Part shown: piece after piece, positions 1 to 63,566 of the stretch | Layout of the letters: each line of letters begins with the position of its first letter | Position numbering within the stretch: the first letter of the stretch is position 1 | Assembly: GCA_017450695.1 (NCBI GenBank) | Contig: JAFSTA010000089.1 | Span: 1-63,566 of the forward strand | Source of the DNA: Kiritimatiellia bacterium | GTDB lineage: Bacteria > Verrucomicrobiota > Kiritimatiellia > RFP12 > UBA1067 | Reading direction: 5' to 3' | Length of the DNA: 63,566 nt | The notes under the pieces: model-generated | What the model was told of the DNA's origin: nothing | The model's input: only the letters and a program-made list of their open reading frames with translations | Database searches by the model: none | Position numbers and translations under genes: made by a program

Positions 1-163
1 CCTTACCGCTCCGTGACACGGAGGCGGAAGAAGCGCCCGCGCCCTTGCCGTCCAAGGTGTTGCTGGCGAGGATCGAGATGTCGAAGCCTGTGGCCGAGGG
101 GTTGAGCGGCGGGGTGTGGATCACGGGATTGCCGGATGCGTTGATGACCGCGCATCCATTGCG
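1..163 (-). pseudogene. Fragment of a surface-type protein running off the left edge
   Basis: On the minus strand, the frame that follows the ATPase stop codon (164-166) stays open to the window edge. It reads like real protein, with segments such as NPVIHTPPLNPSATGFDIS and ILASNTLDGKGAGASS. It has no ATG start. I take it as a remnant of, or the downstream part of, a secreted surface protein whose 5' portion has been lost or displaced by the ATPase gene. Bases 4-35 recur exactly at 1739-1770. The function is unknown. Confidence 0.35.
4..35. repeat. 32-bp direct repeat, copy 1 (flanks the ATPase gene)
   Basis: These 32 bases are identical to 1739-1770. They include the near-palindrome CTCCGTG-A-CACGGAG. 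On the minus strand one frame encodes the tail RFFRLRVTER followed by a stop at both copies, although the bases beyond the repeat differ. Confidence 0.8.
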
Positions 164-1590
164 TCATAACCCCAGCAGTCGCCGGAAAGGTATGATTGCA
201 TCAAAATACCCATCAGCCGGAACGGTCTCTGCCAACTTTCCATCATAGACAAGTGCGGCCCTGACCGAAGAATCAGGCGCGCGCTTCAGGCGTTTTATCT
301 TTTCCGCGACCTCGTCGACAATCCCCTTGCCAATCGTGTTCTTGCGCTTGATCTCGACCACGCATTGCGAACGACGTGTCTGAAGCAGAAGATCAATCTG
401 AAGGCCCTTCCCCTTAGGACCGTTCTTTCTATATGGCGCCGCTGAATACACATGCGATTCGCCCAGATGCAAGAACGGCAACAGTTCCCCGTAATGGTTT
501 ACGATTAGATTCTCAAATGCGAATCCTTTTAAGGCATTCCAGTCGCTGAATTGAGCACGCCTGGAATATCTGAATGCCCCGCATCAATCGTCTTGGCCGC
601 CGGACGTATGCATTTCAGGTAAAACCTGACATAGTTGTCACTCAGCCGATACCGTCTCTCCCTTATCTCGTCACCAGTCTCCGGATTCGTTCCTATGTCT
701 CTTGCAACCAATCCTGCCTCAACCAACTGACTCAAAGCAGACGACACATTGCCGCCCGCACCGGCAGAAATAGCACCCGATATCTCCGTCATCGTCAGAG
801 GTCCGTCAGCCAGTGCCTCAAGAACTGTCGCAACCATACGTGGACGCTTCGTGATAACATCCCTGAACATCTCGTCGAAATCCCTGCGGAGAGTCGAGTC
901 AGGACGGAATGCCATTCTCCGTATATTGTCGTCAACTGATTGCGACGGATTGACCTCTTCCAGATACCGAGGCACCCCTCCTGTAATCGAGAGAATATCA
1001 AGGATGTCCCGAACTGAAACCCGATCCAACCTGCCGGCCCAGAATCGAGCGCAATCCTTAAGCGCCAATTCAGGAACAACGATATCAAGAGAACGCCGGC
1101 CATAGTACGCCTTGCTGTCAACGATCTTCTCCTTGATCCAAGTCGACACGCTTCCGCATACGACGAAAACAAGATGCCGGTGGTTCTTGAACATGTTATC
1201 CCACGCAATCTTCAGCACAGACGCAAACCGCTTGTCAAAATAGGCTAGCCACGAGACCTCATCGAGCAACACCACCGTCCTGCGGTCATCCAGAAGATTG
1301 TCAAGCGATTTGAATGCATTCAACCAATTCTTCGCAACCGTAATATCCTTGCCGACTTGCAAGGAAAGCTGCTCCGCAAATGTGGCAAGTTCGTCCTCGT
1401 TGCTCATATCCACATCAGGACGCTCGCCCTCAATCTTGATAAAACGCGCATTGGACAACTCGGCGAACCGTGCAATCAATGTACTCTTGCCGATTCTCCT
1501 CCTTCCCCGGCAAGTAACAAGCGAAGGAGAGTTCTTGCCCCATAGCGAGTCAAGATCGATCAGCAATTCATCTCTACCGTAGAAATTCAC
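164..1590 (-). pseudogene. AAA ATPase with C-terminal DUF234/nuclease-like domain, frameshifted
   Basis: This is an ATPase of the archaeal-type AAA/DUF234 family, a class often found in accessory DNA and of unclear role. The N-terminal part shows a Walker A motif (CRGRRRIGKST) and a Walker B motif (VVLLDEVSWL). The C-terminal part (164 to about 575) has the DUF234 nuclease-like core, with IDLLLQT and CVVEIKRK supplying the D..ExK residues. The two parts are in different frames. The break maps to the four-C run at about 578-581: one extra C would join AAKTIDAG to AFRYSRRAQFSDWNALKG and restore the full protein. A GTG start at 1588-1590 with GAGG six bases upstream is preferred over the TTG at 1602. 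The break is either a real inactivation or a homopolymer sequencing error. Confidence 0.8.
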
Positions 1591-1737
1591 TGTTAACCTC
1601 AATTCTTATAGAAATACAGCGATTATATCACGATTATGTCATATAAGTCAAGTGGACGGTCTACTATTTCAATAAATGGCAAATAGCAGACCGTATTCAG
1701 CCTCTGCGCCGGTTTCCACCAGAGCAGACACCCGAAC

Positions 1738-1882
1738 CTACCGCTCCGTGACACGGAGGCGGAAGAAGCGGGCGGGGGCGGAGGTTGCAGGGATCGTCGT
1801 TGCGCCGGAGGGATCGAGCAGGTATGCAACCACGTTCGTGACCCGGCATCCCGCTCCGTCGGTTGTCCGCGCGGGTCGCGCG
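1738..1882 (-). other. C-terminal tail remnant downstream of the FISUMP gene
   Basis: After the stop codon of the FISUMP gene, another minus-strand frame reads GCRVTNVVAYLLDPSGATT, then IPATSAPARFFRLRVTER and a stop. This looks like the end of a different secreted protein, left without its upstream part. No start codon or ribosome binding site is visible. The rest of 1603-1738 shows no gene. Confidence 0.35.
1739..1770. repeat. 32-bp direct repeat, copy 2
   Basis: Identical to 4-35, in the same orientation. Together the two copies bracket the ATPase pseudogene at 1.7 kb spacing. Confidence 0.8.
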
Positions 1883-3193
1883 CTAGTCGGCGTCCCGGAC
1901 GGGACGGACGGATCGCCCGTAGTAGCGGTAGCCGTAGAACCGGATGAAGTCGTCCGAAGTGAAGTAGAGGTCCCACGCGTAGTTCGAACGGTCCGAATTC
2001 GGCGTAGAGGACCAGTAGGTGCCGTCCGAGCCGAGGTCGTCGAGGTACGAGGCGTAGCCGCGGCCGGCCGCAGGAAGGAAGATGCTCCTATCCGCGTATG
2101 CGCCCTTGCCCGTGACGAGCCGCCCATAGACGCCGTTCCGCGTCGTCCACTCGGTGGTGCAGTTGTCGAGGAGCGCGGAGAACTCCGCGTCCGTCGGCAT
2201 TCGCCAAGGTGCGCCGAGGTGCGCCGTCGCCGCGTCGTGCGCCGCCACGAGGTTACCCGTCAAGTCGATGTAGCCCGCCGACTGAAGCGCCGCGTTGTCC
2301 TTGCCGTAGGTCGGCGCATTGCCGCTGTCGAACGAGAAATTGGACGTTGAGCCGTCCACCGCGACCCAGGCGTCGTTCTCGCGCCTGTAGCCCACCGTGT
2401 CGCCCCACCAAAAGTAGTAGCCATATTCCTCGGGCGTCGCGGCGCCCACGTTGCACTCCGCCCAGTAGGGGCCGTTCTCCCAGAGCTGGACGCCGCCGGA
2501 GCCATCCGTGATCGTCACCGCGAACGTCGCGTTGGAGAGAACGAGTGCGCCGCCGAAGGACGAGGCGAAGTCGATTATGTGCGAATTCGCGCCCGCAACG
2601 ACACCCGACAGAACGAAGGACGCGGTCGCATCGTCCGTACTCAGGACGATCTGCGCGACGGCGTTCGACGGGAGCGTGCCGCCGATGGTGTATTCGACCG
2701 TCGCCTTGCCGGAGTAGGGATACGACTGGTGGAACTTCGTGACCGTGACGGTGCAGTCCGGCGGCGGGACGGTCGCCGTCACGGTCACGCACTGCGTCGC
2801 GCCGATCTGCGGATTGCCGTCGCCGGTGGCGTCGATGGCGAAGAGCTTGACCCAGTAGGTCCCGGCGTCGGCGACGGCGATGTCGGCGCTGAAGCCGTGG
2901 TCGCCCGTGATTCCCTTCGCCGCGTTCACGTCGGGCCGCGGCACGTTGGCCGTGAGCACGCGGACGTCCCAGTATTGGTTCGCGCAGTCCGAATCGGTAT
3001 AGAGATAGACGTGGATGCCGATGGACTGCGACGAGGCGTCGGGGTCGTAGGCCCAGCCCTGAACGTGGATGGCGCCCTCGCCGCCCGTGCAGACGTCCAG
3101 GCATCTGTCCGGGACGCTGCCGGCGCGCGCCGCAGGTGCGGCAACCAGCAAGAGTGTCGCCGCGACTGCGGCGAGCATGAGTTTTGCTTTCAT
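1883..3193 (-). CDS. Secreted FISUMP-domain surface protein
   Basis: This 436-aa exported protein has a clear signal peptide (MKAKLMLAAVAATLLLVAAP, with cleavage near ARAGS). Residues of about 30-240 form Ig-like or fibronectin-like beta sandwiches. The C-terminal 190 residues match the Fibrobacter succinogenes major paralogous (FISUMP) pattern: YGYYFWWGDTVGY, APWRMPTDAEFSALLDNC, LPAAGRGY, GTYWSSTPN and the usual ending GRSVRPVRD. Such proteins are secreted or surface exposed, and their molecular role is not established. The start is supported by GAAAGGAA upstream of the ATG. Codon use is like that of its neighbours. Confidence 0.8.
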   Translation of the reverse strand: MKAKLMLAAVAATLLLVAAPAARAGSVPDRCLDVCTGGEGAIHVQGWAYDPDASSQSIGIHVYLYTDSDCANQYWDVRVLTANVPRPDVNAAKGITGDHGFSADIAVADAGTYWVKLFAIDATGDGNPQIGATQCVTVTATVPPPDCTVTVTKFHQSYPYSGKATVEYTIGGTLPSNAVAQIVLSTDDATASFVLSGVVAGANSHIIDFASSFGGALVLSNATFAVTITDGSGGVQLWENGPYWAECNVGAATPEEYGYYFWWGDTVGYRRENDAWVAVDGSTSNFSFDSGNAPTYGKDNAALQSAGYIDLTGNLVAAHDAATAHLGAPWRMPTDAEFSALLDNCTTEWTTRNGVYGRLVTGKGAYADRSIFLPAAGRGYASYLDDLGSDGTYWSSTPNSDRSNYAWDLYFTSDDFIRFYGYRYYGRSVRPVRDAD

Positions 3194-3254
3194 GGTGTGG
3201 TTCCTTTCGGTTGGTAAATGGCTGGGGGAAGAGAAAGGGGCAGAAGGGACAGAA

Positions 3255-3330
3255 GGGACAAAAACGACAGAAGCGACGCAAGGGGCACCGCCCTTGGTGT
3301 CGCTTCTGTCTCTTCTGTCGTTTTTGTCCC
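3255..3330. repeat. Long imperfect hairpin in the 3194-3506 gap
   Basis: GGGACAAAAACGACAGAAGC (3255 onward, continuing GAC to 3277) is the inverse complement of 3299-3330, apart from a 9-base insertion that duplicates part of the right arm. The 3194-3506 gap holds no gene. The hairpin may end transcription of the flanking minus-strand genes, but it lacks a clear T run. Confidence 0.55.
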
Positions 3331-3506
3331 TTGCCGCCTTGTCGTATCGTCGCAGGGAACGCGCAAAAACACGCGCCTACGCGCGTCTACGGGAAGGCAT
3401 AGCCCCCCCCCCCATCGTACGCGCCGCGCCCGCAGAGCGCATTCTCGCGCGCCCTGCGGCAATCTTTTCGGCGATATGGAGGTAGTGGGTCATGGTGTGG
3501 GTTACT

Positions 3507-4619
3507 TCAAATACTTGCGGCCTTCGACTTCGGAGAGGATTCAGACTTCAACATGTATGCGAGCTCGCGACGCAATTGTTCGCGGTCGGGCATGTACAGT
3601 TGATACCTGGCAACGAAAAGTTTGTTGGTGATACCCTGCATGGCGTATTCCACGACGACATTGTCCCTAATCGAGCCAAGCAGAATGCCAATCGGAGGAT
3701 TGTCGTCCGGGGCGGACTCCTCGTTTTGGAAATAGTTCAGGTAGAGATTCATCTGCCCTATGTCGCGGTGCGTCACTCCCTTGCGCTTCAGGTCGATCAG
3801 CACGAAACACCGAAGAAAGCGGTTGTAGAATACGAGATCCACCTTGAAGCGGCTCGCTCCTATCTGCATTGCATACTGCCGTCCGACAAAGGAATATCCC
3901 TTGCCGAGTTCCAGCATGAAGTCCTCCAACCGTGCGCAAAGGCGGCTTTCAAGGCTTTTCTCGGTATAGCGGCGCACGGGGTTTATGCCGGTGAACTCGA
4001 AGACGAACGGCTCCCTTACAATATCCTCCGGTCTCGCGGGCTCGGCACCTTTGTTCGCCAACGCCAAGACGCCCTTCTTGTCGCGGCTCAAGGCATAACG
4101 CTCGAAAAGCGACGATTCGATTTGCCGCCGCAGTTCGCGCACGCCCCATCCCGCGCGTTCGCACTCGTTCACGTAGAAATCCCGTGCGAGCGCGTCCTCT
4201 ACCTTCAGTATTTCGAGATAGTGGCTCCAGCTCAATAAGTGCGACGCTGTCGCACCTTTTGGGAACATGAGGTAGAAGAGCCGCATGTAGATCAGCTTGC
4301 TACGGCTGAACCCCCTGCCGTAGCGGGCCGTCAAATCGACCGCGAGACGCTTCAACAGCTCCTTGCCGTATTCCGCCCTGGCCTTGCCGCCTTGCTCGAA
4401 TTCCACGATGTGACGCCCGATATTCCAATTGGCAATCACGAGCTCGGCATTTACAGCACGAATTGCGCTTGACCTGCCGCGTTCCTATTCCTCACCTATA
4501 CGCTCGACAAGCAAAGCGTAGGAGCCAGACTTCTCAACGCGGTTTGAGGCACAAACGGCAAGCGCGTCGTTTCTGCGCCCTGAGTCCATCTTCCCGGCAT
4601 TCTGGAGGGTTGGTTTCAT
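3507..4619 (-). pseudogene. DUF1016 (YhcG-type) PD-(D/E)XK nuclease with in-frame amber stop
   Basis: This is a YhcG/DUF1016 family protein, a predicted PD-(D/E)XK nuclease common in accessory regions and linked to restriction or DNA repair. The core is visible: FKVDLVFYN then CFVLIDLKRKG (catalytic D and DxK), IGRHIVEFEQ in the N-terminal helical domain, and PIGILLGS near the end. The best start is ATG 4617-4619, preceded by GGAGGAAT. From there the frame is open except for one TAG at 4485-4487 within the N-terminal domain (LLVERIGEE, stop, ERGRSSAIRAVNAELV). Sequence on both sides of the stop fits the family, so this is a point nonsense mutation. A GTG at 4437-4439 could give a shortened 310-aa product. 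TAG is a normal stop for other genes here, so recoding is unlikely. Confidence 0.75.
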
Positions 4620-4801
4620 GGGGTGGATTCCTCCATAGACAAATCGCAGAGTTCGACCGGAGAGAACCACCAGTATTTGCTTTTCTCGTTCTCCAATTCG
4701 CGGTAGGTGCGCGAAGCGTAGAAGCGCGGCAGTTCCGCCGCCAATGCGACTTTGGAGGGCAGCAAGACTCGCAAAGTGTCTTGTGTCACCGTCTCGATCA
4801 T
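4616..4801 (-). CDS. Small hypothetical protein coupled to the DUF1016 gene
   Basis: This is a 61-aa ORF starting at ATG 4799-4801 with GGAGG seven bases upstream. Its TGA (4616-4618) overlaps the ATG of the DUF1016 gene in an ATGA arrangement, which implies translational coupling. The sequence is MIETVTQDTLRVLLPSKVAL, then an acidic and aromatic tail with YRELENEKSKYWWFSPVEL. The size and position resemble a small antitoxin or accessory protein upstream of its partner, but I do not recognise the family. Confidence 0.5.
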   Translation of the reverse strand: MIETVTQDTLRVLLPSKVALAAELPRFYASRTYRELENEKSKYWWFSPVELCDLSMEESTP

Positions 4802-5148
4802 CGCGCCACCTCCACAGATTCGAGAAACAAGAGAAAGCGAAAGGCGTTCCCGGTGTGAAACAGATACTGGTTTGCGAGTCGATAGGGCTTCATGCGACAC
4901 ACAAACGCCGCGCCTACAGGACGCATTCTCGCGCGTCCTGCGCCAATCTCTTCTTCAAGCCGTATGTGGGAGTGGGTATCCATAACGGCGCGTATTATAC
5001 ACTATTTCCGCGCCGAACAGCAACGGGAATCTTCAAATTCCAAGTAATCGGTCAACGGTAGTGGTATAGTTGCCGTCGGCAGACCCTTCGTACTGACCGA
5101 TTACCGATTTTCCGACCCGTTCTCGCGCGAGAATGGAAAAGAGGGTGG

Positions 5149-5277
5149 GGCGCTTCGCGCAGCTGAGAAGCAAGGGGCTGAGAAGCTGAGAAGAAGTCAA
5201 CGGGCGGCAGGGAATAATCGATCGCTATCGAAGGCGAACAACTGTGATCGATTGCCCAAACACCTAACCGCCCAACC
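5149..5277. repeat. Intergenic repeats upstream of the GH2 gene
   Basis: The 4802-5410 gap has no gene. 5149-5170 is a copy of the recurring GGCGCTTCGCGC(C)AGCTGAG element. 5194-5277 is an inverted copy of the block at 9017-9112 on the other side of the GH2 gene: both carry GGGAATAATCGAT, ATCGATTGCCCAA and a CCTAACC/CCCAACC tract, read on opposite strands. Confidence 0.65.
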
Positions 5278-5320
5278 TTGAACTGCGCGACACTAACAGC
5301 TGGCGTTCGGTTTGAATGTT

Positions 5321-5329
5321 TGATATAAT
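5321..5329 (+). promoter_or_regulatory. Extended -10 promoter for the GH2 gene
   Basis: TGATATAAT (5321-5329) is a consensus extended -10 element about 80 bases before the GH2 start codon. The -35 region (TGGCGT at 5301-5306) is weak, as is usual when a TGn extension is present. Confidence 0.5.
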
Positions 5330-5410
5330 GGGCTTCATGCGAAAGGATACGGGAAAGCAAGCAAGCCCCGTTCTTCCCGCAAAAGGCTTATAACAAAAAG
5401 AGAGGTACTG

Positions 5411-8400
5411 ATGAAAACCGTTCAACTCGTCTCGCTCGCGCTCGTGTCGATCACGGCGCTTCACACCGTTGCCGCCACGTCCCCTTGTCGAAACCTGGCG
5501 TATCGCCGCGCCGTCTATCAGTCCAGCTCGGTCGATTTCAAACGAACCGGGCAACTGGTGACGGACGGTTCCCTCTCCGGTTCCGACTTCCTTCCCCCGC
5601 AGATCACCTCGCAAGCTCCGGACCGCTCTCCATCGGTCGAAATGCCCGTCTGCGCGTTTGACGGGAAAAACGCCACGAAATGGCTCCAGTTCTCGGCGAC
5701 AGCCTGGATTCAGGTAACCTTCCCCTCGCCGGTCTCGATCACGTCGTACCAAATCACCAGTGCCAACGATGACCCCCTGCGCGACCCGAAGAACTGGCGG
5801 CTGCTGGGATCGAACGACGGCAAACAGTTCTCGGAAATCGAGAAGCGTAGCGGCGAAAAGTTTCCGAACCGTTTCGTGACACGCCAATTCAAACTTGCCA
5901 AGCCGGTCTCCTACCGGGTCTATCGCCTGGACATCACGGCGAACAGCGGGGACAAGGGAGACAACGGGACAGGACCTCGCATCCAGCTGGCGGAATGGGA
6001 TCTGCTGGCACAGGACGGCAAGACCGTCTTGCGTCCGAGCACGGGACAGTCCGCGCCCTTCATCAGTACCTGGGCAAGCGCAGGCAAGAACAACGAATGG
6101 GTTTACGTGGATCTCGGCGCGGTCAGCGTCGTCGATTCCGTCGTTCTCCACTGGGGCAAGACCGGAGCCGCCACCGCCTACGACGTACAGGTTTCCGGTG
6201 ACGCGAAAGAGTGGAAGACTGTCGCCTCGAAAAAGGGCGGCAAGGGCGGACGGGAGACGCGCTCCTTCCAGCCCGCCGATGCGCGTTACGTCCGCATCCT
6301 CTGCAAGGAGACTGCATTTGACCGCTTCATCCTCGCCGAGTGCGAGGTGTGGGGACGGAACGACTTGCCGTCCTACCAGCTGCCGCCCGCACCGGAAGTC
6401 GCGAGCGACGGATCGCTCCGCCTGACCGGCGGGAACTGGAAACTCTGCCGCGCCTCCGACGTCAACGCCACGGGCATCGAGCTTTCCGGACCTTTTGATG
6501 ATTCCAACTGGCTTCCCGCCGTCGTGCCGGGTACCGTTCTGACCTCCTATCAGAAGGCAGGGGCGATTCCCGACATGAACATCGCGGACAACCAGCTGAT
6601 GATCTCCGACAGTTTCTTCACGGCGAACTTCTGGTATCGCAACACCTTCCTCGCGCCGCCCGCCGAGAAAGGTATGCGCACCTGGTTGAACTTCGACGCG
6701 ATCAACTGGAAGGCGGATGTCTTCCTCAACGGCGCGTTCCTCGGACAGATCAACGGCACGTTCCTGCGGAAGCGGTTCGACGTGACGGACCGGATTCGTC
6801 CCGGCGCCGAAAACCGTCTGGCGGTGCTGATCCGCGCCAACGACAATCCAGGCGACGTAACCGTGCAGGACATTCACTCGCCGGGATCGAACGGCGGGAT
6901 TCTCGGTGCAGACAACCCCACCATCCATTCCAGCGTCGGATGGGATTGGACGCCGACGATCCGGGGACGAAACATCGGCATTTACCGCGATGTCTTCCTC
7001 TCCCACTCACAAGACGTGACGCTTTCGGACGGATGGGCGATCTCCGAACTGGATGTCGTGAAGAAGGACTTTTCGCGCGCCTCTGTCGAGTTGCGCGTCC
7101 GGGCGCGGAACGCCTCGCGGAAACCGACGCTGGTGACCGTGCAGGGAACGGTCACTCCCGGCAACCTCCAGATCGTCAGCACGCCCGTCGTCCTGGCGCC
7201 GGGCGAGACACGCGAGATCACGATCGGCGCGGCGACCGTCCGCAATCCCAAGCTCTGGTGGCCCGCCACCTACGGCGGGCAGCCGCTCTACACGGCGAAG
7301 CTGACCGCCTTTACGAACAGCGGGGTTTCCGACCGCCACGAGTTCCGCTTCGGCATCCGCAAGTTCACCTACAAGAAAGACAAGCCGATGCAGATTTTCT
7401 GTAACGGTACGAGAATCGTCTGCCGCGGCGGCAACTGGGGAATGGATGACGCGAACCTCGCCGCGACACCCGAAGACTACGACACGAAGGTCCGCCTGCA
7501 CGCGGAGGCGAACCTCAACATGATCCGCAACTGGGTCGGCATGACCAACCACAAGGCGTTCTACGACGCCTGCGACCGTTACGGCGTCTTGATCTGGGAC
7601 GACTTCTGGCTGGCCAATCCGGCGGACGGTCCCGATCCCGCGAACCAAGGGATGTTCCTCGAAAACGCGCGGGACAAGATTCTGAAGAACCGCCACCACG
7701 CGGCCCTCGCCCTCTACTGCGGACGGAACGAGGGAAATCCGCCGAAGGGTCTCTTCGAGGCGCTTCCCAAACTGATCGGGGAGACGGACAACACGCGCCA
7801 CTACATCCCCCACTCCGCCGACAACACCGTCAGCGGGTTCGGGCCCTACGGCGTCCAGAATCCGGTTTGGTACTTCCAGAACACGCCGCATACGCTCCAC
7901 AGCGAACGCGGCCAGCCCAACATCCCGGAGATCGAAACGATGCGCGCGATGCTCACGCCCGCGCACTACTGGCCGATCGACAATGTGTGGGGGCTGCACG
8001 ACTTCACGGAAGGAGGCGCACAGAACGGCGCGGCATTCCTGAATTACCTGAAGCAGTCCTACGGAGCCCCGAAGGATCTGGAGGATTTCGTGCGCCGCGC
8101 CCAGCTCGTCACCTACGAAAACCACAAGGCGATGTTCGAGGCGGTCTATGCCTCCAACGGAAACGGACTGCTGATGTGGATGAGCCAGTCGGCTTGGCCC
8201 TCGATGGTCTGGCAGACCTACGACTACTGGCACGACATCAACGGCGGTTACGCCGGGGCGAAGGCGGGCAACCAGCCGCGCAATATCATCTTCAACCAAG
8301 CGACGAAGAACTTCTGGCTGGTCAACGCCACGCCGCAACCCCTGCTTGGCGCCACCGCGACCATCGAAGTGTTCGGGATCGACGGGCGCAAGCTCTACAC

Positions 8401-8881
8401 CGACTCTTCGCGCTTCTCGCTGGAAGCCGACGGACTCCGCGCCTGGAGGGACTTCCCCGCCGTCGCGCACACATCCCCCATCCGATTCCTGCGGACATCC
8501 ATCCGCGACGCGAACGGACAGAAGCTCTCCGAAAACTTCATCTGGCTGAACGTGAAAGAGGACCGCAACTACCGCGAGCTGGCGAACCTGCCGGCTGTCG
8601 AAGTTGCGGCGAAGGCGATGCGGATTGACGGCACGGCGGTCAAAGGAAAAGGCGAAGTGACACTCGTCAACAAAGGCAACGCGCCTGCGCTGATGATCCG
8701 CGTGAAAGTGCAAGACGCGAACGCCAACCGTCTCCTGCCGGTCTTCTACTCCGACAACTACTTCACCCTTATGCCCGGCGAATCGCGCCGTGTCACCTGG
8801 GAAACGAAAGCGTCCCTACCGCCCGGCGGATACACAATCCACATCGGCGGCTGGAACGTCGTACAAAGCACAACACGCTAA
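5411..8881 (+). CDS. Secreted GH2 family glycoside hydrolase with discoidin-like modules
   Basis: This 1156-aa exported enzyme has a signal peptide (MKTVQLVSLALVSITALHTV). Residues of about 25-200 and 215-315 look like two F5/8 type C (CBM32-like) modules, with WLQFSATAWIQVTFPSPVS and WVYVDLGAVSVVDSVVLHW. The GH2 sugar-binding, Ig-like and TIM-barrel domains follow. The barrel shows CRGGNWGMDD, MIRNWVGM, WDDFW and GRNEGNPP with the likely acid/base Glu; SERGQPNIPEIE probably carries the nucleophile. The overall pattern resembles the exo-beta-glucosaminidase/beta-mannosidase branch of GH2. The exact substrate cannot be read from sequence. The start has GAGAGGT upstream. The gene stands alone between two inverted repeats. 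Confidence 0.88.
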   Translation: MKTVQLVSLALVSITALHTVAATSPCRNLAYRRAVYQSSSVDFKRTGQLVTDGSLSGSDFLPPQITSQAPDRSPSVEMPVCAFDGKNATKWLQFSATAWIQVTFPSPVSITSYQITSANDDPLRDPKNWRLLGSNDGKQFSEIEKRSGEKFPNRFVTRQFKLAKPVSYRVYRLDITANSGDKGDNGTGPRIQLAEWDLLAQDGKTVLRPSTGQSAPFISTWASAGKNNEWVYVDLGAVSVVDSVVLHWGKTGAATAYDVQVSGDAKEWKTVASKKGGKGGRETRSFQPADARYVRILCKETAFDRFILAECEVWGRNDLPSYQLPPAPEVASDGSLRLTGGNWKLCRASDVNATGIELSGPFDDSNWLPAVVPGTVLTSYQKAGAIPDMNIADNQLMISDSFFTANFWYRNTFLAPPAEKGMRTWLNFDAINWKADVFLNGAFLGQINGTFLRKRFDVTDRIRPGAENRLAVLIRANDNPGDVTVQDIHSPGSNGGILGADNPTIHSSVGWDWTPTIRGRNIGIYRDVFLSHSQDVTLSDGWAISELDVVKKDFSRASVELRVRARNASRKPTLVTVQGTVTPGNLQIVSTPVVLAPGETREITIGAATVRNPKLWWPATYGGQPLYTAKLTAFTNSGVSDRHEFRFGIRKFTYKKDKPMQIFCNGTRIVCRGGNWGMDDANLAATPEDYDTKVRLHAEANLNMIRNWVGMTNHKAFYDACDRYGVLIWDDFWLANPADGPDPANQGMFLENARDKILKNRHHAALALYCGRNEGNPPKGLFEALPKLIGETDNTRHYIPHSADNTVSGFGPYGVQNPVWYFQNTPHTLHSERGQPNIPEIETMRAMLTPAHYWPIDNVWGLHDFTEGGAQNGAAFLNYLKQSYGAPKDLEDFVRRAQLVTYENHKAMFEAVYASNGNGLLMWMSQSAWPSMVWQTYDYWHDINGGYAGAKAGNQPRNIIFNQATKNFWLVNATPQPLLGATATIEVFGIDGRKLYTDSSRFSLEADGLRAWRDFPAVAHTSPIRFLRTSIRDANGQKLSENFIWLNVKEDRNYRELANLPAVEVAAKAMRIDGTAVKGKGEVTLVNKGNAPALMIRVKVQDANANRLLPVFYSDNYFTLMPGESRRVTWETKASLPPGGYTIHIGGWNVVQSTTR

Positions 8882-8937
8882 ACCGGCTGAACACGACTTG
8901 CCTGTAAGTTAGCTTTTAGCCGGTAGCTGGTAGCTGA

Positions 8938-9112
8938 TTGGGTGGTTGGGTGGTTAGTGCGCTGCGCACTGCCTAGAATGGCTAGAAGTTCTAGCCCCCT
9001 AGAACCTCTAGCACTTGGGGTGGTTGGTGGTTGGGTGGTTGGGCAATCGATCGCATTCGATCGCATTCGATCGCATTCGATAGTTATCGATTATTCCCCA
9101 CTGACTTTTTTT
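8938..9112. repeat. Composite repeats downstream of the GH2 gene
   Basis: Three elements lie in a row. The first is GGTGGTTGG-type tandem tracts (8938-8956 and 9017-9046). The second is a CTAG-rich element at 8973-9015, nearly identical to 11843-11887. The third is a 10-base tandem TCGCATTCGA repeated three times (9051-9080), followed by ATCGATTATTCCCC. The last block is the inverted partner of 5194-5277. Confidence 0.7.
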
Positions 9113-9202
9113 CAGCTGGAGGGGCGCATCTCCGTTTTTCACCCATGTGTGAGTGGGATCGGAAAACAACCAAGACAACCGGTAAAAACAACTTAACGAA
9201 GA

Positions 9203-9297
9203 GCGCGGGCCAACTCGCCCGCGCCTTTTCCCGCTGCTAACGGCTATGGGCTTGGGGTATCATTGCCTCTGGACGCGGGCGAGTTAGCCCGTGTACC
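9203..9297. repeat. Pair of mirrored GC hairpins between GH2 and the RNA gene
   Basis: GCGCGGGC-caactc-GCCCGCGC (about 9205-9226, followed by CTTTTC) can act as a terminator on the plus strand. GCGGGC-gagtta-GCCCGT (9277-9294) is the same sequence in inverse orientation. Confidence 0.5.
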
Positions 9298-9388
9298 ATA
9301 GACTAGTTGTTTTCAAATCGTTGTTTCCTAAAGAAATAGCGGTGAATTCTGGAGATGCGCCCAGCTGGCGGCACCCAGCACTTTCCCC

Positions 9389-9417
9389 TTGAAAGCGGTT
9401 GAGGGATGGGCTATACT
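9389..9417 (+). promoter_or_regulatory. Strong sigma-70 type promoter for the structured RNA
   Basis: TTGAAA (9389-9394), a 17-base spacer and TATACT (9412-9417). The predicted start of transcription is about 9424. No ORF with a plausible ribosome binding site follows for more than 500 bases, so the product is probably an RNA or a long leader. Confidence 0.7.
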
Positions 9418-9423
9418 TCTTTG

Positions 9424-9822
9424 TGTCTTTTGTCTGTGCGCGGCTGCGTACGGACGGGACTGTTCTTTCCAGCGGCGGACGATACATCGCGCCCGCCACC
9501 GGCCCGGATCGGATCGCTCGACGATCCGCCGAGGGCACAACCCCTTGCCCAATCCTGAAACAGGCATTCGGCGCAAGCCGTCTGCCTGAGACGGAGAGGA
9601 TAAAAGGGGGCCGAGTAATCCTGACAAGGACCTCGGAGGTACGCAACAGCGTACTCGCGTAATGTGTGAAACTTCGCCAAAGTTCAAAGTTAAGAAGCGG
9701 GATACGGGGTTGCGCTACGTGACGTAAGTCACGTGGCGTGTCTTCTAATCATGTTTCTTAACAGGCGTTTGGCGATGCCCCACATTAGGCGTGAGATACA
9801 AGGCACGCCACCCGTTTTTTCT
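9424..9822 (+). ncRNA. Candidate structured non-coding RNA of unknown family, about 400 nt
   Basis: Between a consensus promoter and a rho-independent terminator the sequence folds into a string of perfect or near-perfect helices. They are 9432-9441/9446-9455 (10 bp), 9474-9478/9493-9497, 9510-9516/9522-9528 (7 bp), 9533-9537/9546-9550, 9562-9566/9583-9587 enclosing CGGC-GCAA-GCCG, 9611-9615/9632-9636 enclosing TCCT-gaca-AGGA, and 9639-9644/9649-9654. A long rod follows: 9660-9666/9781-9787, 9674-9681/9768-9775, 9689-9696/9755-9762, and a 12-bp tip helix 9712-9723/9728-9739 capped by a GTAA tetraloop. Two GNRA loops and nested long-range pairing argue for a folded RNA. It lacks the conserved boxes of RNase P RNA and the tRNA-like end of tmRNA. 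It could instead be a long leader of the SUMF1-domain gene. Confidence 0.65.
9788..9820 (+). terminator. Rho-independent terminator of the structured RNA
   Basis: GGCGTG (9788-9793) pairs with CACGCC (9804-9809) and is followed by ACCCG and six T. It lies directly after the closing helix of the RNA. Confidence 0.7.
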
Positions 9823-9960
9823 GTGCCCGTGGTGGATGCTGTTTCGGTTGAGGATTCGGCGCGGAAAAAGGAATAACAGACAATGAGGATAACGTCTTTC
9901 GTGACAATTTTATCTAGGGAATTGATCCCAAATTCCTGCTACTTTTACCGGGGAAAAGCA

Positions 9961-11598
9961 ATGAAGAGGATCGTTGAGAAAGTCGTGGCGACGACACTTG
10001 CCGTGTGCGCCGCGTCGGTCTGCTGGGGATACCCGACGGCGAAGGAGATAGAGGATGCACAGCCGCTGGTGATCGAGCTGATGAAGCCAGCGATGCGCGG
10101 ATACGATGCCGATGCGGCGTCAGCCGCCGTCGCGTTCGCGAAGAACGCGGAGACGGAGGCCGAGAAGTTTCTCCTTCTGCGCGGTGCAGTGAACTTGTAT
10201 GCCCGGGCGGGCGAAGACGCAAAAGCGGCGAAGGTCTTCATCGCAATGCTTGCCACCGTGAAAGACATCCCGTCCACTGAGCAGGAGCGGATTCTGCTGT
10301 CGGCAGGGCGGGCACTCTCGAAGCAGAAACCGGACCCCGTGTGGATATTGTCCCTCTACCGAAAGGTGCGTTCCCAGATCGTCTCCGAACAGGAGGCGAA
10401 AGCCGCTCTCGCCGAACTAGCGAAATCGCCGAAAAGCGCGGCGGGAAACCTTCGCATGGGAAACTCCTATGCAATCCTCGGAAACTGGACGAAAGCGCTG
10501 AAACACCTAGGCGAATCGAGCGGCGAGATCGCGCAACTGGCTCGGAAGGAGGCGGGCGGCAAGGTCACCGACGAGAAACTGGCGGACGGCTGGTGGAAGG
10601 AGGCGGATGAAGCGGCCGTGGCGGAGGTGAAGGCGGCGTATCGCGCCCATGCGGCGGCACTCTACAGCAAAGCGCTGGAGGAAGGCTCGCTGACGGGGTT
10701 GCGCAAGACACTGGCGGAACGCCGCATCGTCGAGGCTCGGCAGTCTCGAATCGGATACAAGGCTTCCAGGGACGATACACGCTACTGCGTGATAGACCTC
10801 TCCCCTGGACCAGATGCGAAACAGTACCCGATGAGATTCCTTGCCACTCCGCCGTCCAGCTGGACGGAGAAGAATGGCTGGCCGGACGAGTACAAGACGA
10901 CAAAGCTGGTACTGCGCCGGATCGAGGCAGGAAGTTTTACTATGGGTGCAGAAGGCAAAACACCCGATGCTTCCCACATCGTGACGCTGACGAAGCCATT
11001 CTACATCGGCGTGTTCGAGGTGACGCAGAAACAATGGCAACTGGTGACGGGGAATAATCCGTCGCATTTTAAGGGCGAGATGCGTCCAGTGGAGGAAGTC
11101 ACCTACGACATGATCCGCGGTTCTTCAGAGGGCGCGAAGTGGCCGATATCCACCTTTGTCGATCCGGACTCCTTCCTCGACAAGCTGCGGACGAGGACGG
11201 GGCTCGAATTCGACCTGCCGACGGAGGCACAATGGGAGTACGCATGCAAGGCGGGAACAAAGACCAAATACAGCTACGGGGACAATGTAGATGAGAGTTA
11301 TATGTGGTACGGGGAAAACTCGTCTCACGTCACGCATGATGTCGGCACGAAGAAGCCGAATCCGTGGGGACTGTACGACATGCACGGGAATGTGCGGGAG
11401 TGGTGTTTGGACTGGAGAGACGATTACGCATACGGAGTGGATCCGACTGGCCCTTCCTCAGGCTCGGACCGAGTTTTACGAAGCGGTGGGCAAAATAGCG
11501 AGTCGCGTTATTGCACCTCGGCAACCAGGAGCGGCGACAAGCCGTCGATGAATCGCAGCAGCCACGGTCTCCGCCTTATCTGCCCCTTGTCCGAGTGA
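9961..11598 (+). CDS. Exported SUMF1/formylglycine-generating-enzyme-like domain protein
   Basis: This 545-aa protein has a signal peptide (MKRIVEKVVATTLAVCAASV, cut near CWGYP). Residues of about 30-290 are helical, Ala/Lys/Glu-rich and possibly TPR-like. The C-terminal 230 residues are an FGE-sulfatase (SUMF1) domain: RIEAGSFTMGAEG, VFEVTQKQWQLVTGNNPS, FDLPTEAQWEYACKAGT, NPWGLYDMHGNVREWCLDW and a final SSHGLRLI in place of the family GFR ending. In PVC bacteria such domains are usually non-catalytic or of unknown substrate. No sulfatase is nearby. The ATG at 9961, with GGGGAAAA upstream, is preferred over the in-frame ATG at 9883, which would put 26 residues before the signal peptide. Confidence 0.85.
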   Translation: MKRIVEKVVATTLAVCAASVCWGYPTAKEIEDAQPLVIELMKPAMRGYDADAASAAVAFAKNAETEAEKFLLLRGAVNLYARAGEDAKAAKVFIAMLATVKDIPSTEQERILLSAGRALSKQKPDPVWILSLYRKVRSQIVSEQEAKAALAELAKSPKSAAGNLRMGNSYAILGNWTKALKHLGESSGEIAQLARKEAGGKVTDEKLADGWWKEADEAAVAEVKAAYRAHAAALYSKALEEGSLTGLRKTLAERRIVEARQSRIGYKASRDDTRYCVIDLSPGPDAKQYPMRFLATPPSSWTEKNGWPDEYKTTKLVLRRIEAGSFTMGAEGKTPDASHIVTLTKPFYIGVFEVTQKQWQLVTGNNPSHFKGEMRPVEEVTYDMIRGSSEGAKWPISTFVDPDSFLDKLRTRTGLEFDLPTEAQWEYACKAGTKTKYSYGDNVDESYMWYGENSSHVTHDVGTKKPNPWGLYDMHGNVREWCLDWRDDYAYGVDPTGPSSGSDRVLRSGGQNSESRYCTSATRSGDKPSMNRSSHGLRLICPLSE

Positions 11599-11807
11599 CG
11601 CGCAAGGACATACGAGGGTCTATAAGTTAGCTGGTGGCTGTTAGCCCCCCGCTCGCGCGTTGCTTGAGTGATCGATTCAGATAACTTGCTACACTATACG
11701 CCGGAGGTTGAAGCTATAGACGAGGTTGAAATGGTATTGTGATTTGTGACATTGTTGGCATTTGTGAACATTTGAGATTTGTGAACAATGAAGTTATAGA
11801 CGAGCTG

Positions 11808-11940
11808 TTAGGTGGTTGGGGGATTAGCCCGCCACGCACCGTCTAGAATGGCTAGAAGTTCTAGCCCCCCCTAGAACCTCTAGCACTAGAAGCCAACAGC
11901 CAACAGCCAACCGCTAACACCTAACAGCTAACCGCCACCA
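11808..11940. repeat. Repeat-filled gap between the SUMF1-domain gene and DUF4175
   Basis: The 11599-11942 gap has no gene. It holds a CTAG-rich element (11843-11887) nearly identical to 8973-9015, preceded as there by a GGTGGTTGG tract and followed by the inverse (CCAACAG)n/CTAACAGC tract. Confidence 0.6.
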
Positions 11941-11942
11941 GC

Positions 11943-14900
11943 TTACTTCATTTCTCCAATCGCCTTGAAGTAGTCGGAGACCATTTCGCGGTATTCGGCG
12001 GGGGCTTCGTCCGGAGTTGCCGCCGCAGCCTCGTCAGCCGATTCCGTGGCGCTGGTTGCGCCCATATCGATACCGCTGACACCGTTTTCGAGCGAGGTGT
12101 AGGTGGTGCGCAGTTCCTGACGGATCTTCTTGCTCAACTCGTCGATCTTCTTGGGCGAGGCATTCTGCTTCTGCAGCATGTCGCGCAACTGGCTCAGTGC
12201 GACGACCTTGCCCAGCCCGTAGGTCGGCAACCCGTTCCGTTGCGCCGTCGCGTAGGTCGTCTCGTAGTTGCGCGTCAGCTGGGAGTTGGTCGTGCTCTGG
12301 TCGGACTCGCCGACCTTCGTGTCCTGGCGTTTCGCGCCCTGCCCCCCTTCCATGCCCCGATTCTGGGAGTAGCCGGAGTTCTTGCCGCCACCGGTCGCCA
12401 CGGCGTCGGTGTGTCCTTCTTCCTCCACATCACCAGACTGGCTGGAGTCCTTGGTCCTGCGCTTTTCGATGTTCTTGTCGCCCTCGCCGATGTGCGCGGT
12501 GCGTCCCATGAACTCACCGTCGGACATTCCCTGGCGACCGGTTTGCGAGCGTCCGTCCTGATCCTTGTGGTCCGGCTCCTGGTTGCCCGATTTTCCGGCG
12601 GCGCTGTAATCGACCCACTCGCCTTCCTGAATGCCCCAGCCCATGTCGGGGTTGGCAGCTCCCTGGTTGGTCATGGAGTCGTCGGCCTCCTTCGCCAGTT
12701 CCTCCTCCTGCTCCAGCAAGTCACCGACGATATCCTGCAGTTCTTCGGGCATCGTCACCTGACCGATGGGTGCCTTGAACTCCTCCTTGTCGATGTTCTC
12801 CGTGTTCGCCTTCCGGTTATCGGGGTTCTCGAAAAGGAACTCCTCCATCTCGTCCGCCTTCTCCCCCGTCGCCGCGAGAAGATCCAGCAGGAAGTCCTCC
12901 TTCTGCAACCCGATTTCCTGCACGGCGTTGGTGGAAGAACCTTCCGCCTGCTTCATTTCCTCGTAGGTCTGGTAGGTATCCGTGACCAGTTCGTTGACCG
13001 CGTCCAGGTCGGGCATGGACTGGAGGTCGGTCGCCACCTTCAGCATCGCCTCAGCCATCTGCTCTTTCAGTTCCGCGATCTCCTCCAGCATATCCTCGTC
13101 CAGCTTCTCCGTCTTGTCGCCCTGACTACCGGTGGCGCGCAACGCCTCCACGATCTTCTGCTGGATTTTTTCCAGTTTCTTGATGGTGTCGGCGGCTTCC
13201 TTGATCGTCGCCTTCGCCTCTTCCTGCTGCGTGGCGGCAACTCCGTCCCGGTGGTCTTTCAGCATGGCGCGCAACTCGTCGATGCTGTTGGTCATGCGAA
13301 TCTGCGGCGGGATCGACTGCTTGAAATTCTCCGACGCCATCATCTCGGAGATCTCGTACATCTTGTCCTTCAGCTTCATCTCGTTCGCCTTGTCGCCGAT
13401 CGATTTCATAATCGCCGCGAAATCCTGGTCGCCCGCATCCTCGCGAGCCTGGGCGTAACAGTATCCGATCATCGCCTCCATATCCTGCGCCAGGTTGTCC
13501 TGCGTATCGACGATTCCCTCCGGCAGTTCCGAGACGTTGTTCTGGATCGCGCGTCCCGTCGCCCGGATGTTGGCAGTCTGCCCCTTCTGGATACCGTCCA
13601 GGATCGCGATCAGTCCCGCCTGCGTCTGGGAGATCTCGCCTTTCGCCATGCTCTTCTCCGCGAATCCGAGAAGGGTCAGCACCTGCTGTTGCGCCTCGAC
13701 CGCCTGTTTCGCGTTCTCGTCGCGGTCTTCCGGTTTTCCGGTGGACATCCTCGTCAGGCGGGTGATCGCCTCCGGGATCGGTCCGGCAATCGCCTTGCCG
13801 AGCGCGACGCGCGCCGAACCGATGGATTCGTCCTTCGTGCGCGAAAGCGTCAGCGCATACTCCCGAATCTCCGTCTCCTTCTGCCGGATCTCGCCCCACG
13901 CATCCTCATCGAAGGTCGGCAGCGACGACTGCAACTGCTTGGTTCCCGACAACGCCGCCTTCTGCTTGGCGAGCAATTCGCCGAGATTCTTGCGCGCCTC
14001 CGCGCGGGCCGCCTTGGCGGTAAAGACCTGGTTCGAGAACGTGGTCATCTGGAAATTGATCAGCTGGCTGACGGCGCGGTGCGGCTCTTGCGCGGTGTCG
14101 AACGCCACGACGCGCAACGAGGAGTTGAGGTCGATGTCCTCCAACGCCCCTTTCCAAACCTCCGTGAACTCTTTCTTTCCGGCGAGGTCCCATTCCTTGA
14201 TGATCTCGCCCTCGGCAGTCGCCTTGGCGCCGCGCTTGACGCGCTCGACCCGAATCTTGCCCAAGCCGTACTCATCCGCGCAGGAGAACTGCACGACGGG
14301 CGCGGCGCTTGGCGGCAGGGACGCCTTGGCGCCGGAGGGGGAGATCAACTGGATTTCCGGTGCACCGTCGGGAATCAGGGTGAAGCGCACGGGTACGCTC
14401 ATTTCCATGTCGTACTGGTCCGTGGCGCGGAGCGTGAAAGACGCGCCTTCCGAGATCGTGACCGCCCCCGTCAGCAGGACCTTGTCCGCTGAGGGTTGCA
14501 ACTTCGACTCCTGTTTCTCGAACAGGATCGAACCGCCGGTCACCGCACGGTTGCACGTGGCCGCGACGCGCACCTCAGAACCGACGGGGATCGAGATCGC
14601 GTTGGTCAGCACGTTTTCGGTGCGCGGCTGCAACCGGGTGTACTGCGGCGGGGTAATCGTCAGCGAAAGATCTTGCAGGGCGAGCGGGGGAACGCTATCG
14701 ACCTTGTACAGGTCGGTCGGATACGCGTCGCCCACATGGAACCGGTATTCGACGGAAGAGGAGACTTTCGAGACCCGGTAGGAGAAGGCCTCCTCCTTGT
14801 CGCTTTCCTGGAACGAGCCGATGCGAATCGTAGATTTCCGGTCGTCGGCGGGAATCACATCCACGTCGATCGTCTGACCCGCGTGACCGCTCGCCTTGAC

Positions 14901-15518
14901 CGTCAGGTCCACGCCGTCGCCCTGCACGATCGTTCGGTTGCCGGGCAGCACGGCAATCACCTTCGCGAACATCGGGGGCTGGATGTTCGCGTACGGCTGC
15001 GCCACACGCCGCATGGCGATGAGCCAGGCGTTGTTGCTCAAGAGGAAGTTCGGGACGGCGAGCAGGACCAGGATTCCAAGAATCGCCAGACCGCCGCGTT
15101 TGCGCCAGGTCCTGTTCTTGATCTCCTGCAGGGGAATCGAATGGAACCCCGGCACGCCGGACTTCAGATAGGTGCGCAGCCACGGCGTCTTGTCCTTCTC
15201 CTGATCGAAGAGGACGCAGTTGATGAGGTGGTTGTCGAGCTGCGGGAATTTCTGTTCCAGAAAGGCGGCCACGCCCGCAGGGGAACGGCGGTGGCGCAGC
15301 ATCCGGACCAGGAAGACGAAACAGGCGAGCGCGAGCGCGAGCCAGACGCCGGAAAGAATCCAGCGGCCGAACCCGCGCGGACGAAGCCAGACATCCAGCG
15401 CGGTCAGGAGGCCGAAGGCGAGCAACAGTCCGCCGACGCAGCCGAGAAAGACCTCAAACGCCTTCCAGCGGTTGATCTTTCCGTTGATTTGTTCCAGTTC
15501 CTGATCTAAGTTGGACAT
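11943..15518 (-). CDS. DUF4175 family membrane protein
   Basis: This 1191-aa protein has an N-terminal membrane anchor: helices at about 22-42, 53-72 and 145-163. A long periplasmic part follows, with beta-sandwich domains (about 190-480), a helical coiled-coil middle (about 510-900) and a Gly/Ser/Gln-rich low-complexity tail (about 960-1090). This is the usual layout of DUF4175 proteins, whose function is unknown. They often occur with MoxR ATPases and VWA membrane proteins; here the VWA protein is 27 kb away at 42142-44373. The start has AAAGGAGAAG upstream. It lies 30 bp downstream of lepB and is probably cotranscribed with it. Confidence 0.75.
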   Translation of the reverse strand: MSNLDQELEQINGKINRWKAFEVFLGCVGGLLLAFGLLTALDVWLRPRGFGRWILSGVWLALALACFVFLVRMLRHRRSPAGVAAFLEQKFPQLDNHLINCVLFDQEKDKTPWLRTYLKSGVPGFHSIPLQEIKNRTWRKRGGLAILGILVLLAVPNFLLSNNAWLIAMRRVAQPYANIQPPMFAKVIAVLPGNRTIVQGDGVDLTVKASGHAGQTIDVDVIPADDRKSTIRIGSFQESDKEEAFSYRVSKVSSSVEYRFHVGDAYPTDLYKVDSVPPLALQDLSLTITPPQYTRLQPRTENVLTNAISIPVGSEVRVAATCNRAVTGGSILFEKQESKLQPSADKVLLTGAVTISEGASFTLRATDQYDMEMSVPVRFTLIPDGAPEIQLISPSGAKASLPPSAAPVVQFSCADEYGLGKIRVERVKRGAKATAEGEIIKEWDLAGKKEFTEVWKGALEDIDLNSSLRVVAFDTAQEPHRAVSQLINFQMTTFSNQVFTAKAARAEARKNLGELLAKQKAALSGTKQLQSSLPTFDEDAWGEIRQKETEIREYALTLSRTKDESIGSARVALGKAIAGPIPEAITRLTRMSTGKPEDRDENAKQAVEAQQQVLTLLGFAEKSMAKGEISQTQAGLIAILDGIQKGQTANIRATGRAIQNNVSELPEGIVDTQDNLAQDMEAMIGYCYAQAREDAGDQDFAAIMKSIGDKANEMKLKDKMYEISEMMASENFKQSIPPQIRMTNSIDELRAMLKDHRDGVAATQQEEAKATIKEAADTIKKLEKIQQKIVEALRATGSQGDKTEKLDEDMLEEIAELKEQMAEAMLKVATDLQSMPDLDAVNELVTDTYQTYEEMKQAEGSSTNAVQEIGLQKEDFLLDLLAATGEKADEMEEFLFENPDNRKANTENIDKEEFKAPIGQVTMPEELQDIVGDLLEQEEELAKEADDSMTNQGAANPDMGWGIQEGEWVDYSAAGKSGNQEPDHKDQDGRSQTGRQGMSDGEFMGRTAHIGEGDKNIEKRRTKDSSQSGDVEEEGHTDAVATGGGKNSGYSQNRGMEGGQGAKRQDTKVGESDQSTTNSQLTRNYETTYATAQRNGLPTYGLGKVVALSQLRDMLQKQNASPKKIDELSKKIRQELRTTYTSLENGVSGIDMGATSATESADEAAAATPDEAPAEYREMVSDYFKAIGEMK

Positions 15519-15548
15519 GGGCTTCTCCTTTCCCGCCTGAATCGCGGA

Positions 15549-16721
15549 TTACCGTATGAATCCCCTACGGGGTGAAGTGAACGGCCAATAGACAAAGGTC
15601 GCGGGCCCCAGCAGATTGTGCTCCGGGACGGGACCCCAGAACCGGCTGTCGAAACTGTTGCCGGAGTTGTCCCCCATCGCGTAGTACTGGTCGGAGAGCA
15701 AGGTCACGGTATCCTCCTGACTGGCGAGGCTCTGTGTACAGTACTTGTTTCCGCCGGCCGGCTGGAATCCCGCGTAGGGCGGGCTCTTCTCCCACGGTTG
15801 CGCACGCGACGAGATTTGCGCGACCCGCTCCGGCTCCGTCACCTGCTTCCCGTTCACGAACAGGTTGGGCGTCCGGATCTGGAGCGTCTCATTGGGAAGC
15901 CCCATCATGCGTTTGATGTAGTGCGTCCCCTGCTGCACCACCGTGCGGCTGCCATACGGAGTCGGCAACACGCCGACGCCCGTCGTCTCGAAGACCATCA
16001 CCTCGCCGCGCCTCGGATGCCGGAAGTTCCAAATCCAGCGGTTCACGAAAACGAAGTCGCCCGAGTGGACGATACCCGACCAGAGAACATCCCCCTCCCG
16101 GACATACTTGCCGCTGGTCAGCCCGTTCGGCAGGTAATGCGAACCGTTCATCACATCGGTGGGGACGTGATGCGGTTCGCCCGCCACCAGAAGCGTAATG
16201 TACCCCGGCTTCATGTACTCCTTGGAATCGGTGAAGGAGATCGTGCCGTTGACCTTCGCGGTGACAATATGGAAAGATTCGCCTGTCACGAGCCATTTGA
16301 AGAACTTCAACGGCTGGCGGTCCAGGAACGTGCGCTGGTCAGCCGGGATGGTCTCGGAGTGGATTCCGTACAGCGTCGGCTGCATGGAGCCGGTCGGAAT
16401 CTTGAACGGCTGGTAGAAATAGGCGCGGAACGCCATCGCCACGCTGATCGCCACCACGAGCACATCGAAATTCTCACGGAATCCCGCGAATTTCTTCGGC
16501 GGATTCAGCCGATCCAGACATGCTTCCAGTTCCGTCCCTACACGCTCCAGCTCCTCCTGAGAGCCGTGCGGATACACGGCTTTCACGGAGGCGACAGTCT
16601 GATCAATCGCCTGGAGATCTTCCGCAGGGAGGATATCCTCGTGCCCGGCACGAAAAGTCTTCATCTGGTGCAACAAGGCCTTGACTTGCTTCCGCACCTT
16701 TCTGGTTTGAAAAAATCCCAT
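15549..16721 (-). CDS. lepB: Signal peptidase I
   Basis: This 390-aa type I leader peptidase removes signal peptides from secreted proteins at the outer face of the inner membrane. One transmembrane helix lies at about 85-103. The Ser/Lys dyad is visible: IPTGSMQPTL with Ser112 and GTHYIKRMMGLPNE with Lys270. The later boxes YYAMGDNSGNSFDSRFWG and GPATFVYWPF are also present. The protein carries an extra N-terminal helical stretch of about 80 residues before the membrane helix and a large insertion between the Ser and Lys boxes (about 125-240), so it is longer than typical LepB. The start at 16721 is chosen because GGAAGGGAA lies just upstream. Confidence 0.93.
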   Translation of the reverse strand: MGFFQTRKVRKQVKALLHQMKTFRAGHEDILPAEDLQAIDQTVASVKAVYPHGSQEELERVGTELEACLDRLNPPKKFAGFRENFDVLVVAISVAMAFRAYFYQPFKIPTGSMQPTLYGIHSETIPADQRTFLDRQPLKFFKWLVTGESFHIVTAKVNGTISFTDSKEYMKPGYITLLVAGEPHHVPTDVMNGSHYLPNGLTSGKYVREGDVLWSGIVHSGDFVFVNRWIWNFRHPRRGEVMVFETTGVGVLPTPYGSRTVVQQGTHYIKRMMGLPNETLQIRTPNLFVNGKQVTEPERVAQISSRAQPWEKSPPYAGFQPAGGNKYCTQSLASQEDTVTLLSDQYYAMGDNSGNSFDSRFWGPVPEHNLLGPATFVYWPFTSPRRGFIR

Positions 16722-16795
16722 AAGTTCCCTTCCGTAATACGCCCGTAATTGTAGCAAAAAACCAAACGCTGTTCAATGCACAAAGTTAGGCTGAG

Positions 16796-16870
16796 AAGTG
16801 GCGGCTTTGCCGCCTAAGTGGCCCTACGGGCCTAAATGGGGCTGGCGCCCCTAAGTTGACTTGGCGGGGA
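16796..16870 (+). repeat. Triple mini-hairpin repeat, copy A
   Basis: A 75-bp element with three consecutive hairpins: 16800-16805/16809-16814, 16820-16824/16828-16832 and 16838-16842/16847-16851. Each is followed by TAA and then AGT, ATG or AGT. Copy B (24952-25026, inverse) differs at only three bases, all in the loops. A degenerate copy C is at 53807-53869. Confidence 0.85.
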
Positions 16871-17090
16871 CTCGTCTCGCGTCTCATGTCTCGCCTGTCG
16901 CGTGTCTTTTTCCTCACCCGGAAAGCGGGGAATTCGGGGAAGCGACACTCTTTACGGCGGCTTATCAATTTAACCATTTCAAAGCGTAGCGATTTAATTT
17001 TCCCTGCTTTTCATCGGCACGTCAATTTAACTGTTTAACGCGAAGCGATTGAATTTCCTCACCCCGTCGCGACCGCATCACGAAAATTTC
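16866..17090 (+). repeat. Left inverted repeat around the GH78/FAD/NRAMP operon
   Basis: 16866-17006 is about 90 percent identical to the inverse complement of 23201-23333. It contains GGGGAAGCGACACTC and ATTTAACCATTTC/GCGATTTAATTTTCCC blocks. A second, diverged GCGATTGAATTT unit and CCCCGTCGCGACCGCA follow, matched in the right copy. No gene lies in 16722-17160. Confidence 0.8.
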
Positions 17091-17160
17091 ATGCTGACGC
17101 AGCGCGGAATGTTTGCTAGACTTTCCCCATCTGAATCGTAAGAGAAAGTGAGTACGAGGT

Positions 17161-18894
17161 ATGAAAAAACGTCTTGTCTTTTTGGGTGTTTTGTTCCTTT
17201 CCGTCTGGCATGTTCACGCGGAGAATCCGGCTGTCGTGGACCGGCGGATCCGAAGTTACGTCATGCCGACGCGCGTCGTCTGGACCTCCGCCAATACGGC
17301 CAGCTCGACGGTGGAACACGCGGAGGTGTTGTTGTCCAAGCGCTACGGACAGGTGCCGGAGGGCGAGTTCTCGAAGGGTTCGGGATGCGTTCTCTCCAAC
17401 CGGGGCGAAGCCCCTTCCATCCTGCTGGATTTCGGACGGGAGATTCACGGCGGCGTGCAGATCGGCGTGGGTGCGGGCAAGATGAAGAAACAGCCGCGTG
17501 TCCGCGTTCGCACGGGCGAGTCCGTGGCGGAGGCGATGGCGGAACTGGGCGAGCGCGGAGCCTGCAACGACCACGCGATCCGCGACGGCGTGATCGACCT
17601 TCCCTGGATGGGGAGCCGGACCATCGGGGACACGGGATTCCGTTTTGTCCGGCTGGACGTCCTGGACGAGGGGACGATCCGGTTCGAGTCCGTCCGCGCG
17701 GTCTCCATCATGCGTCCCATGCGCCAACTCGGCTCGTTCCGTTGCAGCGACGAACGGCTGAACCAGATCTGGAAGACCGCCGCGCGCACCCTCCACCTCT
17801 GCTGCCAGGATTACATCTGGGACGGCATCAAGCGCGACAGGCTGGTATGGCAGGGCGATATGCACCCGGAGGTGATGGCCGCGATGCACGTCTTCGGAAC
17901 GGAAGCGCGCGAGGTCATCCAGCGTTCCCTCACCTACATGCGCGAGACAACCCCCGCCAACAAGTGGATGAACACGATGCCCGCCTACACGCTGTGGTGG
18001 ATCCGTTGCCAGCGCGACCTCTGGTTCTACACGGGCGACACCGCCTTCCTGAAAGCGCAGCATGCGTATCTCAAGGGCGTTTTCGCCAATCTGGACAAGT
18101 TTATCGGCGCGGACAACCGCTGTACCCTGCCCGGATTCCTCGACTGGCCCACGCAGCACAACCAGCCTGCCGTCAAGGCGGGCGTACACGCCCTGATGAC
18201 ATGGGCGTACCATGACGGCGCGGAACTCGCCCGCGTCCTCGGAGATGCGGAGCTGGAGGCGAAATGCACGGAAGGCGAGAAACGGTTGCGTCTCTACCGC
18301 CCCACGCCCGAAAACAGCAAGGCCGCCGCCGCCATGCTCTCGCTCTCCGGCCTCTCCGACGCGGCGGCGATGAACCGCGAAATCGCCAAGGGCGGCGTCA
18401 AGGGGGTCTCCACGTTCTACGGTTACTACATGATGGAGGCGCGCGCGAAAGCGGGCGACATTCAGGGCGGCATCCAAACGATCCGCGACTACTGGGGCGG
18501 GATGCTGGACATGGGCGCGACGAGCTTCTGGGAGGACTTCAACGTGGCCTGGACAAACAACGCGTTCCGGATCGACGAACTGCCCGTTCCCGGGAAGAAG
18601 GACATCCACGGCGACTTCGGCGACTTCTGTTATGTCGGTTTCCGCCACAGCCTCTGCCACGGCTGGTCGTCCGGGCCCTCCGCCTGGCTGATCGAGCACG
18701 TGCTGGGCGTGAAGCCCGTCGAACCGGGATGCTCCGTCCTGGAGCTGAAGCCGTTCCTCGGAACGCTTGCCTGGGCGGAAGGCGACTTCCCCACCCCGCA
18801 CGGTTCCGTCCATATCCGTTGCGAAAAACAGCCTGACGGCACAACCAAGACGCAAGTCTCCACGCCCAAAGGCGTGAAGGTTATCCACAAGTAG
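17161..18894 (+). CDS. Secreted GH78-like (alpha-L-rhamnosidase superfamily) hydrolase
   Basis: This 577-aa exported protein has the signal peptide MKKRLVFLGVLFLSVWHVHA. It has a short N-terminal beta domain (about 40-200), then an (alpha/alpha)6 barrel typical of the bacterial rhamnosidase superfamily: DGIKRDRLVWQGDM, NTMPAYTLWWIRC, TSFWEDFNV with a candidate acidic residue, and HGWSSGPSAWL before the C-terminal beta domain. It is shorter than canonical GH78 enzymes such as the one at 47554-50472 because it lacks the large N-terminal modules. The specificity could be another deoxysugar or uronic sugar. It is first in an operon with the FAD oxidoreductase and an NRAMP-like transporter. Confidence 0.82.
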   Translation: MKKRLVFLGVLFLSVWHVHAENPAVVDRRIRSYVMPTRVVWTSANTASSTVEHAEVLLSKRYGQVPEGEFSKGSGCVLSNRGEAPSILLDFGREIHGGVQIGVGAGKMKKQPRVRVRTGESVAEAMAELGERGACNDHAIRDGVIDLPWMGSRTIGDTGFRFVRLDVLDEGTIRFESVRAVSIMRPMRQLGSFRCSDERLNQIWKTAARTLHLCCQDYIWDGIKRDRLVWQGDMHPEVMAAMHVFGTEAREVIQRSLTYMRETTPANKWMNTMPAYTLWWIRCQRDLWFYTGDTAFLKAQHAYLKGVFANLDKFIGADNRCTLPGFLDWPTQHNQPAVKAGVHALMTWAYHDGAELARVLGDAELEAKCTEGEKRLRLYRPTPENSKAAAAMLSLSGLSDAAAMNREIAKGGVKGVSTFYGYYMMEARAKAGDIQGGIQTIRDYWGGMLDMGATSFWEDFNVAWTNNAFRIDELPVPGKKDIHGDFGDFCYVGFRHSLCHGWSSGPSAWLIEHVLGVKPVEPGCSVLELKPFLGTLAWAEGDFPTPHGSVHIRCEKQPDGTTKTQVSTPKGVKVIHK

Positions 18895-18896
18895 GC

Positions 18897-18920
18897 GGGC
18901 GCTTCGCGCCAGCTGAGAAG
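18897..18920 (+). repeat. GGCGCTTCGCGCC-AGCTGAGAAG repeat
   Basis: A copy of a short family with a small hairpin (GGCGC-ttc-GCGCC) followed by AGCTGAGAAG. Others are at 5149-5170, 23341-23370 (inverse), 38245-38267, 38968-38990 and 38995-39016 (inverse) and 47459-47482. Confidence 0.7.
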
Positions 18921-19005
18921 CGGAGTGGCTGACAAGAAAGAAGGCAGTAGGTTGTAGGCGATAGGCAGCAGCAGATCGCGTACCCATCTTACCCAAGGAA
19001 GACAG

Positions 19006-21798
19006 ATGAAACAGATCATACTCTTTGCAGGAATCGTGAGTGCGGGGTTCCTCGCTTTCGCCGCGCCACGCGAAGGAATCGTGCCGGAAATGAAGGACTT
19101 TCGCGCGCCCGTGAGAGAAATTCGCGAGTTCGTCCCCGGATTCCTCTGGGTCGAAGCGGAGAATTTCTCGGACTATGGCGAATGGCGGCTGGATACGCAA
19201 TTTGTCCACAAGATGGGATCCGCGTACCTGCTGGCTGCGGGCGTGGGCGAACCGATCGCGGACGCGACGACCCGGATCCGCATCCCCGCAAGCGGCACGT
19301 GGCGCGTCTGGGTACGAAGCAAGGACTGGCTTCCCGAATTCTCCCCCGGCACGTTCACCGTCGCGCTGAACGGGAAACGGTCTCCGAAAAAGTTCGGCGC
19401 ATCCAAGAAGGACTGGGGATGGGAGAACGCCGGTGATTTTGTATTGAATGAAGGGGAATGCACGCTTGCGCTCTGCGACCTTTCGGGGGCGTTCGCTCGA
19501 TGCGACGCGATTCTCCTGACGCACGAACTCGCCTACGTTCCCGCTGCGGACTTCGCAGCCAACGAGGCGGAACGCCAGCGTCTTTCCGGCTTGCCGAAAA
19601 CCATTGAGGACGGCGGCAGCTTCGACGTGATCGTGGTCGGTGCGGGCTGCGCGGGAATGGGCGCGGCGGTTGCCGCCGCCCGCACGGGTGCGAAGACGGC
19701 GCTGGTGCAGGATCGTCCCGTCCTGGGCGGCAACGCGAGCGTCGAATGCGGAATCGGAACGGACGGCGCGAGCGTGAGCCACCGCAACGCGCGAGAGACG
19801 GGACTGAACGAGGAGGCGAACCTGCTGCGGTTGCGCGCGCCGGAACCGAAGACACTGAGCCACGCCTACCGTCTGCAGGCGGAGGGAGAGAAAAACCTCG
19901 CGGTGTTTTACAACCAGCGCGTCATGGCCGCCGAGAAAGGCGAGGACGGCGCCATCCGCGCCGTCGTGGCCACGGACACGCTGACATTGCGCAAGACCCG
20001 ATTCCGCGCCAAGATGTTCATCGACTGCACGGGCGACGGCTGGGTAGGCTATTTCGCCGGAGCGAAATACCGTTTCGGACGAGAAGGCAAGGACGAATTC
20101 CAAGAGGAGATCGCGCCGGAGAAACCAGATCTGAAAACCATGAGCGGATGCATCATGGGCGATGCCTGCATCGGGTACCGCGTGGTTGACAAAAAGAAAC
20201 CGGCACCCTACCAAACACCGGCTTGGGCCGACATCTTGCCGCCCGGATTCATCCGGCACATTCGCGGCTTCCACGGAGGACAGTGGTGGATGGAACACCC
20301 GGGAACGTTCGACGACCTGGAAGATCCGGAGCGGGCGCGCGACGAACTGATCCGTATCTCCTTCGCCTACTGGGGATGGATCAAAAACGGGTGGGAGAGA
20401 AAAGCCGAAGCCGCGAACTTCGCGCTTTCGTTCGTCCCGTACAACGACGCGCGCCGGGAGACGAGGCGGTTGATCGGCGACTACATCCTCACCGCCAACG
20501 ACGTGCAGTCGGCCACGATGTTCCCGGACCGCATCTCCTACGGCGGCTGGCCGATCGACACGCACGATCCCGAAGGGATTCAGAACCCCACCGGAAACGG
20601 GTACTATTCCAAGCACCCGCCCGCCCCCATCTACAGCATTCCCTACCGTGTACTCTACTCCGTCAACGTCCCCAACCTTTTCTTTGCGGGACGTTGCCAA
20701 AGCGTCACGCACATGGCGTTGGGAACCGTGCGCGTCCAAGCGACGCTCGCGACGCTCGGACAGGCCGCCGGTACCGCCGCCGCATTGGCGTTGCGGCACG
20801 GGGTCTCGCCTCGCGAATACGGAAAGAAATACATCGGGGAACTCCAGCAGCAGCTGTTGAAGGATGACCAGTACATCCCGCAACTGAAAAACGAGGATCC
20901 GGCGGATCTCGCGCGCGCCGCGACCGTGACCGCGTCCAGCACCTTGCGGAACCCGCAGTACGGGCGGAGAGAGGCCAGGATCAGTTCCAAGCCGGAAGGC
21001 ATCCATCCGCTGAATATGCCGCGCGCGGTCTGCATCCCCTTCGGGCAGAACAAGCGTCTGGAAACGCTCAACCTGTACCTGATCTCCCACGCGGACACAC
21101 CCGTTGAGCTGGCGGTGAAACTCTACGGGACCGCCACCGCGAAGGATCTGAACGGCGAAAAGCGGGAGCTGGCGACGATCCGCGCCACGATCCCCGCGAA
21201 ACAGAGCGGCTATGTCCCTTTCCCCGTCCGGCAAGAGTTCGACACGCCCTTCCTGTGGGTGGTTCTTCCGCCCCATAAGTCGCTCGAATGGGCGTTGTTG
21301 AAAACCCCGGTGGAGAACGGATTCCGCGCCTGGGGCGGTAAGCAATGGACGGTCGTGGGTAACCAGCAGTACGCGTTCTTCACCGACCCGCCGCTCAACC
21401 TGCCGGTCTTTTACAAGCCGGAGAACGTGATTGACGGCGTGACGCGCCGCACGGCGGGGGAGACGCACCTGTGGGTTTCGGAGATAGGCAAACCCCTTCC
21501 GCAATGGATTGAGTTGGACTTCGGCAAGGTCGTGGAGGCGCGCGAAGTGCGGTTGACATTCGACACCAACCTGACGCCCACGCGTACGCCGGGACCGATG
21601 CCGCGCGAGTTGGTTCGCGCCTACACCGTGGAGGGATGGAACGGAACCTCGTGGAAGACGCTGGCGCGGGAAGAGGACAACGGATTGCGTCTCCGTTCGC
21701 ACCTCTTTGAACCGCAGAAGATCTCGAAACTTCGCGTCAACGTAACGAAAACACACGGGGATCCCTCTGCACGGATCTTCGAAATCAGGGTCTATTGA
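19006..21798 (+). CDS. Exported FAD-dependent oxidoreductase with flanking carbohydrate-binding-like domains
   Basis: This 930-aa protein has a signal peptide (MKQIILFAGIVSAGFLAFAA). Residues of about 45-165 form a beta domain that looks carbohydrate-binding (FLWVEAENFSDYGEW, IPASGTWRVWVRSKDW). The FAD_oxidored (PF12831-type) Rossmann core follows: VIVVGAGCAGMGAAVAAAR, then LGGNASVECG, and later MFIDCTGDGWVGYFAGA. The C-terminal part (about 650-930) has discoidin-like beta-sandwich features (WIELDFGKVVEAREVRLTF). This family is expanded in PVC and Bacteroidota glycan loci, where oxidation of sugars or sugar acids is suspected but mostly unproven. AAGGAAG precedes the start. It ends one base before an alternative TTG frame of the next gene, so the two are tightly linked. 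Confidence 0.82.
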   Translation: MKQIILFAGIVSAGFLAFAAPREGIVPEMKDFRAPVREIREFVPGFLWVEAENFSDYGEWRLDTQFVHKMGSAYLLAAGVGEPIADATTRIRIPASGTWRVWVRSKDWLPEFSPGTFTVALNGKRSPKKFGASKKDWGWENAGDFVLNEGECTLALCDLSGAFARCDAILLTHELAYVPAADFAANEAERQRLSGLPKTIEDGGSFDVIVVGAGCAGMGAAVAAARTGAKTALVQDRPVLGGNASVECGIGTDGASVSHRNARETGLNEEANLLRLRAPEPKTLSHAYRLQAEGEKNLAVFYNQRVMAAEKGEDGAIRAVVATDTLTLRKTRFRAKMFIDCTGDGWVGYFAGAKYRFGREGKDEFQEEIAPEKPDLKTMSGCIMGDACIGYRVVDKKKPAPYQTPAWADILPPGFIRHIRGFHGGQWWMEHPGTFDDLEDPERARDELIRISFAYWGWIKNGWERKAEAANFALSFVPYNDARRETRRLIGDYILTANDVQSATMFPDRISYGGWPIDTHDPEGIQNPTGNGYYSKHPPAPIYSIPYRVLYSVNVPNLFFAGRCQSVTHMALGTVRVQATLATLGQAAGTAAALALRHGVSPREYGKKYIGELQQQLLKDDQYIPQLKNEDPADLARAATVTASSTLRNPQYGRREARISSKPEGIHPLNMPRAVCIPFGQNKRLETLNLYLISHADTPVELAVKLYGTATAKDLNGEKRELATIRATIPAKQSGYVPFPVRQEFDTPFLWVVLPPHKSLEWALLKTPVENGFRAWGGKQWTVVGNQQYAFFTDPPLNLPVFYKPENVIDGVTRRTAGETHLWVSEIGKPLPQWIELDFGKVVEAREVRLTFDTNLTPTRTPGPMPRELVRAYTVEGWNGTSWKTLAREEDNGLRLRSHLFEPQKISKLRVNVTKTHGDPSARIFEIRVY

Positions 21799-21800
21799 AA

Positions 21801-23063
21801 ATGAGAGTGAAAAAGCTACTTTCGGTTTTGGGGCCGGGAATCTTCGCGATCGGTTACACGATCGGCACCGGCAGCGTAACGGCGATGGCGACCGCCGGGG
21901 CCAAGTATGGGCTGCAACTGCTCTGGGTCCTGTTCCTGAGCTGTCTCTTCTCCGGACTTCTGATGGACGCCTACGGACGTTTCGCGGTCGTGACGGGAAA
22001 CACCTCGCTCCAGGGAATCCGCAAGCACCTGCCGTGCGGCAAACTCCTCGCGATCCTGATTTTCATCGGCGTATGCATGGGACAGTACACCTGCATGGGT
22101 GGAATCCTCACGCTCTCCTCCGGCGCAATCGTCGAGATGTGTTCGCTCTTCTCTCTCTTCTTCCCCCGCAGCCCGGGGGAATACCACTTGATCGCGCTGG
22201 GAGTTGCCGCCGCGATCATCGCGGTGATGTTCTCGCTGATGCTGATCGGGCGCTACAGCTTCTTCGAAAAGCTGCTTGCCTTTTTCGTGATGCTCATGGG
22301 GCTGACCTTCCTCGTCTCCATGTTCGTCGTCTGGCCGGACGCCGAGGTGATGAAGCGCGCCCTACCGCCCGCCGTACCCCATGACGCGGCCTCCCTGCTG
22401 ATGCTCGCCTCGTTTGTCGGCACGACGATGGCCGCACCGACTTTCGTGACCCGTCCGCTTCTCTTGCGCGAGAAAAACCTCGGCGTGGAAAATCTGGGCG
22501 AGCAACGCGCGGACGCCGTCTTCTCGGCAAGCCTGATGTTCGTCATCAGCGGCGCGATCATGTTCGTCGCGACCGGTGCGTTGTTCGCCCACGGCAAGGA
22601 GATCGTGAAGGTGCTGGATATGGCGCACACCCTCCAGCCGCTGGCGGGACGTTTTGCCGTCGCGCTGTTCATGGTCGGCACGTTGAGCGCGGGACTTTCC
22701 TCGATCTTTCCGATTATGATGGTCGCCCCGCTTCTCCTCTCCGATTACCAGTCGGGAAAGATGGAAACGAAAACGGCACGCTTCCGCGTCCTCTGCCTGA
22801 TCGCATCCCTCTTCTCTCTGCTTGTCCCGGCGCTCGGAAACAATCCGATCCTGATCACGATCATGGCACAGGTCTCGAACGTGTTTGTTCTGCCCCTGAC
22901 GATCCTCGCCATCTTCCTGTTGCTGAACAACCGCAAAATCATGGGCAGATACAAGGCCGGCGTCGGTACCAACATCGGCCTGATCTTCGCCTTCCTCTTC
23001 GCCTGCGCCGTCGCCTACACCGGCTACAAGGCGCTCGCCCTGACCATCACCCGCGGCCTGTAA
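21801..23063 (+). CDS. NRAMP-related membrane transporter lacking the usual metal ligands
   Basis: This 420-aa polytopic protein has about 11 helices. The first helix (VLGPGIFAIGYTIGTGSVT) aligns with NRAMP helix 1, but the metal-binding DPGN is replaced by IGTGS. Helix 6 has APTFVTRPLL where classical members have the MPH motif. It therefore belongs to the NRAMP-like superfamily but probably does not carry Mn2+ or Fe2+ in the usual way. The ATG at 21801 starts two bases after the TGA of the FAD oxidoreductase, so coupling is likely. With a secreted hydrolase and oxidoreductase upstream, uptake of the released product or of a cofactor ion are both possible. Confidence 0.75.
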   Translation: MRVKKLLSVLGPGIFAIGYTIGTGSVTAMATAGAKYGLQLLWVLFLSCLFSGLLMDAYGRFAVVTGNTSLQGIRKHLPCGKLLAILIFIGVCMGQYTCMGGILTLSSGAIVEMCSLFSLFFPRSPGEYHLIALGVAAAIIAVMFSLMLIGRYSFFEKLLAFFVMLMGLTFLVSMFVVWPDAEVMKRALPPAVPHDAASLLMLASFVGTTMAAPTFVTRPLLLREKNLGVENLGEQRADAVFSASLMFVISGAIMFVATGALFAHGKEIVKVLDMAHTLQPLAGRFAVALFMVGTLSAGLSSIFPIMMVAPLLLSDYQSGKMETKTARFRVLCLIASLFSLLVPALGNNPILITIMAQVSNVFVLPLTILAIFLLLNNRKIMGRYKAGVGTNIGLIFAFLFACAVAYTGYKALALTITRGL

Positions 23064-23093
23064 GGGGAAGCGGGAGAGGCTGAGAAGCCGGGT

Positions 23094-23333
23094 AAGCATT
23101 GCGGTCGCGACGGGGCGCGACCCTCCCGCTTTCCGGGGAGAAAATTAAATCGCTTCGCTTTGAAATGGTTAAATGGTTAAATTGATAAGCCGCCGAAATA
23201 CAGGGAAAATTAAATCGCTTCGCTTTGAAATGGTTAAATTGATAAGCTGCCGTAAAGAGTGTCGTTTCCCCGAATGTCCCGTTTTCCGGGTGAGGAAAAG
23301 ACACGCGACACGCGAGACATGAGACGAGTCCCC
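23094..23333 (-). repeat. Right inverted repeat around the GH78/FAD/NRAMP operon
   Basis: Inverse copy of 16866-17090. It contains two tandem AAAATTAAATCGCTTCGCTT units (23143 onward and 23205 onward), GGTCGCGACGGGGCGCGACC near its inner end, and GAGACGAGTCCCC at its outer end. A GGCGCGAAGCGCC copy lies at 23341-23370. The 23064-23383 gap has no gene. Confidence 0.8.
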
Positions 23334-23383
23334 TCCCCGCTTCTCAGCCTTTCAGCAGGCGCGAAGCGCCCTCCCGCTTCCCC

Positions 23384-24097
23384 TCACCGTCGCCACACGA
23401 TGGTCAGTTCGCCGCGGCAGGGACGGATCGCCTCGCCTCTGCCGAGGAAGGATTCCCAGACGGCGGCGGCGGGTGTACGCGGCGTGAGCAACAACACGGA
23501 GGCGACGGCACCGTTCGTATCCACCTCGACAGAGAAGGAAACAGAACCGTTTTCCGCCTTCAGCTGTTCGTCATCGGGATGCGGGAATCGGAACGATGCC
23601 GAACGAAGTTCCGGAGAGAGCGTGGCAAAAACACCTTGTGGCGGCGGCGGCAACTCCTGCCGTCCCGAAAACGATACGGTTGGGGGAATCAAGAGCTCGG
23701 ATGTCCGTTCCGGCAACGGATGAACGGGATCGGGTGACCAAGAACCAGGGTACGCAACATTGTCCGTCCAGTCCCGGTGAGGCGGAAGCCGCTGTCCCAA
23801 ATCGACCCAGTCCACCGCGAAATCGTTGGTCGTGCCATCGGTCGGAGAAAGGAAAAAACGGGTCTCCCGGAAAGCCTTGCGGGCGTCCTCCGGGGTGAGG
23901 GTCACATACGCGGCGGAGAATGCGCGAGGCGCGGCGGCGGGAGGACGAGGTGTCTGCAAAACCTGCCAGGTCAGCCAAGAGAACCAAACCAGGCAACCGA
24001 ACAAGACGAGAAGCTGCCCCCAGTAACCGAACGGCGGACGAGGCCGTTGAAGCCACGTCATCCGTTTTCGCAGTTCTTTCCGTTCCGATCGCGTCAT
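23384..24097 (-). CDS. TonB-like single-pass membrane protein
   Basis: This 237-aa protein has a basic N-terminus (MTRSERKELRKRMTWLQRPR), one membrane helix (QLLVLFGCLVWFSWLTW), a Pro/Ala-rich stretch and a periplasmic part ending in a small alpha/beta domain (VSFSVEVDTNGAVASVLLL, ECxxW-like AAAVWESFLGRG). This layout and its position behind an ExbD-like gene suggest a TonB-type energy transducer, though sequence similarity is weak. An in-frame ATG at 24209-24211 overlaps the exbD stop (ATGA). The stretch between the two starts is made of an intergenic period-9 repeat, so the ATG at 24097 is preferred. Confidence 0.55.
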   Translation of the reverse strand: MTRSERKELRKRMTWLQRPRPPFGYWGQLLVLFGCLVWFSWLTWQVLQTPRPPAAAPRAFSAAYVTLTPEDARKAFRETRFFLSPTDGTTNDFAVDWVDLGQRLPPHRDWTDNVAYPGSWSPDPVHPLPERTSELLIPPTVSFSGRQELPPPPQGVFATLSPELRSASFRFPHPDDEQLKAENGSVSFSVEVDTNGAVASVLLLTPRTPAAAVWESFLGRGEAIRPCRGELTIVWRR

Positions 24098-24135
24098 CGT
24101 TTGATTCCCAGACTCTCGGCGTTTCCCGAATGGTT

Positions 24136-24164
24136 CTTCCGTGAGTTCCGTGTACTCCGTGGTT
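24136..24164 (+). repeat. Period-9 TTCCGTG repeat, copy 1
   Basis: CTTCCGTGAGTTCCGTGTAC and following bases: TTCCGTG spaced every nine bases and ending CCGTGGTT. Other copies in the same orientation are at 30153-30182, 33058-33086 and 60756-60784. Confidence 0.7.
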
Positions 24165-24207
24165 TTGAAATCACCGCTCCTGTACATTCCGTGGTTATCC
24201 AGTACCC

Positions 24208-24693
24208 TCATTCCGGCTTGACGGCAATGTTCACCCTCTCGATTCCCACCTCATGCGCCAAATCGACAAACCGCACGACATCCCCGTGCGGGATCCGCTT
24301 ATCGACCAGCAGCAGAAACTCCCCTTTCTTCTGCGAAGACGCCATCCGTTCGCGCAAGAGTTCCCCGAGAGAAGTCCGCTGTTCCGGATCGAGAAGCGAA
24401 AAACGGTCGTCATCGAAAAAGACCAGCGTCTCCTCCGCGCCCGGCAGGTCACGAGAGACAGGCAACATCAACGCGGTGAGACTCGCCGCCGCGCCCCCCG
24501 TAAGGGGCGCGCGCGGCAACTCGAAAATCACGCCGGGGGCGATCGAAAGCCGATCGTGGGAGACATACAGCAAGGCGGCTACCAGCAACACGCCCAGCCA
24601 CGGCGCAAAAGAGAGAAGCACATGGATCCAGTTCGATCCATAGTGATATCCGGTCCGGTGTCGGCGAACCACCACGCTAAGATTCTCCCGCAT
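24208..24693 (-). CDS. ExbD/TolR-family biopolymer transport protein
   Basis: This 161-aa protein has one N-terminal membrane helix (FAPWLGVLLVAALLYVSH) and a periplasmic alpha/beta domain. The domain ends LLVDKRIPHGDVVRFVDLA and VGIERVNIAVKPE, which is the ExbD signature. ExbD works with ExbB as a proton-driven motor that energises TonB-dependent transport. No ExbB gene is next to it here. The residue that would be the membrane Asp is not obvious in the helix (the sequence is PWLGVLL), so this may be an atypical member. The start ATG has GAGGGG upstream, and the gene lies directly behind the tRNA-Tyr terminator. Confidence 0.7.
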   Translation of the reverse strand: MRENLSVVVRRHRTGYHYGSNWIHVLLSFAPWLGVLLVAALLYVSHDRLSIAPGVIFELPRAPLTGGAAASLTALMLPVSRDLPGAEETLVFFDDDRFSLLDPEQRTSLGELLRERMASSQKKGEFLLLVDKRIPHGDVVRFVDLAHEVGIERVNIAVKPE

Positions 24694-24705
24694 ACGACCC
24701 CTCAA

Positions 24706-24741
24706 CAAAAATCCCCGGCAAAGCCCTTAGGCCCGCCGGGG
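24706..24741 (-). terminator. Terminator of tRNA-Tyr
   Basis: On the minus strand CCCCGGC pairs with GCCGGGG (24713-24719/24735-24741) and is followed by ATTTTTG. It begins eight bases after the CCA end of the tRNA. Confidence 0.7.
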
Positions 24742-24748
24742 TGGAAAA

Positions 24749-24833
24749 TGGTGGTGGGGCTAGGATTCGAACCTAGGAAGGCATCGCCAGCAGATTTACA
24801 GTCTGTCCCGTTTGACCACTCCGGAACCCCACC
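24749..24833 (-). tRNA. tRNA-Tyr (GTA)
   Basis: An 85-nt class II tRNA with encoded CCA. The acceptor stem GGTGGGG pairs with CCCCACC. The anticodon loop CTGTAAATC carries GTA. A long variable arm follows, then the T arm CCTAGGTTCGAATCCTAG. The discriminator base is A. Confidence 0.96.
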
Positions 24834-24951
24834 GGTTTCGTAAAGAAAGGTCTATTATTGCTGATTTTAGCAGCACTGTCAATCCTGTTTTTGAAAAATT
24901 TTGTGTTTGTGTTCCGCGCTGGGGACAGCGCGTGGCAAAACCCGACTGCCT

Positions 24952-25026
24952 TCCCCGCCAAGTCAACTTAGGGGCACCAGCCCCATTTAGGCCCGCAGGG
25001 CCACTTAGGCGGCACAGCCGCCACTT
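24952..25026 (-). repeat. Triple mini-hairpin repeat, copy B
   Basis: Inverse copy of 16796-16870 with three differences in 75 bases, each inside a hairpin loop (ttt/tgt, tac/tgc, tggc/tggt). A short GTTCCGCGCTGGGGAC block just before it (24911 onward) recurs at about 45690. Confidence 0.85.
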
Positions 25027-25056
25027 ATCTGCCTCCCCGCTTCCTTTCCTTTTGGA

Positions 25057-25085
25057 TTGCCCCAGCGGTATCAAAATGCTATCCT
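25057..25085 (+). promoter_or_regulatory. Probable promoter of the 25.1-kb gene
   Basis: TTGCCC (25057-25062), a 17-base spacer and TATCCT (25080-25085), about 16 bases before the start codon region. Confidence 0.4.
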
Positions 25086-25100
25086 TTTCGCAAAGGAGAC

Positions 25101-25979
25101 ATGATGAAAAGTTTGCTGTTGTTCGTTGTGGGATTCGTTGCCTGTTCGGTTTACGCATGGAAGGTCCCGAGTTGGGATCCGCGCCTCACCGAAGCCGGCG
25201 CCGTGCAGGAGTTCGTCAACAAAACGTGGTGCGGTCACGTGCAGGGCATGTGCGCCAATTCCAACGCGCTCTATTTCGCCTACCACACGCAGATCGTCAA
25301 GACGGACTGGCTGGGGCGTCTCATCAAGCGGGTGGAGGTCGTGCGCCACACGGGCGACATCTGCCTCTGGAACGGCAAGTTGTACACAGCGCTCTGCCAC
25401 GACGATACCGGGCACGGACGCGGACGCATCCAGGTATTCGACGAAGACCTGAACTTCATCAAGGAGACATCCTTCGCCCGTCCAGCGGACGGCATCACCT
25501 GCCTGAACGGCGTCCTGTATGTGGGGCTGGGTCCGGCGGGAACGAAAGAACAGCCTTTCCGCGGAAACTGGTACGGGAAGTTCAACGCCGAAACACTCGA
25601 ACCTCTCTGTGAACCGTTCCGACTCGACCACGGTTATGACTGTTGCGCGGGGGTCCAGAACATGACCTCGGACGGCACGTACATCTACGCCAACTACTAC
25701 TGCCCGGACGAAACCGCAGACACGCCCTGCCTCCTCGTCTTCGACAAGGACATGAACGTGAAAGGGGCGCATCTCTTCGGTTGGCGGCAGGGACTGGATG
25801 TCGTGCCGGGCGGCAAAGACGGCGCCGTGCGTTTCATCTACTGCACCACGATCAACTGGATCGGCGGTTACAAACACCAGCTCCCCGTTCAGGCGCTCAT
25901 CCAGTTCGCCGAACTGAAAGACGGCAAAATACGGGACATTTCCCGCCACTGCATCTTCCGTACGCCCCTCGACCGCTGA
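25101..25979 (+). CDS. Exported protein of unknown function, possibly beta-propeller
   Basis: This 292-aa protein has a signal peptide (MMKSLLLFVVGFVACSVYAW). Repeated strand patterns with aromatic and Gly turns (NALYFAYHTQIVKTDWLG, GDICLWNGKLYTALCHD, DGITCLNGVLYVGLG, DGTYIYANYY) suggest a beta-propeller-like fold. I see no catalytic motif. AAAGGAGAC lies just upstream; the second ATG (25104) has the better spacing. It is a single-gene unit between the tRNA region and the sugar operon. Confidence 0.7.
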   Translation: MMKSLLLFVVGFVACSVYAWKVPSWDPRLTEAGAVQEFVNKTWCGHVQGMCANSNALYFAYHTQIVKTDWLGRLIKRVEVVRHTGDICLWNGKLYTALCHDDTGHGRGRIQVFDEDLNFIKETSFARPADGITCLNGVLYVGLGPAGTKEQPFRGNWYGKFNAETLEPLCEPFRLDHGYDCCAGVQNMTSDGTYIYANYYCPDETADTPCLLVFDKDMNVKGAHLFGWRQGLDVVPGGKDGAVRFIYCTTINWIGGYKHQLPVQALIQFAELKDGKIRDISRHCIFRTPLDR

Positions 25980-26117
25980 GCGGGTAGCTTTTAGCGGATA
26001 GCGGGTGGTGGGTGGTGGGTAGCGGGCGCATTTTCCATCCCTTTTTGGCACACAGCGCCTCGCTTCACTCGTTGGCGGACCCGTAATTTTTTGCTATTTT
26101 TCTCTTTCCGAAAACTC

Positions 26118-26123
26118 TATAAT
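26118..26123 (+). promoter_or_regulatory. -10 element of the sugar-activation operon
   Basis: A perfect TATAAT 24 bases before the ATG at 26148, giving a short leader. No good -35 hexamer is seen; the preceding sequence is T-rich. Confidence 0.4.
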
Positions 26124-26147
26124 GAAAGGCAACGAAAGGGGTGATTC

Positions 26148-27473
26148 ATGGGAAGCATTTTTAAGGCGTATGACATCCGCGGCATTTACGGCGCGGATCT
26201 GACTGACGAAATCGCATACAAGATCGGGCGCGCGTTTGTCACGCTGGTCGGATGCAGGAACGTGGCAATCGGGCGGGACATCCGTCCTCATTCCGAGCCG
26301 CTGTTCGAGGCGTTCGCGCGGGGCTGCACAGATCAGGGGACGAGCGTCATTGACCTCGGGCACGTCTCCACACCGATGTCCTACTTCGCCAACGGCAGAC
26401 TACAGACGGACGCGAGCGTGATGATCACGGCATCGCACAACCCCGCGCAATGGAACGGCTTCAAGCTCTGCCGCGCCAATACGGTTCCGATCAGTGGGGC
26501 CACGGGCATTCAAGATATCGAGCGCATCGTTCAGGAGGAGTCCTTCAACTCGAAGGCGAGTCTTGCCGGGCATATCTCCCGGTACGACATCGCCCCGGAA
26601 TACGCCGAACACATCCGCCAGTTCGCGCGGCTGTCGCGACCGCTGAAGATCGCCGTCGATTTCGCCAACGGCATGGGCATCTGGGAGGCGAAGTCGCTGG
26701 AAGGCATCTTGAGCTGGGACGGGCTGTACGACAAACCCGACGGCCACTTCCCCAACCACGAGGCGAACCCGCTCCGTACGGAAACGCTCCATGACCTTCA
26801 GGAGCAGGTGCGCAACGGACAATACGACTTCGGCGTGGCGTTTGACGGAGACGCCGACCGCGTCGGTTTTGTCGATGAAACCGGCGAGATCATCTCGATG
26901 GATCTGATGACGGCACTCATCGCGCAAGACATCCTCTCCCGCCAGAAAGGCACGATCTTCTACGACCTTCGCAGCAGCCGGGTGGTCAAGGAAGTGATCG
27001 AGAGCGCAGGCGGCAAGGCGATGATGAGTCGCGTCGGTCATGCGTTCATCAAGCAGCAGATGCGCGACAACGATGCCCTCTTCGCGGGCGAACTGAGCGG
27101 GCACTACTACTTCAAGGACAACTTCACGACCGAAAGCGCGGCACTTGCGGTACTCTCCGTCGCCAACCTCGTCAGCGCATCCGGACAGAAGCTTTCCGAG
27201 CTGGTCCAGCCGTTGCGCAAGTATTTCGCGAGCGGCGAAATCAACACCCGCGTCAATGGCGACACGAAACCGATCCTCAACAAGCTCAAGGCCAAGTACA
27301 TCACGGCGCACGAGTTCGAGCTGGACGGCGTCAGCATCGAGTTCCCCGACTGGTGGTTCAACGTCCGCTGCTCGAACACGGAACCGTTGATCCGCCTGAA
27401 TCTGGAGGCGGACACGCAGGAGAAGATGGAGCAGAAGCGCGACGAGGTGCTGGACATCATTCGCGGAAACTAA
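26148..27473 (+). CDS. manB: Phosphomannomutase/phosphoglucomutase
   Basis: This 441-aa alpha-D-phosphohexomutase interconverts mannose or glucose 6- and 1-phosphates in the cytoplasm, supplying GDP-mannose and other nucleotide sugars. The phosphoserine loop TASHNPAQWNGFK (Ser96), the metal loop FDGDADRVGF, the sugar-binding GELSGHYYFKD and the phosphate-binding SNTEPLIRLNLEAD are all present, and the length is normal. The start has AAAGGGGTG upstream. galK follows 15 bases downstream, so the genes are cotranscribed and probably process sugars released by the secreted glycosidases. Which hexose is preferred cannot be read from sequence. Confidence 0.9.
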   Translation: MGSIFKAYDIRGIYGADLTDEIAYKIGRAFVTLVGCRNVAIGRDIRPHSEPLFEAFARGCTDQGTSVIDLGHVSTPMSYFANGRLQTDASVMITASHNPAQWNGFKLCRANTVPISGATGIQDIERIVQEESFNSKASLAGHISRYDIAPEYAEHIRQFARLSRPLKIAVDFANGMGIWEAKSLEGILSWDGLYDKPDGHFPNHEANPLRTETLHDLQEQVRNGQYDFGVAFDGDADRVGFVDETGEIISMDLMTALIAQDILSRQKGTIFYDLRSSRVVKEVIESAGGKAMMSRVGHAFIKQQMRDNDALFAGELSGHYYFKDNFTTESAALAVLSVANLVSASGQKLSELVQPLRKYFASGEINTRVNGDTKPILNKLKAKYITAHEFELDGVSIEFPDWWFNVRCSNTEPLIRLNLEADTQEKMEQKRDEVLDIIRGN

Positions 27474-27488
27474 CGGGAGAGAAACACC

Positions 27489-28655
27489 ATGCAAAACGAA
27501 CACGTCTATCGGGAACTGTTGGAAAAGTTTGTCAAGCAATTCGGGAAGGAACCATCCGCCGTCGCGTACGCCCCCGGTCGCATCGAAGTGCTCGGCAACC
27601 ACACGGACTACAACGAGGGATTCGTCTTCTCGGCGGCAATCGACTGCGGCACCTTCTTCGCGGCGGCGCCCAGCGGTTCTTCCGAATGCCGGCTGGTGGC
27701 TGCCGACCTGATGCATGAAGTAGTCTTCGACCTGCACGACATTCGCCCCGACAAGGAAAACGACACCTGGCAGAACTACGTGAAGGGTACCTTCGCCGGA
27801 CTGATTGCGGGCCGTGACGTACAGGAGGGATTTCTGGGAATGTTCCTGGGGAATATCCCGTTGGGCAGCGGTCTCTCCTCCTCAGCCGCGCTGGAGATGT
27901 GTACGGGGCTTTGCCTTGCCAAGCTCTACGGGATCGCGGTCGAACCGGTTCCCCTCGCCAAGATCGGTCAGAAGGCGGAACACGAGTACGCCGGTTGCAA
28001 ATGCGGACTGCTCGACCAGATTTCCAGTCTGGCCGGCAAGGCGGGAATGCTGGTCAAGACGGATTTCCGTTCTTTGGTGTACGAGACGGTCAACATGGGC
28101 AAGGACGTCTGCTTCCTGATGTGCAACACGGTCAAGCACGAGCTGGTGAGCGGCGAGTACGACCAGCGCCGCGCCGCCTGCGAGGCGGCAGCCGCGCACT
28201 TCGCCAAGGAACTGCGCCACCCGGTCACCCATCTGCGCGACGTCTCAATGGCAGAGTGGGCAATCTACAAGCGTGGGCTGGACGAAACCGTCGCCAACCG
28301 CGCCGCGCACCCGATCGGCGAGGACGAGCGCGTCCTGCTGGGTGCGGAACGGCTGAAGCGAGGCGATCTCGCGGGATTCGGGCAACTCATGTTCGACTCC
28401 CACTACAGTTCCCGCTATCTCTTCGAAAACTCCTGCGAGGAACTGGATTTCGTGGTGGATGAGGCACGGAAAATTCCCGGCGTGTACGGGGCGCGACTCT
28501 CCGGAGGCGGATTCGGCGGCTCGGTCGTCGTACTGGTCAATCCGCGCGACGCGGAAACCGCATCCGTCGCATTGGCGAACGCATACAAGGCGAAGTACGG
28601 AACGCCCTGCAACGTCAGCGTGATCCACCCGTCGGACGGAGCGCACACGCTCTAG
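27489..28655 (+). CDS. galK: Galactokinase
   Basis: This 388-aa GHMP kinase phosphorylates galactose to galactose 1-phosphate, the first step of the Leloir pathway. It has the galactose-binding box PGRIEVLGNHTDYNEG, the ATP loop LGSGLSSSAALE, the catalytic Asp region CGLLDQISSLAGK and the C-terminal RLSGGGFGGSVVVLV. It is full length. It starts 15 bases after the mutase gene with GGGAGAG upstream. galT and galE are not in the window. Confidence 0.93.
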   Translation: MQNEHVYRELLEKFVKQFGKEPSAVAYAPGRIEVLGNHTDYNEGFVFSAAIDCGTFFAAAPSGSSECRLVAADLMHEVVFDLHDIRPDKENDTWQNYVKGTFAGLIAGRDVQEGFLGMFLGNIPLGSGLSSSAALEMCTGLCLAKLYGIAVEPVPLAKIGQKAEHEYAGCKCGLLDQISSLAGKAGMLVKTDFRSLVYETVNMGKDVCFLMCNTVKHELVSGEYDQRRAACEAAAAHFAKELRHPVTHLRDVSMAEWAIYKRGLDETVANRAAHPIGEDERVLLGAERLKRGDLAGFGQLMFDSHYSSRYLFENSCEELDFVVDEARKIPGVYGARLSGGGFGGSVVVLVNPRDAETASVALANAYKAKYGTPCNVSVIHPSDGAHTL

Positions 28656-28696
28656 TCCCATCCCTTTCTACAACCACACACTTAGAGGTAACAACG

Positions 28697-30094
28697 ATGA
28701 CTCAAACGAAAGCAACCAAGACAACCGTCCAGATGATCCCGTTCAGACGGTCCTTCATCTCTCCTTTCAAGGTTCTGAATGAAGTGCGGACAGCCGCGCT
28801 CTCCGGTACAACGGACGCCGTCTTTGCCGTCGCGCTGGAACGGGAGAACGGATACATCTCTCGCTACGATCTTCCCCTGCCCGCCAAGGCGGCGGATCGT
28901 CCCGAAGTTCAGCAACTCTGCGAACGTATCGTGAAATTCCTGCTTTGGTCGTCGGGCGGCTGGAAAATCATGATTTCCGGACCGCGTAAAATCTGCGCGA
29001 AAATCAAGGCCGACTACACGCTCGGCGGGACTCGGGATTTCGACGTCCAGTTCATGAGTAAGGTTTACAAAAAGCCGTTGGTCGTACAGATCAAGGCTCT
29101 CTCGCAGTTGCCTCAGACGTATGAGCGCGCCCTCCTGGTTGACACGAAAAACAACGGGTACCGGATCGGCTTCGACCTCGGCGCAAGCGATTTCAAAATC
29201 AGCGCGTTGAAAAAGGGCAAGGTCGTCTTCAGCAAGGAGTTTCCGTGGGATCCTCGCAATCAGGCGAACCCGGACTACCATTACCAGATGTTGAACGAAG
29301 GGCTGAAAGAGGCGGCATCCACCCTTCCCCGTGTCGATGCGATCGGCGGTAGCACGGCGGGTGTGGTAATCGATAACCATTTGCAGATCGCCTCCCTCTT
29401 CCGTGCAGTGGAAGAGAAGAACCCGCAGCGTTTTGCGGATGCGCAGAACATCTTCGAGCGTCTGCAAAAGGAATGGAACGTCCCGATTGAAGTCGCCAAT
29501 GACGGCGATGTCACCGCACTGACCGGATTGATGACGATGGGCAAGAAGGGAATGCTGGGAATCGCGATGGGATCGAGCGAGGCTGCCGGGTTCATCGACC
29601 GCAAGGGATGCCTCACGGGACGCCTCTCGGAACTCGCCTTTGCGCCAGTTGACCTGTCGCTCTCCGCGCCCGCCGACGAATGGTCGGGGGACAGAGGCGT
29701 GGGGGCACTCGCCTTCTCGCAACAGGCGGTGAACTACATCGCGACAAAGAGAGGAATCAAGTTCCCCCGTACGATGCCTCTGCCCGAAAGGCTGAAGGTT
29801 GTTCAACAGAAACTTACGGAGTCCAACTCGGATATCTATGGGATTTACCAGACAATCGGTCTCCTGCTGGGATATTCCATCCCCTGGTATCGTGAATTCT
29901 ACGGATTCGACAACCTGATGATTCTGGGACGAGTCACCTCTGGAAACGGTGGCATCATCATCATGGAAACCGCCCGCATGATTCTGGAAGACCGCTTCCC
30001 GGAACTCTTCGAGCAGGTGGATATTTTCATGCCGGATGAAAAGGCCCGCCGCCTCGGACAATCCGTAGCTGCCGCCTCCCTGCCGGAAATCTAG
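28697..30094 (+). CDS. ROK-like sugar kinase/ASKHA-fold protein
   Basis: This 465-aa protein has an N-terminal domain of about 150 residues of unknown type. An ASKHA nucleotide-binding fold follows: phosphate 1 loop IGFDLGASDFKISALKKG, VDAIGGSTAGVV, EVANDGDVTALTG (the ROK catalytic Asp region) and GMGSSEAAGFID-like IAMGSSEAAGFI. It lacks an obvious ROK zinc motif. A cytoplasmic hexose kinase role fits its place after the mutase and galactokinase genes, 41 bases behind galK, but it could be a sugar-sensing protein instead. AGAGGTAAC precedes the start. Confidence 0.65.
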   Translation: MTQTKATKTTVQMIPFRRSFISPFKVLNEVRTAALSGTTDAVFAVALERENGYISRYDLPLPAKAADRPEVQQLCERIVKFLLWSSGGWKIMISGPRKICAKIKADYTLGGTRDFDVQFMSKVYKKPLVVQIKALSQLPQTYERALLVDTKNNGYRIGFDLGASDFKISALKKGKVVFSKEFPWDPRNQANPDYHYQMLNEGLKEAASTLPRVDAIGGSTAGVVIDNHLQIASLFRAVEEKNPQRFADAQNIFERLQKEWNVPIEVANDGDVTALTGLMTMGKKGMLGIAMGSSEAAGFIDRKGCLTGRLSELAFAPVDLSLSAPADEWSGDRGVGALAFSQQAVNYIATKRGIKFPRTMPLPERLKVVQQKLTESNSDIYGIYQTIGLLLGYSIPWYREFYGFDNLMILGRVTSGNGGIIIMETARMILEDRFPELFEQVDIFMPDEKARRLGQSVAAASLPEI

Positions 30095-30152
30095 TTTGGA
30101 CACAGATTCCTCGTTTGGGTTCTCACGTAGCGGCACCGAAGGGCGCTGGCAT

Positions 30153-30182
30153 ATTCCGTGTGTTCCGTGTATTCCGTGGTTA
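30153..30182 (+). repeat. Period-9 TTCCGTG repeat, copy 2
   Basis: ATTCCGTGTGTTCCGTGTAT and following bases. It is preceded at 30105-30127 by GATTCCTCGTTTGGGTTCTC, which recurs at 60233-60256. Confidence 0.7.
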
Positions 30183-30249
30183 TTTTACTTGGATACTGGA
30201 AACAATGGCAACCTTGTACCTTCCCCGCCTCGCCCCTCGACAGGACAAT

Positions 30250-30281
30250 GAAAAAACGGCGCGTTGTTTCCAACGCGCCGT
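30250..30281 (-). terminator. Terminator of the envelope operon
   Basis: ACGGCGCGTTG (30256-30266), loop TTTC, CAACGCGCCGT (30271-30281). On the minus strand the 11-bp stem is followed by a run of six T, just after the end of the CsgG-like gene. Confidence 0.85.
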
Positions 30282-30294
30282 CTGTCTGCCGCCG

Positions 30295-31560
30295 TTATTT
30301 GAACGGGGCCAGGATGCCGCCCTGCGGCGTGGCACGGAACATGGTTCCGGACGGAGGGGGTGGGTCGGTGGGAGGGGGGCCGTCCGGACGGCGTACACAG
30401 CAGCCGATCTGGATCGTCCCGATGTCTCCGGAAAGCAGGTTCGCATAGCTGACCTTCGGCAACACCTTCGTGATTTGGATCGTCCCGAGCGGGATTTCCA
30501 TCTTGCCGAGGCTCTCCCCGTTCATCGGATCGAGAATCTCTTTCCCGAAGGTATAGACGACCATCGTCTCGCCGGGGCTCAAGGACTTGCCGCCCTGATT
30601 GAGTACGATCATCCCGGTTCCCTTATCGACATCCGCGACCAGGAACGGCAGGATATTGCTCATCATGCCGTCGGCGATGTCGGAGGCCGCCAGCTGCATC
30701 AGCACCTGCGCAGACTCGTCTGCGGAGCGTCCTCCTGCCGCAAGCGCGGAGTCGATGGTGATGGTATCCGCCCACTTCAGCTGCCCCGTGGGGGCGAGCA
30801 GGACGCGGTAGGAAACCGAGCAGACCGGCGCATTGGGCGCGGCGGTGTTCTGCCCCGTGAAGGGGTTGAGCACACCGGTCGGTGTCTCCATAAACGTCAC
30901 CTCCGCGCAGAGAAGATAGTCCGTCGCGAGCAACTGGTTGAGCCGTCCGAAGTCCTGCTGGGAGGCGTTCGGTCCGGAAATGCGGGCCAGTTCCGCCTGA
31001 ACTTCCGTGTCGTACTTGCGGTCCAGCATCGTGAACTTGCGCGTCTGCGTCAGCTGTTCCGCCAGCGAGTTCTGGAGCATGTCCAGCAAGACGCCGGTCT
31101 GGAACTCCTTGCCCGCCACGAAGACGGTCTTCTGCTTCGTCATGAACGGCGAGATCGCCATCCGGCGGCGCAGGTTGGGATCGTTCCCGACGATGTACTG
31201 CCCGTAGATCCGGACGGAAACCGTCGATTCCCACTTCCCGCTCTGCGGGTTCCGTTCACAGGAGACGACATCGAATCCTTGGATGACACCCTTGGCGTCC
31301 AATGCCATCTGCTGCTTCAGCGAATCGGAGATCGAGAACGAACTGGATTCCTGCTGGGTGGTGATCTGCGAACGCTTCTGGATATTCACGTTCATCCCGC
31401 ATTTCGACATAACCGCCTTCTGGACCGCCACGGCAACCGCTTCCTCGGCGGAATTGCCGGTCCCTTCGACCGCCACGGTTTGAATACTGCCCTCGTTCTG
31501 AGCGAACGCCACCACGGCGGCGGAGAGGGCAAGCGCAATCAGTTGATACAGTTTTTTCAT
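30295..31560 (-). CDS. Exported CsgG-like protein
   Basis: This 421-aa protein has a signal peptide (MKKLYQLIALALSAAVVAFA). Residues of about 25-120 resemble an FlgT/LPP20-like N-terminal domain (VAVEGTGNSAEEAVAVAVQ). Residues of about 130-300 resemble the CsgG/LpoB-type nucleotide-binding-like fold (FQTGVLLDMLQNSLAEQLTQ, FTMLDRKYDTEVQAELA). The C-terminus has a Pro-rich stretch. CsgG relatives form or regulate outer-membrane assemblies. It is the last gene of the six-gene envelope operon and has a terminator directly after it. Confidence 0.65.
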   Translation of the reverse strand: MKKLYQLIALALSAAVVAFAQNEGSIQTVAVEGTGNSAEEAVAVAVQKAVMSKCGMNVNIQKRSQITTQQESSSFSISDSLKQQMALDAKGVIQGFDVVSCERNPQSGKWESTVSVRIYGQYIVGNDPNLRRRMAISPFMTKQKTVFVAGKEFQTGVLLDMLQNSLAEQLTQTRKFTMLDRKYDTEVQAELARISGPNASQQDFGRLNQLLATDYLLCAEVTFMETPTGVLNPFTGQNTAAPNAPVCSVSYRVLLAPTGQLKWADTITIDSALAAGGRSADESAQVLMQLAASDIADGMMSNILPFLVADVDKGTGMIVLNQGGKSLSPGETMVVYTFGKEILDPMNGESLGKMEIPLGTIQITKVLPKVSYANLLSGDIGTIQIGCCVRRPDGPPPTDPPPPSGTMFRATPQGGILAPFK

Positions 31561-31578
31561 TCTGGTTTCTCCCTTGGG

Positions 31579-32970
31579 CTAGAAGTCATAATTCTTGCCG
31601 CGACGGATTCCGGCCGGTCCCGGCTGGTTGACCGCGGGTGCAGGAACCTGCACAGCAGGTTTCGGGCGTTCGATGATCCGCTTCATGGCTTCATACTGCC
31701 CGAAGCTCCACATCCGAACCACGACCGCCAGCTTGTGTCCGTTGGCCGGGTGCACGACCACCTTCTTGCAGACCGTGCTGCGTCCGATCATCGTGTCCTG
31801 CCCGGCGGTTTCCGAAGACTTCGACACGCGGTCAATGTACTCCTGGACCTTGACCTCGGAGGGCACGCCGTTTTCGTCAAACAGGGCATCGCGGATCTTG
31901 TCCTCGCTTTTCTCCGATTCCTTCAACAGGGTGACCGAGCTGTTGATGAACATGGTCAGGTTCTCGTTGGCGATCGCCTCCGCCTGTTCCATCGCGTGAT
32001 CCATCGCCGCCTCTGCCTCGTCCGCATCGGTCCCCGTGTAGGCGGAACCCCACTGCCCGAAGCTCAGCAGCGCAGGCGTACCGTTCTTGTCGAAGAACAT
32101 CCGGACACCGAACTGGGAGACCAGCTCGTCGTCGCTCGGGAGTGCCTCTTCCACCGAGATTCCCGCTTCCGGACGGGAGAGGAGCGGACGCTGCTTGTAC
32201 CGCAGGGCTTCCGCGATCAGTTCGGTATCCGTTCCGCCACGCAGCACGACACCCACGGCGTACTTGCCGTTCTCCGTCCAGCCTTCGAAAGTCTGGACTG
32301 CCAGAACGCCAGCCGACGCCCCCACCGCACGGTCCATCGATTTCTTCACCATCGTGTCCTGCAGGAGACGACGCTTCTCGACAACCGCTCCGACGGGAAC
32401 CTTTCCCATCTCGCGGAGCTTGGCATCCAGTTCCGCCTCTTGGAGCTGGTCTGCCTTTTCCGCGATACGATCCACCGTCGATTTGATGTCGGCAGACGGC
32501 ATCAACCGGTTGGATGAACGGTCGCTGAAAGTCTTCATCGACTGATTCGCTGTTTCCTTGCCGAACTTGTCCATCACATAGCCGAACAGAGCCTGCTGAT
32601 AGGCGCGTTCATACGCCATCGAGCGCGAACGGTCAAAGTTCGGATCGTTCACATTCGCCATCACGCCGGCAATCCCCTTCAGGTAAATCGCGCCGGACGG
32701 AGTCGGCTCACCAAGTTTGATGCCGGTTTCTTTCAGATAGGCATCGATATCTTGGGCGACCATTCCCTTCGCCGTCGGCTTGACATGCGTGGTGACCGCC
32801 TGGTTCACCTCCTTCACGGCTTCCGCCGGAATCTGCGCTTCAACAGCTACTCCAGCCGCCGCGATGGCCTGGATGGGTGTGAGTTGCTGAACGGGAGCGG
32901 CCTCCTGCGCGTGTGCCATACCGGCAAGTGCCGTCAAGCCGAACAGGGAAACAGTCAATACGTTTTTCAT
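31579..32970 (-). CDS. DUF6844-like exported protein
   Basis: This 463-aa protein has the signal peptide MKNVLTVSLFGLTALAGMAHA. It is mostly helical, with repeated Ala/Glu/Gln-rich segments (YERAYQQALFGYVMDKFG, DEAEAAMDHAMEQAEAIANE) and a C-terminal conserved strand region (GHKLAVVVRMWSFGQYEAM). It resembles the DUF6844 proteins found next to CsgG/LpoB-like genes, which are of unknown function. It lies 18 bases upstream of the CsgG-like gene and 129 bases behind lpoB, a gap that contains a period-9 repeat. Confidence 0.6.
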   Translation of the reverse strand: MKNVLTVSLFGLTALAGMAHAQEAAPVQQLTPIQAIAAAGVAVEAQIPAEAVKEVNQAVTTHVKPTAKGMVAQDIDAYLKETGIKLGEPTPSGAIYLKGIAGVMANVNDPNFDRSRSMAYERAYQQALFGYVMDKFGKETANQSMKTFSDRSSNRLMPSADIKSTVDRIAEKADQLQEAELDAKLREMGKVPVGAVVEKRRLLQDTMVKKSMDRAVGASAGVLAVQTFEGWTENGKYAVGVVLRGGTDTELIAEALRYKQRPLLSRPEAGISVEEALPSDDELVSQFGVRMFFDKNGTPALLSFGQWGSAYTGTDADEAEAAMDHAMEQAEAIANENLTMFINSSVTLLKESEKSEDKIRDALFDENGVPSEVKVQEYIDRVSKSSETAGQDTMIGRSTVCKKVVVHPANGHKLAVVVRMWSFGQYEAMKRIIERPKPAVQVPAPAVNQPGPAGIRRGKNYDF

Positions 32971-33057
32971 GCTTCAAAACCTTCCTTGTAATGTGTGAAT
33001 GATTCGTTAGTTTTCGTTCTCCACTGAATACACGGAAAATCGTTGGGAACATTCTGA

Positions 33058-33086
33058 TTCCGTGAACTCCGTGTATTCCGTGGTTT
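33058..33086 (+). repeat. Period-9 TTCCGTG repeat, copy 3 (inside an operon)
   Basis: ATTCCGTGAACTCCGTGTAT and following bases, in the gap between the LpoB-like and DUF6844-like genes. A partial inverse unit (GAATACACGGAA) lies at about 33026-33037. Confidence 0.7.
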
Positions 33087-33099
33087 TGAAATAACCTCG

Positions 33100-33648
33100 T
33101 TAGTAAATGGCGTTCCGGTCGGCACGCTTGCCGATGAAGACGCGCTTCTGCCAAAGCTCGACACCCGTCGCCGTCTCGATGAGGTGGAGGTTCAGGTTGT
33201 ACTCGATCTGGCGGTCATGGTTGTCCATGAACAGCGTGCGAGAGGTGATCTCGCCGATCACAACCAGCTGCGGCTTCGCTGCCGTCTGCGCGTACCGGGC
33301 GACATCCGGATTGAAAATCAGGCACTTGCCGCTGTTGGTCAGCTCTTCGCAGAGACTGGTGTGCAACGCGCCGGAGAGCGCGCCGGTATCGCGTCCGCGA
33401 CTGGTCGTGTCATCCTTGATCGGCATCACGTTGACAAGCCAGCGTCCGCCATCCGCCCGCTGCAGACGCCCCACGCTCAGCATGGAATTGACCGCCTTTG
33501 CGAGACTGCGGTTGATGTCGCGGTAATCGAATCCGGCAATGGCGCCAGCCTGGTCATTCATCTCGTCGATGTTGGTCGTCGGCGTACGGCAGCCCGTCAA
33601 CGCGGTCAGCGCCACCAGCCCTGCAATCAAAAACATCTGTGTCTTCAC
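33100..33648 (-). CDS. lpoB: LpoB-like lipoprotein (penicillin-binding protein activator)
   Basis: This 182-aa outer-membrane lipoprotein has lipobox LTALTGC with Cys20. The LpoB fold follows: a GFDYRDINRSLAKAVNSML helix, VMPIKDDTTSRGRDTGALS and LVVIGEITSRTLFMDN. In enterobacteria LpoB reaches through the wall to activate the peptidoglycan synthase PBP1b. The partner here is not in the window. The start is GTG with AAGGAG upstream. In E. coli the neighbour ycfL is linked in the same way. Confidence 0.8.
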   Translation of the reverse strand: MKTQMFLIAGLVALTALTGCRTPTTNIDEMNDQAGAIAGFDYRDINRSLAKAVNSMLSVGRLQRADGGRWLVNVMPIKDDTTSRGRDTGALSGALHTSLCEELTNSGKCLIFNPDVARYAQTAAKPQLVVIGEITSRTLFMDNHDRQIEYNLNLHLIETATGVELWQKRVFIGKRADRNAIY

Positions 33649-33702
33649 TCGTTTTCTCCTTCCGTTGATGGAATATTCGCCACGCGGGCGAGGTTTTCCA
33701 AA

Positions 33703-34104
33703 TTATTTTCCCCATTCGATGTAGAGGCGGAAATTGCGGACGTCCGCACGCGGGGAAGTCACCTTGAAGGAGGTGATTCCCTGGGGCATGATCGAGGCAA
33801 ACTGCCACGACGAAACCAGCGAGTCGAACTGGATTCCGTCGTCATCCACCCAGATGACGCGGTATTTGAACGGCAGGACGGAACGGGTCACGTTCTGCAC
33901 CGTCGCCTGAATCGTCAGGTGGTCGGAAAGCCCCGGCGCGACGCGCACGTCGTTCACGACGAGCTGTCCCCGGATGTTGTCCGCCACGATGATGCGGGGA
34001 TCCAGCGGCGGATTCTGCAACGGGGCGACACACCCCGCCAAGGCGCCAGCCGTTCCAACGACCAGCAATCCGCGCATGAACTCTTTACGTGTGAATGTCT
34101 TCAT
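33703..34104 (-). CDS. YcfL-family lipoprotein
   Basis: This 133-aa protein has an N-terminus with a Tat-like or lipoprotein signal and a lipobox ending GALAGC (Cys25). A single beta-sandwich domain (VADNIRGQLVVNDVRVAPG, RVIWVDDDGIQF, SFKVTSPRADVRNFRLYI) is typical of YcfL/DUF1425. The function is unknown. It sits directly upstream of lpoB, the same pairing as in gammaproteobacteria. AAAGGATAC precedes the start. Confidence 0.75.
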   Translation of the reverse strand: MKTFTRKEFMRGLLVVGTAGALAGCVAPLQNPPLDPRIIVADNIRGQLVVNDVRVAPGLSDHLTIQATVQNVTRSVLPFKYRVIWVDDDGIQFDSLVSSWQFASIMPQGITSFKVTSPRADVRNFRLYIEWGK

Positions 34105-34116
34105 CTTGTATCCTTT

Positions 34117-35574
34117 CTATTGCTTGTTTGAAAAGGTGATAAACTGGACGGAGGGTGACGCCGGCTGCGCGGGATAACGCACCACGACAATCGCGTTCTG
34201 GCATTGCGGCATCGGGATCGGAATCTCCCGAAAGTCCGTCCGGAGCACCAGCGTCTCGCCCGGTCGGAACGGGACGCGCTGGCAAAGCACCCGCTTCGGC
34301 AACGCACTCCACGACCGCACGTCCGCCCCCATCGAGGCGGCGGCATAAGCCGCCACGCCCACTTGCGCGAGAAACCACAATCCCCTGTTCTTGTCATCGC
34401 GCCGCGCGGCTTCCGCCAGAACGATCTGCGGCAGGGTCCGCAAGACCAGGCGGACGACCTCGCGTGAAATCGCGCCCCGCATGAAGATGTCGAACTCCGT
34501 CTTCACCAGGTGATCCACATCCATAATCTGCTCCAGCTCCAACGGACCTACCCCGCCCGCCGAAACCGAATACCGCGAGGAGGCGACCGATCGCCCGACC
34601 AGCTTCGGGAAAGCCATCCCCGTGTAGAGGATGTGGTGCTGCATCGGAATCAGACCGAGCGGCAGGTGGATCTTGACCTCGTCGCGGATCGGGCACAACC
34701 CGTCCTCCACGTAAATCCACGCCTGGCCTTGCGGCTTGACGCCCTTCTCGTACTCGGCGAAGTCACGCGCCGCCAGTGCGGAACCGGGCAAAGCTCCCGA
34801 GATCTGCTTCAGGTCGCCACGCGCATTGTCGCCGTTCAGCCAACGGAAAACACCGCGCACATGGCAGGCGTAGGTGTTGAAGTAGTCTCCTTGGGACAAC
34901 TGCGTGAGAACCTCTTCCTGGCTCACCTGAAGTCCACGGTCGTAACCGCACTGTTCCTGAATCGACGCCGCCAGTTGCGGCGAGGAGAGAATCGACGCGC
35001 TCAGGCTGTTATACTGCTCCTGCTTGCCCTGCGTGTGAGAACTCGCCTCATTCCGCAGTTTTTCTTCCGCCTGGGCAATCTGCTTCCGGTAGGTGTCGAG
35101 GAACTTGTCCTGCCATTCCCCCGCACGGTTCAGCTCCACGCGCGCCTCGTCGTACCGTCCGGCGGACGCATAGTTCAACCCCTTGTAGAGACTGCAGAAA
35201 ATCCGTTCCTGCCCGTACCCCTCGTAGGGATAGGTCAAGTCGTTCGAGAGCGCCGCCACCGCGTGGCGTCCGCCCCGCGCCAGGGTGGATGAGGCATCGT
35301 AGAGAAGGAATCGATCCTCCGCGCGCTCCAGCGCGGACAGGCTTTCCGGCAACTTCAGCTGCCATTGCTGCGCGCTCGCCTCGTGAAGCTGCCAGCAGAG
35401 ACCGTCGCTGCGATTGTCCGTCGCAACATCCTTCACGACCGATTCCGCGGCCGTGTAGTTGCCCACGCTGACGGAGTTCGCGTACGACTGCAACCGTTGC
35501 TTCGTCGTCATGCAACCGGTAAGCAGGGAAAGCGCTGCCGTCAGGAGGAGAGGCAAGGTGGATTGGCTTCGCAT
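34117..35574 (-). CDS. COG3014-like lipoprotein
   Basis: This 485-aa protein has lipobox LLTGC at Cys21. TPR-like helical repeats follow over about 30-290 (LPESLSALERAEDRFLLYD, YASAGRYDEARVELNRAGEW). A C-terminal beta-rich part (about 290-485) contains a hydrophobic helix (GLWFLAQVGVAAYAAASMG). It matches the COG3014 family, which co-occurs with YcfL and LpoB in other bacteria; its role in the envelope is unknown. The ATG at 35574 directly precedes the signal peptide. A longer frame to 35622 has no supporting ribosome binding site. Confidence 0.72.
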   Translation of the reverse strand: MRSQSTLPLLLTAALSLLTGCMTTKQRLQSYANSVSVGNYTAAESVVKDVATDNRSDGLCWQLHEASAQQWQLKLPESLSALERAEDRFLLYDASSTLARGGRHAVAALSNDLTYPYEGYGQERIFCSLYKGLNYASAGRYDEARVELNRAGEWQDKFLDTYRKQIAQAEEKLRNEASSHTQGKQEQYNSLSASILSSPQLAASIQEQCGYDRGLQVSQEEVLTQLSQGDYFNTYACHVRGVFRWLNGDNARGDLKQISGALPGSALAARDFAEYEKGVKPQGQAWIYVEDGLCPIRDEVKIHLPLGLIPMQHHILYTGMAFPKLVGRSVASSRYSVSAGGVGPLELEQIMDVDHLVKTEFDIFMRGAISREVVRLVLRTLPQIVLAEAARRDDKNRGLWFLAQVGVAAYAAASMGADVRSWSALPKRVLCQRVPFRPGETLVLRTDFREIPIPMPQCQNAIVVVRYPAQPASPSVQFITFSNKQ

Positions 35575-35631
35575 GATGCGGACTCCAGCCGCCGCCGGCA
35601 AGGAGGGAACCGGCGGCGGCATTCGTTGAGA

Positions 35632-36243
35632 TTAGAAGTGGCAGTTGATAATCGGGAAGAACGGCAGCTCCGAGTTGGGGATCACGTTCACCAGCCCGAT
35701 CTGCATCCCGCGGCAAGACCGCGCGTAGTTCACCAGCCCGATCTGAAGCCCCTCGAAATCCTCCGATCCGTTATAGACGCCGATCTGCAGGCCGCTCATC
35801 TGGCGGGCGTACTCGAACGCGCCGATCTGGATGCCGTCGCAGTAGTTGTTCACCACTTCCACCGCCCCGATCTGGATGCCGTAGGCGTCGCACTTGTCCT
35901 GGATGATCGGAGCGATCTGAAGCGCACGCGTGTTGCCGTTGACCACACTGTACAACGCCCCGATGTCGATACCGTCCATGTTCTCCACCTCACTGTGCAG
36001 GAGGTTCAGGCGAAGGCCGCCGACATCGACCCGTCCGGGCGGCAACTGCGCCGCGCCCACGATCCCGAGCACGAACGGCGTGTAGTAGCCGTGCCCGATG
36101 GTCGGGTGCGCCGTCGGCAGGTCACTTGCCGGTGGCACCTGATAGGTAGGCTGCACCTGATTGCTGTAAATAATCTGCGGCGCGGCAAACGCCGTGCTGA
36201 GACCGCAAGCCAGAACGGAAAGAAAACCAATCAAACGTTTCAT
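35632..36243 (-). CDS. Exported surface-repeat (LA_2272-like) protein
   Basis: This 203-aa protein has the signal peptide MKRLIGFLSVLACGLSTAFA. After a linker come about six short tandem repeats of the pattern x-G-x-Q-I-G-x-x-N/E (YGIQIGAVEVVNN, DGIQIGAFEYARQ, SGLQIGVYNGS, EGLQIGLVNYARS, RGMQIGLVNV), which form a beta-solenoid-like or barrel-like strand set seen in LA_2272 surface proteins. First gene of the envelope operon. AAAGGATTG precedes the ATG, and a good promoter lies 94 bases upstream. Confidence 0.7.
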   Translation of the reverse strand: MKRLIGFLSVLACGLSTAFAAPQIIYSNQVQPTYQVPPASDLPTAHPTIGHGYYTPFVLGIVGAAQLPPGRVDVGGLRLNLLHSEVENMDGIDIGALYSVVNGNTRALQIAPIIQDKCDAYGIQIGAVEVVNNYCDGIQIGAFEYARQMSGLQIGVYNGSEDFEGLQIGLVNYARSCRGMQIGLVNVIPNSELPFFPIINCHF

Positions 36244-36336
36244 AACGCAATCCTTTCACATGGTTGATATACACATATTGGGACAGGGAAACGGAATTTC
36301 CAAAAAAATTCACGCCTCTGTGCCAAAAACAGAAAT

Positions 36337-36365
36337 AGTATCGCATAGAACCATACTGAGGTCAA
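36337..36365 (-). promoter_or_regulatory. Promoter of the six-gene envelope operon
   Basis: On the minus strand TTGACC (36365-36360), a 17-base spacer and GATACT (36342-36337). The rest of 36366-36601 shows no gene. Confidence 0.65.
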
Positions 36366-36601
36366 GCCACCATGTTCAAGCGGGGCGACCGCCAGCGTGT
36401 TATGCGTGTTAGCCGGTGACGCATGTTGAGCCAGTTGAGAGGCTGACATTCGAAAGTGATCGAACGCCCCCTTGACAAGCGACGTACGTCAAGCGGGAAG
36501 AGGACATACGAACAGCTTCCACGAATCGCTTCTCAACTGGTGAGTGGCGGTATTGGCCAACGGAAAAGAGGATGAATTCCAGAGATTCGCTGGAACTCCA
36601 G

Positions 36602-37741
36602 TTACCTGTTTTTCATCTGCTCCGCATCCACGAATGTCGGAAGCTCGGAGGTCACGCGGTCCCATGCCTTTCGACAGGCCCCGGTGTCTTGGTTGCCTCC
36701 GCAGTATTGGACGAGGTAAAGGCGGACGCTCTTCGCGCGCCAGTTTGCCTCTCCCCAGGTCTGGTAGGCTCCGCCGTGCGAGACGGTACCGTCGCCGACA
36801 TGCAGCCCGAAGCTATACGGATTCTTCACCGCTTCCGGCGTTTGCTTCCTCGTGAGTTCCGCGAACGTCTCGGGAGAAAGGATTCGTTTCCCGTTCAGCC
36901 CCGTCCCGCCGTTGGCGAGCATCGCGTAAAACTTCAGCAGGTCGGACGGCGTGGCGAAAAGCCCACCACCCGCCTCCGTGTAACGGGTATGCAGGGAGTA
37001 AGGGAACTGCAACTGGTTGACGGTGATCGCGACGGGCGTACCTTGGTCGAACCGGTACGAGGTCGCAAGCCGCGCCATCTGTTCGTCATTCGGGAAGAAG
37101 GTCGCGTCCTTCATTTCGAGCGGATCGAGAACACGTTCCTTCATAACCTTCTCGAACGGTTGTTCCGTGACCACCTCCAGAACCGCCATCGCGACATCAA
37201 TCCCCCAGTTGCTGTAGCGGTACTGGGTTCCGGGATCGGATTCGAGCGGGGTTTTCGCGCCGATGGAGGCGAGTAGCCGGACGGGCCGCGCGTCGATCGG
37301 CATCGCGGGGAAGAAGGGAAGCCCGGATGTGTGCGAGAGAATCTGGCGCAACGTCATTTTCGATTTCGGTTCGCGTGTGGTCTTGCCGTCCTTGACGCGG
37401 ACGGTGGCGAATTCCGGCAGGTACTTCTCCACGGGGTCGTCCAGCGAAACCTTTTTCTCGTCCAGCAGGGTCAGGAAGGTGACCGCACCGATCGCCTTTG
37501 TCTGCGAGGCGATCCAAAACAGGGAGTTCTCGGTCATGGGACGGCGCGTGGCGAGGTCGGCGTACCCGACGCAATCCGCCCGCTTCACCCCGTTCTTCCA
37601 GACAACGGAAACGATACCGGGAATCTTCCCGTTCTCGGCGAAGGACGCAAGTGCGGCGTAAATCGGAGACGCCTCATCCGCACGGCAAACGCCTGTCAGC
37701 ACAACCACGCAAACCGAAACCAAAAAACAGATTTTCTTCAT
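36602..37741 (-). CDS. Exported beta-lactamase-family serine hydrolase
   Basis: This 379-aa protein has signal peptide MKKICFLVSVCVVVLTGVC. It belongs to the class C beta-lactamase/esterase superfamily: WIASQTKAIGAVTFL gives the SxxK motif, YRYSNWGID the YxN motif, and SHGGAYQTWG stands where HxG is expected. The large family includes esterases, DD-peptidases and lactamases, so the substrate is unknown. The start has AAAGGGATT upstream. It is a single-gene unit with repeats upstream. Confidence 0.82.
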   Translation of the reverse strand: MKKICFLVSVCVVVLTGVCRADEASPIYAALASFAENGKIPGIVSVVWKNGVKRADCVGYADLATRRPMTENSLFWIASQTKAIGAVTFLTLLDEKKVSLDDPVEKYLPEFATVRVKDGKTTREPKSKMTLRQILSHTSGLPFFPAMPIDARPVRLLASIGAKTPLESDPGTQYRYSNWGIDVAMAVLEVVTEQPFEKVMKERVLDPLEMKDATFFPNDEQMARLATSYRFDQGTPVAITVNQLQFPYSLHTRYTEAGGGLFATPSDLLKFYAMLANGGTGLNGKRILSPETFAELTRKQTPEAVKNPYSFGLHVGDGTVSHGGAYQTWGEANWRAKSVRLYLVQYCGGNQDTGACRKAWDRVTSELPTFVDAEQMKNR

Positions 37742-39050
37742 CGTGAATCCCTTTCGTGAAAGGAGGCGACGCATCCCACGCACGTTCCCTGCACGTACCA
37801 AGAAATCGCGGGGAGACGCTGTTCACCGTACACGCGACACTCCATTTTCCGTACGCATCACTTCGGCATTTTACTCCCAACATGACGGCGGAATCAACTG
37901 AAAAATCGTCCGCCGAAAAGTCGCGGGCGCATCTGCGTTTTTCACCGTGATCCATGTAGATGCCTGCGATACCGAAACGCGAAGATTCAACCTCACGCAA
38001 AGTCCGCCACGTTCGCAAAGGAGGAAATCATCGACGACTTCGCGGACTTTGCGGACTCTGTGTGAGACTGTGACACGAAAAATTCCGTGTTTGAGCACCA
38101 CAGGCTCTTGTTGAATTACGGAGATGCGCCCAAAAGTCGCGCCCACGAGTTCGGGAGGAAAGCACGCGACACCACTACTGCCTACTCCCTACCTATAAGA
38201 GAAGGGTTAGGTTGGGTGGTTGGGTGGTTGGGTGGTTGGGGGGTGGCGCGTAGCGCCAGCTGAGAAGAAGGGAAGCTGAGAGGCTGAGAAGCCGGTGGGT
38301 ATAAGTGGTTGGGTGGTCAGGTGGTTGGGTGCCACAGTTCTTAGCGGGGCATTCGGGGAAGCGGCACTCCTGCCGCTTTTCGGCGACTCGTCAATTTAAC
38401 CATTTAACCATTTCAAAGCGAAGCGATTTAACTTTCCCCAATGTGGTTAGGTGGTTGGGTGGTGGTAGCGGGTGGCGTGGTAAGCCGGATACGATACGCA
38501 TTGCGGACGCGACGGGGCGCGTCCCTCCCCCCCCGCCGTTTCGCAAATGTCCCGGCTCGCCCCATCCGATCCGGGAGGGTCGCGCTCCGTCACGACCGAA
38601 ACCGATGGTATCGCGACTGCGGACGCGATCCATCTTGCGCAAGGCTACGAAGGACAAACAAGCGCGTCCCCCACAGTGTGGGGCAAAAGATATGCGACGC
38701 GCGACAAACGAGACACAGAACGGCTCGCAACCGCGAGCCAAATAGAAAACGTCGCGCGGTTGCGCGACGACCGCAAACGTGTTGTCGATCCGTTGTTTTG
38801 GTTGTTGTCTTATTGAAAAGAGCAGTTATGGTCGCGACAGGGCGCGACCCTCCCCTTCTCTGCGTGAGGGAAATGAAACGGTGGACAAGCGACACGCGGG
38901 ATGACATCGCGACTTTCTGACATGCGCCTGTCACGTGTCCCTTCTTCTCAGCCTCTCAGCTTTTCAGCTTCTCAGCTGGCGCGAAGCGCCCCGTCTCTCA
39001 GCTGGCGCGAAGCGCCTCTGTGCATTCCCACGCGAAGAGCAGGCGCCCGG
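37742..39050. repeat. Repeat-filled intergenic region
   Basis: No credible gene in 1.3 kb. It holds CGCAAAGTCCGC/GCGGACTTTGCG units (about 37990-38060), the G-rich tract, GGCGC..GCGCC-AGCTGAG copies (38245-38267, 38968-38990, 38995-39016), a copy of the operon-flanking repeat (38355-38437) with hairpin AGCGGCA-ctcc-TGCCGCT, and GGTCGCGACNGGGCGCGACC-type hairpins (about 38504, 38572 and 38829). Confidence 0.7.
38214..38245 (+). repeat. G-rich tandem tract, possible G-quadruplex
   Basis: Four units of GGGTGGTT ending in a six-G run give the pattern G3-N5-G3-N5-G3-N5-G3+. Shorter GGTGGTTGG tracts recur at 8938, 9017, 11808, 38298, 38445 and 59925. Confidence 0.6.
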
Positions 39051-39836
39051 CTAGCCCTGCAACAATTCCAACATCACATTTCGTTCAGAAAGCGGGAGGT
39101 CGAGGTGGAAGCGGTAGAAAATGCCAAGGAAACGGATCAAGCCTGTCCGCACGGAATCTGGATCGGCGATCGGGAAGGGCGCGGACGCGTTGCCCATCCG
39201 AATCAGCAACTTGCGAACGCCTTGGTGCAACTGCACCATGTTGTCCGGGCGTTCCGTCCCCCGCCCCGACTGGTGTTCGCACACGAATCGTCCGGACGGC
39301 AGCGAGAAGCGGAACCAGGGATGTTCCTCGGTGTGGCAGATCGGGCAGAGTGTCAAGTCCGGCATAAACCCGATCAGGCGCAACAAGTGTGTCTCGTACC
39401 ACAGAAGGAAGCCCAGCCAATCCTGCGGCTTCTCCTCCGCAAGCGCGTCCAGCGCCGTGGAGAGCAGACGGAAGACCCCGCCGGATTCCTGTGCGCCGAC
39501 CGTACTGCGGGCGGTCAGGCCGCACAAATAGGCGGCCAGCGAGGAAGCGCGCCAACTGAGGCGAAGCGGTTCCCGCATACAGACAGGCCAGCATTCCCGG
39601 ATCGCGTGTACGCCCTCCCGTTCCCGCCGGTAGAAGAGCAGTTCGCAGGTGTACGCGAGATCGTACTGGCCGAGAAAGGCGCTTTTCGCACGGCACGCAC
39701 CCTTCACCACCGTGGTGACTTTTCCGAAACCGGGTGTCAACCAGGTGACGATGTGCGAGGTCTTCGACCACGGGTGAATTTGGAGACAGATCGCCTGGGC
39801 CTTCTCGATGAGACTGGAAGAGGATGCGGTTTCCAA
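39051..39836 (-). CDS. recO: DNA repair protein RecO
   Basis: This 261-aa recombination mediator helps load RecA on single-stranded DNA together with RecR. The N-terminal OB fold is clear (SKTSHIVTWLTPGFGKVTTV, VKGACRAKS, LYTCELLFY-like LAYTCELLFYRRER). The helical domain carries the zinc-type Cys motif CPICHTEEHPW, and later FVCEHQSG. The start is probably TTG 39834-39836 with GGGAA upstream, seven bases behind the GH92 gene. Coupling to a glycosidase gene looks fortuitous. Confidence 0.88.
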   Translation of the reverse strand: METASSSSLIEKAQAICLQIHPWSKTSHIVTWLTPGFGKVTTVVKGACRAKSAFLGQYDLAYTCELLFYRREREGVHAIRECWPVCMREPLRLSWRASSLAAYLCGLTARSTVGAQESGGVFRLLSTALDALAEEKPQDWLGFLLWYETHLLRLIGFMPDLTLCPICHTEEHPWFRFSLPSGRFVCEHQSGRGTERPDNMVQLHQGVRKLLIRMGNASAPFPIADPDSVRTGLIRFLGIFYRFHLDLPLSERNVMLELLQG

Positions 39837-39843
39837 GCGTTCC

Positions 39844-42102
39844 CTACTTCGCCGACACGGAGAACGGCGCGTTTTCGGGCGAGGTTCCCCACTTCCGGTT
39901 CGGACGGTCGCCCATGCGGATTTCGATGTTCCCGCCCTGCGCGATCACGTCATGCGAGAACCAGGTGTTTTCGCACGGCTTGCCGTTGATGCGGACGGAC
40001 TGGATGTACTTCGCGTTCGCCGTCGCCTCCGGTGCGCGGAGGGTGAAGCGTTTGCCGTTCTGCAGATCGATCGTGACCTCGCGGAAGATCGGACTGCCGA
40101 ATGTGTAGGTCGGCGATCCAGGCGTGACCGGATAGAAGCCCATCGCGCTGAATACCGCGAACGCGGACATTCCGCCGCCGTCCTCGTCACCGCAAATTCC
40201 CATCCGGTCGTTGCGGAACCAGGCGTCCATCAGCATCCGAATGCGCTTCTGCGTCTCCCAGGGACGCCCCGCGTAGTTGTACAGGTACGGGATGTGGAAA
40301 CTCGGCTCGTTCCCCATCACGAACATCCCGACGTTCCCGGTGGAGTCCGGCAGGATGTTGTAGAACTCCCAGCGGGCGCGGTCGTACCCTTCGCAGAAGA
40401 GCTGGTCGAGCTTGTCGAGAAACGCGTCCCGTCCGCCGAAACAGGAGATCAATCCGGCGAGGTCGTGCTGCACGTCCCAGATGTAGATCCAGCCGTTGTT
40501 CTCATCGTAGTAGTCGCGAGCGCCCTGACCGCCCGAATACTTGTAGTCGAACGGCTCGATCCACTTCCCTTCCCGATCCTTCGGATGGAAGAAATTCGTC
40601 TTCCCGTTCCAGACGGTCCTGTAGTTTTGCGACAGTTTCCGGAACCGCGCCGCGTCCTCCGCCTTGCCCAGTTCCGCCGCGATCTCACCGAGGCACCAGA
40701 CATCGTATGCGGCCGCCAGCGTCACCGCAATCGTCTGGCGACGTTCCCCGCCGGAAACCTCCTTCACGGTTTCCTTCTCGCCGGGATGCAGCGCGGGGAA
40801 GTAGCCGTGCTCCCACAGGAAATCGTCGAGTTCCGTCTTCGGTCCAAGATGCCACGGAATCAGGCTCCGTTCGAACAGCGTAAACTTGCAGGCCTCGTAA
40901 GCCTTCTCCAGATCGAAGTCGCGAATCCCCTTCCGCCAGGCGTCGAGGAAGATCGAGATCGTGTGCAAGCCGTTCATGCAGTGCGCGTCGCCGTTGACTT
41001 CCGGGAACGTGGGGAGGAAGCCGCCGTCCTCGTACATGCGGATGTACGAACGCAGGCATTCCGCCTGTTCGCGCGGACGCAACAACACCATCAACGGATG
41101 TTTCGCGCGGTAGGTGTCCCAAATCCAGTCGTCGCACCAGTACGGAACTCCCTTCGCGTCATGGACCTTCCCGTCCATCCCGCTGAAGTACCGTCCGTCC
41201 TCGGTGAAGTCGATCATGCGTTCGTAGCAGCGGTAGAGAGCCGTGTAGAAAACCGTCTGCTCGTTCTCGCTCCCGCCCTGTACGCGCACCTGCCCCAGCA
41301 CCCTGTTCCACTCCGCACGCGCGGCGCGAGCCAAGGCGTCCAGATCGAAATCCTTCACATCGGCGTCCAGATTCTTCGCCGCCTGTTCCTCGCTGATACA
41401 GGAGATGGCGAAACGCAACAGGACTTTCTCCCCCGCCTCCTTACCGAACAACAGCACGAGCGGATGGGCTCCGCGCGTCGATTGCGATGCCGAGTAGTCA
41501 ATCCGCCCGCCGTTCACCACACCCGCGCGTTGCGGCGCCGTCTGGAACTCTGCCGCCAGATAGATGTTTACGCCCTTGAACTCGTTCCACCCGGTCACCC
41601 GCTTGCCGCGAACGGTCAGTTCGCCTTTGCCGATCGGTGCGAACTGGACGGCGTGGACGGGAGCCGCCGCCTCGAAGGTCAGCGCGACAACCGCCCCTCT
41701 CCGAGCGGGCGCCAGCTCGACGGTTGTGTCGTGCGTGTCCAGAAAGATGGAGAAACGGTAGGGTTTGGCATCCATCTGGTCGTAGGTACTCGTCCAGTGC
41801 CGCACCAATCCCTCTTCCGTCCCGCTGTAGGGCAACAGGTTGAAGACCTTCCCAGAACGGTGCGAGGGAACGGTCAACCCCATCCCGCCGATGCGGTGTG
41901 TCGTGAAATCGTGATTCGGCGGATAGAACCGCAACATTCCGTTCGGCAGACCAACGGTCGGGAAGACGGGAACTAGCATGTGGCTGATCGTCCCGATCTC
42001 CGTGTTCACCCAATCCACCGGATCCTTCGCCTGCACCGGCACGCTCATCGAACAGACCGCCGTCAACAGACATCCCCACAACAGCCAGCTCATCGACTTC
42101 AT
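39844..42102 (-). CDS. Secreted GH92 alpha-mannosidase
   Basis: This 752-aa exported enzyme has signal peptide MKSMSWLLWGCLLTAVCSMS. It carries the GH92 N-terminal beta domain (VNTEIGTISHML, FPTVGLPNGMLRFYPPNHD) and an (alpha/alpha)6 barrel with the family hallmarks YWCDDWIWDTYR, GDAHCMNGLHTISIFLDAW, MGNEPSFHIPYLYNYAG and CGDEDGGGMSAFAVFSAMG. GH92 enzymes are calcium-dependent exo-alpha-mannosidases acting on N-glycans and other mannans. The start has AAAGGAGTC upstream. It is third in the mlaD-VWA-GH92-recO operon. Confidence 0.92.
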   Translation of the reverse strand: MKSMSWLLWGCLLTAVCSMSVPVQAKDPVDWVNTEIGTISHMLVPVFPTVGLPNGMLRFYPPNHDFTTHRIGGMGLTVPSHRSGKVFNLLPYSGTEEGLVRHWTSTYDQMDAKPYRFSIFLDTHDTTVELAPARRGAVVALTFEAAAPVHAVQFAPIGKGELTVRGKRVTGWNEFKGVNIYLAAEFQTAPQRAGVVNGGRIDYSASQSTRGAHPLVLLFGKEAGEKVLLRFAISCISEEQAAKNLDADVKDFDLDALARAARAEWNRVLGQVRVQGGSENEQTVFYTALYRCYERMIDFTEDGRYFSGMDGKVHDAKGVPYWCDDWIWDTYRAKHPLMVLLRPREQAECLRSYIRMYEDGGFLPTFPEVNGDAHCMNGLHTISIFLDAWRKGIRDFDLEKAYEACKFTLFERSLIPWHLGPKTELDDFLWEHGYFPALHPGEKETVKEVSGGERRQTIAVTLAAAYDVWCLGEIAAELGKAEDAARFRKLSQNYRTVWNGKTNFFHPKDREGKWIEPFDYKYSGGQGARDYYDENNGWIYIWDVQHDLAGLISCFGGRDAFLDKLDQLFCEGYDRARWEFYNILPDSTGNVGMFVMGNEPSFHIPYLYNYAGRPWETQKRIRMLMDAWFRNDRMGICGDEDGGGMSAFAVFSAMGFYPVTPGSPTYTFGSPIFREVTIDLQNGKRFTLRAPEATANAKYIQSVRINGKPCENTWFSHDVIAQGGNIEIRMGDRPNRKWGTSPENAPFSVSAK

Positions 42103-42141
42103 TCCAGACTCCTTTCCGATTTGGCGACGGAACATCCTCGC

Positions 42142-44373
42142 CTACGACATGTTTTTCATCTTCCGCATGAACCACTCGACCGACAGAACCAGGATCAGCA
42201 GTCCGATCCAGAAAGGCGAATGCCACATCGACTGGTATTCCAGCTTCCGTTCCCTGCGCTCGTTCACCGTGAGGTTCTGCAGCGCGGAGCTGATCTCCTG
42301 CGCGTTCCCGTAACGTCCGCCGCTGGAACGCGCCAGCGATTTCAGGACCTTCTCGTTGATCGGCTGCAGCATCATCTCCTGAGAGGTCGCACGCACTGCG
42401 AAGAGGCAGGGCGCGGACTGGATCGTCTTTCCGTCGATCTCCACCGAAGCGACGGCCTGGTAGTTGCCCGGTTCCTCCGGGACGAACTCGGTCACATATC
42501 CCGGAATCTCCGAACCGCCCGAAACCTGAATCGTCTTGCCCTGCATCGCCAGCGGAATCGTGCGGTCGGTCGGCATCCGCACCTGACACGTCACCTTCCA
42601 GTTCTTCCGCGTCTCACTCGGCGGGATCGCCAGACGCGCCTGCAGAATCGCGGGATCGCCCACGGAGATCGTCCCCGCATCCGTGAACAGCTCCAAGAAA
42701 TACTTGTCCATTTCGGTTTCCGACGGCGACATCCACTGGAGAATCTGCCGCCAGAACTTCGGGTAGGGCTTCTCCGCGCCGGGCTGCATCTGCCACCGCC
42801 AAAGGGAGTCGGTCAACACAGCCAGCACCTTGCCCTGCCCGTAGATGCGGGAGACCAGGATCGGCTCCTCGCCCGAATCGGTCTGCGCGTTCGCGAGGGC
42901 AAACGCACCGCCGGTCAGTTTCGCTCCCGAGAAGACGGAGAGGACGGGCGGCAGCTCCTGCGGCATATCCTTGTTGTTCGCGAGCGCGGGGTGGGCGCGG
43001 CCTTCCGATGTCCACTGAACGTTGAACTTCCCTTCCATCGCGGGCGCACCGGCGCGGGTGAACGGCAACAGTTTGCTCAGGTCGGTCTTGGCGATTCCGT
43101 TCGCGCCCCAAAGCTTGTGGCCACCCAGCAGGATCAGGCTGCCGCCCTTCTCCACGAATTCCAGAATCGTACGGCAGTGTTCGGGGGAAAGCGCATCCGC
43201 GTCAAAGTCGCCGAGAATGATGATCTTGTTCAGGCGCAGTTGTTCCGGCGTCAGGTCGAAACTCAACCCCTGCTGATCCCCGTAGGCGATCCATTCCTTC
43301 GTCGCCGGATTCTGGCGGTTCGGCATCTGGAAGAAGGCCAGCGGCGTGATGTCCTTGTTCGCGAAAAGCGCGCGGGAGAAATGCTTGCTTTCAAAACGCG
43401 GCACATCCTCCAAGAACAGGACACGGTTCTTCGCGTCCAGCACTTCGACGGCAAGCGCCATCTCGTTGTCGTTCGTCTGAACCTCGTCCGGCAGGATGGG
43501 AATCTTGACCAGATAGTTCTCCACGCCGACCTTCGCGTGGTTGAGCTTGAACTGCACATCGCGGCTGCCGCCCTCGGCGGGCAACTGCACGGCGATCTTC
43601 TCCGCCTCCTTGCCGTCCTTGAGGAGGATCACGGGGAAGGGTTCGCCCTTGCCGCCCTTCCCGGCGATCGTCACCGTCATCTGCGTATCCCATCCGACGA
43701 TCGCGCGGTGCGGCGTATCCACGTTATCGACACGCATATCCGGATGCTCCTCGACCTCACCGGGATTTTCCAACTGAACGACATACAGCGGCGAAGGCCA
43801 TGACGCCTCAGCCCAGGTGTCCTTCTTCTCGGAGGTGTCGATCCCGTCGGTCAACACCAGCACGCCCGCGATCGACTGTCCGCGCAACCGCTCGAAGAGG
43901 CGGTTGAGCGCAAGGTTGATGCGCGACGACTTTCCATCCGTCTCCAACGCGGAAACCTGATCGAGGTTGACCGGCGTCAGCAGGTCATTCTGGAACGGAT
44001 AGACCTCCACGAGACACTGGGAGGTCAAACGCTTCATCCCCGGCGTCTGCAACACCGCCTTCGCCGCCTCCCACCTGTCCTTGTAGGCGGGGTCCTGGTC
44101 GGCGGTCATGGTCATCGACCCGGAGGTGTCGAGAAGGACGATGAACCGGGGCTTGACGACCTCCGTGATCGAACTTTTCTTCGCGGGCAACAGCAACACC
44201 CAGAAGAGGAGTGCGAGAAAGAGGAAACGGATGCCGAGCAACATCCCGCCCACGACTGCACGCGGCAGGTATTTCCATGCGGAAAAGAGCGTGAACGCAA
44301 GCGCGATCACAAGTCCCAGCAGGATCAGAGACCCTGGTACGCCGTGTTCAAAAACCCATTCAGCCGTTGGCAT
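42142..44373 (-). CDS. VWA-domain membrane protein with glutamine-amidotransferase-like domain
   Basis: This 743-aa protein has two N-terminal membrane helices (LILLGLVIALAFTLFSAW, LLGIRFLFLALLFWVLLL). A von Willebrand A domain follows with the MIDAS motif FIVLLDTSGSMTM and later VLVLTDGIDTSE. Next come Ig-like repeats, a class I amidotransferase-like domain (IIILGDFDADALSPE, GGSLILLGGHKLWG) and a C-terminal helix (FWIGLLILVLSVEWFM). These proteins are usually encoded with MoxR, DUF58 and DUF4175; function unknown. It lies 30 bases behind mlaD. Confidence 0.78.
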   Translation of the reverse strand: MPTAEWVFEHGVPGSLILLGLVIALAFTLFSAWKYLPRAVVGGMLLGIRFLFLALLFWVLLLPAKKSSITEVVKPRFIVLLDTSGSMTMTADQDPAYKDRWEAAKAVLQTPGMKRLTSQCLVEVYPFQNDLLTPVNLDQVSALETDGKSSRINLALNRLFERLRGQSIAGVLVLTDGIDTSEKKDTWAEASWPSPLYVVQLENPGEVEEHPDMRVDNVDTPHRAIVGWDTQMTVTIAGKGGKGEPFPVILLKDGKEAEKIAVQLPAEGGSRDVQFKLNHAKVGVENYLVKIPILPDEVQTNDNEMALAVEVLDAKNRVLFLEDVPRFESKHFSRALFANKDITPLAFFQMPNRQNPATKEWIAYGDQQGLSFDLTPEQLRLNKIIILGDFDADALSPEHCRTILEFVEKGGSLILLGGHKLWGANGIAKTDLSKLLPFTRAGAPAMEGKFNVQWTSEGRAHPALANNKDMPQELPPVLSVFSGAKLTGGAFALANAQTDSGEEPILVSRIYGQGKVLAVLTDSLWRWQMQPGAEKPYPKFWRQILQWMSPSETEMDKYFLELFTDAGTISVGDPAILQARLAIPPSETRKNWKVTCQVRMPTDRTIPLAMQGKTIQVSGGSEIPGYVTEFVPEEPGNYQAVASVEIDGKTIQSAPCLFAVRATSQEMMLQPINEKVLKSLARSSGGRYGNAQEISSALQNLTVNERRERKLEYQSMWHSPFWIGLLILVLSVEWFMRKMKNMS

Positions 44374-44403
44374 TCCGCATCATCCTTCCGCTTCGCACTC
44401 CTG

Positions 44404-45516
44404 TTACAACGCCCCCATCAGCAAAGACGCAAACGCGGTGATCGGGGTCGTGTCCCGATAGTTGTCCACCGTCTGCCGGACATCCTGCAGCAACCCCTGC
44501 ACCTCGTTGTACAGCTTGTCGTCCGCGGAGAGTTTGCCGAGCGTCCCCTCCCCCTTCTGCAGACGTTCGGCCGCGATTTTCAGGTTCGCCACCGTCTCGT
44601 TCAGGTTGTTGTAGAGCTGGTTCTCGTCCTTCATCAGCTTGCCCAGCGTCCCGTTACCCTGCTCCAGCCGGTCCGTCACGGCCTTCAGGTTGGCGACCGT
44701 CTTCTCCAAGTCCTGATAGAGCGCGGCGTCGGAGGATAGCAGCTTCCCGATCGTGCCCTCGCCCTGCTCGACCCGCTCCGTGATGGTGCGGAGGTTGGCG
44801 ACCGTCGCGTCCAAGTTGGTGTAGATACTCCCCGTGTCGTTCAACAGGCGTCCGAGCGAATTTTCCCCCACATCCACCTTCTCGGTGATCGAACGGATGT
44901 TCACCACCGTGTTGGAGAGGTCGGTGTAGAGCGTGGAGTCGCTCGACAGCAACTTGCCCAGCGTGCCCTCGCCCTGTTCGACCCGCGTGACGACCGTGCG
45001 GATCGATGTAGTCGCCTCCTGGATGTTGGTAATGATGGAACGGATCTCGTCCTGATGCAGTGACTCTTTCAGGTTCGCCACAATCTCGCCCAGGTCGCGC
45101 ATCCAGTTGGTGGGCGTCCGCCCGTGCAGGATCGCGTTCTCGGGCAACTCCGCCCCCGTCCCGTCCGTCAGCAACAGATAGTTGCCGCCCAGCAGCGACC
45201 CCGAGACCACGTCCAGCGAATACCCCTCGTGCAAGACCACGTTCTTCTGGAGCAGGAGCGTGACGGAGACGCCGTCTTTCGTGATGCCGAGCTTATCGAC
45301 CGAACCGATCGGGATGCCGCGCATCACCACACTGTCGCGCAGCTTCAATCCGCCGACATCGACAAACTCCGCCATGCGCTGCACCTTGCTGGTTCCGTTG
45401 ACCACATCCACGCCGGAAATGATAATGGTGAAATAGGCCAGCAAAGCCAACACGCCGATCATAAAGAAACCGACAATCACCTCGGACAAAAACTCGCCAC
45501 TTTTACGGGTACCCAT
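44404..45516 (-). CDS. mlaD: MlaD/MCE-family protein with coiled repeat tail
   Basis: This 370-aa protein has one N-terminal membrane helix (VIVGFFMIGVLALLAYFTII) and an MCE domain (about 45-135; VDVGGLKLRDSVVMRGIPIG, GSLLGGNYLLLTDG). Five tandem repeats of about 37 residues follow, centred on GEGTLGKLLSSDSTLY, GENSLGRLL, GEGTIGKLL, GNGTLGKLM and GEGTLGKLS, and probably form a long helical tube. MCE proteins carry phospholipids between membranes as part of an MlaEFD ABC system. The permease and ATPase genes are not adjacent. The ATG at 45516 has AGGAGA upstream. Confidence 0.85.
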   Translation of the reverse strand: MGTRKSGEFLSEVIVGFFMIGVLALLAYFTIIISGVDVVNGTSKVQRMAEFVDVGGLKLRDSVVMRGIPIGSVDKLGITKDGVSVTLLLQKNVVLHEGYSLDVVSGSLLGGNYLLLTDGTGAELPENAILHGRTPTNWMRDLGEIVANLKESLHQDEIRSIITNIQEATTSIRTVVTRVEQGEGTLGKLLSSDSTLYTDLSNTVVNIRSITEKVDVGENSLGRLLNDTGSIYTNLDATVANLRTITERVEQGEGTIGKLLSSDAALYQDLEKTVANLKAVTDRLEQGNGTLGKLMKDENQLYNNLNETVANLKIAAERLQKGEGTLGKLSADDKLYNEVQGLLQDVRQTVDNYRDTTPITAFASLLMGAL

Positions 45517-45808
45517 TTCCAAATCTCCTGTGCTTCAGAAAACATGGGGTTATTTTCTCACAATCCATCGACCCCATTCAAGCGGAAAATTTGAGTAGCT
45601 TCGACCTTCCAGAATGCCACTCTATCCCCCGTCTAGGACTCGCGTAGCTATGCGCGGGCACAGAACGGACCGAGAGACAATACATTCCGCTTTCCGCGCT
45701 GGGGATACCGCATGGCAAAACCCTACAACCGATTGCCCACTCCCTACCGCCCTCTTCCCCTCTTCTCGGAACTGGCGGCGGCAGCCGCCCCTACTGGCTA
45801 ACTACGTA

Positions 45809-45837
45809 TTGCCTACGTACCGATGCGGTGGTATAAT
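45809..45837 (+). promoter_or_regulatory. Promoter of the GH20 gene
   Basis: TTGCCT (45809-45814), a 17-base spacer and a perfect TATAAT (45832-45837), 54 bases before the ATG. The rest of 45523-45808 holds no gene, only a CCGCGCTGGGGA repeat shared with 24913. Confidence 0.65.
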
Positions 45838-45890
45838 GCGTTTCGTTACGCGGGAAGTGTTCCTGCGTTATCAAACCGGAGAAAACCAAC

Positions 45891-47390
45891 ATGATGAAAA
45901 ACTGGATGTCGTTGGGAACGGCCTTCGCCGCCGTTCTGCCTGTTGCGGCTTTGGCCGAAATCGTTCTCGTGCCGCGCCCTGTGAAACTGGTCGAGAAAGG
46001 TGGGTTCGCGCCTGAGAAGGTCGCCATCCGCGAGGTGGAAGATGCGTCGATCCCCGCCGAAGGGTATCGGCTTTCCGTCGCGGCGGATGGCGTCACAATC
46101 ACCGCATCTGGAGCGGCGGGCAAGTTTTACGCCCGTCAGACGCTGAAACAGCTGACTTCGGACAAGAAGATTCCCTGCGTCGAAATCGAGGACGCCCCCG
46201 CCTACAGCTGGCGCGGTGTCCACATGGATGATTGCCGTCATTTCTTCGGCAAGGAAACGGTGAAGCAGGTGATGGACTTGATGGCGCAGCACAAGCTGAA
46301 CCGCTTCCATTGGCATCTCACGGAAGACCAAGGCTGGCGCATTGAAATCCCCGGCTATCCCGAACTCGTCCGGTATGGCGCCGCGCGTTCCGCCAGCGTC
46401 CGGCACGGGGTCAAGGCGTCGAAAGGGACGAAGGAAGACGCGGACAAACTGAACGGGATCCAATACGGTCCCTTCTACTACACGGAGAAGGACATCCGCG
46501 AAATCATCGCCTACGCGGCGGAACGGCAGATCACGATCGTGCCGGAAATCGAACTTCCCGGACACGTCTTCGCCGCGCTTGCCGCCTACCCGGAATTCGC
46601 GTGCGTACCGGAAAACCTGGCCTCTCGCGAGCCGAGACTGGTCTGGGGGATCGAGAAGGACGTCCTCTGCCTCGGCAACGACAAGGCGATCAAATTCATG
46701 GAAGACGTGCTCGACTACGTGTGCAAGCTCTTCCCCGGCGATGTCGTACACATCGGCGGCGACGAATGCCCGCAAGTCCGCTGGAAGACCTGCCCCAAGT
46801 GCCAAGCTCGCATCCAGGCGGAGGGACTCAAGGACGAACACGGTCTGCAGCCGTGGATCACGCGTCATTTCGTGAAGTTCTTGGAAGCGCGAGGCAAGCG
46901 TGCGCTGGGCTGGGACGAGTATCTGCTGGGCGACGTTCCCAAAAGCGCCATCGGCATGAGCTGGCGCGAGGGACGCAGCGGCGCGGGACATGAACATATC
47001 TCCGGCGCGAAGGCCGCGATCTCCGGTCACGATGTCGTGATGACCCCGTGCAGCTACTGCTACCTGGACTACCGGCAGGGACTGAAGAACGATCCGTTCT
47101 TCTACATCGGCGGCAATGTCACGCTGGAACGCTGCTACTCGCTGAATCCGTGCGCGAACGTGCCTCCCGAAGCGCGGAAGCACATCCTGGGAGCACAGGG
47201 GAACAACTGGAGCGAGTACACCTGGAACGAGTATGACCTTGCCTGGAAGATGTGGCCGCGCACCTGCGCGCTCGCGGAAGTCCTCTGGCTGGGCGATGCG
47301 AAACCGCAGTTCTCTGATTTCAAGGCGCGCATGAAGACCCATCGTCTGCGTCTCCTCGGGCAGGGCGTCAACTGCGCCCCGCTGGAGTAG
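45891..47390 (+). CDS. Secreted GH20 beta-N-acetylhexosaminidase
   Basis: This 499-aa exported enzyme has a signal peptide (cut after about PVAALA). It has the GH20b N-terminal domain, then the catalytic barrel: WRGVHMDDCRHFFGKE, HLTEDQGWRIEIPGYPEL, EIELPGHVFAALAAYP and HIGGDECPQVRWKTCP with the Asp291-Glu292 catalytic pair. The closing boxes LGWDEYL and GAQGNNWSEYTWNE complete the family signature. It removes terminal GlcNAc or GalNAc by substrate-assisted catalysis. GGAGAAAA precedes the start. It is monocistronic and convergent with GH78. Confidence 0.94.
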   Translation: MMKNWMSLGTAFAAVLPVAALAEIVLVPRPVKLVEKGGFAPEKVAIREVEDASIPAEGYRLSVAADGVTITASGAAGKFYARQTLKQLTSDKKIPCVEIEDAPAYSWRGVHMDDCRHFFGKETVKQVMDLMAQHKLNRFHWHLTEDQGWRIEIPGYPELVRYGAARSASVRHGVKASKGTKEDADKLNGIQYGPFYYTEKDIREIIAYAAERQITIVPEIELPGHVFAALAAYPEFACVPENLASREPRLVWGIEKDVLCLGNDKAIKFMEDVLDYVCKLFPGDVVHIGGDECPQVRWKTCPKCQARIQAEGLKDEHGLQPWITRHFVKFLEARGKRALGWDEYLLGDVPKSAIGMSWREGRSGAGHEHISGAKAAISGHDVVMTPCSYCYLDYRQGLKNDPFFYIGGNVTLERCYSLNPCANVPPEARKHILGAQGNNWSEYTWNEYDLAWKMWPRTCALAEVLWLGDAKPQFSDFKARMKTHRLRLLGQGVNCAPLE

Positions 47391-47401
47391 GGTTCGCGAC
47401 A

Positions 47402-47423
47402 GGCGGCGGCGAGAGCCGCCGCC
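47402..47423 (+). terminator. Hairpin after GH20
   Basis: GGCGGCGGC-gaga-GCCGCCGCC (9-bp stem) 11 bases after the stop codon. There is no T run, so it is a weak or rho-assisted terminator at best. Confidence 0.4.
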
Positions 47424-47490
47424 ACAAAACAAATGGCCCACCGTGAGCACTCGCGCAGGGGTGCTTCGCGCCAGCTGGGAAACTGAAAAG

Positions 47491-47523
47491 AACGGCGCCG
47501 ATTCCATTGGAGTCGGCGCCGTT
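47491..47523 (-). terminator. Terminator of GH78
   Basis: AACGGCGCCGA (47491-47501) pairs with TCGGCGCCGTT (47513-47523). On the minus strand it is followed by CTTTTC. Confidence 0.7.
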
Positions 47524-47553
47524 CAAGTCTGTCAAAAACGCGGTACGCTTACG

Positions 47554-50472
47554 CTACTGCACGAAAGCCGTGAAGCTTCCGGAGACCGCACGGAAAGTCG
47601 CGCATCCGTTCTGGATACCGATGTAGGTCAAACCGTCAACCGCCTCGCTCACCGCTTTCGCGGGCTTCCCGTTGATGGTGACCTTCTCCCCGTTCGGGCA
47701 GGGAATCATCACGAGCGCGGTGGTGTTGGCGGGAACGGTCGCGCTATACGACCAGCCCGGTTTGGCGTCGCCGCTGACATCGATATATTCCCACGCGCTG
47801 AACACCCGGCCGTAGGGCGTACGGTAGGCGCCCTGCACCTTGCCGATGCGACGATCCGGATTCGGGTTGAGGATGAAGTTCCGGTATCCCGGCTGGGCGG
47901 GGTCGTACCGGATACCGGCCATCGTGTTGAACATCCAGTCGAGGACCGCGCCGTAGGCGTAGTGGTTGAAGGAGTTCATGCCCGCGCTTCCGAATCCCTT
48001 GGCCTTGGTGTAGGAGTTCCAGCGCTCCCACATCGTGGTCGCGCCCTGGTTGACGGAATAGAGCCAGGAAGGCTCGTTCTCCTGCAGCAGCAGGGTATAG
48101 GCAACATCCGTGCAGCCCAGCTTCGTCAGGGTGTTCAGGATGATCGAGGTGCCGAGGAATCCGGTGTCCAGACGATCTCCGTTGTCCTTGATCCGTTTGA
48201 GGAGCGCGGCTTTCGTCGCGGCGAAGGATTTCTCATCCTTGTTGAGCTGGAGCATCAGGGCGAAAAGGTATCCGGTCTGCGTCTGCCACATCGGTTTCAC
48301 CGTGCCGTCCGCCTCCAGATAGGTATCCTGGAAGAGCTTCTTCGCCTTCTCGGCCATTTCGGTGAAGCGCTTGACATCGCCCTTCGCCTGAATCGCCTCG
48401 GCCATCTCCGCCATGATGCGCGCGTCCCACACATAGTAGGCGGCGCAGAGGTATTGCTGGTATTCGGGCTTCTGCGGATGTTCCGGCGGGTTGTAGGCCA
48501 GCCAGTCGCCCCAATGCGGGGTGGGGCCGTTCTTGCTCTCGATGTAATCCATGTACTTGCACATCGAGGCCCAGTTGTCACGGATGATCGTGGTATCTCC
48601 GTAAGCCTTCCACATATAGTAAGGCACCAAGACACCGGCGTCGGCCCAGCCGACGTGCCCGCGGTTGTTCCCGTACTGCGCGTAGGGGGCGACCCCCGGA
48701 TAACCGCCTTCCGTCCCCTCCTGCGAGTCACGCATATCGCGCATGAACTTGGAGAGGAACCCGTACGTGGTGGCGTCATAGGCGGCAGCCGGCGTGAACA
48801 CCTGCGTGTCCGCCGTCCAGCCCAGGCGCTCGTCACGCTGCGGGCAGTCCGTCGGGACGCTCAGGTAGTTCCCGTAGTGCCCCCAACGGCAGTTCGCGAT
48901 CAGGCGGTTGACTTTCTCGTTCGAGGTCTTCAGACAACCGGTGTCCGTTCCTTCCAGCACGGAGGTGACGACATCCGCACGGATCTTCTGGATGGTGACC
49001 TTGGCGGTCGTCGTGATGGCGAGGTACTGGAATCCGTAGAAGGAGAACGACGGATGGTAATTCTCCACAGACTTTCCACCGAGAGTCAGGGTGGTGTAGG
49101 CGCGCGCCCGGCGCAGGTTACGGAAGTAAGGGATCCCCTCCGGACCATCATTGCCGCGGTCCTTCAACCCCTTGTTATCGTTCAGGAACTCCGAGTGCTT
49201 GATGGTCACTTTCGTGCCCTCGCCACCGGAGAGCTGAAGGTTCTCCCAGCCGACCGCATTCTGCGCAAAGTCCACCACCAGCATCTCGCCGGCGTCCAAC
49301 TCGACCTGCGCGCCATCCTGATACTCGCGGATCATTTTGCCCACGCCGAACTGGTTCGTCGAAACATCCGTCGGATGACCGAGGTCATAAACCTTGAGGG
49401 AGACCGGACGGAGCTGCAGATCGTTGCGGACACGGACAGGCGGACCGATCAGCGAGTCGATACGCCCTTTGAACTCCGTATTGGCGACAGCCTTGCTCCA
49501 GCCGTCACCCAACGCAGGATCCGTCATCCAGGCGAGATTTTCGCGTGCGTCAAAATCCTCGCCGTAGTGGATTTCGGCCTTCACGACAGGCCCCTTGAAG
49601 GCGGCATCCCAGCTGGTGTCGGTCCCGAAACGCGCCTGCGTACCGTCGGTGTAATTCACCACGAACAAACCGCGGAAGGCGTCCTGCTTGCCGATCTTAC
49701 CGGTAATCTGGTCGCTCCACCAACCGCTGGTGACGATCGCGGAAAGGATGTTCTCGGCACCGGCGCCCGTGTTGATCAGGTGCGTCACGTCATACGAGAA
49801 GTATTGACGCATCTTGCGCGCATCGGTAAAACCGGGCTTCAGCTCGTCGAAGTACTGCCGTCCGTTGAGATCCAGATTGGAGACGCGGTTGCCGTTGATG
49901 AACGCCTCGAAAACGCCCAATCCCGTCACATACCACTTGGCGCTCGCGACTGCCTTTTCGTTCTTCACGATCTTGCGCACGGCCATCGCGGGATGCGGAT
50001 TGGCCTTGCCGCCCTCCAGCGGCTTCGCCATAATCCACTGCGAGCCTTCCCACTGGCGGGGATCGATCACGCCCGTCTCGAAAAAGGTCGGTGCGGCTGT
50101 AAAGGTCTTACCCTTCGCGCCAGTGACTTCCACCGTCCACCAGTACCGCGTCATGGGGGAGAGTTTCACGCCCGTGTACGGAATCGCCGCCGCCTTCGGA
50201 CTCTCGACCGTTCCGCTGTCCCACACCAGATTCTGCATCTGGGGATCCGTCGAAACGAGAATCCGGTAGGACTTCTGCGCGGCGCCGATTTTCGAGCAGT
50301 TCATCTGCCATCCAAAGACCGGGGCGGTATCGACGCCGAACGCCAGATCCAGCCAGTTCGTCTGCAGACGGGAAATCGGGTTAGACGGTTTCCCACCAAA
50401 AAGACAACATCCGCCCACCAGCGTAGCGGCAGCCGACAAAGCCAACAAACCATTGATCGTCTGTACTTTCAT
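47554..50472 (-). CDS. GH78 alpha-L-rhamnosidase, lipoprotein
   Basis: This 972-aa protein has a lipoprotein signal (AAATLVGGC, Cys22). It is a full-length GH78 enzyme: Ig-like domain and Bac_rhamnosid_N (about 60-330), a concanavalin-like domain, the (alpha/alpha)6 barrel with the hallmark TDCPQRDERLGWTADTQ holding catalytic acidic residues, then GWADAGVLVPYYMW and a C-terminal beta domain. It releases alpha-L-rhamnose from glycosides or pectin side chains and is probably tethered to the outer membrane. The start at 50472 has GAGGAG upstream. It is a single gene ended by a strong hairpin. Confidence 0.93.
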   Translation of the reverse strand: MKVQTINGLLALSAAATLVGGCCLFGGKPSNPISRLQTNWLDLAFGVDTAPVFGWQMNCSKIGAAQKSYRILVSTDPQMQNLVWDSGTVESPKAAAIPYTGVKLSPMTRYWWTVEVTGAKGKTFTAAPTFFETGVIDPRQWEGSQWIMAKPLEGGKANPHPAMAVRKIVKNEKAVASAKWYVTGLGVFEAFINGNRVSNLDLNGRQYFDELKPGFTDARKMRQYFSYDVTHLINTGAGAENILSAIVTSGWWSDQITGKIGKQDAFRGLFVVNYTDGTQARFGTDTSWDAAFKGPVVKAEIHYGEDFDARENLAWMTDPALGDGWSKAVANTEFKGRIDSLIGPPVRVRNDLQLRPVSLKVYDLGHPTDVSTNQFGVGKMIREYQDGAQVELDAGEMLVVDFAQNAVGWENLQLSGGEGTKVTIKHSEFLNDNKGLKDRGNDGPEGIPYFRNLRRARAYTTLTLGGKSVENYHPSFSFYGFQYLAITTTAKVTIQKIRADVVTSVLEGTDTGCLKTSNEKVNRLIANCRWGHYGNYLSVPTDCPQRDERLGWTADTQVFTPAAAYDATTYGFLSKFMRDMRDSQEGTEGGYPGVAPYAQYGNNRGHVGWADAGVLVPYYMWKAYGDTTIIRDNWASMCKYMDYIESKNGPTPHWGDWLAYNPPEHPQKPEYQQYLCAAYYVWDARIMAEMAEAIQAKGDVKRFTEMAEKAKKLFQDTYLEADGTVKPMWQTQTGYLFALMLQLNKDEKSFAATKAALLKRIKDNGDRLDTGFLGTSIILNTLTKLGCTDVAYTLLLQENEPSWLYSVNQGATTMWERWNSYTKAKGFGSAGMNSFNHYAYGAVLDWMFNTMAGIRYDPAQPGYRNFILNPNPDRRIGKVQGAYRTPYGRVFSAWEYIDVSGDAKPGWSYSATVPANTTALVMIPCPNGEKVTINGKPAKAVSEAVDGLTYIGIQNGCATFRAVSGSFTAFVQ

Positions 50473-50597
50473 AGTTCTCCTCAAACGTACCATGTTACAA
50501 AAACCGCTTTCATTCTACTGTTTTCCCCGCCGTAAGGAAAGCCCGAAAATCGAATTCGGTAACAGGAGGCACAAATCGGGCACAGACGCGCGGTACA

Positions 50598-50659
50598 AAG
50601 GATGTCACGAAATCGGGATGTCGATCTTAAGGATGTCACGAAATCGGGATGTCGATCTT
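50598..50659. repeat. 31-bp perfect tandem duplication at the end of the lnt-NYN gene
   Basis: 50598-50628 and 50629-50659 are identical. The second copy encodes the last residues of the protein and its stop; the first repeats them just downstream, outside the gene. Confidence 0.9.
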
Positions 50660-53596
50660 CAGGTCTGGGATTAGTAACCGTCTATTTGCCACGGTGAAAC
50701 GATGTACGCGCCGTCCTTTTGCTTGCTTGTTGGCGACCACCCAGGGATAATCATCCGCATACTGCCTGAAAAGGTCATTCGAAAGAATGTGCGCCCCGAC
50801 ACGGTGCGCACTCATAAGAATAAATTCGTCCGCCGCAATGTCCGCCGGAACAATATTACACTTACCAGAATTTTTTAACGACATCAGATACTCCCATCCT
50901 TCCGGCTGTTTATTGAGAAGAACGTACTTGATACTGGCATCGCAGTAAAGTTCCCAATGGATTTCACGTTGATCCAATTCACGAATCAGTGCCTTTAACG
51001 CACGCCATGACAACTCTCGGTCCAGAAGAATGATGTTCGCTCCGTCCAAAATCAGGCAATCGGGAATCATGCCGGATTTCTGAGCGGGTTTTGCAACTTC
51101 CTCCACATGCGAATGGTCCTTTTTCTGTGTCACCGCAGGACTCTTTGCTACGGGAGTTGGGGAATCCGCTGGCGTAGCCGAAGGCGCTTTTGACATCGGC
51201 TTCTTGTTTTTCTTATTCGTCGGTTTAGCGGTTTTTTTCGCCGTTGTCGATGGCTGTTTTTTCGCGAGTGTCGCCGGGGGAACTGTTGATGACGGCACAC
51301 CGCTTTTCCCGTTTACCGTCTTTTCAGCAGACGGATTGTTCGGTGGTATCACCGAAGATACTTTTCCCGCCGAGGGTACGATTTTTCTTGTGACATCTAC
51401 TCCACCTTGATGTCGCCATTCCCTCCGTTCTCGGTTCAATTGTTCAGACGTGAACGGCGATTCGCCGCATTTTCTAGGTTTTGAATCGATATCTGGGCGG
51501 GACATCTGATATTTCGACCTGTTCGCGATACATCCGGCGCAAGCATCAGAAATCTCGTGGTTCAGATCGGGGCAGACAAGCGTTGCGCGGTAAAGCGCGG
51601 AATCGACATCCGTAACCCGAAACTTGTAATCCTTGTCAAAGAAAAAGGGGAGAACCTGTTCGATGACTTCCTTTCCCTGAAGCGGATTCTCGAATCCAAT
51701 CTGCGACATCACGTCTGACCAATCCACGCGGAAACGATAGTCGGGAATGCCGTCCACCTCCACACGTGCATACCGCTCACCCGCGTCACGCACAAGACGG
51801 CCATTGACCATCATACCAGCTGCAATCGGCGTAGTTCCGGTGGAAGGTTTCGAAGACGGTGTCGGCATGGGCGGACGATCCGGGTGCAACATACGCCACC
51901 GGCGTTCCTTTTCCGACAACTTTTCCTCTTTCGGACGGATCGGATGACCGGAATGTCGGAACGAAAGCACGAACGCCAGGAGCGCGAAAACGGAAAAGGC
52001 GCAGACGAGCGGGAGGTCACCCGCCCGCGTATAGAAGGTCCCGCCGCCGTTGGGTTCGGTGACACCCAACAAAAAACCGTGGAAATCCGCGATCTTCCCT
52101 TCCAGTTCCAAACGTTTCACGCGACCGAACTTGTCCACGAAACAGGAGACACCGGAATTTGCGGAACGTACCATCGGAACCTGATTCTCCACGGAACGGA
52201 ATACCGCCTGCATCTGGTGCTGCAGCGGTTCGCAAGACTGATTGAACCAGGCGTCATTCGTCAAGAGCGCCAGCACAGTTGCACCGTTCTTCACCGCAGC
52301 ACGGCTCAACGGAGGGACGGTATCCTCAAAGCAGATCAACGCGCCGATTTTGACATCGGATTTCGCCGGTAGCGTCAAAACCGATGCCGAGTCGCCCGGC
52401 GTACAACTCACCCCGATCGGAACCAACCGTTGCAACCAGGGAATCGCCTTATCGAACGGGATATACTCGCCGAACGGAACCAGATGCTGCTTCCGGTAGA
52501 TGCCGCACTCCTTCCCCTCCGGAGAAACTAACCAGGCTGAGTTGTAGTACAGGTTCTCCTCTTCGTTCTTCCCACGCATTTCACTGACGCCCGCCAGCAC
52601 GGTTCCTTGGGAGGCGACGGCTCCCAGTCTCAGAAACTCCATCGAATAATTGTGAACGGGCACCATACCTGGCACGGCTGACTCCGGCCAGACGATCAGG
52701 TCGGGCTTCGCCAATCCTGCCATCTTGGTCTGATCCAACACGCGTTCAATCTGCATCAGACGCATTTGCTCCGGCGTACAGGAGAAAACACACGGAATGT
52801 TTGGCTGGATCACCGCGACGCGGACACTCTCGTCTATCCCATCTGGTTGCGTCCCGTGGATCCGGGCGTTTCCCCAAAACCACACGCCGAAAACCAGCAA
52901 GAAAGGCAGAATGCTTTCGAGCGATTGGCCGAGACGCACCGGAAACGGCAATCTCACGGCACTTTCGATTCCGTATTCCGAAAGGGAAAGCTTGTTCCAG
53001 AACGGGACAACGAGACGCTGGCAAATAGAGGTCACCGCACCGTTCACCAGAACCAGCATTGCCGAAACCGCATACACGCCGAAGAGCGAGGACACCTGAA
53101 TGAACGGAATGTTGTGGACCTGCGAGACGCCGAGGAAGTTCCAGGCGAACCCGGAGAAGAGCGTTCCGCGCAGATACTCCGTTCCAGCCCACAGGATCGG
53201 ATCGACCAGCAGCACGCACACCACGCGGAGGAACGGTTTGGCCTTTGCCTGCTGCCAGAAGGTGGAGGAGAGCCAGGCGAAAAGCGCCCAGTAGGCGGAA
53301 CAGGCGGCAGAAAGGCCGACCATCCCCAACACGACCAAGGCCCACGGACCTCCGTTCTTGATGATTGCGGGCAACCAGCACAGGGAAACAAGCCAAAAGA
53401 GGATACCGGTGAAAAAGGCACTCCAGACCGCACGCTTGCGCGGGGCAGACCGGATAATCCACAGCAGTGGCACCAGACACGACCACGAGTTAATCGTTTG
53501 GTCAAAGGGCGGGAACGCGGTCGCCAGACCGATGCCGGAGACCACCACGCCGAGTCCCGTCAAGATCTTCCTGACAGTTTCCACCCGATCCTTCAT
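50636..53596 (-). CDS. lnt: Apolipoprotein N-acyltransferase fused to a NYN/Zc3h12a-like ribonuclease domain
   Basis: One uninterrupted frame of 986 aa. Residues 1-550 are apolipoprotein N-acyltransferase: about seven membrane helices and a nitrilase-type periplasmic domain with the catalytic triad Glu305 (VWPESAVPG), Lys369 (GIYRKQHLVPFGEYIPF) and Cys422 (GALICFEDTVPP). It transfers the third acyl chain to lipoproteins. Residues of about 575-740 are an unassigned domain with CPDLNHEISDACAGC. Residues of about 740-845 are a Lys/Pro/Ser/Thr-rich linker. Residues 848-986 form a NYN/PIN-like nuclease domain: LILDGANIILLD (Asp851), IAADEFILMSAHRVG (Asp923) and HILSNDLFRQYADDYPWV (Asp941). After the last Lnt helix at about 528-545 the extension should lie in the cytoplasm, suiting an RNase. 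ATG 53596 with GGAG is the likely start. Confidence 0.85.
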   Translation of the reverse strand: MKDRVETVRKILTGLGVVVSGIGLATAFPPFDQTINSWSCLVPLLWIIRSAPRKRAVWSAFFTGILFWLVSLCWLPAIIKNGGPWALVVLGMVGLSAACSAYWALFAWLSSTFWQQAKAKPFLRVVCVLLVDPILWAGTEYLRGTLFSGFAWNFLGVSQVHNIPFIQVSSLFGVYAVSAMLVLVNGAVTSICQRLVVPFWNKLSLSEYGIESAVRLPFPVRLGQSLESILPFLLVFGVWFWGNARIHGTQPDGIDESVRVAVIQPNIPCVFSCTPEQMRLMQIERVLDQTKMAGLAKPDLIVWPESAVPGMVPVHNYSMEFLRLGAVASQGTVLAGVSEMRGKNEEENLYYNSAWLVSPEGKECGIYRKQHLVPFGEYIPFDKAIPWLQRLVPIGVSCTPGDSASVLTLPAKSDVKIGALICFEDTVPPLSRAAVKNGATVLALLTNDAWFNQSCEPLQHQMQAVFRSVENQVPMVRSANSGVSCFVDKFGRVKRLELEGKIADFHGFLLGVTEPNGGGTFYTRAGDLPLVCAFSVFALLAFVLSFRHSGHPIRPKEEKLSEKERRWRMLHPDRPPMPTPSSKPSTGTTPIAAGMMVNGRLVRDAGERYARVEVDGIPDYRFRVDWSDVMSQIGFENPLQGKEVIEQVLPFFFDKDYKFRVTDVDSALYRATLVCPDLNHEISDACAGCIANRSKYQMSRPDIDSKPRKCGESPFTSEQLNRERREWRHQGGVDVTRKIVPSAGKVSSVIPPNNPSAEKTVNGKSGVPSSTVPPATLAKKQPSTTAKKTAKPTNKKNKKPMSKAPSATPADSPTPVAKSPAVTQKKDHSHVEEVAKPAQKSGMIPDCLILDGANIILLDRELSWRALKALIRELDQREIHWELYCDASIKYVLLNKQPEGWEYLMSLKNSGKCNIVPADIAADEFILMSAHRVGAHILSNDLFRQYADDYPWVVANKQAKGRRVHRFTVANRRLLIPDLKIDIPIS

Positions 53597-53806
53597 CTCA
53601 CACTCCATTTCTCCCACACGCCACAAACTGTTCGCGCAAGCAAAGCCCGTGTAACACCCGTTCCACAGACAATACCAGCCCCATCCCCTCACACGCACGG
53701 CATGATAACAAGGATCCCCTGACGGGTCAAGCGGCGATTCAAAACGGGAAGTCGAATACATCTCCGTTTCCATCGAGTCTGTCTTACGTGTCCTTTCTGG
53801 GTTAAG

Positions 53807-53869
53807 GTAACTCAGGGGCGCAACCCCATTTGACCTGCAGGACCTCTTAGGCTGCGCAGCCGCTCCTTA
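53807..53869 (-). repeat. Triple mini-hairpin repeat, degenerate copy C
   Basis: A diverged inverse copy of 16796-16870. Hairpin 3 (GGGG...CCCC) is kept, and most of hairpin 2 is kept through wobble pairs; hairpin 1 is shifted in register. No gene lies in 53597-54052. Confidence 0.6.
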
Positions 53870-54052
53870 TCTGCCTCCGCGCTTTTCAACTGGGGTACCA
53901 TTCCACTCGGAACTGGCGGTGGCGCTCCCACGTCAGAAACTTTTCATCTTCTCGCAGAGAGGGCAATATGATAGAATAAAAGCATTCTCGCTTCTTTTGG
54001 GAAATGAACGGAGACCTTTTGATTTTGCGATCGATCTGGGAGGAATTGTGAA

Positions 54053-55207
54053 ATGAAGTATTCGAGAAGAGAATTCCTGGGCTTGACATCTTACGCATTG
54101 GGTACTGGGCTTCTTCCCGGTTGCCTCCATGCGGCAAAGGACGGTAACAGTTATTCTGTGGCACTGCTGGGGGATACCCATTACGATTCTCCGGACCCGA
54201 AGTTCTACCATGCAGATTATACGCACAGCACCTCCAAGGGACGTTACGAGGCGCACCTGAAGGAACACCTCCGCAACGCCGAGATGTGGAAGGAACGGAT
54301 GCCCGCGCTCATTCACGCCTCCGCCTCTTGCGCCACGCAGGACACGGCGTTTATTCTTCAAATGGGCGACTTGATTCAAGGCGATTGCGGAAACCCCGCG
54401 ACACATCGCCGGATGTTAAACGACGCCTTCGAGACGATGAAGGGTGCCTACGGCGGAAAGCTGCCGCTCGTCACGGTGGCGGGAAACCACGACATCCGAG
54501 GGGACGTTCCGGAAGACGGTGCGCTTGCGGCGTTCGACGCCTGGCAACCACCCCTGATGACGCGAGAGCTGGGCGTACCCGTCACCAAGACCACGTTTGC
54601 GTTCCGGCATGGGCCGGATGTCTTTCTTGTCGTGGATTTCAACGAGCCGCGCCCGAATCTCGGACTGGTGAAATCCCTGCTGAAAGCGAATGCGGACGCA
54701 CGCTATACCTTCCTGATTTCGCACGGCCCCGCCATTCCCAACTGCCGCTCTCGCTGGTTCCTGCTGGGTTTACCGAAGCGGGATGCCGCGCGCCGCGAGT
54801 TGCGCGCACTGCTGGCCGCACGCAACGCCATCGTCCTGGCAGGCCATACGCACTGCCTCGAATCCTACGACTGCGTTTTCCCGGAGGGACGGATTACGCA
54901 GTTTGTCGCGAACAGCGTGTGGGCAGTCCCCGAATGGGAATCGCTAAACGTCCGCGAAGAAGGCAAAGAAATGTTCGGTTCACAAGCCTCCCTCAAGAAG
55001 GTGAAGGAGAACTCCCGCACCGGAACGCAGAATTCCCTGCGGCAGCTCGCGGATGAATACCGTCCCTTCATCCGCGACTACTTCTTCGCGAACGCCGCCG
55101 GTCATTATCGGCTGGAGGTTTCCGACCGCCGTGTCGCCGTCATTTTTTACGGCGGCAGTTCCCGCACACCAGCCCGGACATTCCTCCTTCGCAACAACGT
55201 GCGATAA
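54053..55207 (+). CDS. Exported metallophosphoesterase (Tat/lipoprotein signal)
   Basis: This 384-aa protein begins with a twin-arginine signal (SRREFLGLTSYALG) followed by a lipobox-like LLPGC, so it may be a Tat-exported lipoprotein. The calcineurin-like metal-binding boxes are complete: LLGDTHYD, LQMGDLIQGD, TVAGNHDIRGD, LISHGPAIPN and LAGHTHCLES. It hydrolyses phosphoesters outside the cytoplasm; the substrate is unknown. GGGAGG precedes the start. Probably its own transcript. Confidence 0.85.
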   Translation: MKYSRREFLGLTSYALGTGLLPGCLHAAKDGNSYSVALLGDTHYDSPDPKFYHADYTHSTSKGRYEAHLKEHLRNAEMWKERMPALIHASASCATQDTAFILQMGDLIQGDCGNPATHRRMLNDAFETMKGAYGGKLPLVTVAGNHDIRGDVPEDGALAAFDAWQPPLMTRELGVPVTKTTFAFRHGPDVFLVVDFNEPRPNLGLVKSLLKANADARYTFLISHGPAIPNCRSRWFLLGLPKRDAARRELRALLAARNAIVLAGHTHCLESYDCVFPEGRITQFVANSVWAVPEWESLNVREEGKEMFGSQASLKKVKENSRTGTQNSLRQLADEYRPFIRDYFFANAAGHYRLEVSDRRVAVIFYGGSSRTPARTFLLRNNVR

Positions 55208-55354
55208 GGGCTGTTGCTAGTTCTGCGACCGCGCATTTTTGCGCGGATTCCGTACGGGCGGTATGGCGGCACCCGAAAGGAAAAACGGGATGATTTTGTG
55301 ATTCGCCCATCCCCGTTTCTTTGTTATACTGTTTCTTTTCAACGGAAGAGCAGT

Positions 55355-56611
55355 ATGAGACCTTTTCAGATTCGTATCACGGAACCAGACGAGAAACTGG
55401 TCCGCTTCGAGACATTCGCGGACGGTGCCGTCAATGTCTGTTCCCATTCGGGATTGAGCGCGGTGGAGAAAGCCGTTCTCCATCAGTTGCCGAAACGCGC
55501 CGCCGCCCCGTCGCATCTCCTGGTGGCGGGAAACCGCACCGGCGTCACCGCGATGTGCGCCCGCTTCCTCTTCCCCGAATGCGCCGTCACGACCCATGCG
55601 TTCGATCTCCACCACTGCCGCGCAATCGCCAAAAACCTGAAGAAGAACGGATATCCCTCCCTTTTCCTGATGGACGAGTTCGCGACCGCGTACGACGTGG
55701 ACGGATGGACAACGGACGAACCTGCCTCGCTACCGTTACGCATTGCCTGTACCTCCCAAATTCCCGCCGCGCGGAGTGAGGACGGTCGGTATGACTTCGC
55801 GGTCTTCACGTACACGCCCGGACTGATGACGGCGGAACTGTTGCTGGATCAACTGGAGGACATCCACCAGAACCTACGGGTTGACGGGAAGATCCTGCTG
55901 GCCGCCGAGACGCAGAGCGATCCTCTCTTCAAGCAACTTCGCGAAATCTTCGGGAACTACACGGTGCTGTCGCTGGGAAACAAAAAACGACCGCACTGCA
56001 TTCTCGCCGTCAAGCAGGCGGAACTGAAAAAGCCCCGTTCCTTCGCGGCCTCGTTCCAGTCCTCCGTCCCCGGTCACGATCCGATCACCTTCCAGTCCCT
56101 GCCCGGCGTTTTCTGTCACCGCCGCCCCGACATGGGGGGGCTCGCGTTGTCTGAGGTTGTCGCCAAGGAACTCGCGGATCTTTCGCCGAACCCGGACGGC
56201 AGTCTGCAACTTCTGGACATGGGTTGCGGGTGTGGTCTGGTCGGCATCTTGGTTGCCACCGCCGCGCCGATCACGCGCGTCGCGTTTGTCGATTCCCACG
56301 CGCGGGCGTTGGAGGCGACGCGGCGGAATGCGGAGGCGGCAGGCCTGAAGGACATCGCCGTGTACGTGCTTTCCGACACGGGGGCTCCGCAGCGCGGGTA
56401 CGATCTCTTCGTCGGCAATCCCCCCTACTATTCCGAATACCGCATCGCCGATATCTTTCTGGACACGGCCTTTCAGATTCTCCACCGGAAAGGGTTGTGC
56501 TACACCGTCGCCAAAACCGCGACGGCTCTGGAACGCCGACAGAAGGAGGTGTTCGGGAACGTCACGGTTCTGCCGCGCCGGAACTATGCGGTGTTGCGCA
56601 GTACGCGCTAA
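55355..56611 (+). CDS. RsmC-like class I methyltransferase
   Basis: This 418-aa protein has two related halves, as in RsmC/RlmG: a degenerate N-terminal methyltransferase-like domain and an active C-terminal one, with the SAM loop LLDMGCGCGLVGILV at about residue 286 and the catalytic NPPY motif (FVGNPPYYSEY) at about 352. RsmC methylates G1207 of 16S rRNA and RlmG methylates 23S rRNA; which applies here is open. The ATG at 55355 has GGAAGAG upstream. The next gene starts 15 bases after it. Confidence 0.78.
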   Translation: MRPFQIRITEPDEKLVRFETFADGAVNVCSHSGLSAVEKAVLHQLPKRAAAPSHLLVAGNRTGVTAMCARFLFPECAVTTHAFDLHHCRAIAKNLKKNGYPSLFLMDEFATAYDVDGWTTDEPASLPLRIACTSQIPAARSEDGRYDFAVFTYTPGLMTAELLLDQLEDIHQNLRVDGKILLAAETQSDPLFKQLREIFGNYTVLSLGNKKRPHCILAVKQAELKKPRSFAASFQSSVPGHDPITFQSLPGVFCHRRPDMGGLALSEVVAKELADLSPNPDGSLQLLDMGCGCGLVGILVATAAPITRVAFVDSHARALEATRRNAEAAGLKDIAVYVLSDTGAPQRGYDLFVGNPPYYSEYRIADIFLDTAFQILHRKGLCYTVAKTATALERRQKEVFGNVTVLPRRNYAVLRSTR

Positions 56612-56626
56612 CCACGAGGGAATGCC

Positions 56627-58180
56627 ATGAGCTTGATTTTCCTGTACGGTCCCCCTGGAAGCGGCAAATCCACGATCGGTCGGATGCTTGCCAAAACGCT
56701 GGATATGCCGTTTGTCGATCTGGATCGAACGATCGAGCAGCGGAAGGGGTGCCCTGTCCGCGAGATCTTCGCGAACGAGGGCGAGGCCGCGTTCCGCGCA
56801 TGCGAACGGCAGACCCTGCTCGACGTGATCGCGGAAGGCGGCAACCGCGTCGTCAGTCTGGGCGGGGGCACCTTGCTGAATCCCGAAAACCGTCAAGCCG
56901 CAGAAGCCGCCGGTAAGATCCTCTGCCTTCGCGCCAATGCCGAGACGATTCTCTCGCGCGTCCGCCGCACACCCGGTACGCGTCCGCTGGCGAGTTCGCG
57001 CGAATCGACGGAGGAACTGCTCCGCCGACGTGCCGAACATTACGAATCCTTCCCGCTGTACGTCCAGGCCGGCGTCCACCGGAGCATCCACGCGATGGTC
57101 TTGGCCGCGGAGGTCGCGCTGGGAACATTTTGCGTCGTCGGCATGGGGAGGAGTTATCCCGTCTGCGTCGGGTCGAGAATCCTGTCGAACCCATTGTATC
57201 TCGAAACCACGCCACACATGGTGGTGGTCGGCGACAGCCACACGATGCCGCTCTACGGAAAGGCTGTCGCGGAGCTGTTGCGCAATCGGGGATGCGCCCG
57301 CGTCAGCCTGTTCGAATTCCCCTTCGGGGAAGCGTCAAAGACAGTCCAGACGGTCGGCGCAATCTGGAACGCGCTCAGGACGGGCGGTATCGAGCGTGGT
57401 GACACGGTGGTCGCCGTGGGTGGCGGCGTGGTCGGCGACCTCACCGGGTTCGCGGCGGCAACCTGGTTGCGCGGCGTGAAGTGGATCGGGATTCCCACGA
57501 CGCTGCTCTCGATGGTTGACTCTTCCGTCGGCGGCAAGACCGGCGCGGATCTGCCGGAGGGGAAGAACCTGGTCGGCGCGTTCCATCAGCCGTCGCTCGT
57601 ACTCGCGGACACCGACACGCTCTCCACCCTGCCGGAAAAGGAACTCCGTTGCGGTTTCGCAGAGGCGATCAAGCACGCCATCATCGCCGATCCCGGTCTG
57701 CTGGAGCACCTGCCGTCCATCGATGACTTCCGACACAACCGTCCGAACGTCGCGCGATTCGTCGCCCGTGCGATGGCGGTCAAAATCCATATCATTCAGG
57801 CGGATCCCTTCGAGAAGGGAATCCGCGCCGCCCTGAACCTCGGCCACACCATCGGCCACGGAATCGAAAAGGCGTCGGCGTTCCGTGTCGAACACGGGGA
57901 GGGCGTCGCCATCGGTACCGTACTGGAGACGCAAGCCGCCGAACGGATGGGGATTGCCCAGAAAGGACTCACCGATAAAGTCCGTGCCGCATTCGCCAGG
58001 GTGGGGCTTCCGGTCGAGTTGCCAACCGGGATCGACCGCGCAACCATCCTGAACGCGATGAACCATGACAAGAAAAAGGCGGACGGCATCGTGCGGTTCG
58101 CCGTGCCGGAGCGGATGGGAAAGGTGCGGACAGGCGTCGCGATCCCACCGGAAATTCTAAACCAGGTTTTGGGAGCATAG
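56627..58180 (+). CDS. aroKB: Bifunctional shikimate kinase/3-dehydroquinate synthase
   Basis: This 517-aa fusion covers two shikimate pathway steps. Residues 1-165 are shikimate kinase: Walker A GPPGSGKST (8-16), FVDLDRTIEQRKG and LGGGTLLNPENR. Residues of about 175-517 are 3-dehydroquinate synthase: VVGDSHTMPLYG, GGGVVGDLTGFAAATWLRG, DSSVGGKTGADLPEGKN, FAEAIKHAII and LNLGHTIGHGIEK, with the zinc His/Glu ligands in place. The kinase acts later in the pathway than the synthase, so the fusion is for co-expression rather than channelling between consecutive steps. The gene following begins six bases after the stop. Confidence 0.92.
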   Translation: MSLIFLYGPPGSGKSTIGRMLAKTLDMPFVDLDRTIEQRKGCPVREIFANEGEAAFRACERQTLLDVIAEGGNRVVSLGGGTLLNPENRQAAEAAGKILCLRANAETILSRVRRTPGTRPLASSRESTEELLRRRAEHYESFPLYVQAGVHRSIHAMVLAAEVALGTFCVVGMGRSYPVCVGSRILSNPLYLETTPHMVVVGDSHTMPLYGKAVAELLRNRGCARVSLFEFPFGEASKTVQTVGAIWNALRTGGIERGDTVVAVGGGVVGDLTGFAAATWLRGVKWIGIPTTLLSMVDSSVGGKTGADLPEGKNLVGAFHQPSLVLADTDTLSTLPEKELRCGFAEAIKHAIIADPGLLEHLPSIDDFRHNRPNVARFVARAMAVKIHIIQADPFEKGIRAALNLGHTIGHGIEKASAFRVEHGEGVAIGTVLETQAAERMGIAQKGLTDKVRAAFARVGLPVELPTGIDRATILNAMNHDKKKADGIVRFAVPERMGKVRTGVAIPPEILNQVLGA

Positions 58181-58186
58181 AGAGTG

Positions 58187-59788
58187 ATGAACCAACAGAC
58201 CTTTTTCCTCGTGTCGGGAACCTACCGCATTGCGGTCACCGCATTCCTACCGACGGACCGTCCGCGTGGCGTTCTGCTCTTCATCCCGCCGTTCGTCGAA
58301 GAACGGAAAGGCGCTTTGCCGTTCTTCGTTTCCACGGCAAGGGCTATGGGCGAACGAGCCTTCGCCTCCATTCTCTTCGACTTTGCGGGCACGGGTGACA
58401 GCGAGGGCGATTTCCCGCAAGTCCCCTTCTCGCAACTCGAAACGGATATCGAAACCGTGGTCAACTGGATCAACGGACGATTCGCCAACATTCCGCTCAT
58501 CTTCTGCGGACTCCGGGCAGGAGCGATTCTCGCGCAACGGAGCGCAGCGAGGTTTCCCAGTTGCCGCGCCCTCGTCACCTGGTCGGCGACACCGGGCAAG
58601 AGTTTCTTCCGGGAACTGCTCCAACGCCGCATGGTCAACGACATGATCGCCTACGGGAAAGCCCGCGCGAACCGAAGCGAGCTGGAGGAAAAACTGAAGA
58701 ACGGAGAGTCGGTCGATCTCGACGGCTATGTGGTTTCCTCCGATTTTTATCACGGTATCCAAGACCTCGTTCCCGTACCCGTTTCCTGTCCCTCCTTCGC
58801 CGCGCCCCAGGAAACGCGCTACCCGCCGTTCTGGAACACGATCGGCCATGTCGATTTGGACGACCTAATCCAAGAAACGGCGGCTTGGCTGGAACGCACA
58901 ATTCCCGACACTTCTACGCAACATGAGACGCAAGCGGACCTGCCGCCAGCAATGGAACGGGATTTTGGGGAGCTGTCCGTGAAGGACGCCAAGAACGAGA
59001 CCGCGCGGACCTGCCGCCTCGCGTGGGAACGCCCGAAAGGCCAACCGACCGCAGGCGCGTTATTCTTGCACGGCTGGTCTGGAGACCGCACGGGACCGCA
59101 TCGGCTCTTCGTCCGCTTTGCACGAGAGCTGGCGGGGAAAGGTGTTCTCGCGCTCCGGCCCGACTGGATCGGGCGGGGACTGAGTGACGGTCGTGCGACC
59201 GACGCCTCAATCGCGGGCATGGCGGAGACCGCGCAACTGGCACTGGACGCCCTGCGCCGCGAACTACCTGAAAACGCGCCCATCCGACTGGTTGCCATCT
59301 GTTCCGGCTGCAAAGTCGCCATCACGCTGGCGTCGCGGAATCAAGACCTCTCCGAACTCACCCTCTGGTCACCCGAATCAATGGGGTCGCTCCGGGCGAA
59401 ATCGACAGGCAGGAGAAAACTCCTGCACACGGTTGCCGCATACGGGAAGAAACTATTCCGGCTCGAAACCTGGAAGAAAATCCTGCATGGGAAAGTCAAC
59501 ACGAACCTCGTCGCCAAGGCACTCGTCAACCAGGAAGTACGCAGTGCGGAAGAGGCAAAGCAGGAAGACCGGTCGCTGGAAGCGTTCCGCACTTTCCGGC
59601 ATCCGGTCCGCATGATCTTCGGCGGTTCCGATCCCGACGCGAAAGGCTCGCGGGAGGCCTATACGCGCTTCTGCGAGAAAAACCAAATCCCCTACTCCGT
59701 TGAAACCATTCCACACGCCGGCCACAGTTACTACGGTGAAGAGTGGACTTCCCAGCTCTTCCGCCTCAGCCTGGAAGAAAAGTGGTAG
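58187..59788 (+). CDS. Two-domain alpha/beta hydrolase, fusion of exosortase-associated hydrolases 2 and 1
   Basis: This 533-aa cytoplasmic-looking protein is made of two alpha/beta hydrolase domains. The N-terminal half (1-260) has RGVLLFIPPFVEERKG, SILFDFAGTGDSEGDF and FCGLRAGAILAQ, matching exosortase A-associated hydrolase 2, which also has an Arg-rich elbow instead of a Ser nucleophile. The C-terminal half (280-533) has GALFLHGWSGDRTGPHRLF, ALRPDWIGRGLSDG and a tail with FRLETWKKILHGKVN, matching associated hydrolase 1. In other bacteria these are separate neighbouring genes near an exosortase; none is in this window. It starts at ATG 58187, six bases after aroKB. Function unknown. Confidence 0.75.
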   Translation: MNQQTFFLVSGTYRIAVTAFLPTDRPRGVLLFIPPFVEERKGALPFFVSTARAMGERAFASILFDFAGTGDSEGDFPQVPFSQLETDIETVVNWINGRFANIPLIFCGLRAGAILAQRSAARFPSCRALVTWSATPGKSFFRELLQRRMVNDMIAYGKARANRSELEEKLKNGESVDLDGYVVSSDFYHGIQDLVPVPVSCPSFAAPQETRYPPFWNTIGHVDLDDLIQETAAWLERTIPDTSTQHETQADLPPAMERDFGELSVKDAKNETARTCRLAWERPKGQPTAGALFLHGWSGDRTGPHRLFVRFARELAGKGVLALRPDWIGRGLSDGRATDASIAGMAETAQLALDALRRELPENAPIRLVAICSGCKVAITLASRNQDLSELTLWSPESMGSLRAKSTGRRKLLHTVAAYGKKLFRLETWKKILHGKVNTNLVAKALVNQEVRSAEEAKQEDRSLEAFRTFRHPVRMIFGGSDPDAKGSREAYTRFCEKNQIPYSVETIPHAGHSYYGEEWTSQLFRLSLEEKW

Positions 59789-59810
59789 CCCGACGGTGCC
59801 GGGTGAAAGA

Positions 59811-60784
59811 TGGAAGCGTAAAATCGCTTCGCTTGGAAAGGAATCCATCTTCTGGCAGTCATTTTTCAACATGAAAGATATGGGAAAAGAGGTGTTTCCA
59901 AACTTGCTAATAAGTTCAAGGTTGTGTGGTTAGGTGGTTGAAAGATAGAAACTTATTCTCATTTCCATTCCCGCGTGAACGCGGGCGACCGGCTTAACAT
60001 GCTGAACCGGCTAACTTATAGGTCAAGTGGTTAGCCGCAGAGAACAGTGTCATGCTTGCCTGTCCTCCATAGCCTTGCGCAGGAAGGATCGCGGACACAT
60101 TGTTGAACACACGGAACCGAGACTTTCGGGGGAGCGACACTCTTATCGCTTCGCGGTTGAGTGTGGAGCAAATGAGATCAAAGAGATTCAACCGCCCTGC
60201 ATGTCACTTGTCCGCCGAAGCGATTTAACCTAGATTCCTCGTTTGGGTTCTCACGCAGAGCCGCTGAGGCCGCAGAGTACGCAGAGAAAGGCCCGAAAAC
60301 AGAGGCTTTTCGATCCCCTCCGCACACACGTTACGACAGAAAACGGATTCACTCAAATGGTGAAAGTCTGTAAAATTCCACCGCGCCATGATTCATTTCG
60401 AGAATTGCGGTCTATGTCCGAAAGCGACAAGAGTGTCGCTTCCCCGAAATGATACGCGCACTGAATCAACGTGGTTTCGCCGTCCGGATCGGGGGAGCAA
60501 ATCTCTGCGGCTCATTGATTGAACCATTTACAGGCGAAGCGATTGAATTTTCCGTGTCTTTTCGTGTCCCGCGCCAGCGGGTTTTCGTGTCCTGACGCGG
60601 GGCTGCGTTCCGAAGGACGGCGGGAGGTGGCGACGGCGGGCGAAGGACGTGACAGCGGGCTTCCAATCCGTCCGGCGGCGCCTCCCGCAGAGCACGTGTT
60701 GCCGCGCTACCCAGCGTCAGGCTTTCGTGGTCGCGCATAGCGCCCTCGGCGGCCTATTCCGTGAGTTCTGTGTATTCTGTAGTT
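59811..60784. repeat. Repeat-filled gap 59789-60874
   Basis: No credible gene. Short copies of the GCGATTTAA element occur (59811-59829, 60216-60230, 60519-60552). Hairpins AGCGACA-agag-TGTCGCT (60423-60440) and AGCGA...TCGCT (60133-60150) belong to the same family as 38360-38377. GATTCCTCGTTTGGGTTCTC (60233 onward) repeats 30105, and a period-9 TTCCGTG copy lies at 60756-60784. Confidence 0.65.
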
Positions 60785-60874
60785 TTTACATTGTCCAACA
60801 GAGGAATTCAGGTTTAGCTGACCCAAAAGTCGCGACCTCACCCGCCCCCCCGCCCTTCGCGGTACGCCGAATGC

Positions 60875-61702
60875 TTACTTCCCTTCCTCCTTTCCTTTCG
60901 GGAAGAAAAGGCTTTCTTCCTCTTTTGACAGTCCCGCCCGCTCGGTGAAGAGTTTACGGAATGCCTCGGCGTCCTCCTTCTTCAAGGATCGCAGATACTG
61001 TGTCATACGTTCGGAGAAAATACTGGCGACACGTAAGCGATGGTTATTCAGTTTACCGTTCCAGCTTTTGATGCGGTCATACTTCTCGCGCAGTGCCCGC
61101 AGATTTGGGGTACTGGGATACCCGATAATAATCGGTGGACGTTTGATCACCCCCGAGGCGATCAAAGCCTCGTCTTGTTCCCGTGCGAGTTTCACCTTTT
61201 CCGTCCAATTCGTTGTCGGGATCATAGTCTCTGCCGCAAGGTAATCCGCGAGTTTGAGAAAAATGGAATTCGTCTGCGCGATCACCTTACAATACTCGAT
61301 ATTAAGCATGAAGTATTCCATACTGTTGAAGCGTTCCCATGACTTGGGGTCTTCGCTTTGGATTCGCTTGTTAAGTACATGATCTGCCACTAAGGTTAAA
61401 AGAGCATCTGGTGCTTGGGTGTTGGCAAAGTAACCTTCTTTCGCTGCCCTATCGAAAAGCGGTACGGCGGCTCTTTGACACTCGATAATGTCCGAATCTG
61501 ACAACGCCTTGCTGAAAGCATCCATGATGTCATCCCGCTGATCAACAAGGCAAGTGTTGTCTCGTCCCCCCGAATCCCAAAGTCCAAGTTCTTCCAACCT
61601 TGACCGAATCTGTTCCCCGTCCTGACAAACGAGGAAGATAGCGAAAAGCAGAACCGTTCCCGCCGCATAAAAGAACCATCGTATGATCGTTTCTTTTTTC
61701 AT
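60875..61702 (-). CDS. Membrane-anchored protein of unknown function
   Basis: This 275-aa protein has one N-terminal helix (IIRWFFYAAGTVLLFAIFLV) that serves as anchor or uncleaved signal. The rest is helical and charged, with a basic C-terminus. I do not recognise a family. It is the last of three consecutive minus-strand genes for exported proteins of similar size and all-helical character. GGGGAG precedes the ATG, 33 bases after the previous gene. Confidence 0.65.
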   Translation of the reverse strand: MKKETIIRWFFYAAGTVLLFAIFLVCQDGEQIRSRLEELGLWDSGGRDNTCLVDQRDDIMDAFSKALSDSDIIECQRAAVPLFDRAAKEGYFANTQAPDALLTLVADHVLNKRIQSEDPKSWERFNSMEYFMLNIEYCKVIAQTNSIFLKLADYLAAETMIPTTNWTEKVKLAREQDEALIASGVIKRPPIIIGYPSTPNLRALREKYDRIKSWNGKLNNHRLRVASIFSERMTQYLRSLKKEDAEAFRKLFTERAGLSKEEESLFFPKGKEEGK

Positions 61703-61735
61703 TGCGCTCCCCGTCCTTCGCGCCGCGCAGGTCGC

Positions 61736-62527
61736 TTACTTCCCTTCCTTCCGTTTCCTGATGATGTTTTCCATTCTTCGTCTAGAGTCGATATTGAATT
61801 GCCCCTCTACCCGAATCGGTCTGCCGACCACCTGCCTGAACCTCTCCTTGAAACGGGCGATGTCTTGCAGGTCCGGCGACTCGCACAGATAATGCAAACA
61901 AAAGGAACGAAAGCGAAACTCTATATGTCTCGCCACTAATTCAATTTCTTCCGGCATAAGTTTTTTTCTGAAGGGCACTGGTGTCAATTTGCGCAATCGT
62001 TGTTCTTCGGCTTTCAACTTCTCGATGAACATGAAGTACGGCTCAAACAGCTCTACACAAGATTCGTAGATATGTTTATGCGCACGAGTTTCCCATACTT
62101 GATCTGCCAAATCTTTTAGGCGCAAAGATGCTTCTGCCCACTGACGGGCGATCTCGTCTTCGCGTCTGAACCCCCACCCAGACACCCAAAGGGGGCCTTT
62201 GACTTTCGTCTCGGGTACATTCTCTTCAATTTTCCCGAAGTCAGCCCGGCAGGCACTTTCCATTAGCTCGCGGAGGTAACGGCGCTGGATTTCTGGTTCA
62301 GGACATTTATTGATTTTCTCACAGACCATGGAAACGTACTCCCGGACATTGCTGGTCTGGGAAAGTATCATTTCGGGCGCCTTTGCGATAACCTCCTCGA
62401 TCTCGTGTTCCTCCTGCACGGTTACACAGGCGGAGGTGTCGTTTGTCGCGCACAACGCAGGATTCGCCCCATGCGCAAAGACGCACACGGATACCAGCAG
62501 AACGGTTTTCGTGAAATGGAACTTCGT
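61736..62527 (-). CDS. Exported protein of unknown function with an ACG in place of the start codon
   Basis: A helical protein of about 263 aa. Its frame extends upstream of the first GTG and encodes a good signal peptide (KFHFTKTVLLVSVCVFAHG, cut near ANPALCA). A strong GGAGGAG (62535-62541) is placed seven bases before ACG at 62525-62527, exactly where an ATG is expected, and no ATG, GTG or TTG fits. Either ACG is used as a rare start or the start has mutated. The GTG at 62486-62488 would remove most of the signal peptide. No family is recognised. Confidence 0.6.
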   Translation of the reverse strand, partial: TKFHFTKTVLLVSVCVFAHGANPALCATNDTSACVTVQEEHEIEEVIAKAPEMILSQTSNVREYVSMVCEKINKCPEPEIQRRYLRELMESACRADFGKIEENVPETKVKGPLWVSGWGFRREDEIARQWAEASLRLKDLADQVWETRAHKHIYESCVELFEPYFMFIEKLKAEEQRLRKLTPVPFRKKLMPEEIELVARHIEFRFRSFCLHYLCESPDLQDIARFKERFRQVVGRPIRVEGQFNIDSRRRMENIIRKRKEGK

Positions 62528-62581
62528 GTCGTTTCTCCTCCGTTGGCATAATGGGCATTGCCCGGAAGGGGACTCGGAAGA

Positions 62582-63390
62582 TCATTTCCGTGCCCCTTTC
62601 CATTTATCCGTGCAACGCATTTTTATCACGCCTCCTTGAATCGGCACGAGGAACTCACCGCATTCGTTCGTTCCGGCGGACAATCCCGAAGTATCATCAG
62701 GACGGATGGGCATTTCCCCGAACGGATTGTCCGAGTCCCAAATGGAAACCTTACGTCGGGCGACTTTCTCAATCCTGTTTTTCCAGTCGGCCCTATCCTT
62801 TTCGGGAAGCGATTTGAAAAACAAGGAGAACGGTCCCATTTCAAACCATCTCCAAACGAAATCTGCCCTCATGCTTTCTAGCGATTCCAAATACAGTTGT
62901 TTCGTCATGAACGGACCGTAACCGATCTCCTTCATGCCGTACACGCCTCCGGCCGGCTCGTTTTCACACCGGCGGATTTCCTCGTTGACCCTGTCCAACG
63001 CGTCAAGCCGGAATCGCCAGACGGCATCCTGAATATCCTCCGCCGACCGAAAACGCCCGGACAATTCGGAAACAATTCTGAGATAGTCTGACAAAGCCGC
63101 CGCGCGAATGGCATACGAACTCTGGTCAAATTCAAGTTTGCGGAAACACGCGGTCAATGTCCCGATGAGTTCCTTTTTCCGGTTCGCCGGGACCCGGTTG
63201 AACAACCTGCAGATGTCATCCCCGCATTCCGAAGCCCTGCGATGATGCTCCTCCGTTGTCATCGGCAATTTTTCGATTTTACCGGTCACGATTTCCGATG
63301 CGGTTCTCTCGTAATCCCGGCATCCCGTTGCCGATATGACGAGTTTTACCAAGATAAGCAAGACAACTGATGCACGATTAAGGTTGTGGA
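62582..63390 (-). CDS. Lipoprotein of unknown function, 3' exon of a gene interrupted by a group II intron
   Basis: The exon encodes about 269 aa. It begins inside a signal peptide (VVLLILVKLVISATGC), whose lipobox SATGC predicts an outer- or inner-membrane lipoprotein. The mature part is helical and charged, like the two genes downstream, with no recognised family. The frame continues upstream to an apparent ATG at 63490, but that stretch (residues starting MTPVSHGKPCAGNPHARF) is intron domain V/VI sequence, not protein. The true start codon must lie in the 5' exon beyond the window, so expression probably depends on splicing. Confidence 0.65.
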
Positions 63391-63566
63391 GTAGAGCGTT
63401 CCGCCTCGGCTTCTCCGATGCGGACGCCCCCTCTTCAAACCGTGCGTGCGGATTTCCCGCACACGGCTTCCCGTGTGAAACTGGTGTCATCGGTATCTCC
63501 TTCTTGTGAGGGCTATCAGCCCGAGTTTCTGTAGTTCTCCGTAGTAGGTCTCGGCGTATTTCAGCC
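63391..63566 (-). mobile_element. Group II intron, 3' end (domains V and VI)
   Basis: Domain V (63436-63470, minus strand) has the AGC triad helix AGCCGTGTGCGG, a GAAA tetraloop and TCCGCACGCACGGTTT. Domain VI (about 63394-63429) pairs GCGTCCGC with GCGG-A-ACGC, leaving a bulged adenosine at 63399 or 63400 as branch point. The intron would end CTCTAC at 63391, which fits the AY 3' rule. The end of the maturase gene lies 16 bases before domain V. The 5' part is outside the window. Confidence 0.85.
63487..63564 (-). CDS. ltrA: Group II intron reverse transcriptase/maturase, C-terminal end (partial)
   Basis: The last 25 residues, LKYAETYYGELQKLGLIAL and then TRRRYR with TGA, match the usual C-terminus of LtrA-type maturases. 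The gene runs off the right edge. Its TGA overlaps the ATG of a spurious frame into the lipoprotein gene. Confidence 0.75.
   Translation of the reverse strand: MKYAETYYGELQKLGLIALTRRRYR

Follow-up and report, generated by a model that had tools for sequence, protein, structure and literature searches.

The RNA encoded from about position 9389 of the window, the whole 63,566-nt stretch of a Kiritimatiellia bacterium contig analysed here, heads the gene at 9883 as its 5' leader and probably belongs to a large new family of bistable transcription attenuators. No Rfam entry covers this class of leader RNA, whose range extends far beyond the phylum of Kiritimatiellia. It is rare to find a large, well-conserved RNA class that Rfam lacks; this one occurs in two phyla that are prominent members of gut and rumen communities, and its covariation is strong enough to settle most of the structure without experiment.

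The promoter that the initial annotation had read as TTGAAA-17-TATACT is present, and it was the sole sigma-70-like site detected across 8800-10200 (Table 1). Its position is kept in two paralogues on other contigs of the window genome (C203 and C60; 82% and 79% identical to the window leader) despite their unrelated upstream flanks, which makes it the 5' edge of the conserved element. When the paralogues were aligned, similarity ran from a few bases 5' of the -35 box to the ribosome binding site and stopped ~50 nt past T6, at ~9872, with unrelated sequence on both flanks. The conserved unit thus comprises promoter, RNA, and ribosome binding site. The element had been described as ending in a hairpin plus T6; the T6 was found, but conservation continues beyond it. 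Both tetraloop tips proposed earlier were located, GCAA at 9571-9582 and GTAA at about 9722-9729. The 5' ~220 nt is common to the genus only, with BLAST matches from other genera beginning at query 218 or later.

Table 1. Coordinates of the leader and its parts in the window. State R, rod fold; state T, terminator fold.
Feature	Position	Strand	Remarks
Sigma-70-like promoter, TTGAAA-17 nt-TATACT	9389..9417	+	5' edge of conserved element
5' domain of leader, several hairpins including GCAA-capped 9571-9582	9424..9638	+	similar only in same-genus copies
Conserved core, covariance model R1, 173 positions	9639..9811	+	widely conserved part
State R hairpin P0 (9639-9644/9649-9654)	9639..9654	+	5' strand doubles as helix A 5' strand in state T
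State T helix A (9639-9661 with 9696-9718)	9639..9718	+	covarying pair, columns 7-83: AU 28/GC 7
State R rod: A1.B3 (9662-9668/9781-9787), A2.B2 (9674-9680/9769-9775), A3.B1 (9690-9695/9756-9761)	9662..9787	+	two-sided changes at 18/20 pairs
Predicted antiterminator hairpin b.c (9712-9722/9729-9739), rod tip	9712..9739	+	98.5% paired; captures terminator 5' strand
Predicted terminator stem, helix B (9735-9743/9801-9809)	9735..9809	+	99.1% paired; 4 pairs with two-sided changes
U-tract of predicted terminator (T6)	9815..9820	+	T-rich 8-mer after helix B in family
3' hairpin of family-f1 type, U-tract/GCGCC with Shine-Dalgarno region	9815..9872	+	weaker evidence than core
Shine-Dalgarno-like AAAAGGA	9866..9872	+	paralogue conservation ends here
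Downstream gene, 571 codons, C-terminal SUMF1/FGE-sulfatase domain	9883..11598	+	judging by homologues, translation may begin at 9961

No Rfam 15 covariance model matched the window RNA, even at E 10, and ARAGORN detected no tmRNA, in agreement with the earlier call that RNase P RNA, tmRNA, and SRP RNA are absent; T-boxes and known riboswitches likewise gave no covariance match that would make the RNA a member. When 40 loci, either divergent or from Bacteroidales, were searched against Rfam at E 0.1-0.5, only chance matches and one tRNA came back. Literature searches on Kiritimatiella and structured RNA found nothing, and those on orphan riboswitches, Bacteroidetes candidate RNAs, FopS, and UpxY/LoaP leaders yielded no fitting description; preprints and most subscription papers lay outside their scope, and an earlier unnamed prediction is possible.

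Copies were collected with BLAST and with covariance model R1 of the 173-nt core. The window genome holds 8 strong copies and several weaker ones. Across larger sets, the family was present in 107 of 162 genomes from the order, 68 of 388 from the phylum, and 69 of 393 from the Bacteroidales (the order to which a rumen Prevotellaceae MAG belongs), with 1 to about 15 copies per genome. Named matches were nearly all rumen or gut Kiritimatiellae MAGs. Copies in distant groups had bit scores of only about 35-65, but structural features were inspected in about 70 of them. Among the 33 Bacteroidales copies inspected, 19 had the Bacteroidota -7 box TAnnTTTG 37-92 nt 5' of the core and nearly all adopted the same rod, indicating that the RNA is deeply shared and does not reflect a binning error. 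The suggestion that this might be a new RNA class of one phylum was therefore right about novelty but too narrow about range.

The homologue search and covariation test proposed in the initial annotation bore out a conserved structure. Using 37 distinct core sequences, 60 pairs, and 500 shuffles, we observed standard pairing in 92.2% of cells over all named pairs, falling to 32-35% when the partner was shifted by one base. Two-sided changes affected 29 of the 60 pairs (192 cells), compared to 18.4 pairs and 61 cells in shuffles, and 0/500 shuffles matched any measure. Three helices, A1.B3, A2.B2, and A3.B1, connect the loop of hairpin A with the loop of hairpin B; in A1.B3 and A3.B1, every pair changed on both sides, with up to six pair types. 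The rod closure previously placed at 9660-9666/9781-9787 is real and corresponds to the covarying A1.B3. Over 157 elements, the A loop scored 72.5 for pairing with its own B loop, 45.9 with that of another copy, and 34.1 with shuffled sequence, and in the 33 Bacteroidales copies its own B loop gave 64.3 versus 42.1 for another copy's. Helix A shows a clade-level swap from AAC.GUU to AUCU.AGAU.

Many copies per genome before unrelated genes, together with long inverted repeats, might also be expected of an element acting as DNA, such as a mobile-element inverted repeat or a recombination site. However, the conserved G.U pairs (e.g. columns 88-113, 84-117, and 119-185) and the asymmetry of model scores between the two strands (159 versus 31 bits) indicate that the working molecule is RNA, not DNA. 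Orientation to genes is fixed, the exact motif was absent from IMG/VR viral contigs, no phage match was found, and a plasmid search gave only a 27-bp match of low significance. A DNA-level element is thus disfavoured, and we consider it very improbable.

The window RNA folds at -187.4 kcal/mol (z -7.3; 0/100 shuffles as good), so the roughly ten nested helices described earlier go far beyond chance, but they belong to two alternative folds and not to a single static one. In most copies the minimum-energy fold is a long nested rod that includes the three loop-loop helices and has b.c at its tip. Strand c bases 9735-9739 belong to both b.c and helix B, and these two helices therefore cannot coexist. 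From these shared bases, the topology, and nested-fold energies, we infer that the whole folds are mutually exclusive in vivo, although a kissing-loop form that accommodates most helices at once is conceivable. A static pseudoknotted fold containing all helices was considered and replaced, since most copies have the rod as their minimum-energy fold and a single strand c cannot pair with b and d together. Covariation support is strong for the rod fold and moderate for the terminator fold, the latter being much weaker: on its own, the rod fold has 22 pairs and 173 cells with two-sided changes, while the terminator fold has 11 pairs and 31 cells compared to 6.2 and 9.4 in shuffles.

Both uses of strand c were evident across the family. 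In 115 close copies, the c.d duplex gave -21.2 versus -8.9 when shuffled and the b.c duplex -23.0 versus -12.7, and the same duplexes were found in 43 divergent copies and in Bacteroidales. The two folds are nearly isoenergetic in the close copies (median difference 4.5 of ~70 kcal/mol), with window values of -78.0 and about -66 kcal/mol. Divergent copies favour the rod by about 11 kcal/mol, so termination there would need kinetic control or a factor. Helix B resembles an intrinsic terminator, as a T-rich 8-mer lies directly behind it in 152 of 158 elements versus 14% of random positions. An antiterminator formed by sequence past the U-tract, suspected at three loci (L210, L211, and L216), was rejected as not general and mechanistically too late; pairing of this kind exceeded the shuffled 95th percentile in 22% of close and 2% of divergent copies. 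In the global minimum-energy fold of the window RNA, the 5' end at 9424-9431 (GUGUCUU) pairs with terminator strand d at 9799-9806 (AAGGCAC), a predicted pairing that could provide a further antiterminator in this genus.

The region had been proposed both as an independent RNA of ~400 nt and, alternatively, as a large leader of the SUMF1-domain gene. The first proposal amounts to a stand-alone small RNA acting in trans, with an incidental neighbouring gene; its own promoter and intrinsic terminator, and a terminated product of about 400 nt, would suit such a role. However, within 900 nt downstream the longest ORF lay on the strand of the RNA in 139 of 151 loci and on the opposite strand in 11, while the upstream side was split 52:47, so that the bias is confined to the downstream side and identifies the RNA as a leader. 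Conservation also reaches the ribosome binding site, and in close copies the 3' hairpin pairs with the Shine-Dalgarno region. A trans-acting RNA is accordingly quite unlikely. The downstream ORF was on the same strand in Bacteroidales loci as well (27:1), and an ATG with a Shine-Dalgarno sequence was found within 250 nt downstream in 130 of 157 cases. Three features of an attenuator were observed: a predicted terminator stem with a U-tract, an alternative upstream partner for the 5' strand of that stem, and a position in cis before a co-directional gene.

The same 3' hairpin raises the possibility that control is translational, with the hairpin past the U-tract hiding the ribosome binding site and the core setting its opening. 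In family f1, pairing of the U-tract/GCGCC strand with the Shine-Dalgarno strand scored 29.7 for self, 25.6 for swapped, and 22.3 for shuffled sequences, consistent with such a role. Divergent copies lack such a hairpin (20.0 versus 19.8 shuffled). Bacteroidota largely do without Shine-Dalgarno sequences (PMC6847099), and a hairpin of this type would be of little use there, whereas the terminator is universal. We therefore judge translational control to be slightly less probable even than a trans-acting RNA.

Although the leader assignment held, it is not tied to SUMF1 genes. The 157 first proteins fell into 100 unrelated sequence clusters, 80 of them singletons. One cluster has seven members across several families of the class, which indicates that a leader and its gene can stay together for a long time; these proteins (L216, L219, L226, L227, and L237 among the loci) are large predicted membrane or secreted proteins of up to ~980 aa. 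Pfam searches of 146 first genes identified BspA-type LRR (LRR_5) in 10, FGE-sulfatase in 4, and HsdM/N6-methylase in 3, as well as glycosyltransferases, kinases, FRG, and HTH domains, and lipoprotein genes were also found downstream. Among upstream control genes, families with at least two members included many housekeeping enzymes and no LRR, FGE-sulfatase, or HsdM/N6-methylase. The clearest bias was that of LRR_5, with 10 of 146 first genes compared to at most 1 of 106 upstream control genes.

Confirmed first genes include full-length type I methyltransferases (L042, L262, and L294), a type IIG enzyme (L289), a Z1/MzaC-type helicase (L306), an SNF2 helicase (L266), an FRG protein (L297), and a PDC-S31-type protein (L055). 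Three of the leaders in the window genome have a restriction-modification gene behind them (L042, L289, and L294, the last with a weak score). An enrichment of defence genes is not claimed, since upstream control genes also give defence-like matches. The downstream genes have no metabolic pathway in common that would suggest a ligand. At six loci (L038, L048, L050, L055, L062, and L066), secreted SUMF1 proteins related to one another (TITGVTAQQRYPWNGKVDISY...) come after an unrelated first gene, with SGESA-type secreted proteins next in line.

The most likely reading of the family is a new class of riboswitch-like transcription attenuators, with termination, switching, and regulation predicted from sequence and modelled folds. 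Transcription would start about 7 nt past 9417. While the core is being transcribed, strand b (within 9696-9722, on the 3' side of helix A) could stay paired with its 5' partner a, leaving c (9729-9743) free to pair with d (9801-9809) into an intrinsic terminator and releasing an RNA of ~400 nt at T6. Alternatively, b would pair with c and the large a/b loop would zip stepwise onto the c/d loop through A3.B1, A2.B2, and A1.B3, forming the long rod, blocking the terminator, and allowing polymerase to read into the gene. The most likely sensor site would be a conserved part of the A loop around GAAAAUCGCCAAUUUU. The likely regulon would consist of outside- or phage-facing accessory genes, comprising surface LRR, SUMF1, lipoprotein, glycosyltransferase, restriction-modification, and other defence genes. 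Should this reading as an attenuator be correct, it defines a surface and anti-phage gene regulon in mostly uncultured bacteria, and culturable Bacteroidales offer a clear target for a search for the trigger. More tentatively, one ancient RNA switch class across Verrucomicrobiota and Bacteroidota might respond to a single shared signal, be it phage attack, envelope stress, or a second messenger, and control a patchwork defence and surface regulon, a proposal that we consider possible but rather doubtful.

RfaH, UpxY, and LoaP have similar regulons of surface and accessory operons (PMC7593976, PMC12691694), and the leader could instead support processive antitermination in the manner of put, EAR, LoaP, or ops, with the rod or a paused complex recruiting a NusG paralogue or modifying polymerase to pass the leader and later terminators. 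A second gene of the NusG family is encoded in the window genome; it is best matched by the UpxY antiterminator family NF033644 (E 1.4e-23), although with a score under the curated cut-off. Among family genomes at least 90% complete, at least two NusG genes were present in 18 of 21 with strong copies compared to 4 of 10 without, in counts that ignore phylogeny. However, three genomes with strong copies (G004, G024, and G091) had a single NusG gene detected, most weak-match genomes of families f3 and f4 have one, and no ops-like motif was identified. The association with NusG paralogues is a lead only, and processive antitermination is an unlikely, if the least improbable, alternative to attenuation. 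The UpxY/RfaH-type second paralogue lies at G000:C274:8762-9001 (L317), beside a glycoside hydrolase-like gene.

Among known systems, attenuators such as the cobalamin riboswitch and the trp attenuator share with the new family the arrangement in which a.b and c.d give the terminator and b.c the antiterminator, within a 5' leader that carries a promoter of its own. Cobalamin riboswitches pair a loop on the sensing side with a loop of the expression platform, which the loop-loop helices of the window family recall. Unlike the cobalamin riboswitch and the trp attenuator, the new family has no Rfam 15 match, has an exceptionally long rod as predicted antiterminator with three loop-loop helices, and heads genes without a shared pathway. 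Like LoaP-dependent leaders, EAR, put, and ops/UpxY, it heads surface and accessory operons in a genome with an UpxY/RfaH-family gene, but no motif matched and the link is one of correlation only. None of these leaders is known to carry such a terminator/rod switch. The FopS sRNA of Bacteroides is likewise multi-copy in Bacteroidota and ends in an intrinsic terminator (PMC11697453), but it is trans-acting, consists of a single-stranded 5' stretch (R1 seed) and one terminator hairpin, and is deposited in Rfam, whereas the window family has a different architecture and no Rfam match. Candidate RNAs from the human microbiome include unnamed Bacteroidetes predictions such as HMP2_4205, of 132 bp with a predicted terminator (PMC8040213); some of these may overlap with the window family, and the main text of that study does not mention Lentisphaerae.

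The start of the downstream ORF at 9883-9960 (MRITSFVTILS...) resembles the first codons behind the C60 leader (MRIMPLVATLW...), while homologues of the SUMF1 gene begin at the internal ATG at 9961 (MKRIVEK... / MKRIQAR...). By comparison with these homologues, translation may start from 9961 instead, and 9883-9960 seems to be the beginning of one gene fused in frame to a second, as in a gene replacement behind the leader. An intergenic repeat of ~85 bp, 86% identical between its copies at 8932-9016 and 11803-11887, flanks the leader-gene unit, and other intergenic repeats recur 5' of other leader copies in the same genome. Near the contig end, a group II intron domain (RF00029 in Rfam; 52.5 bits) was found at 63386-63471 on the minus strand.
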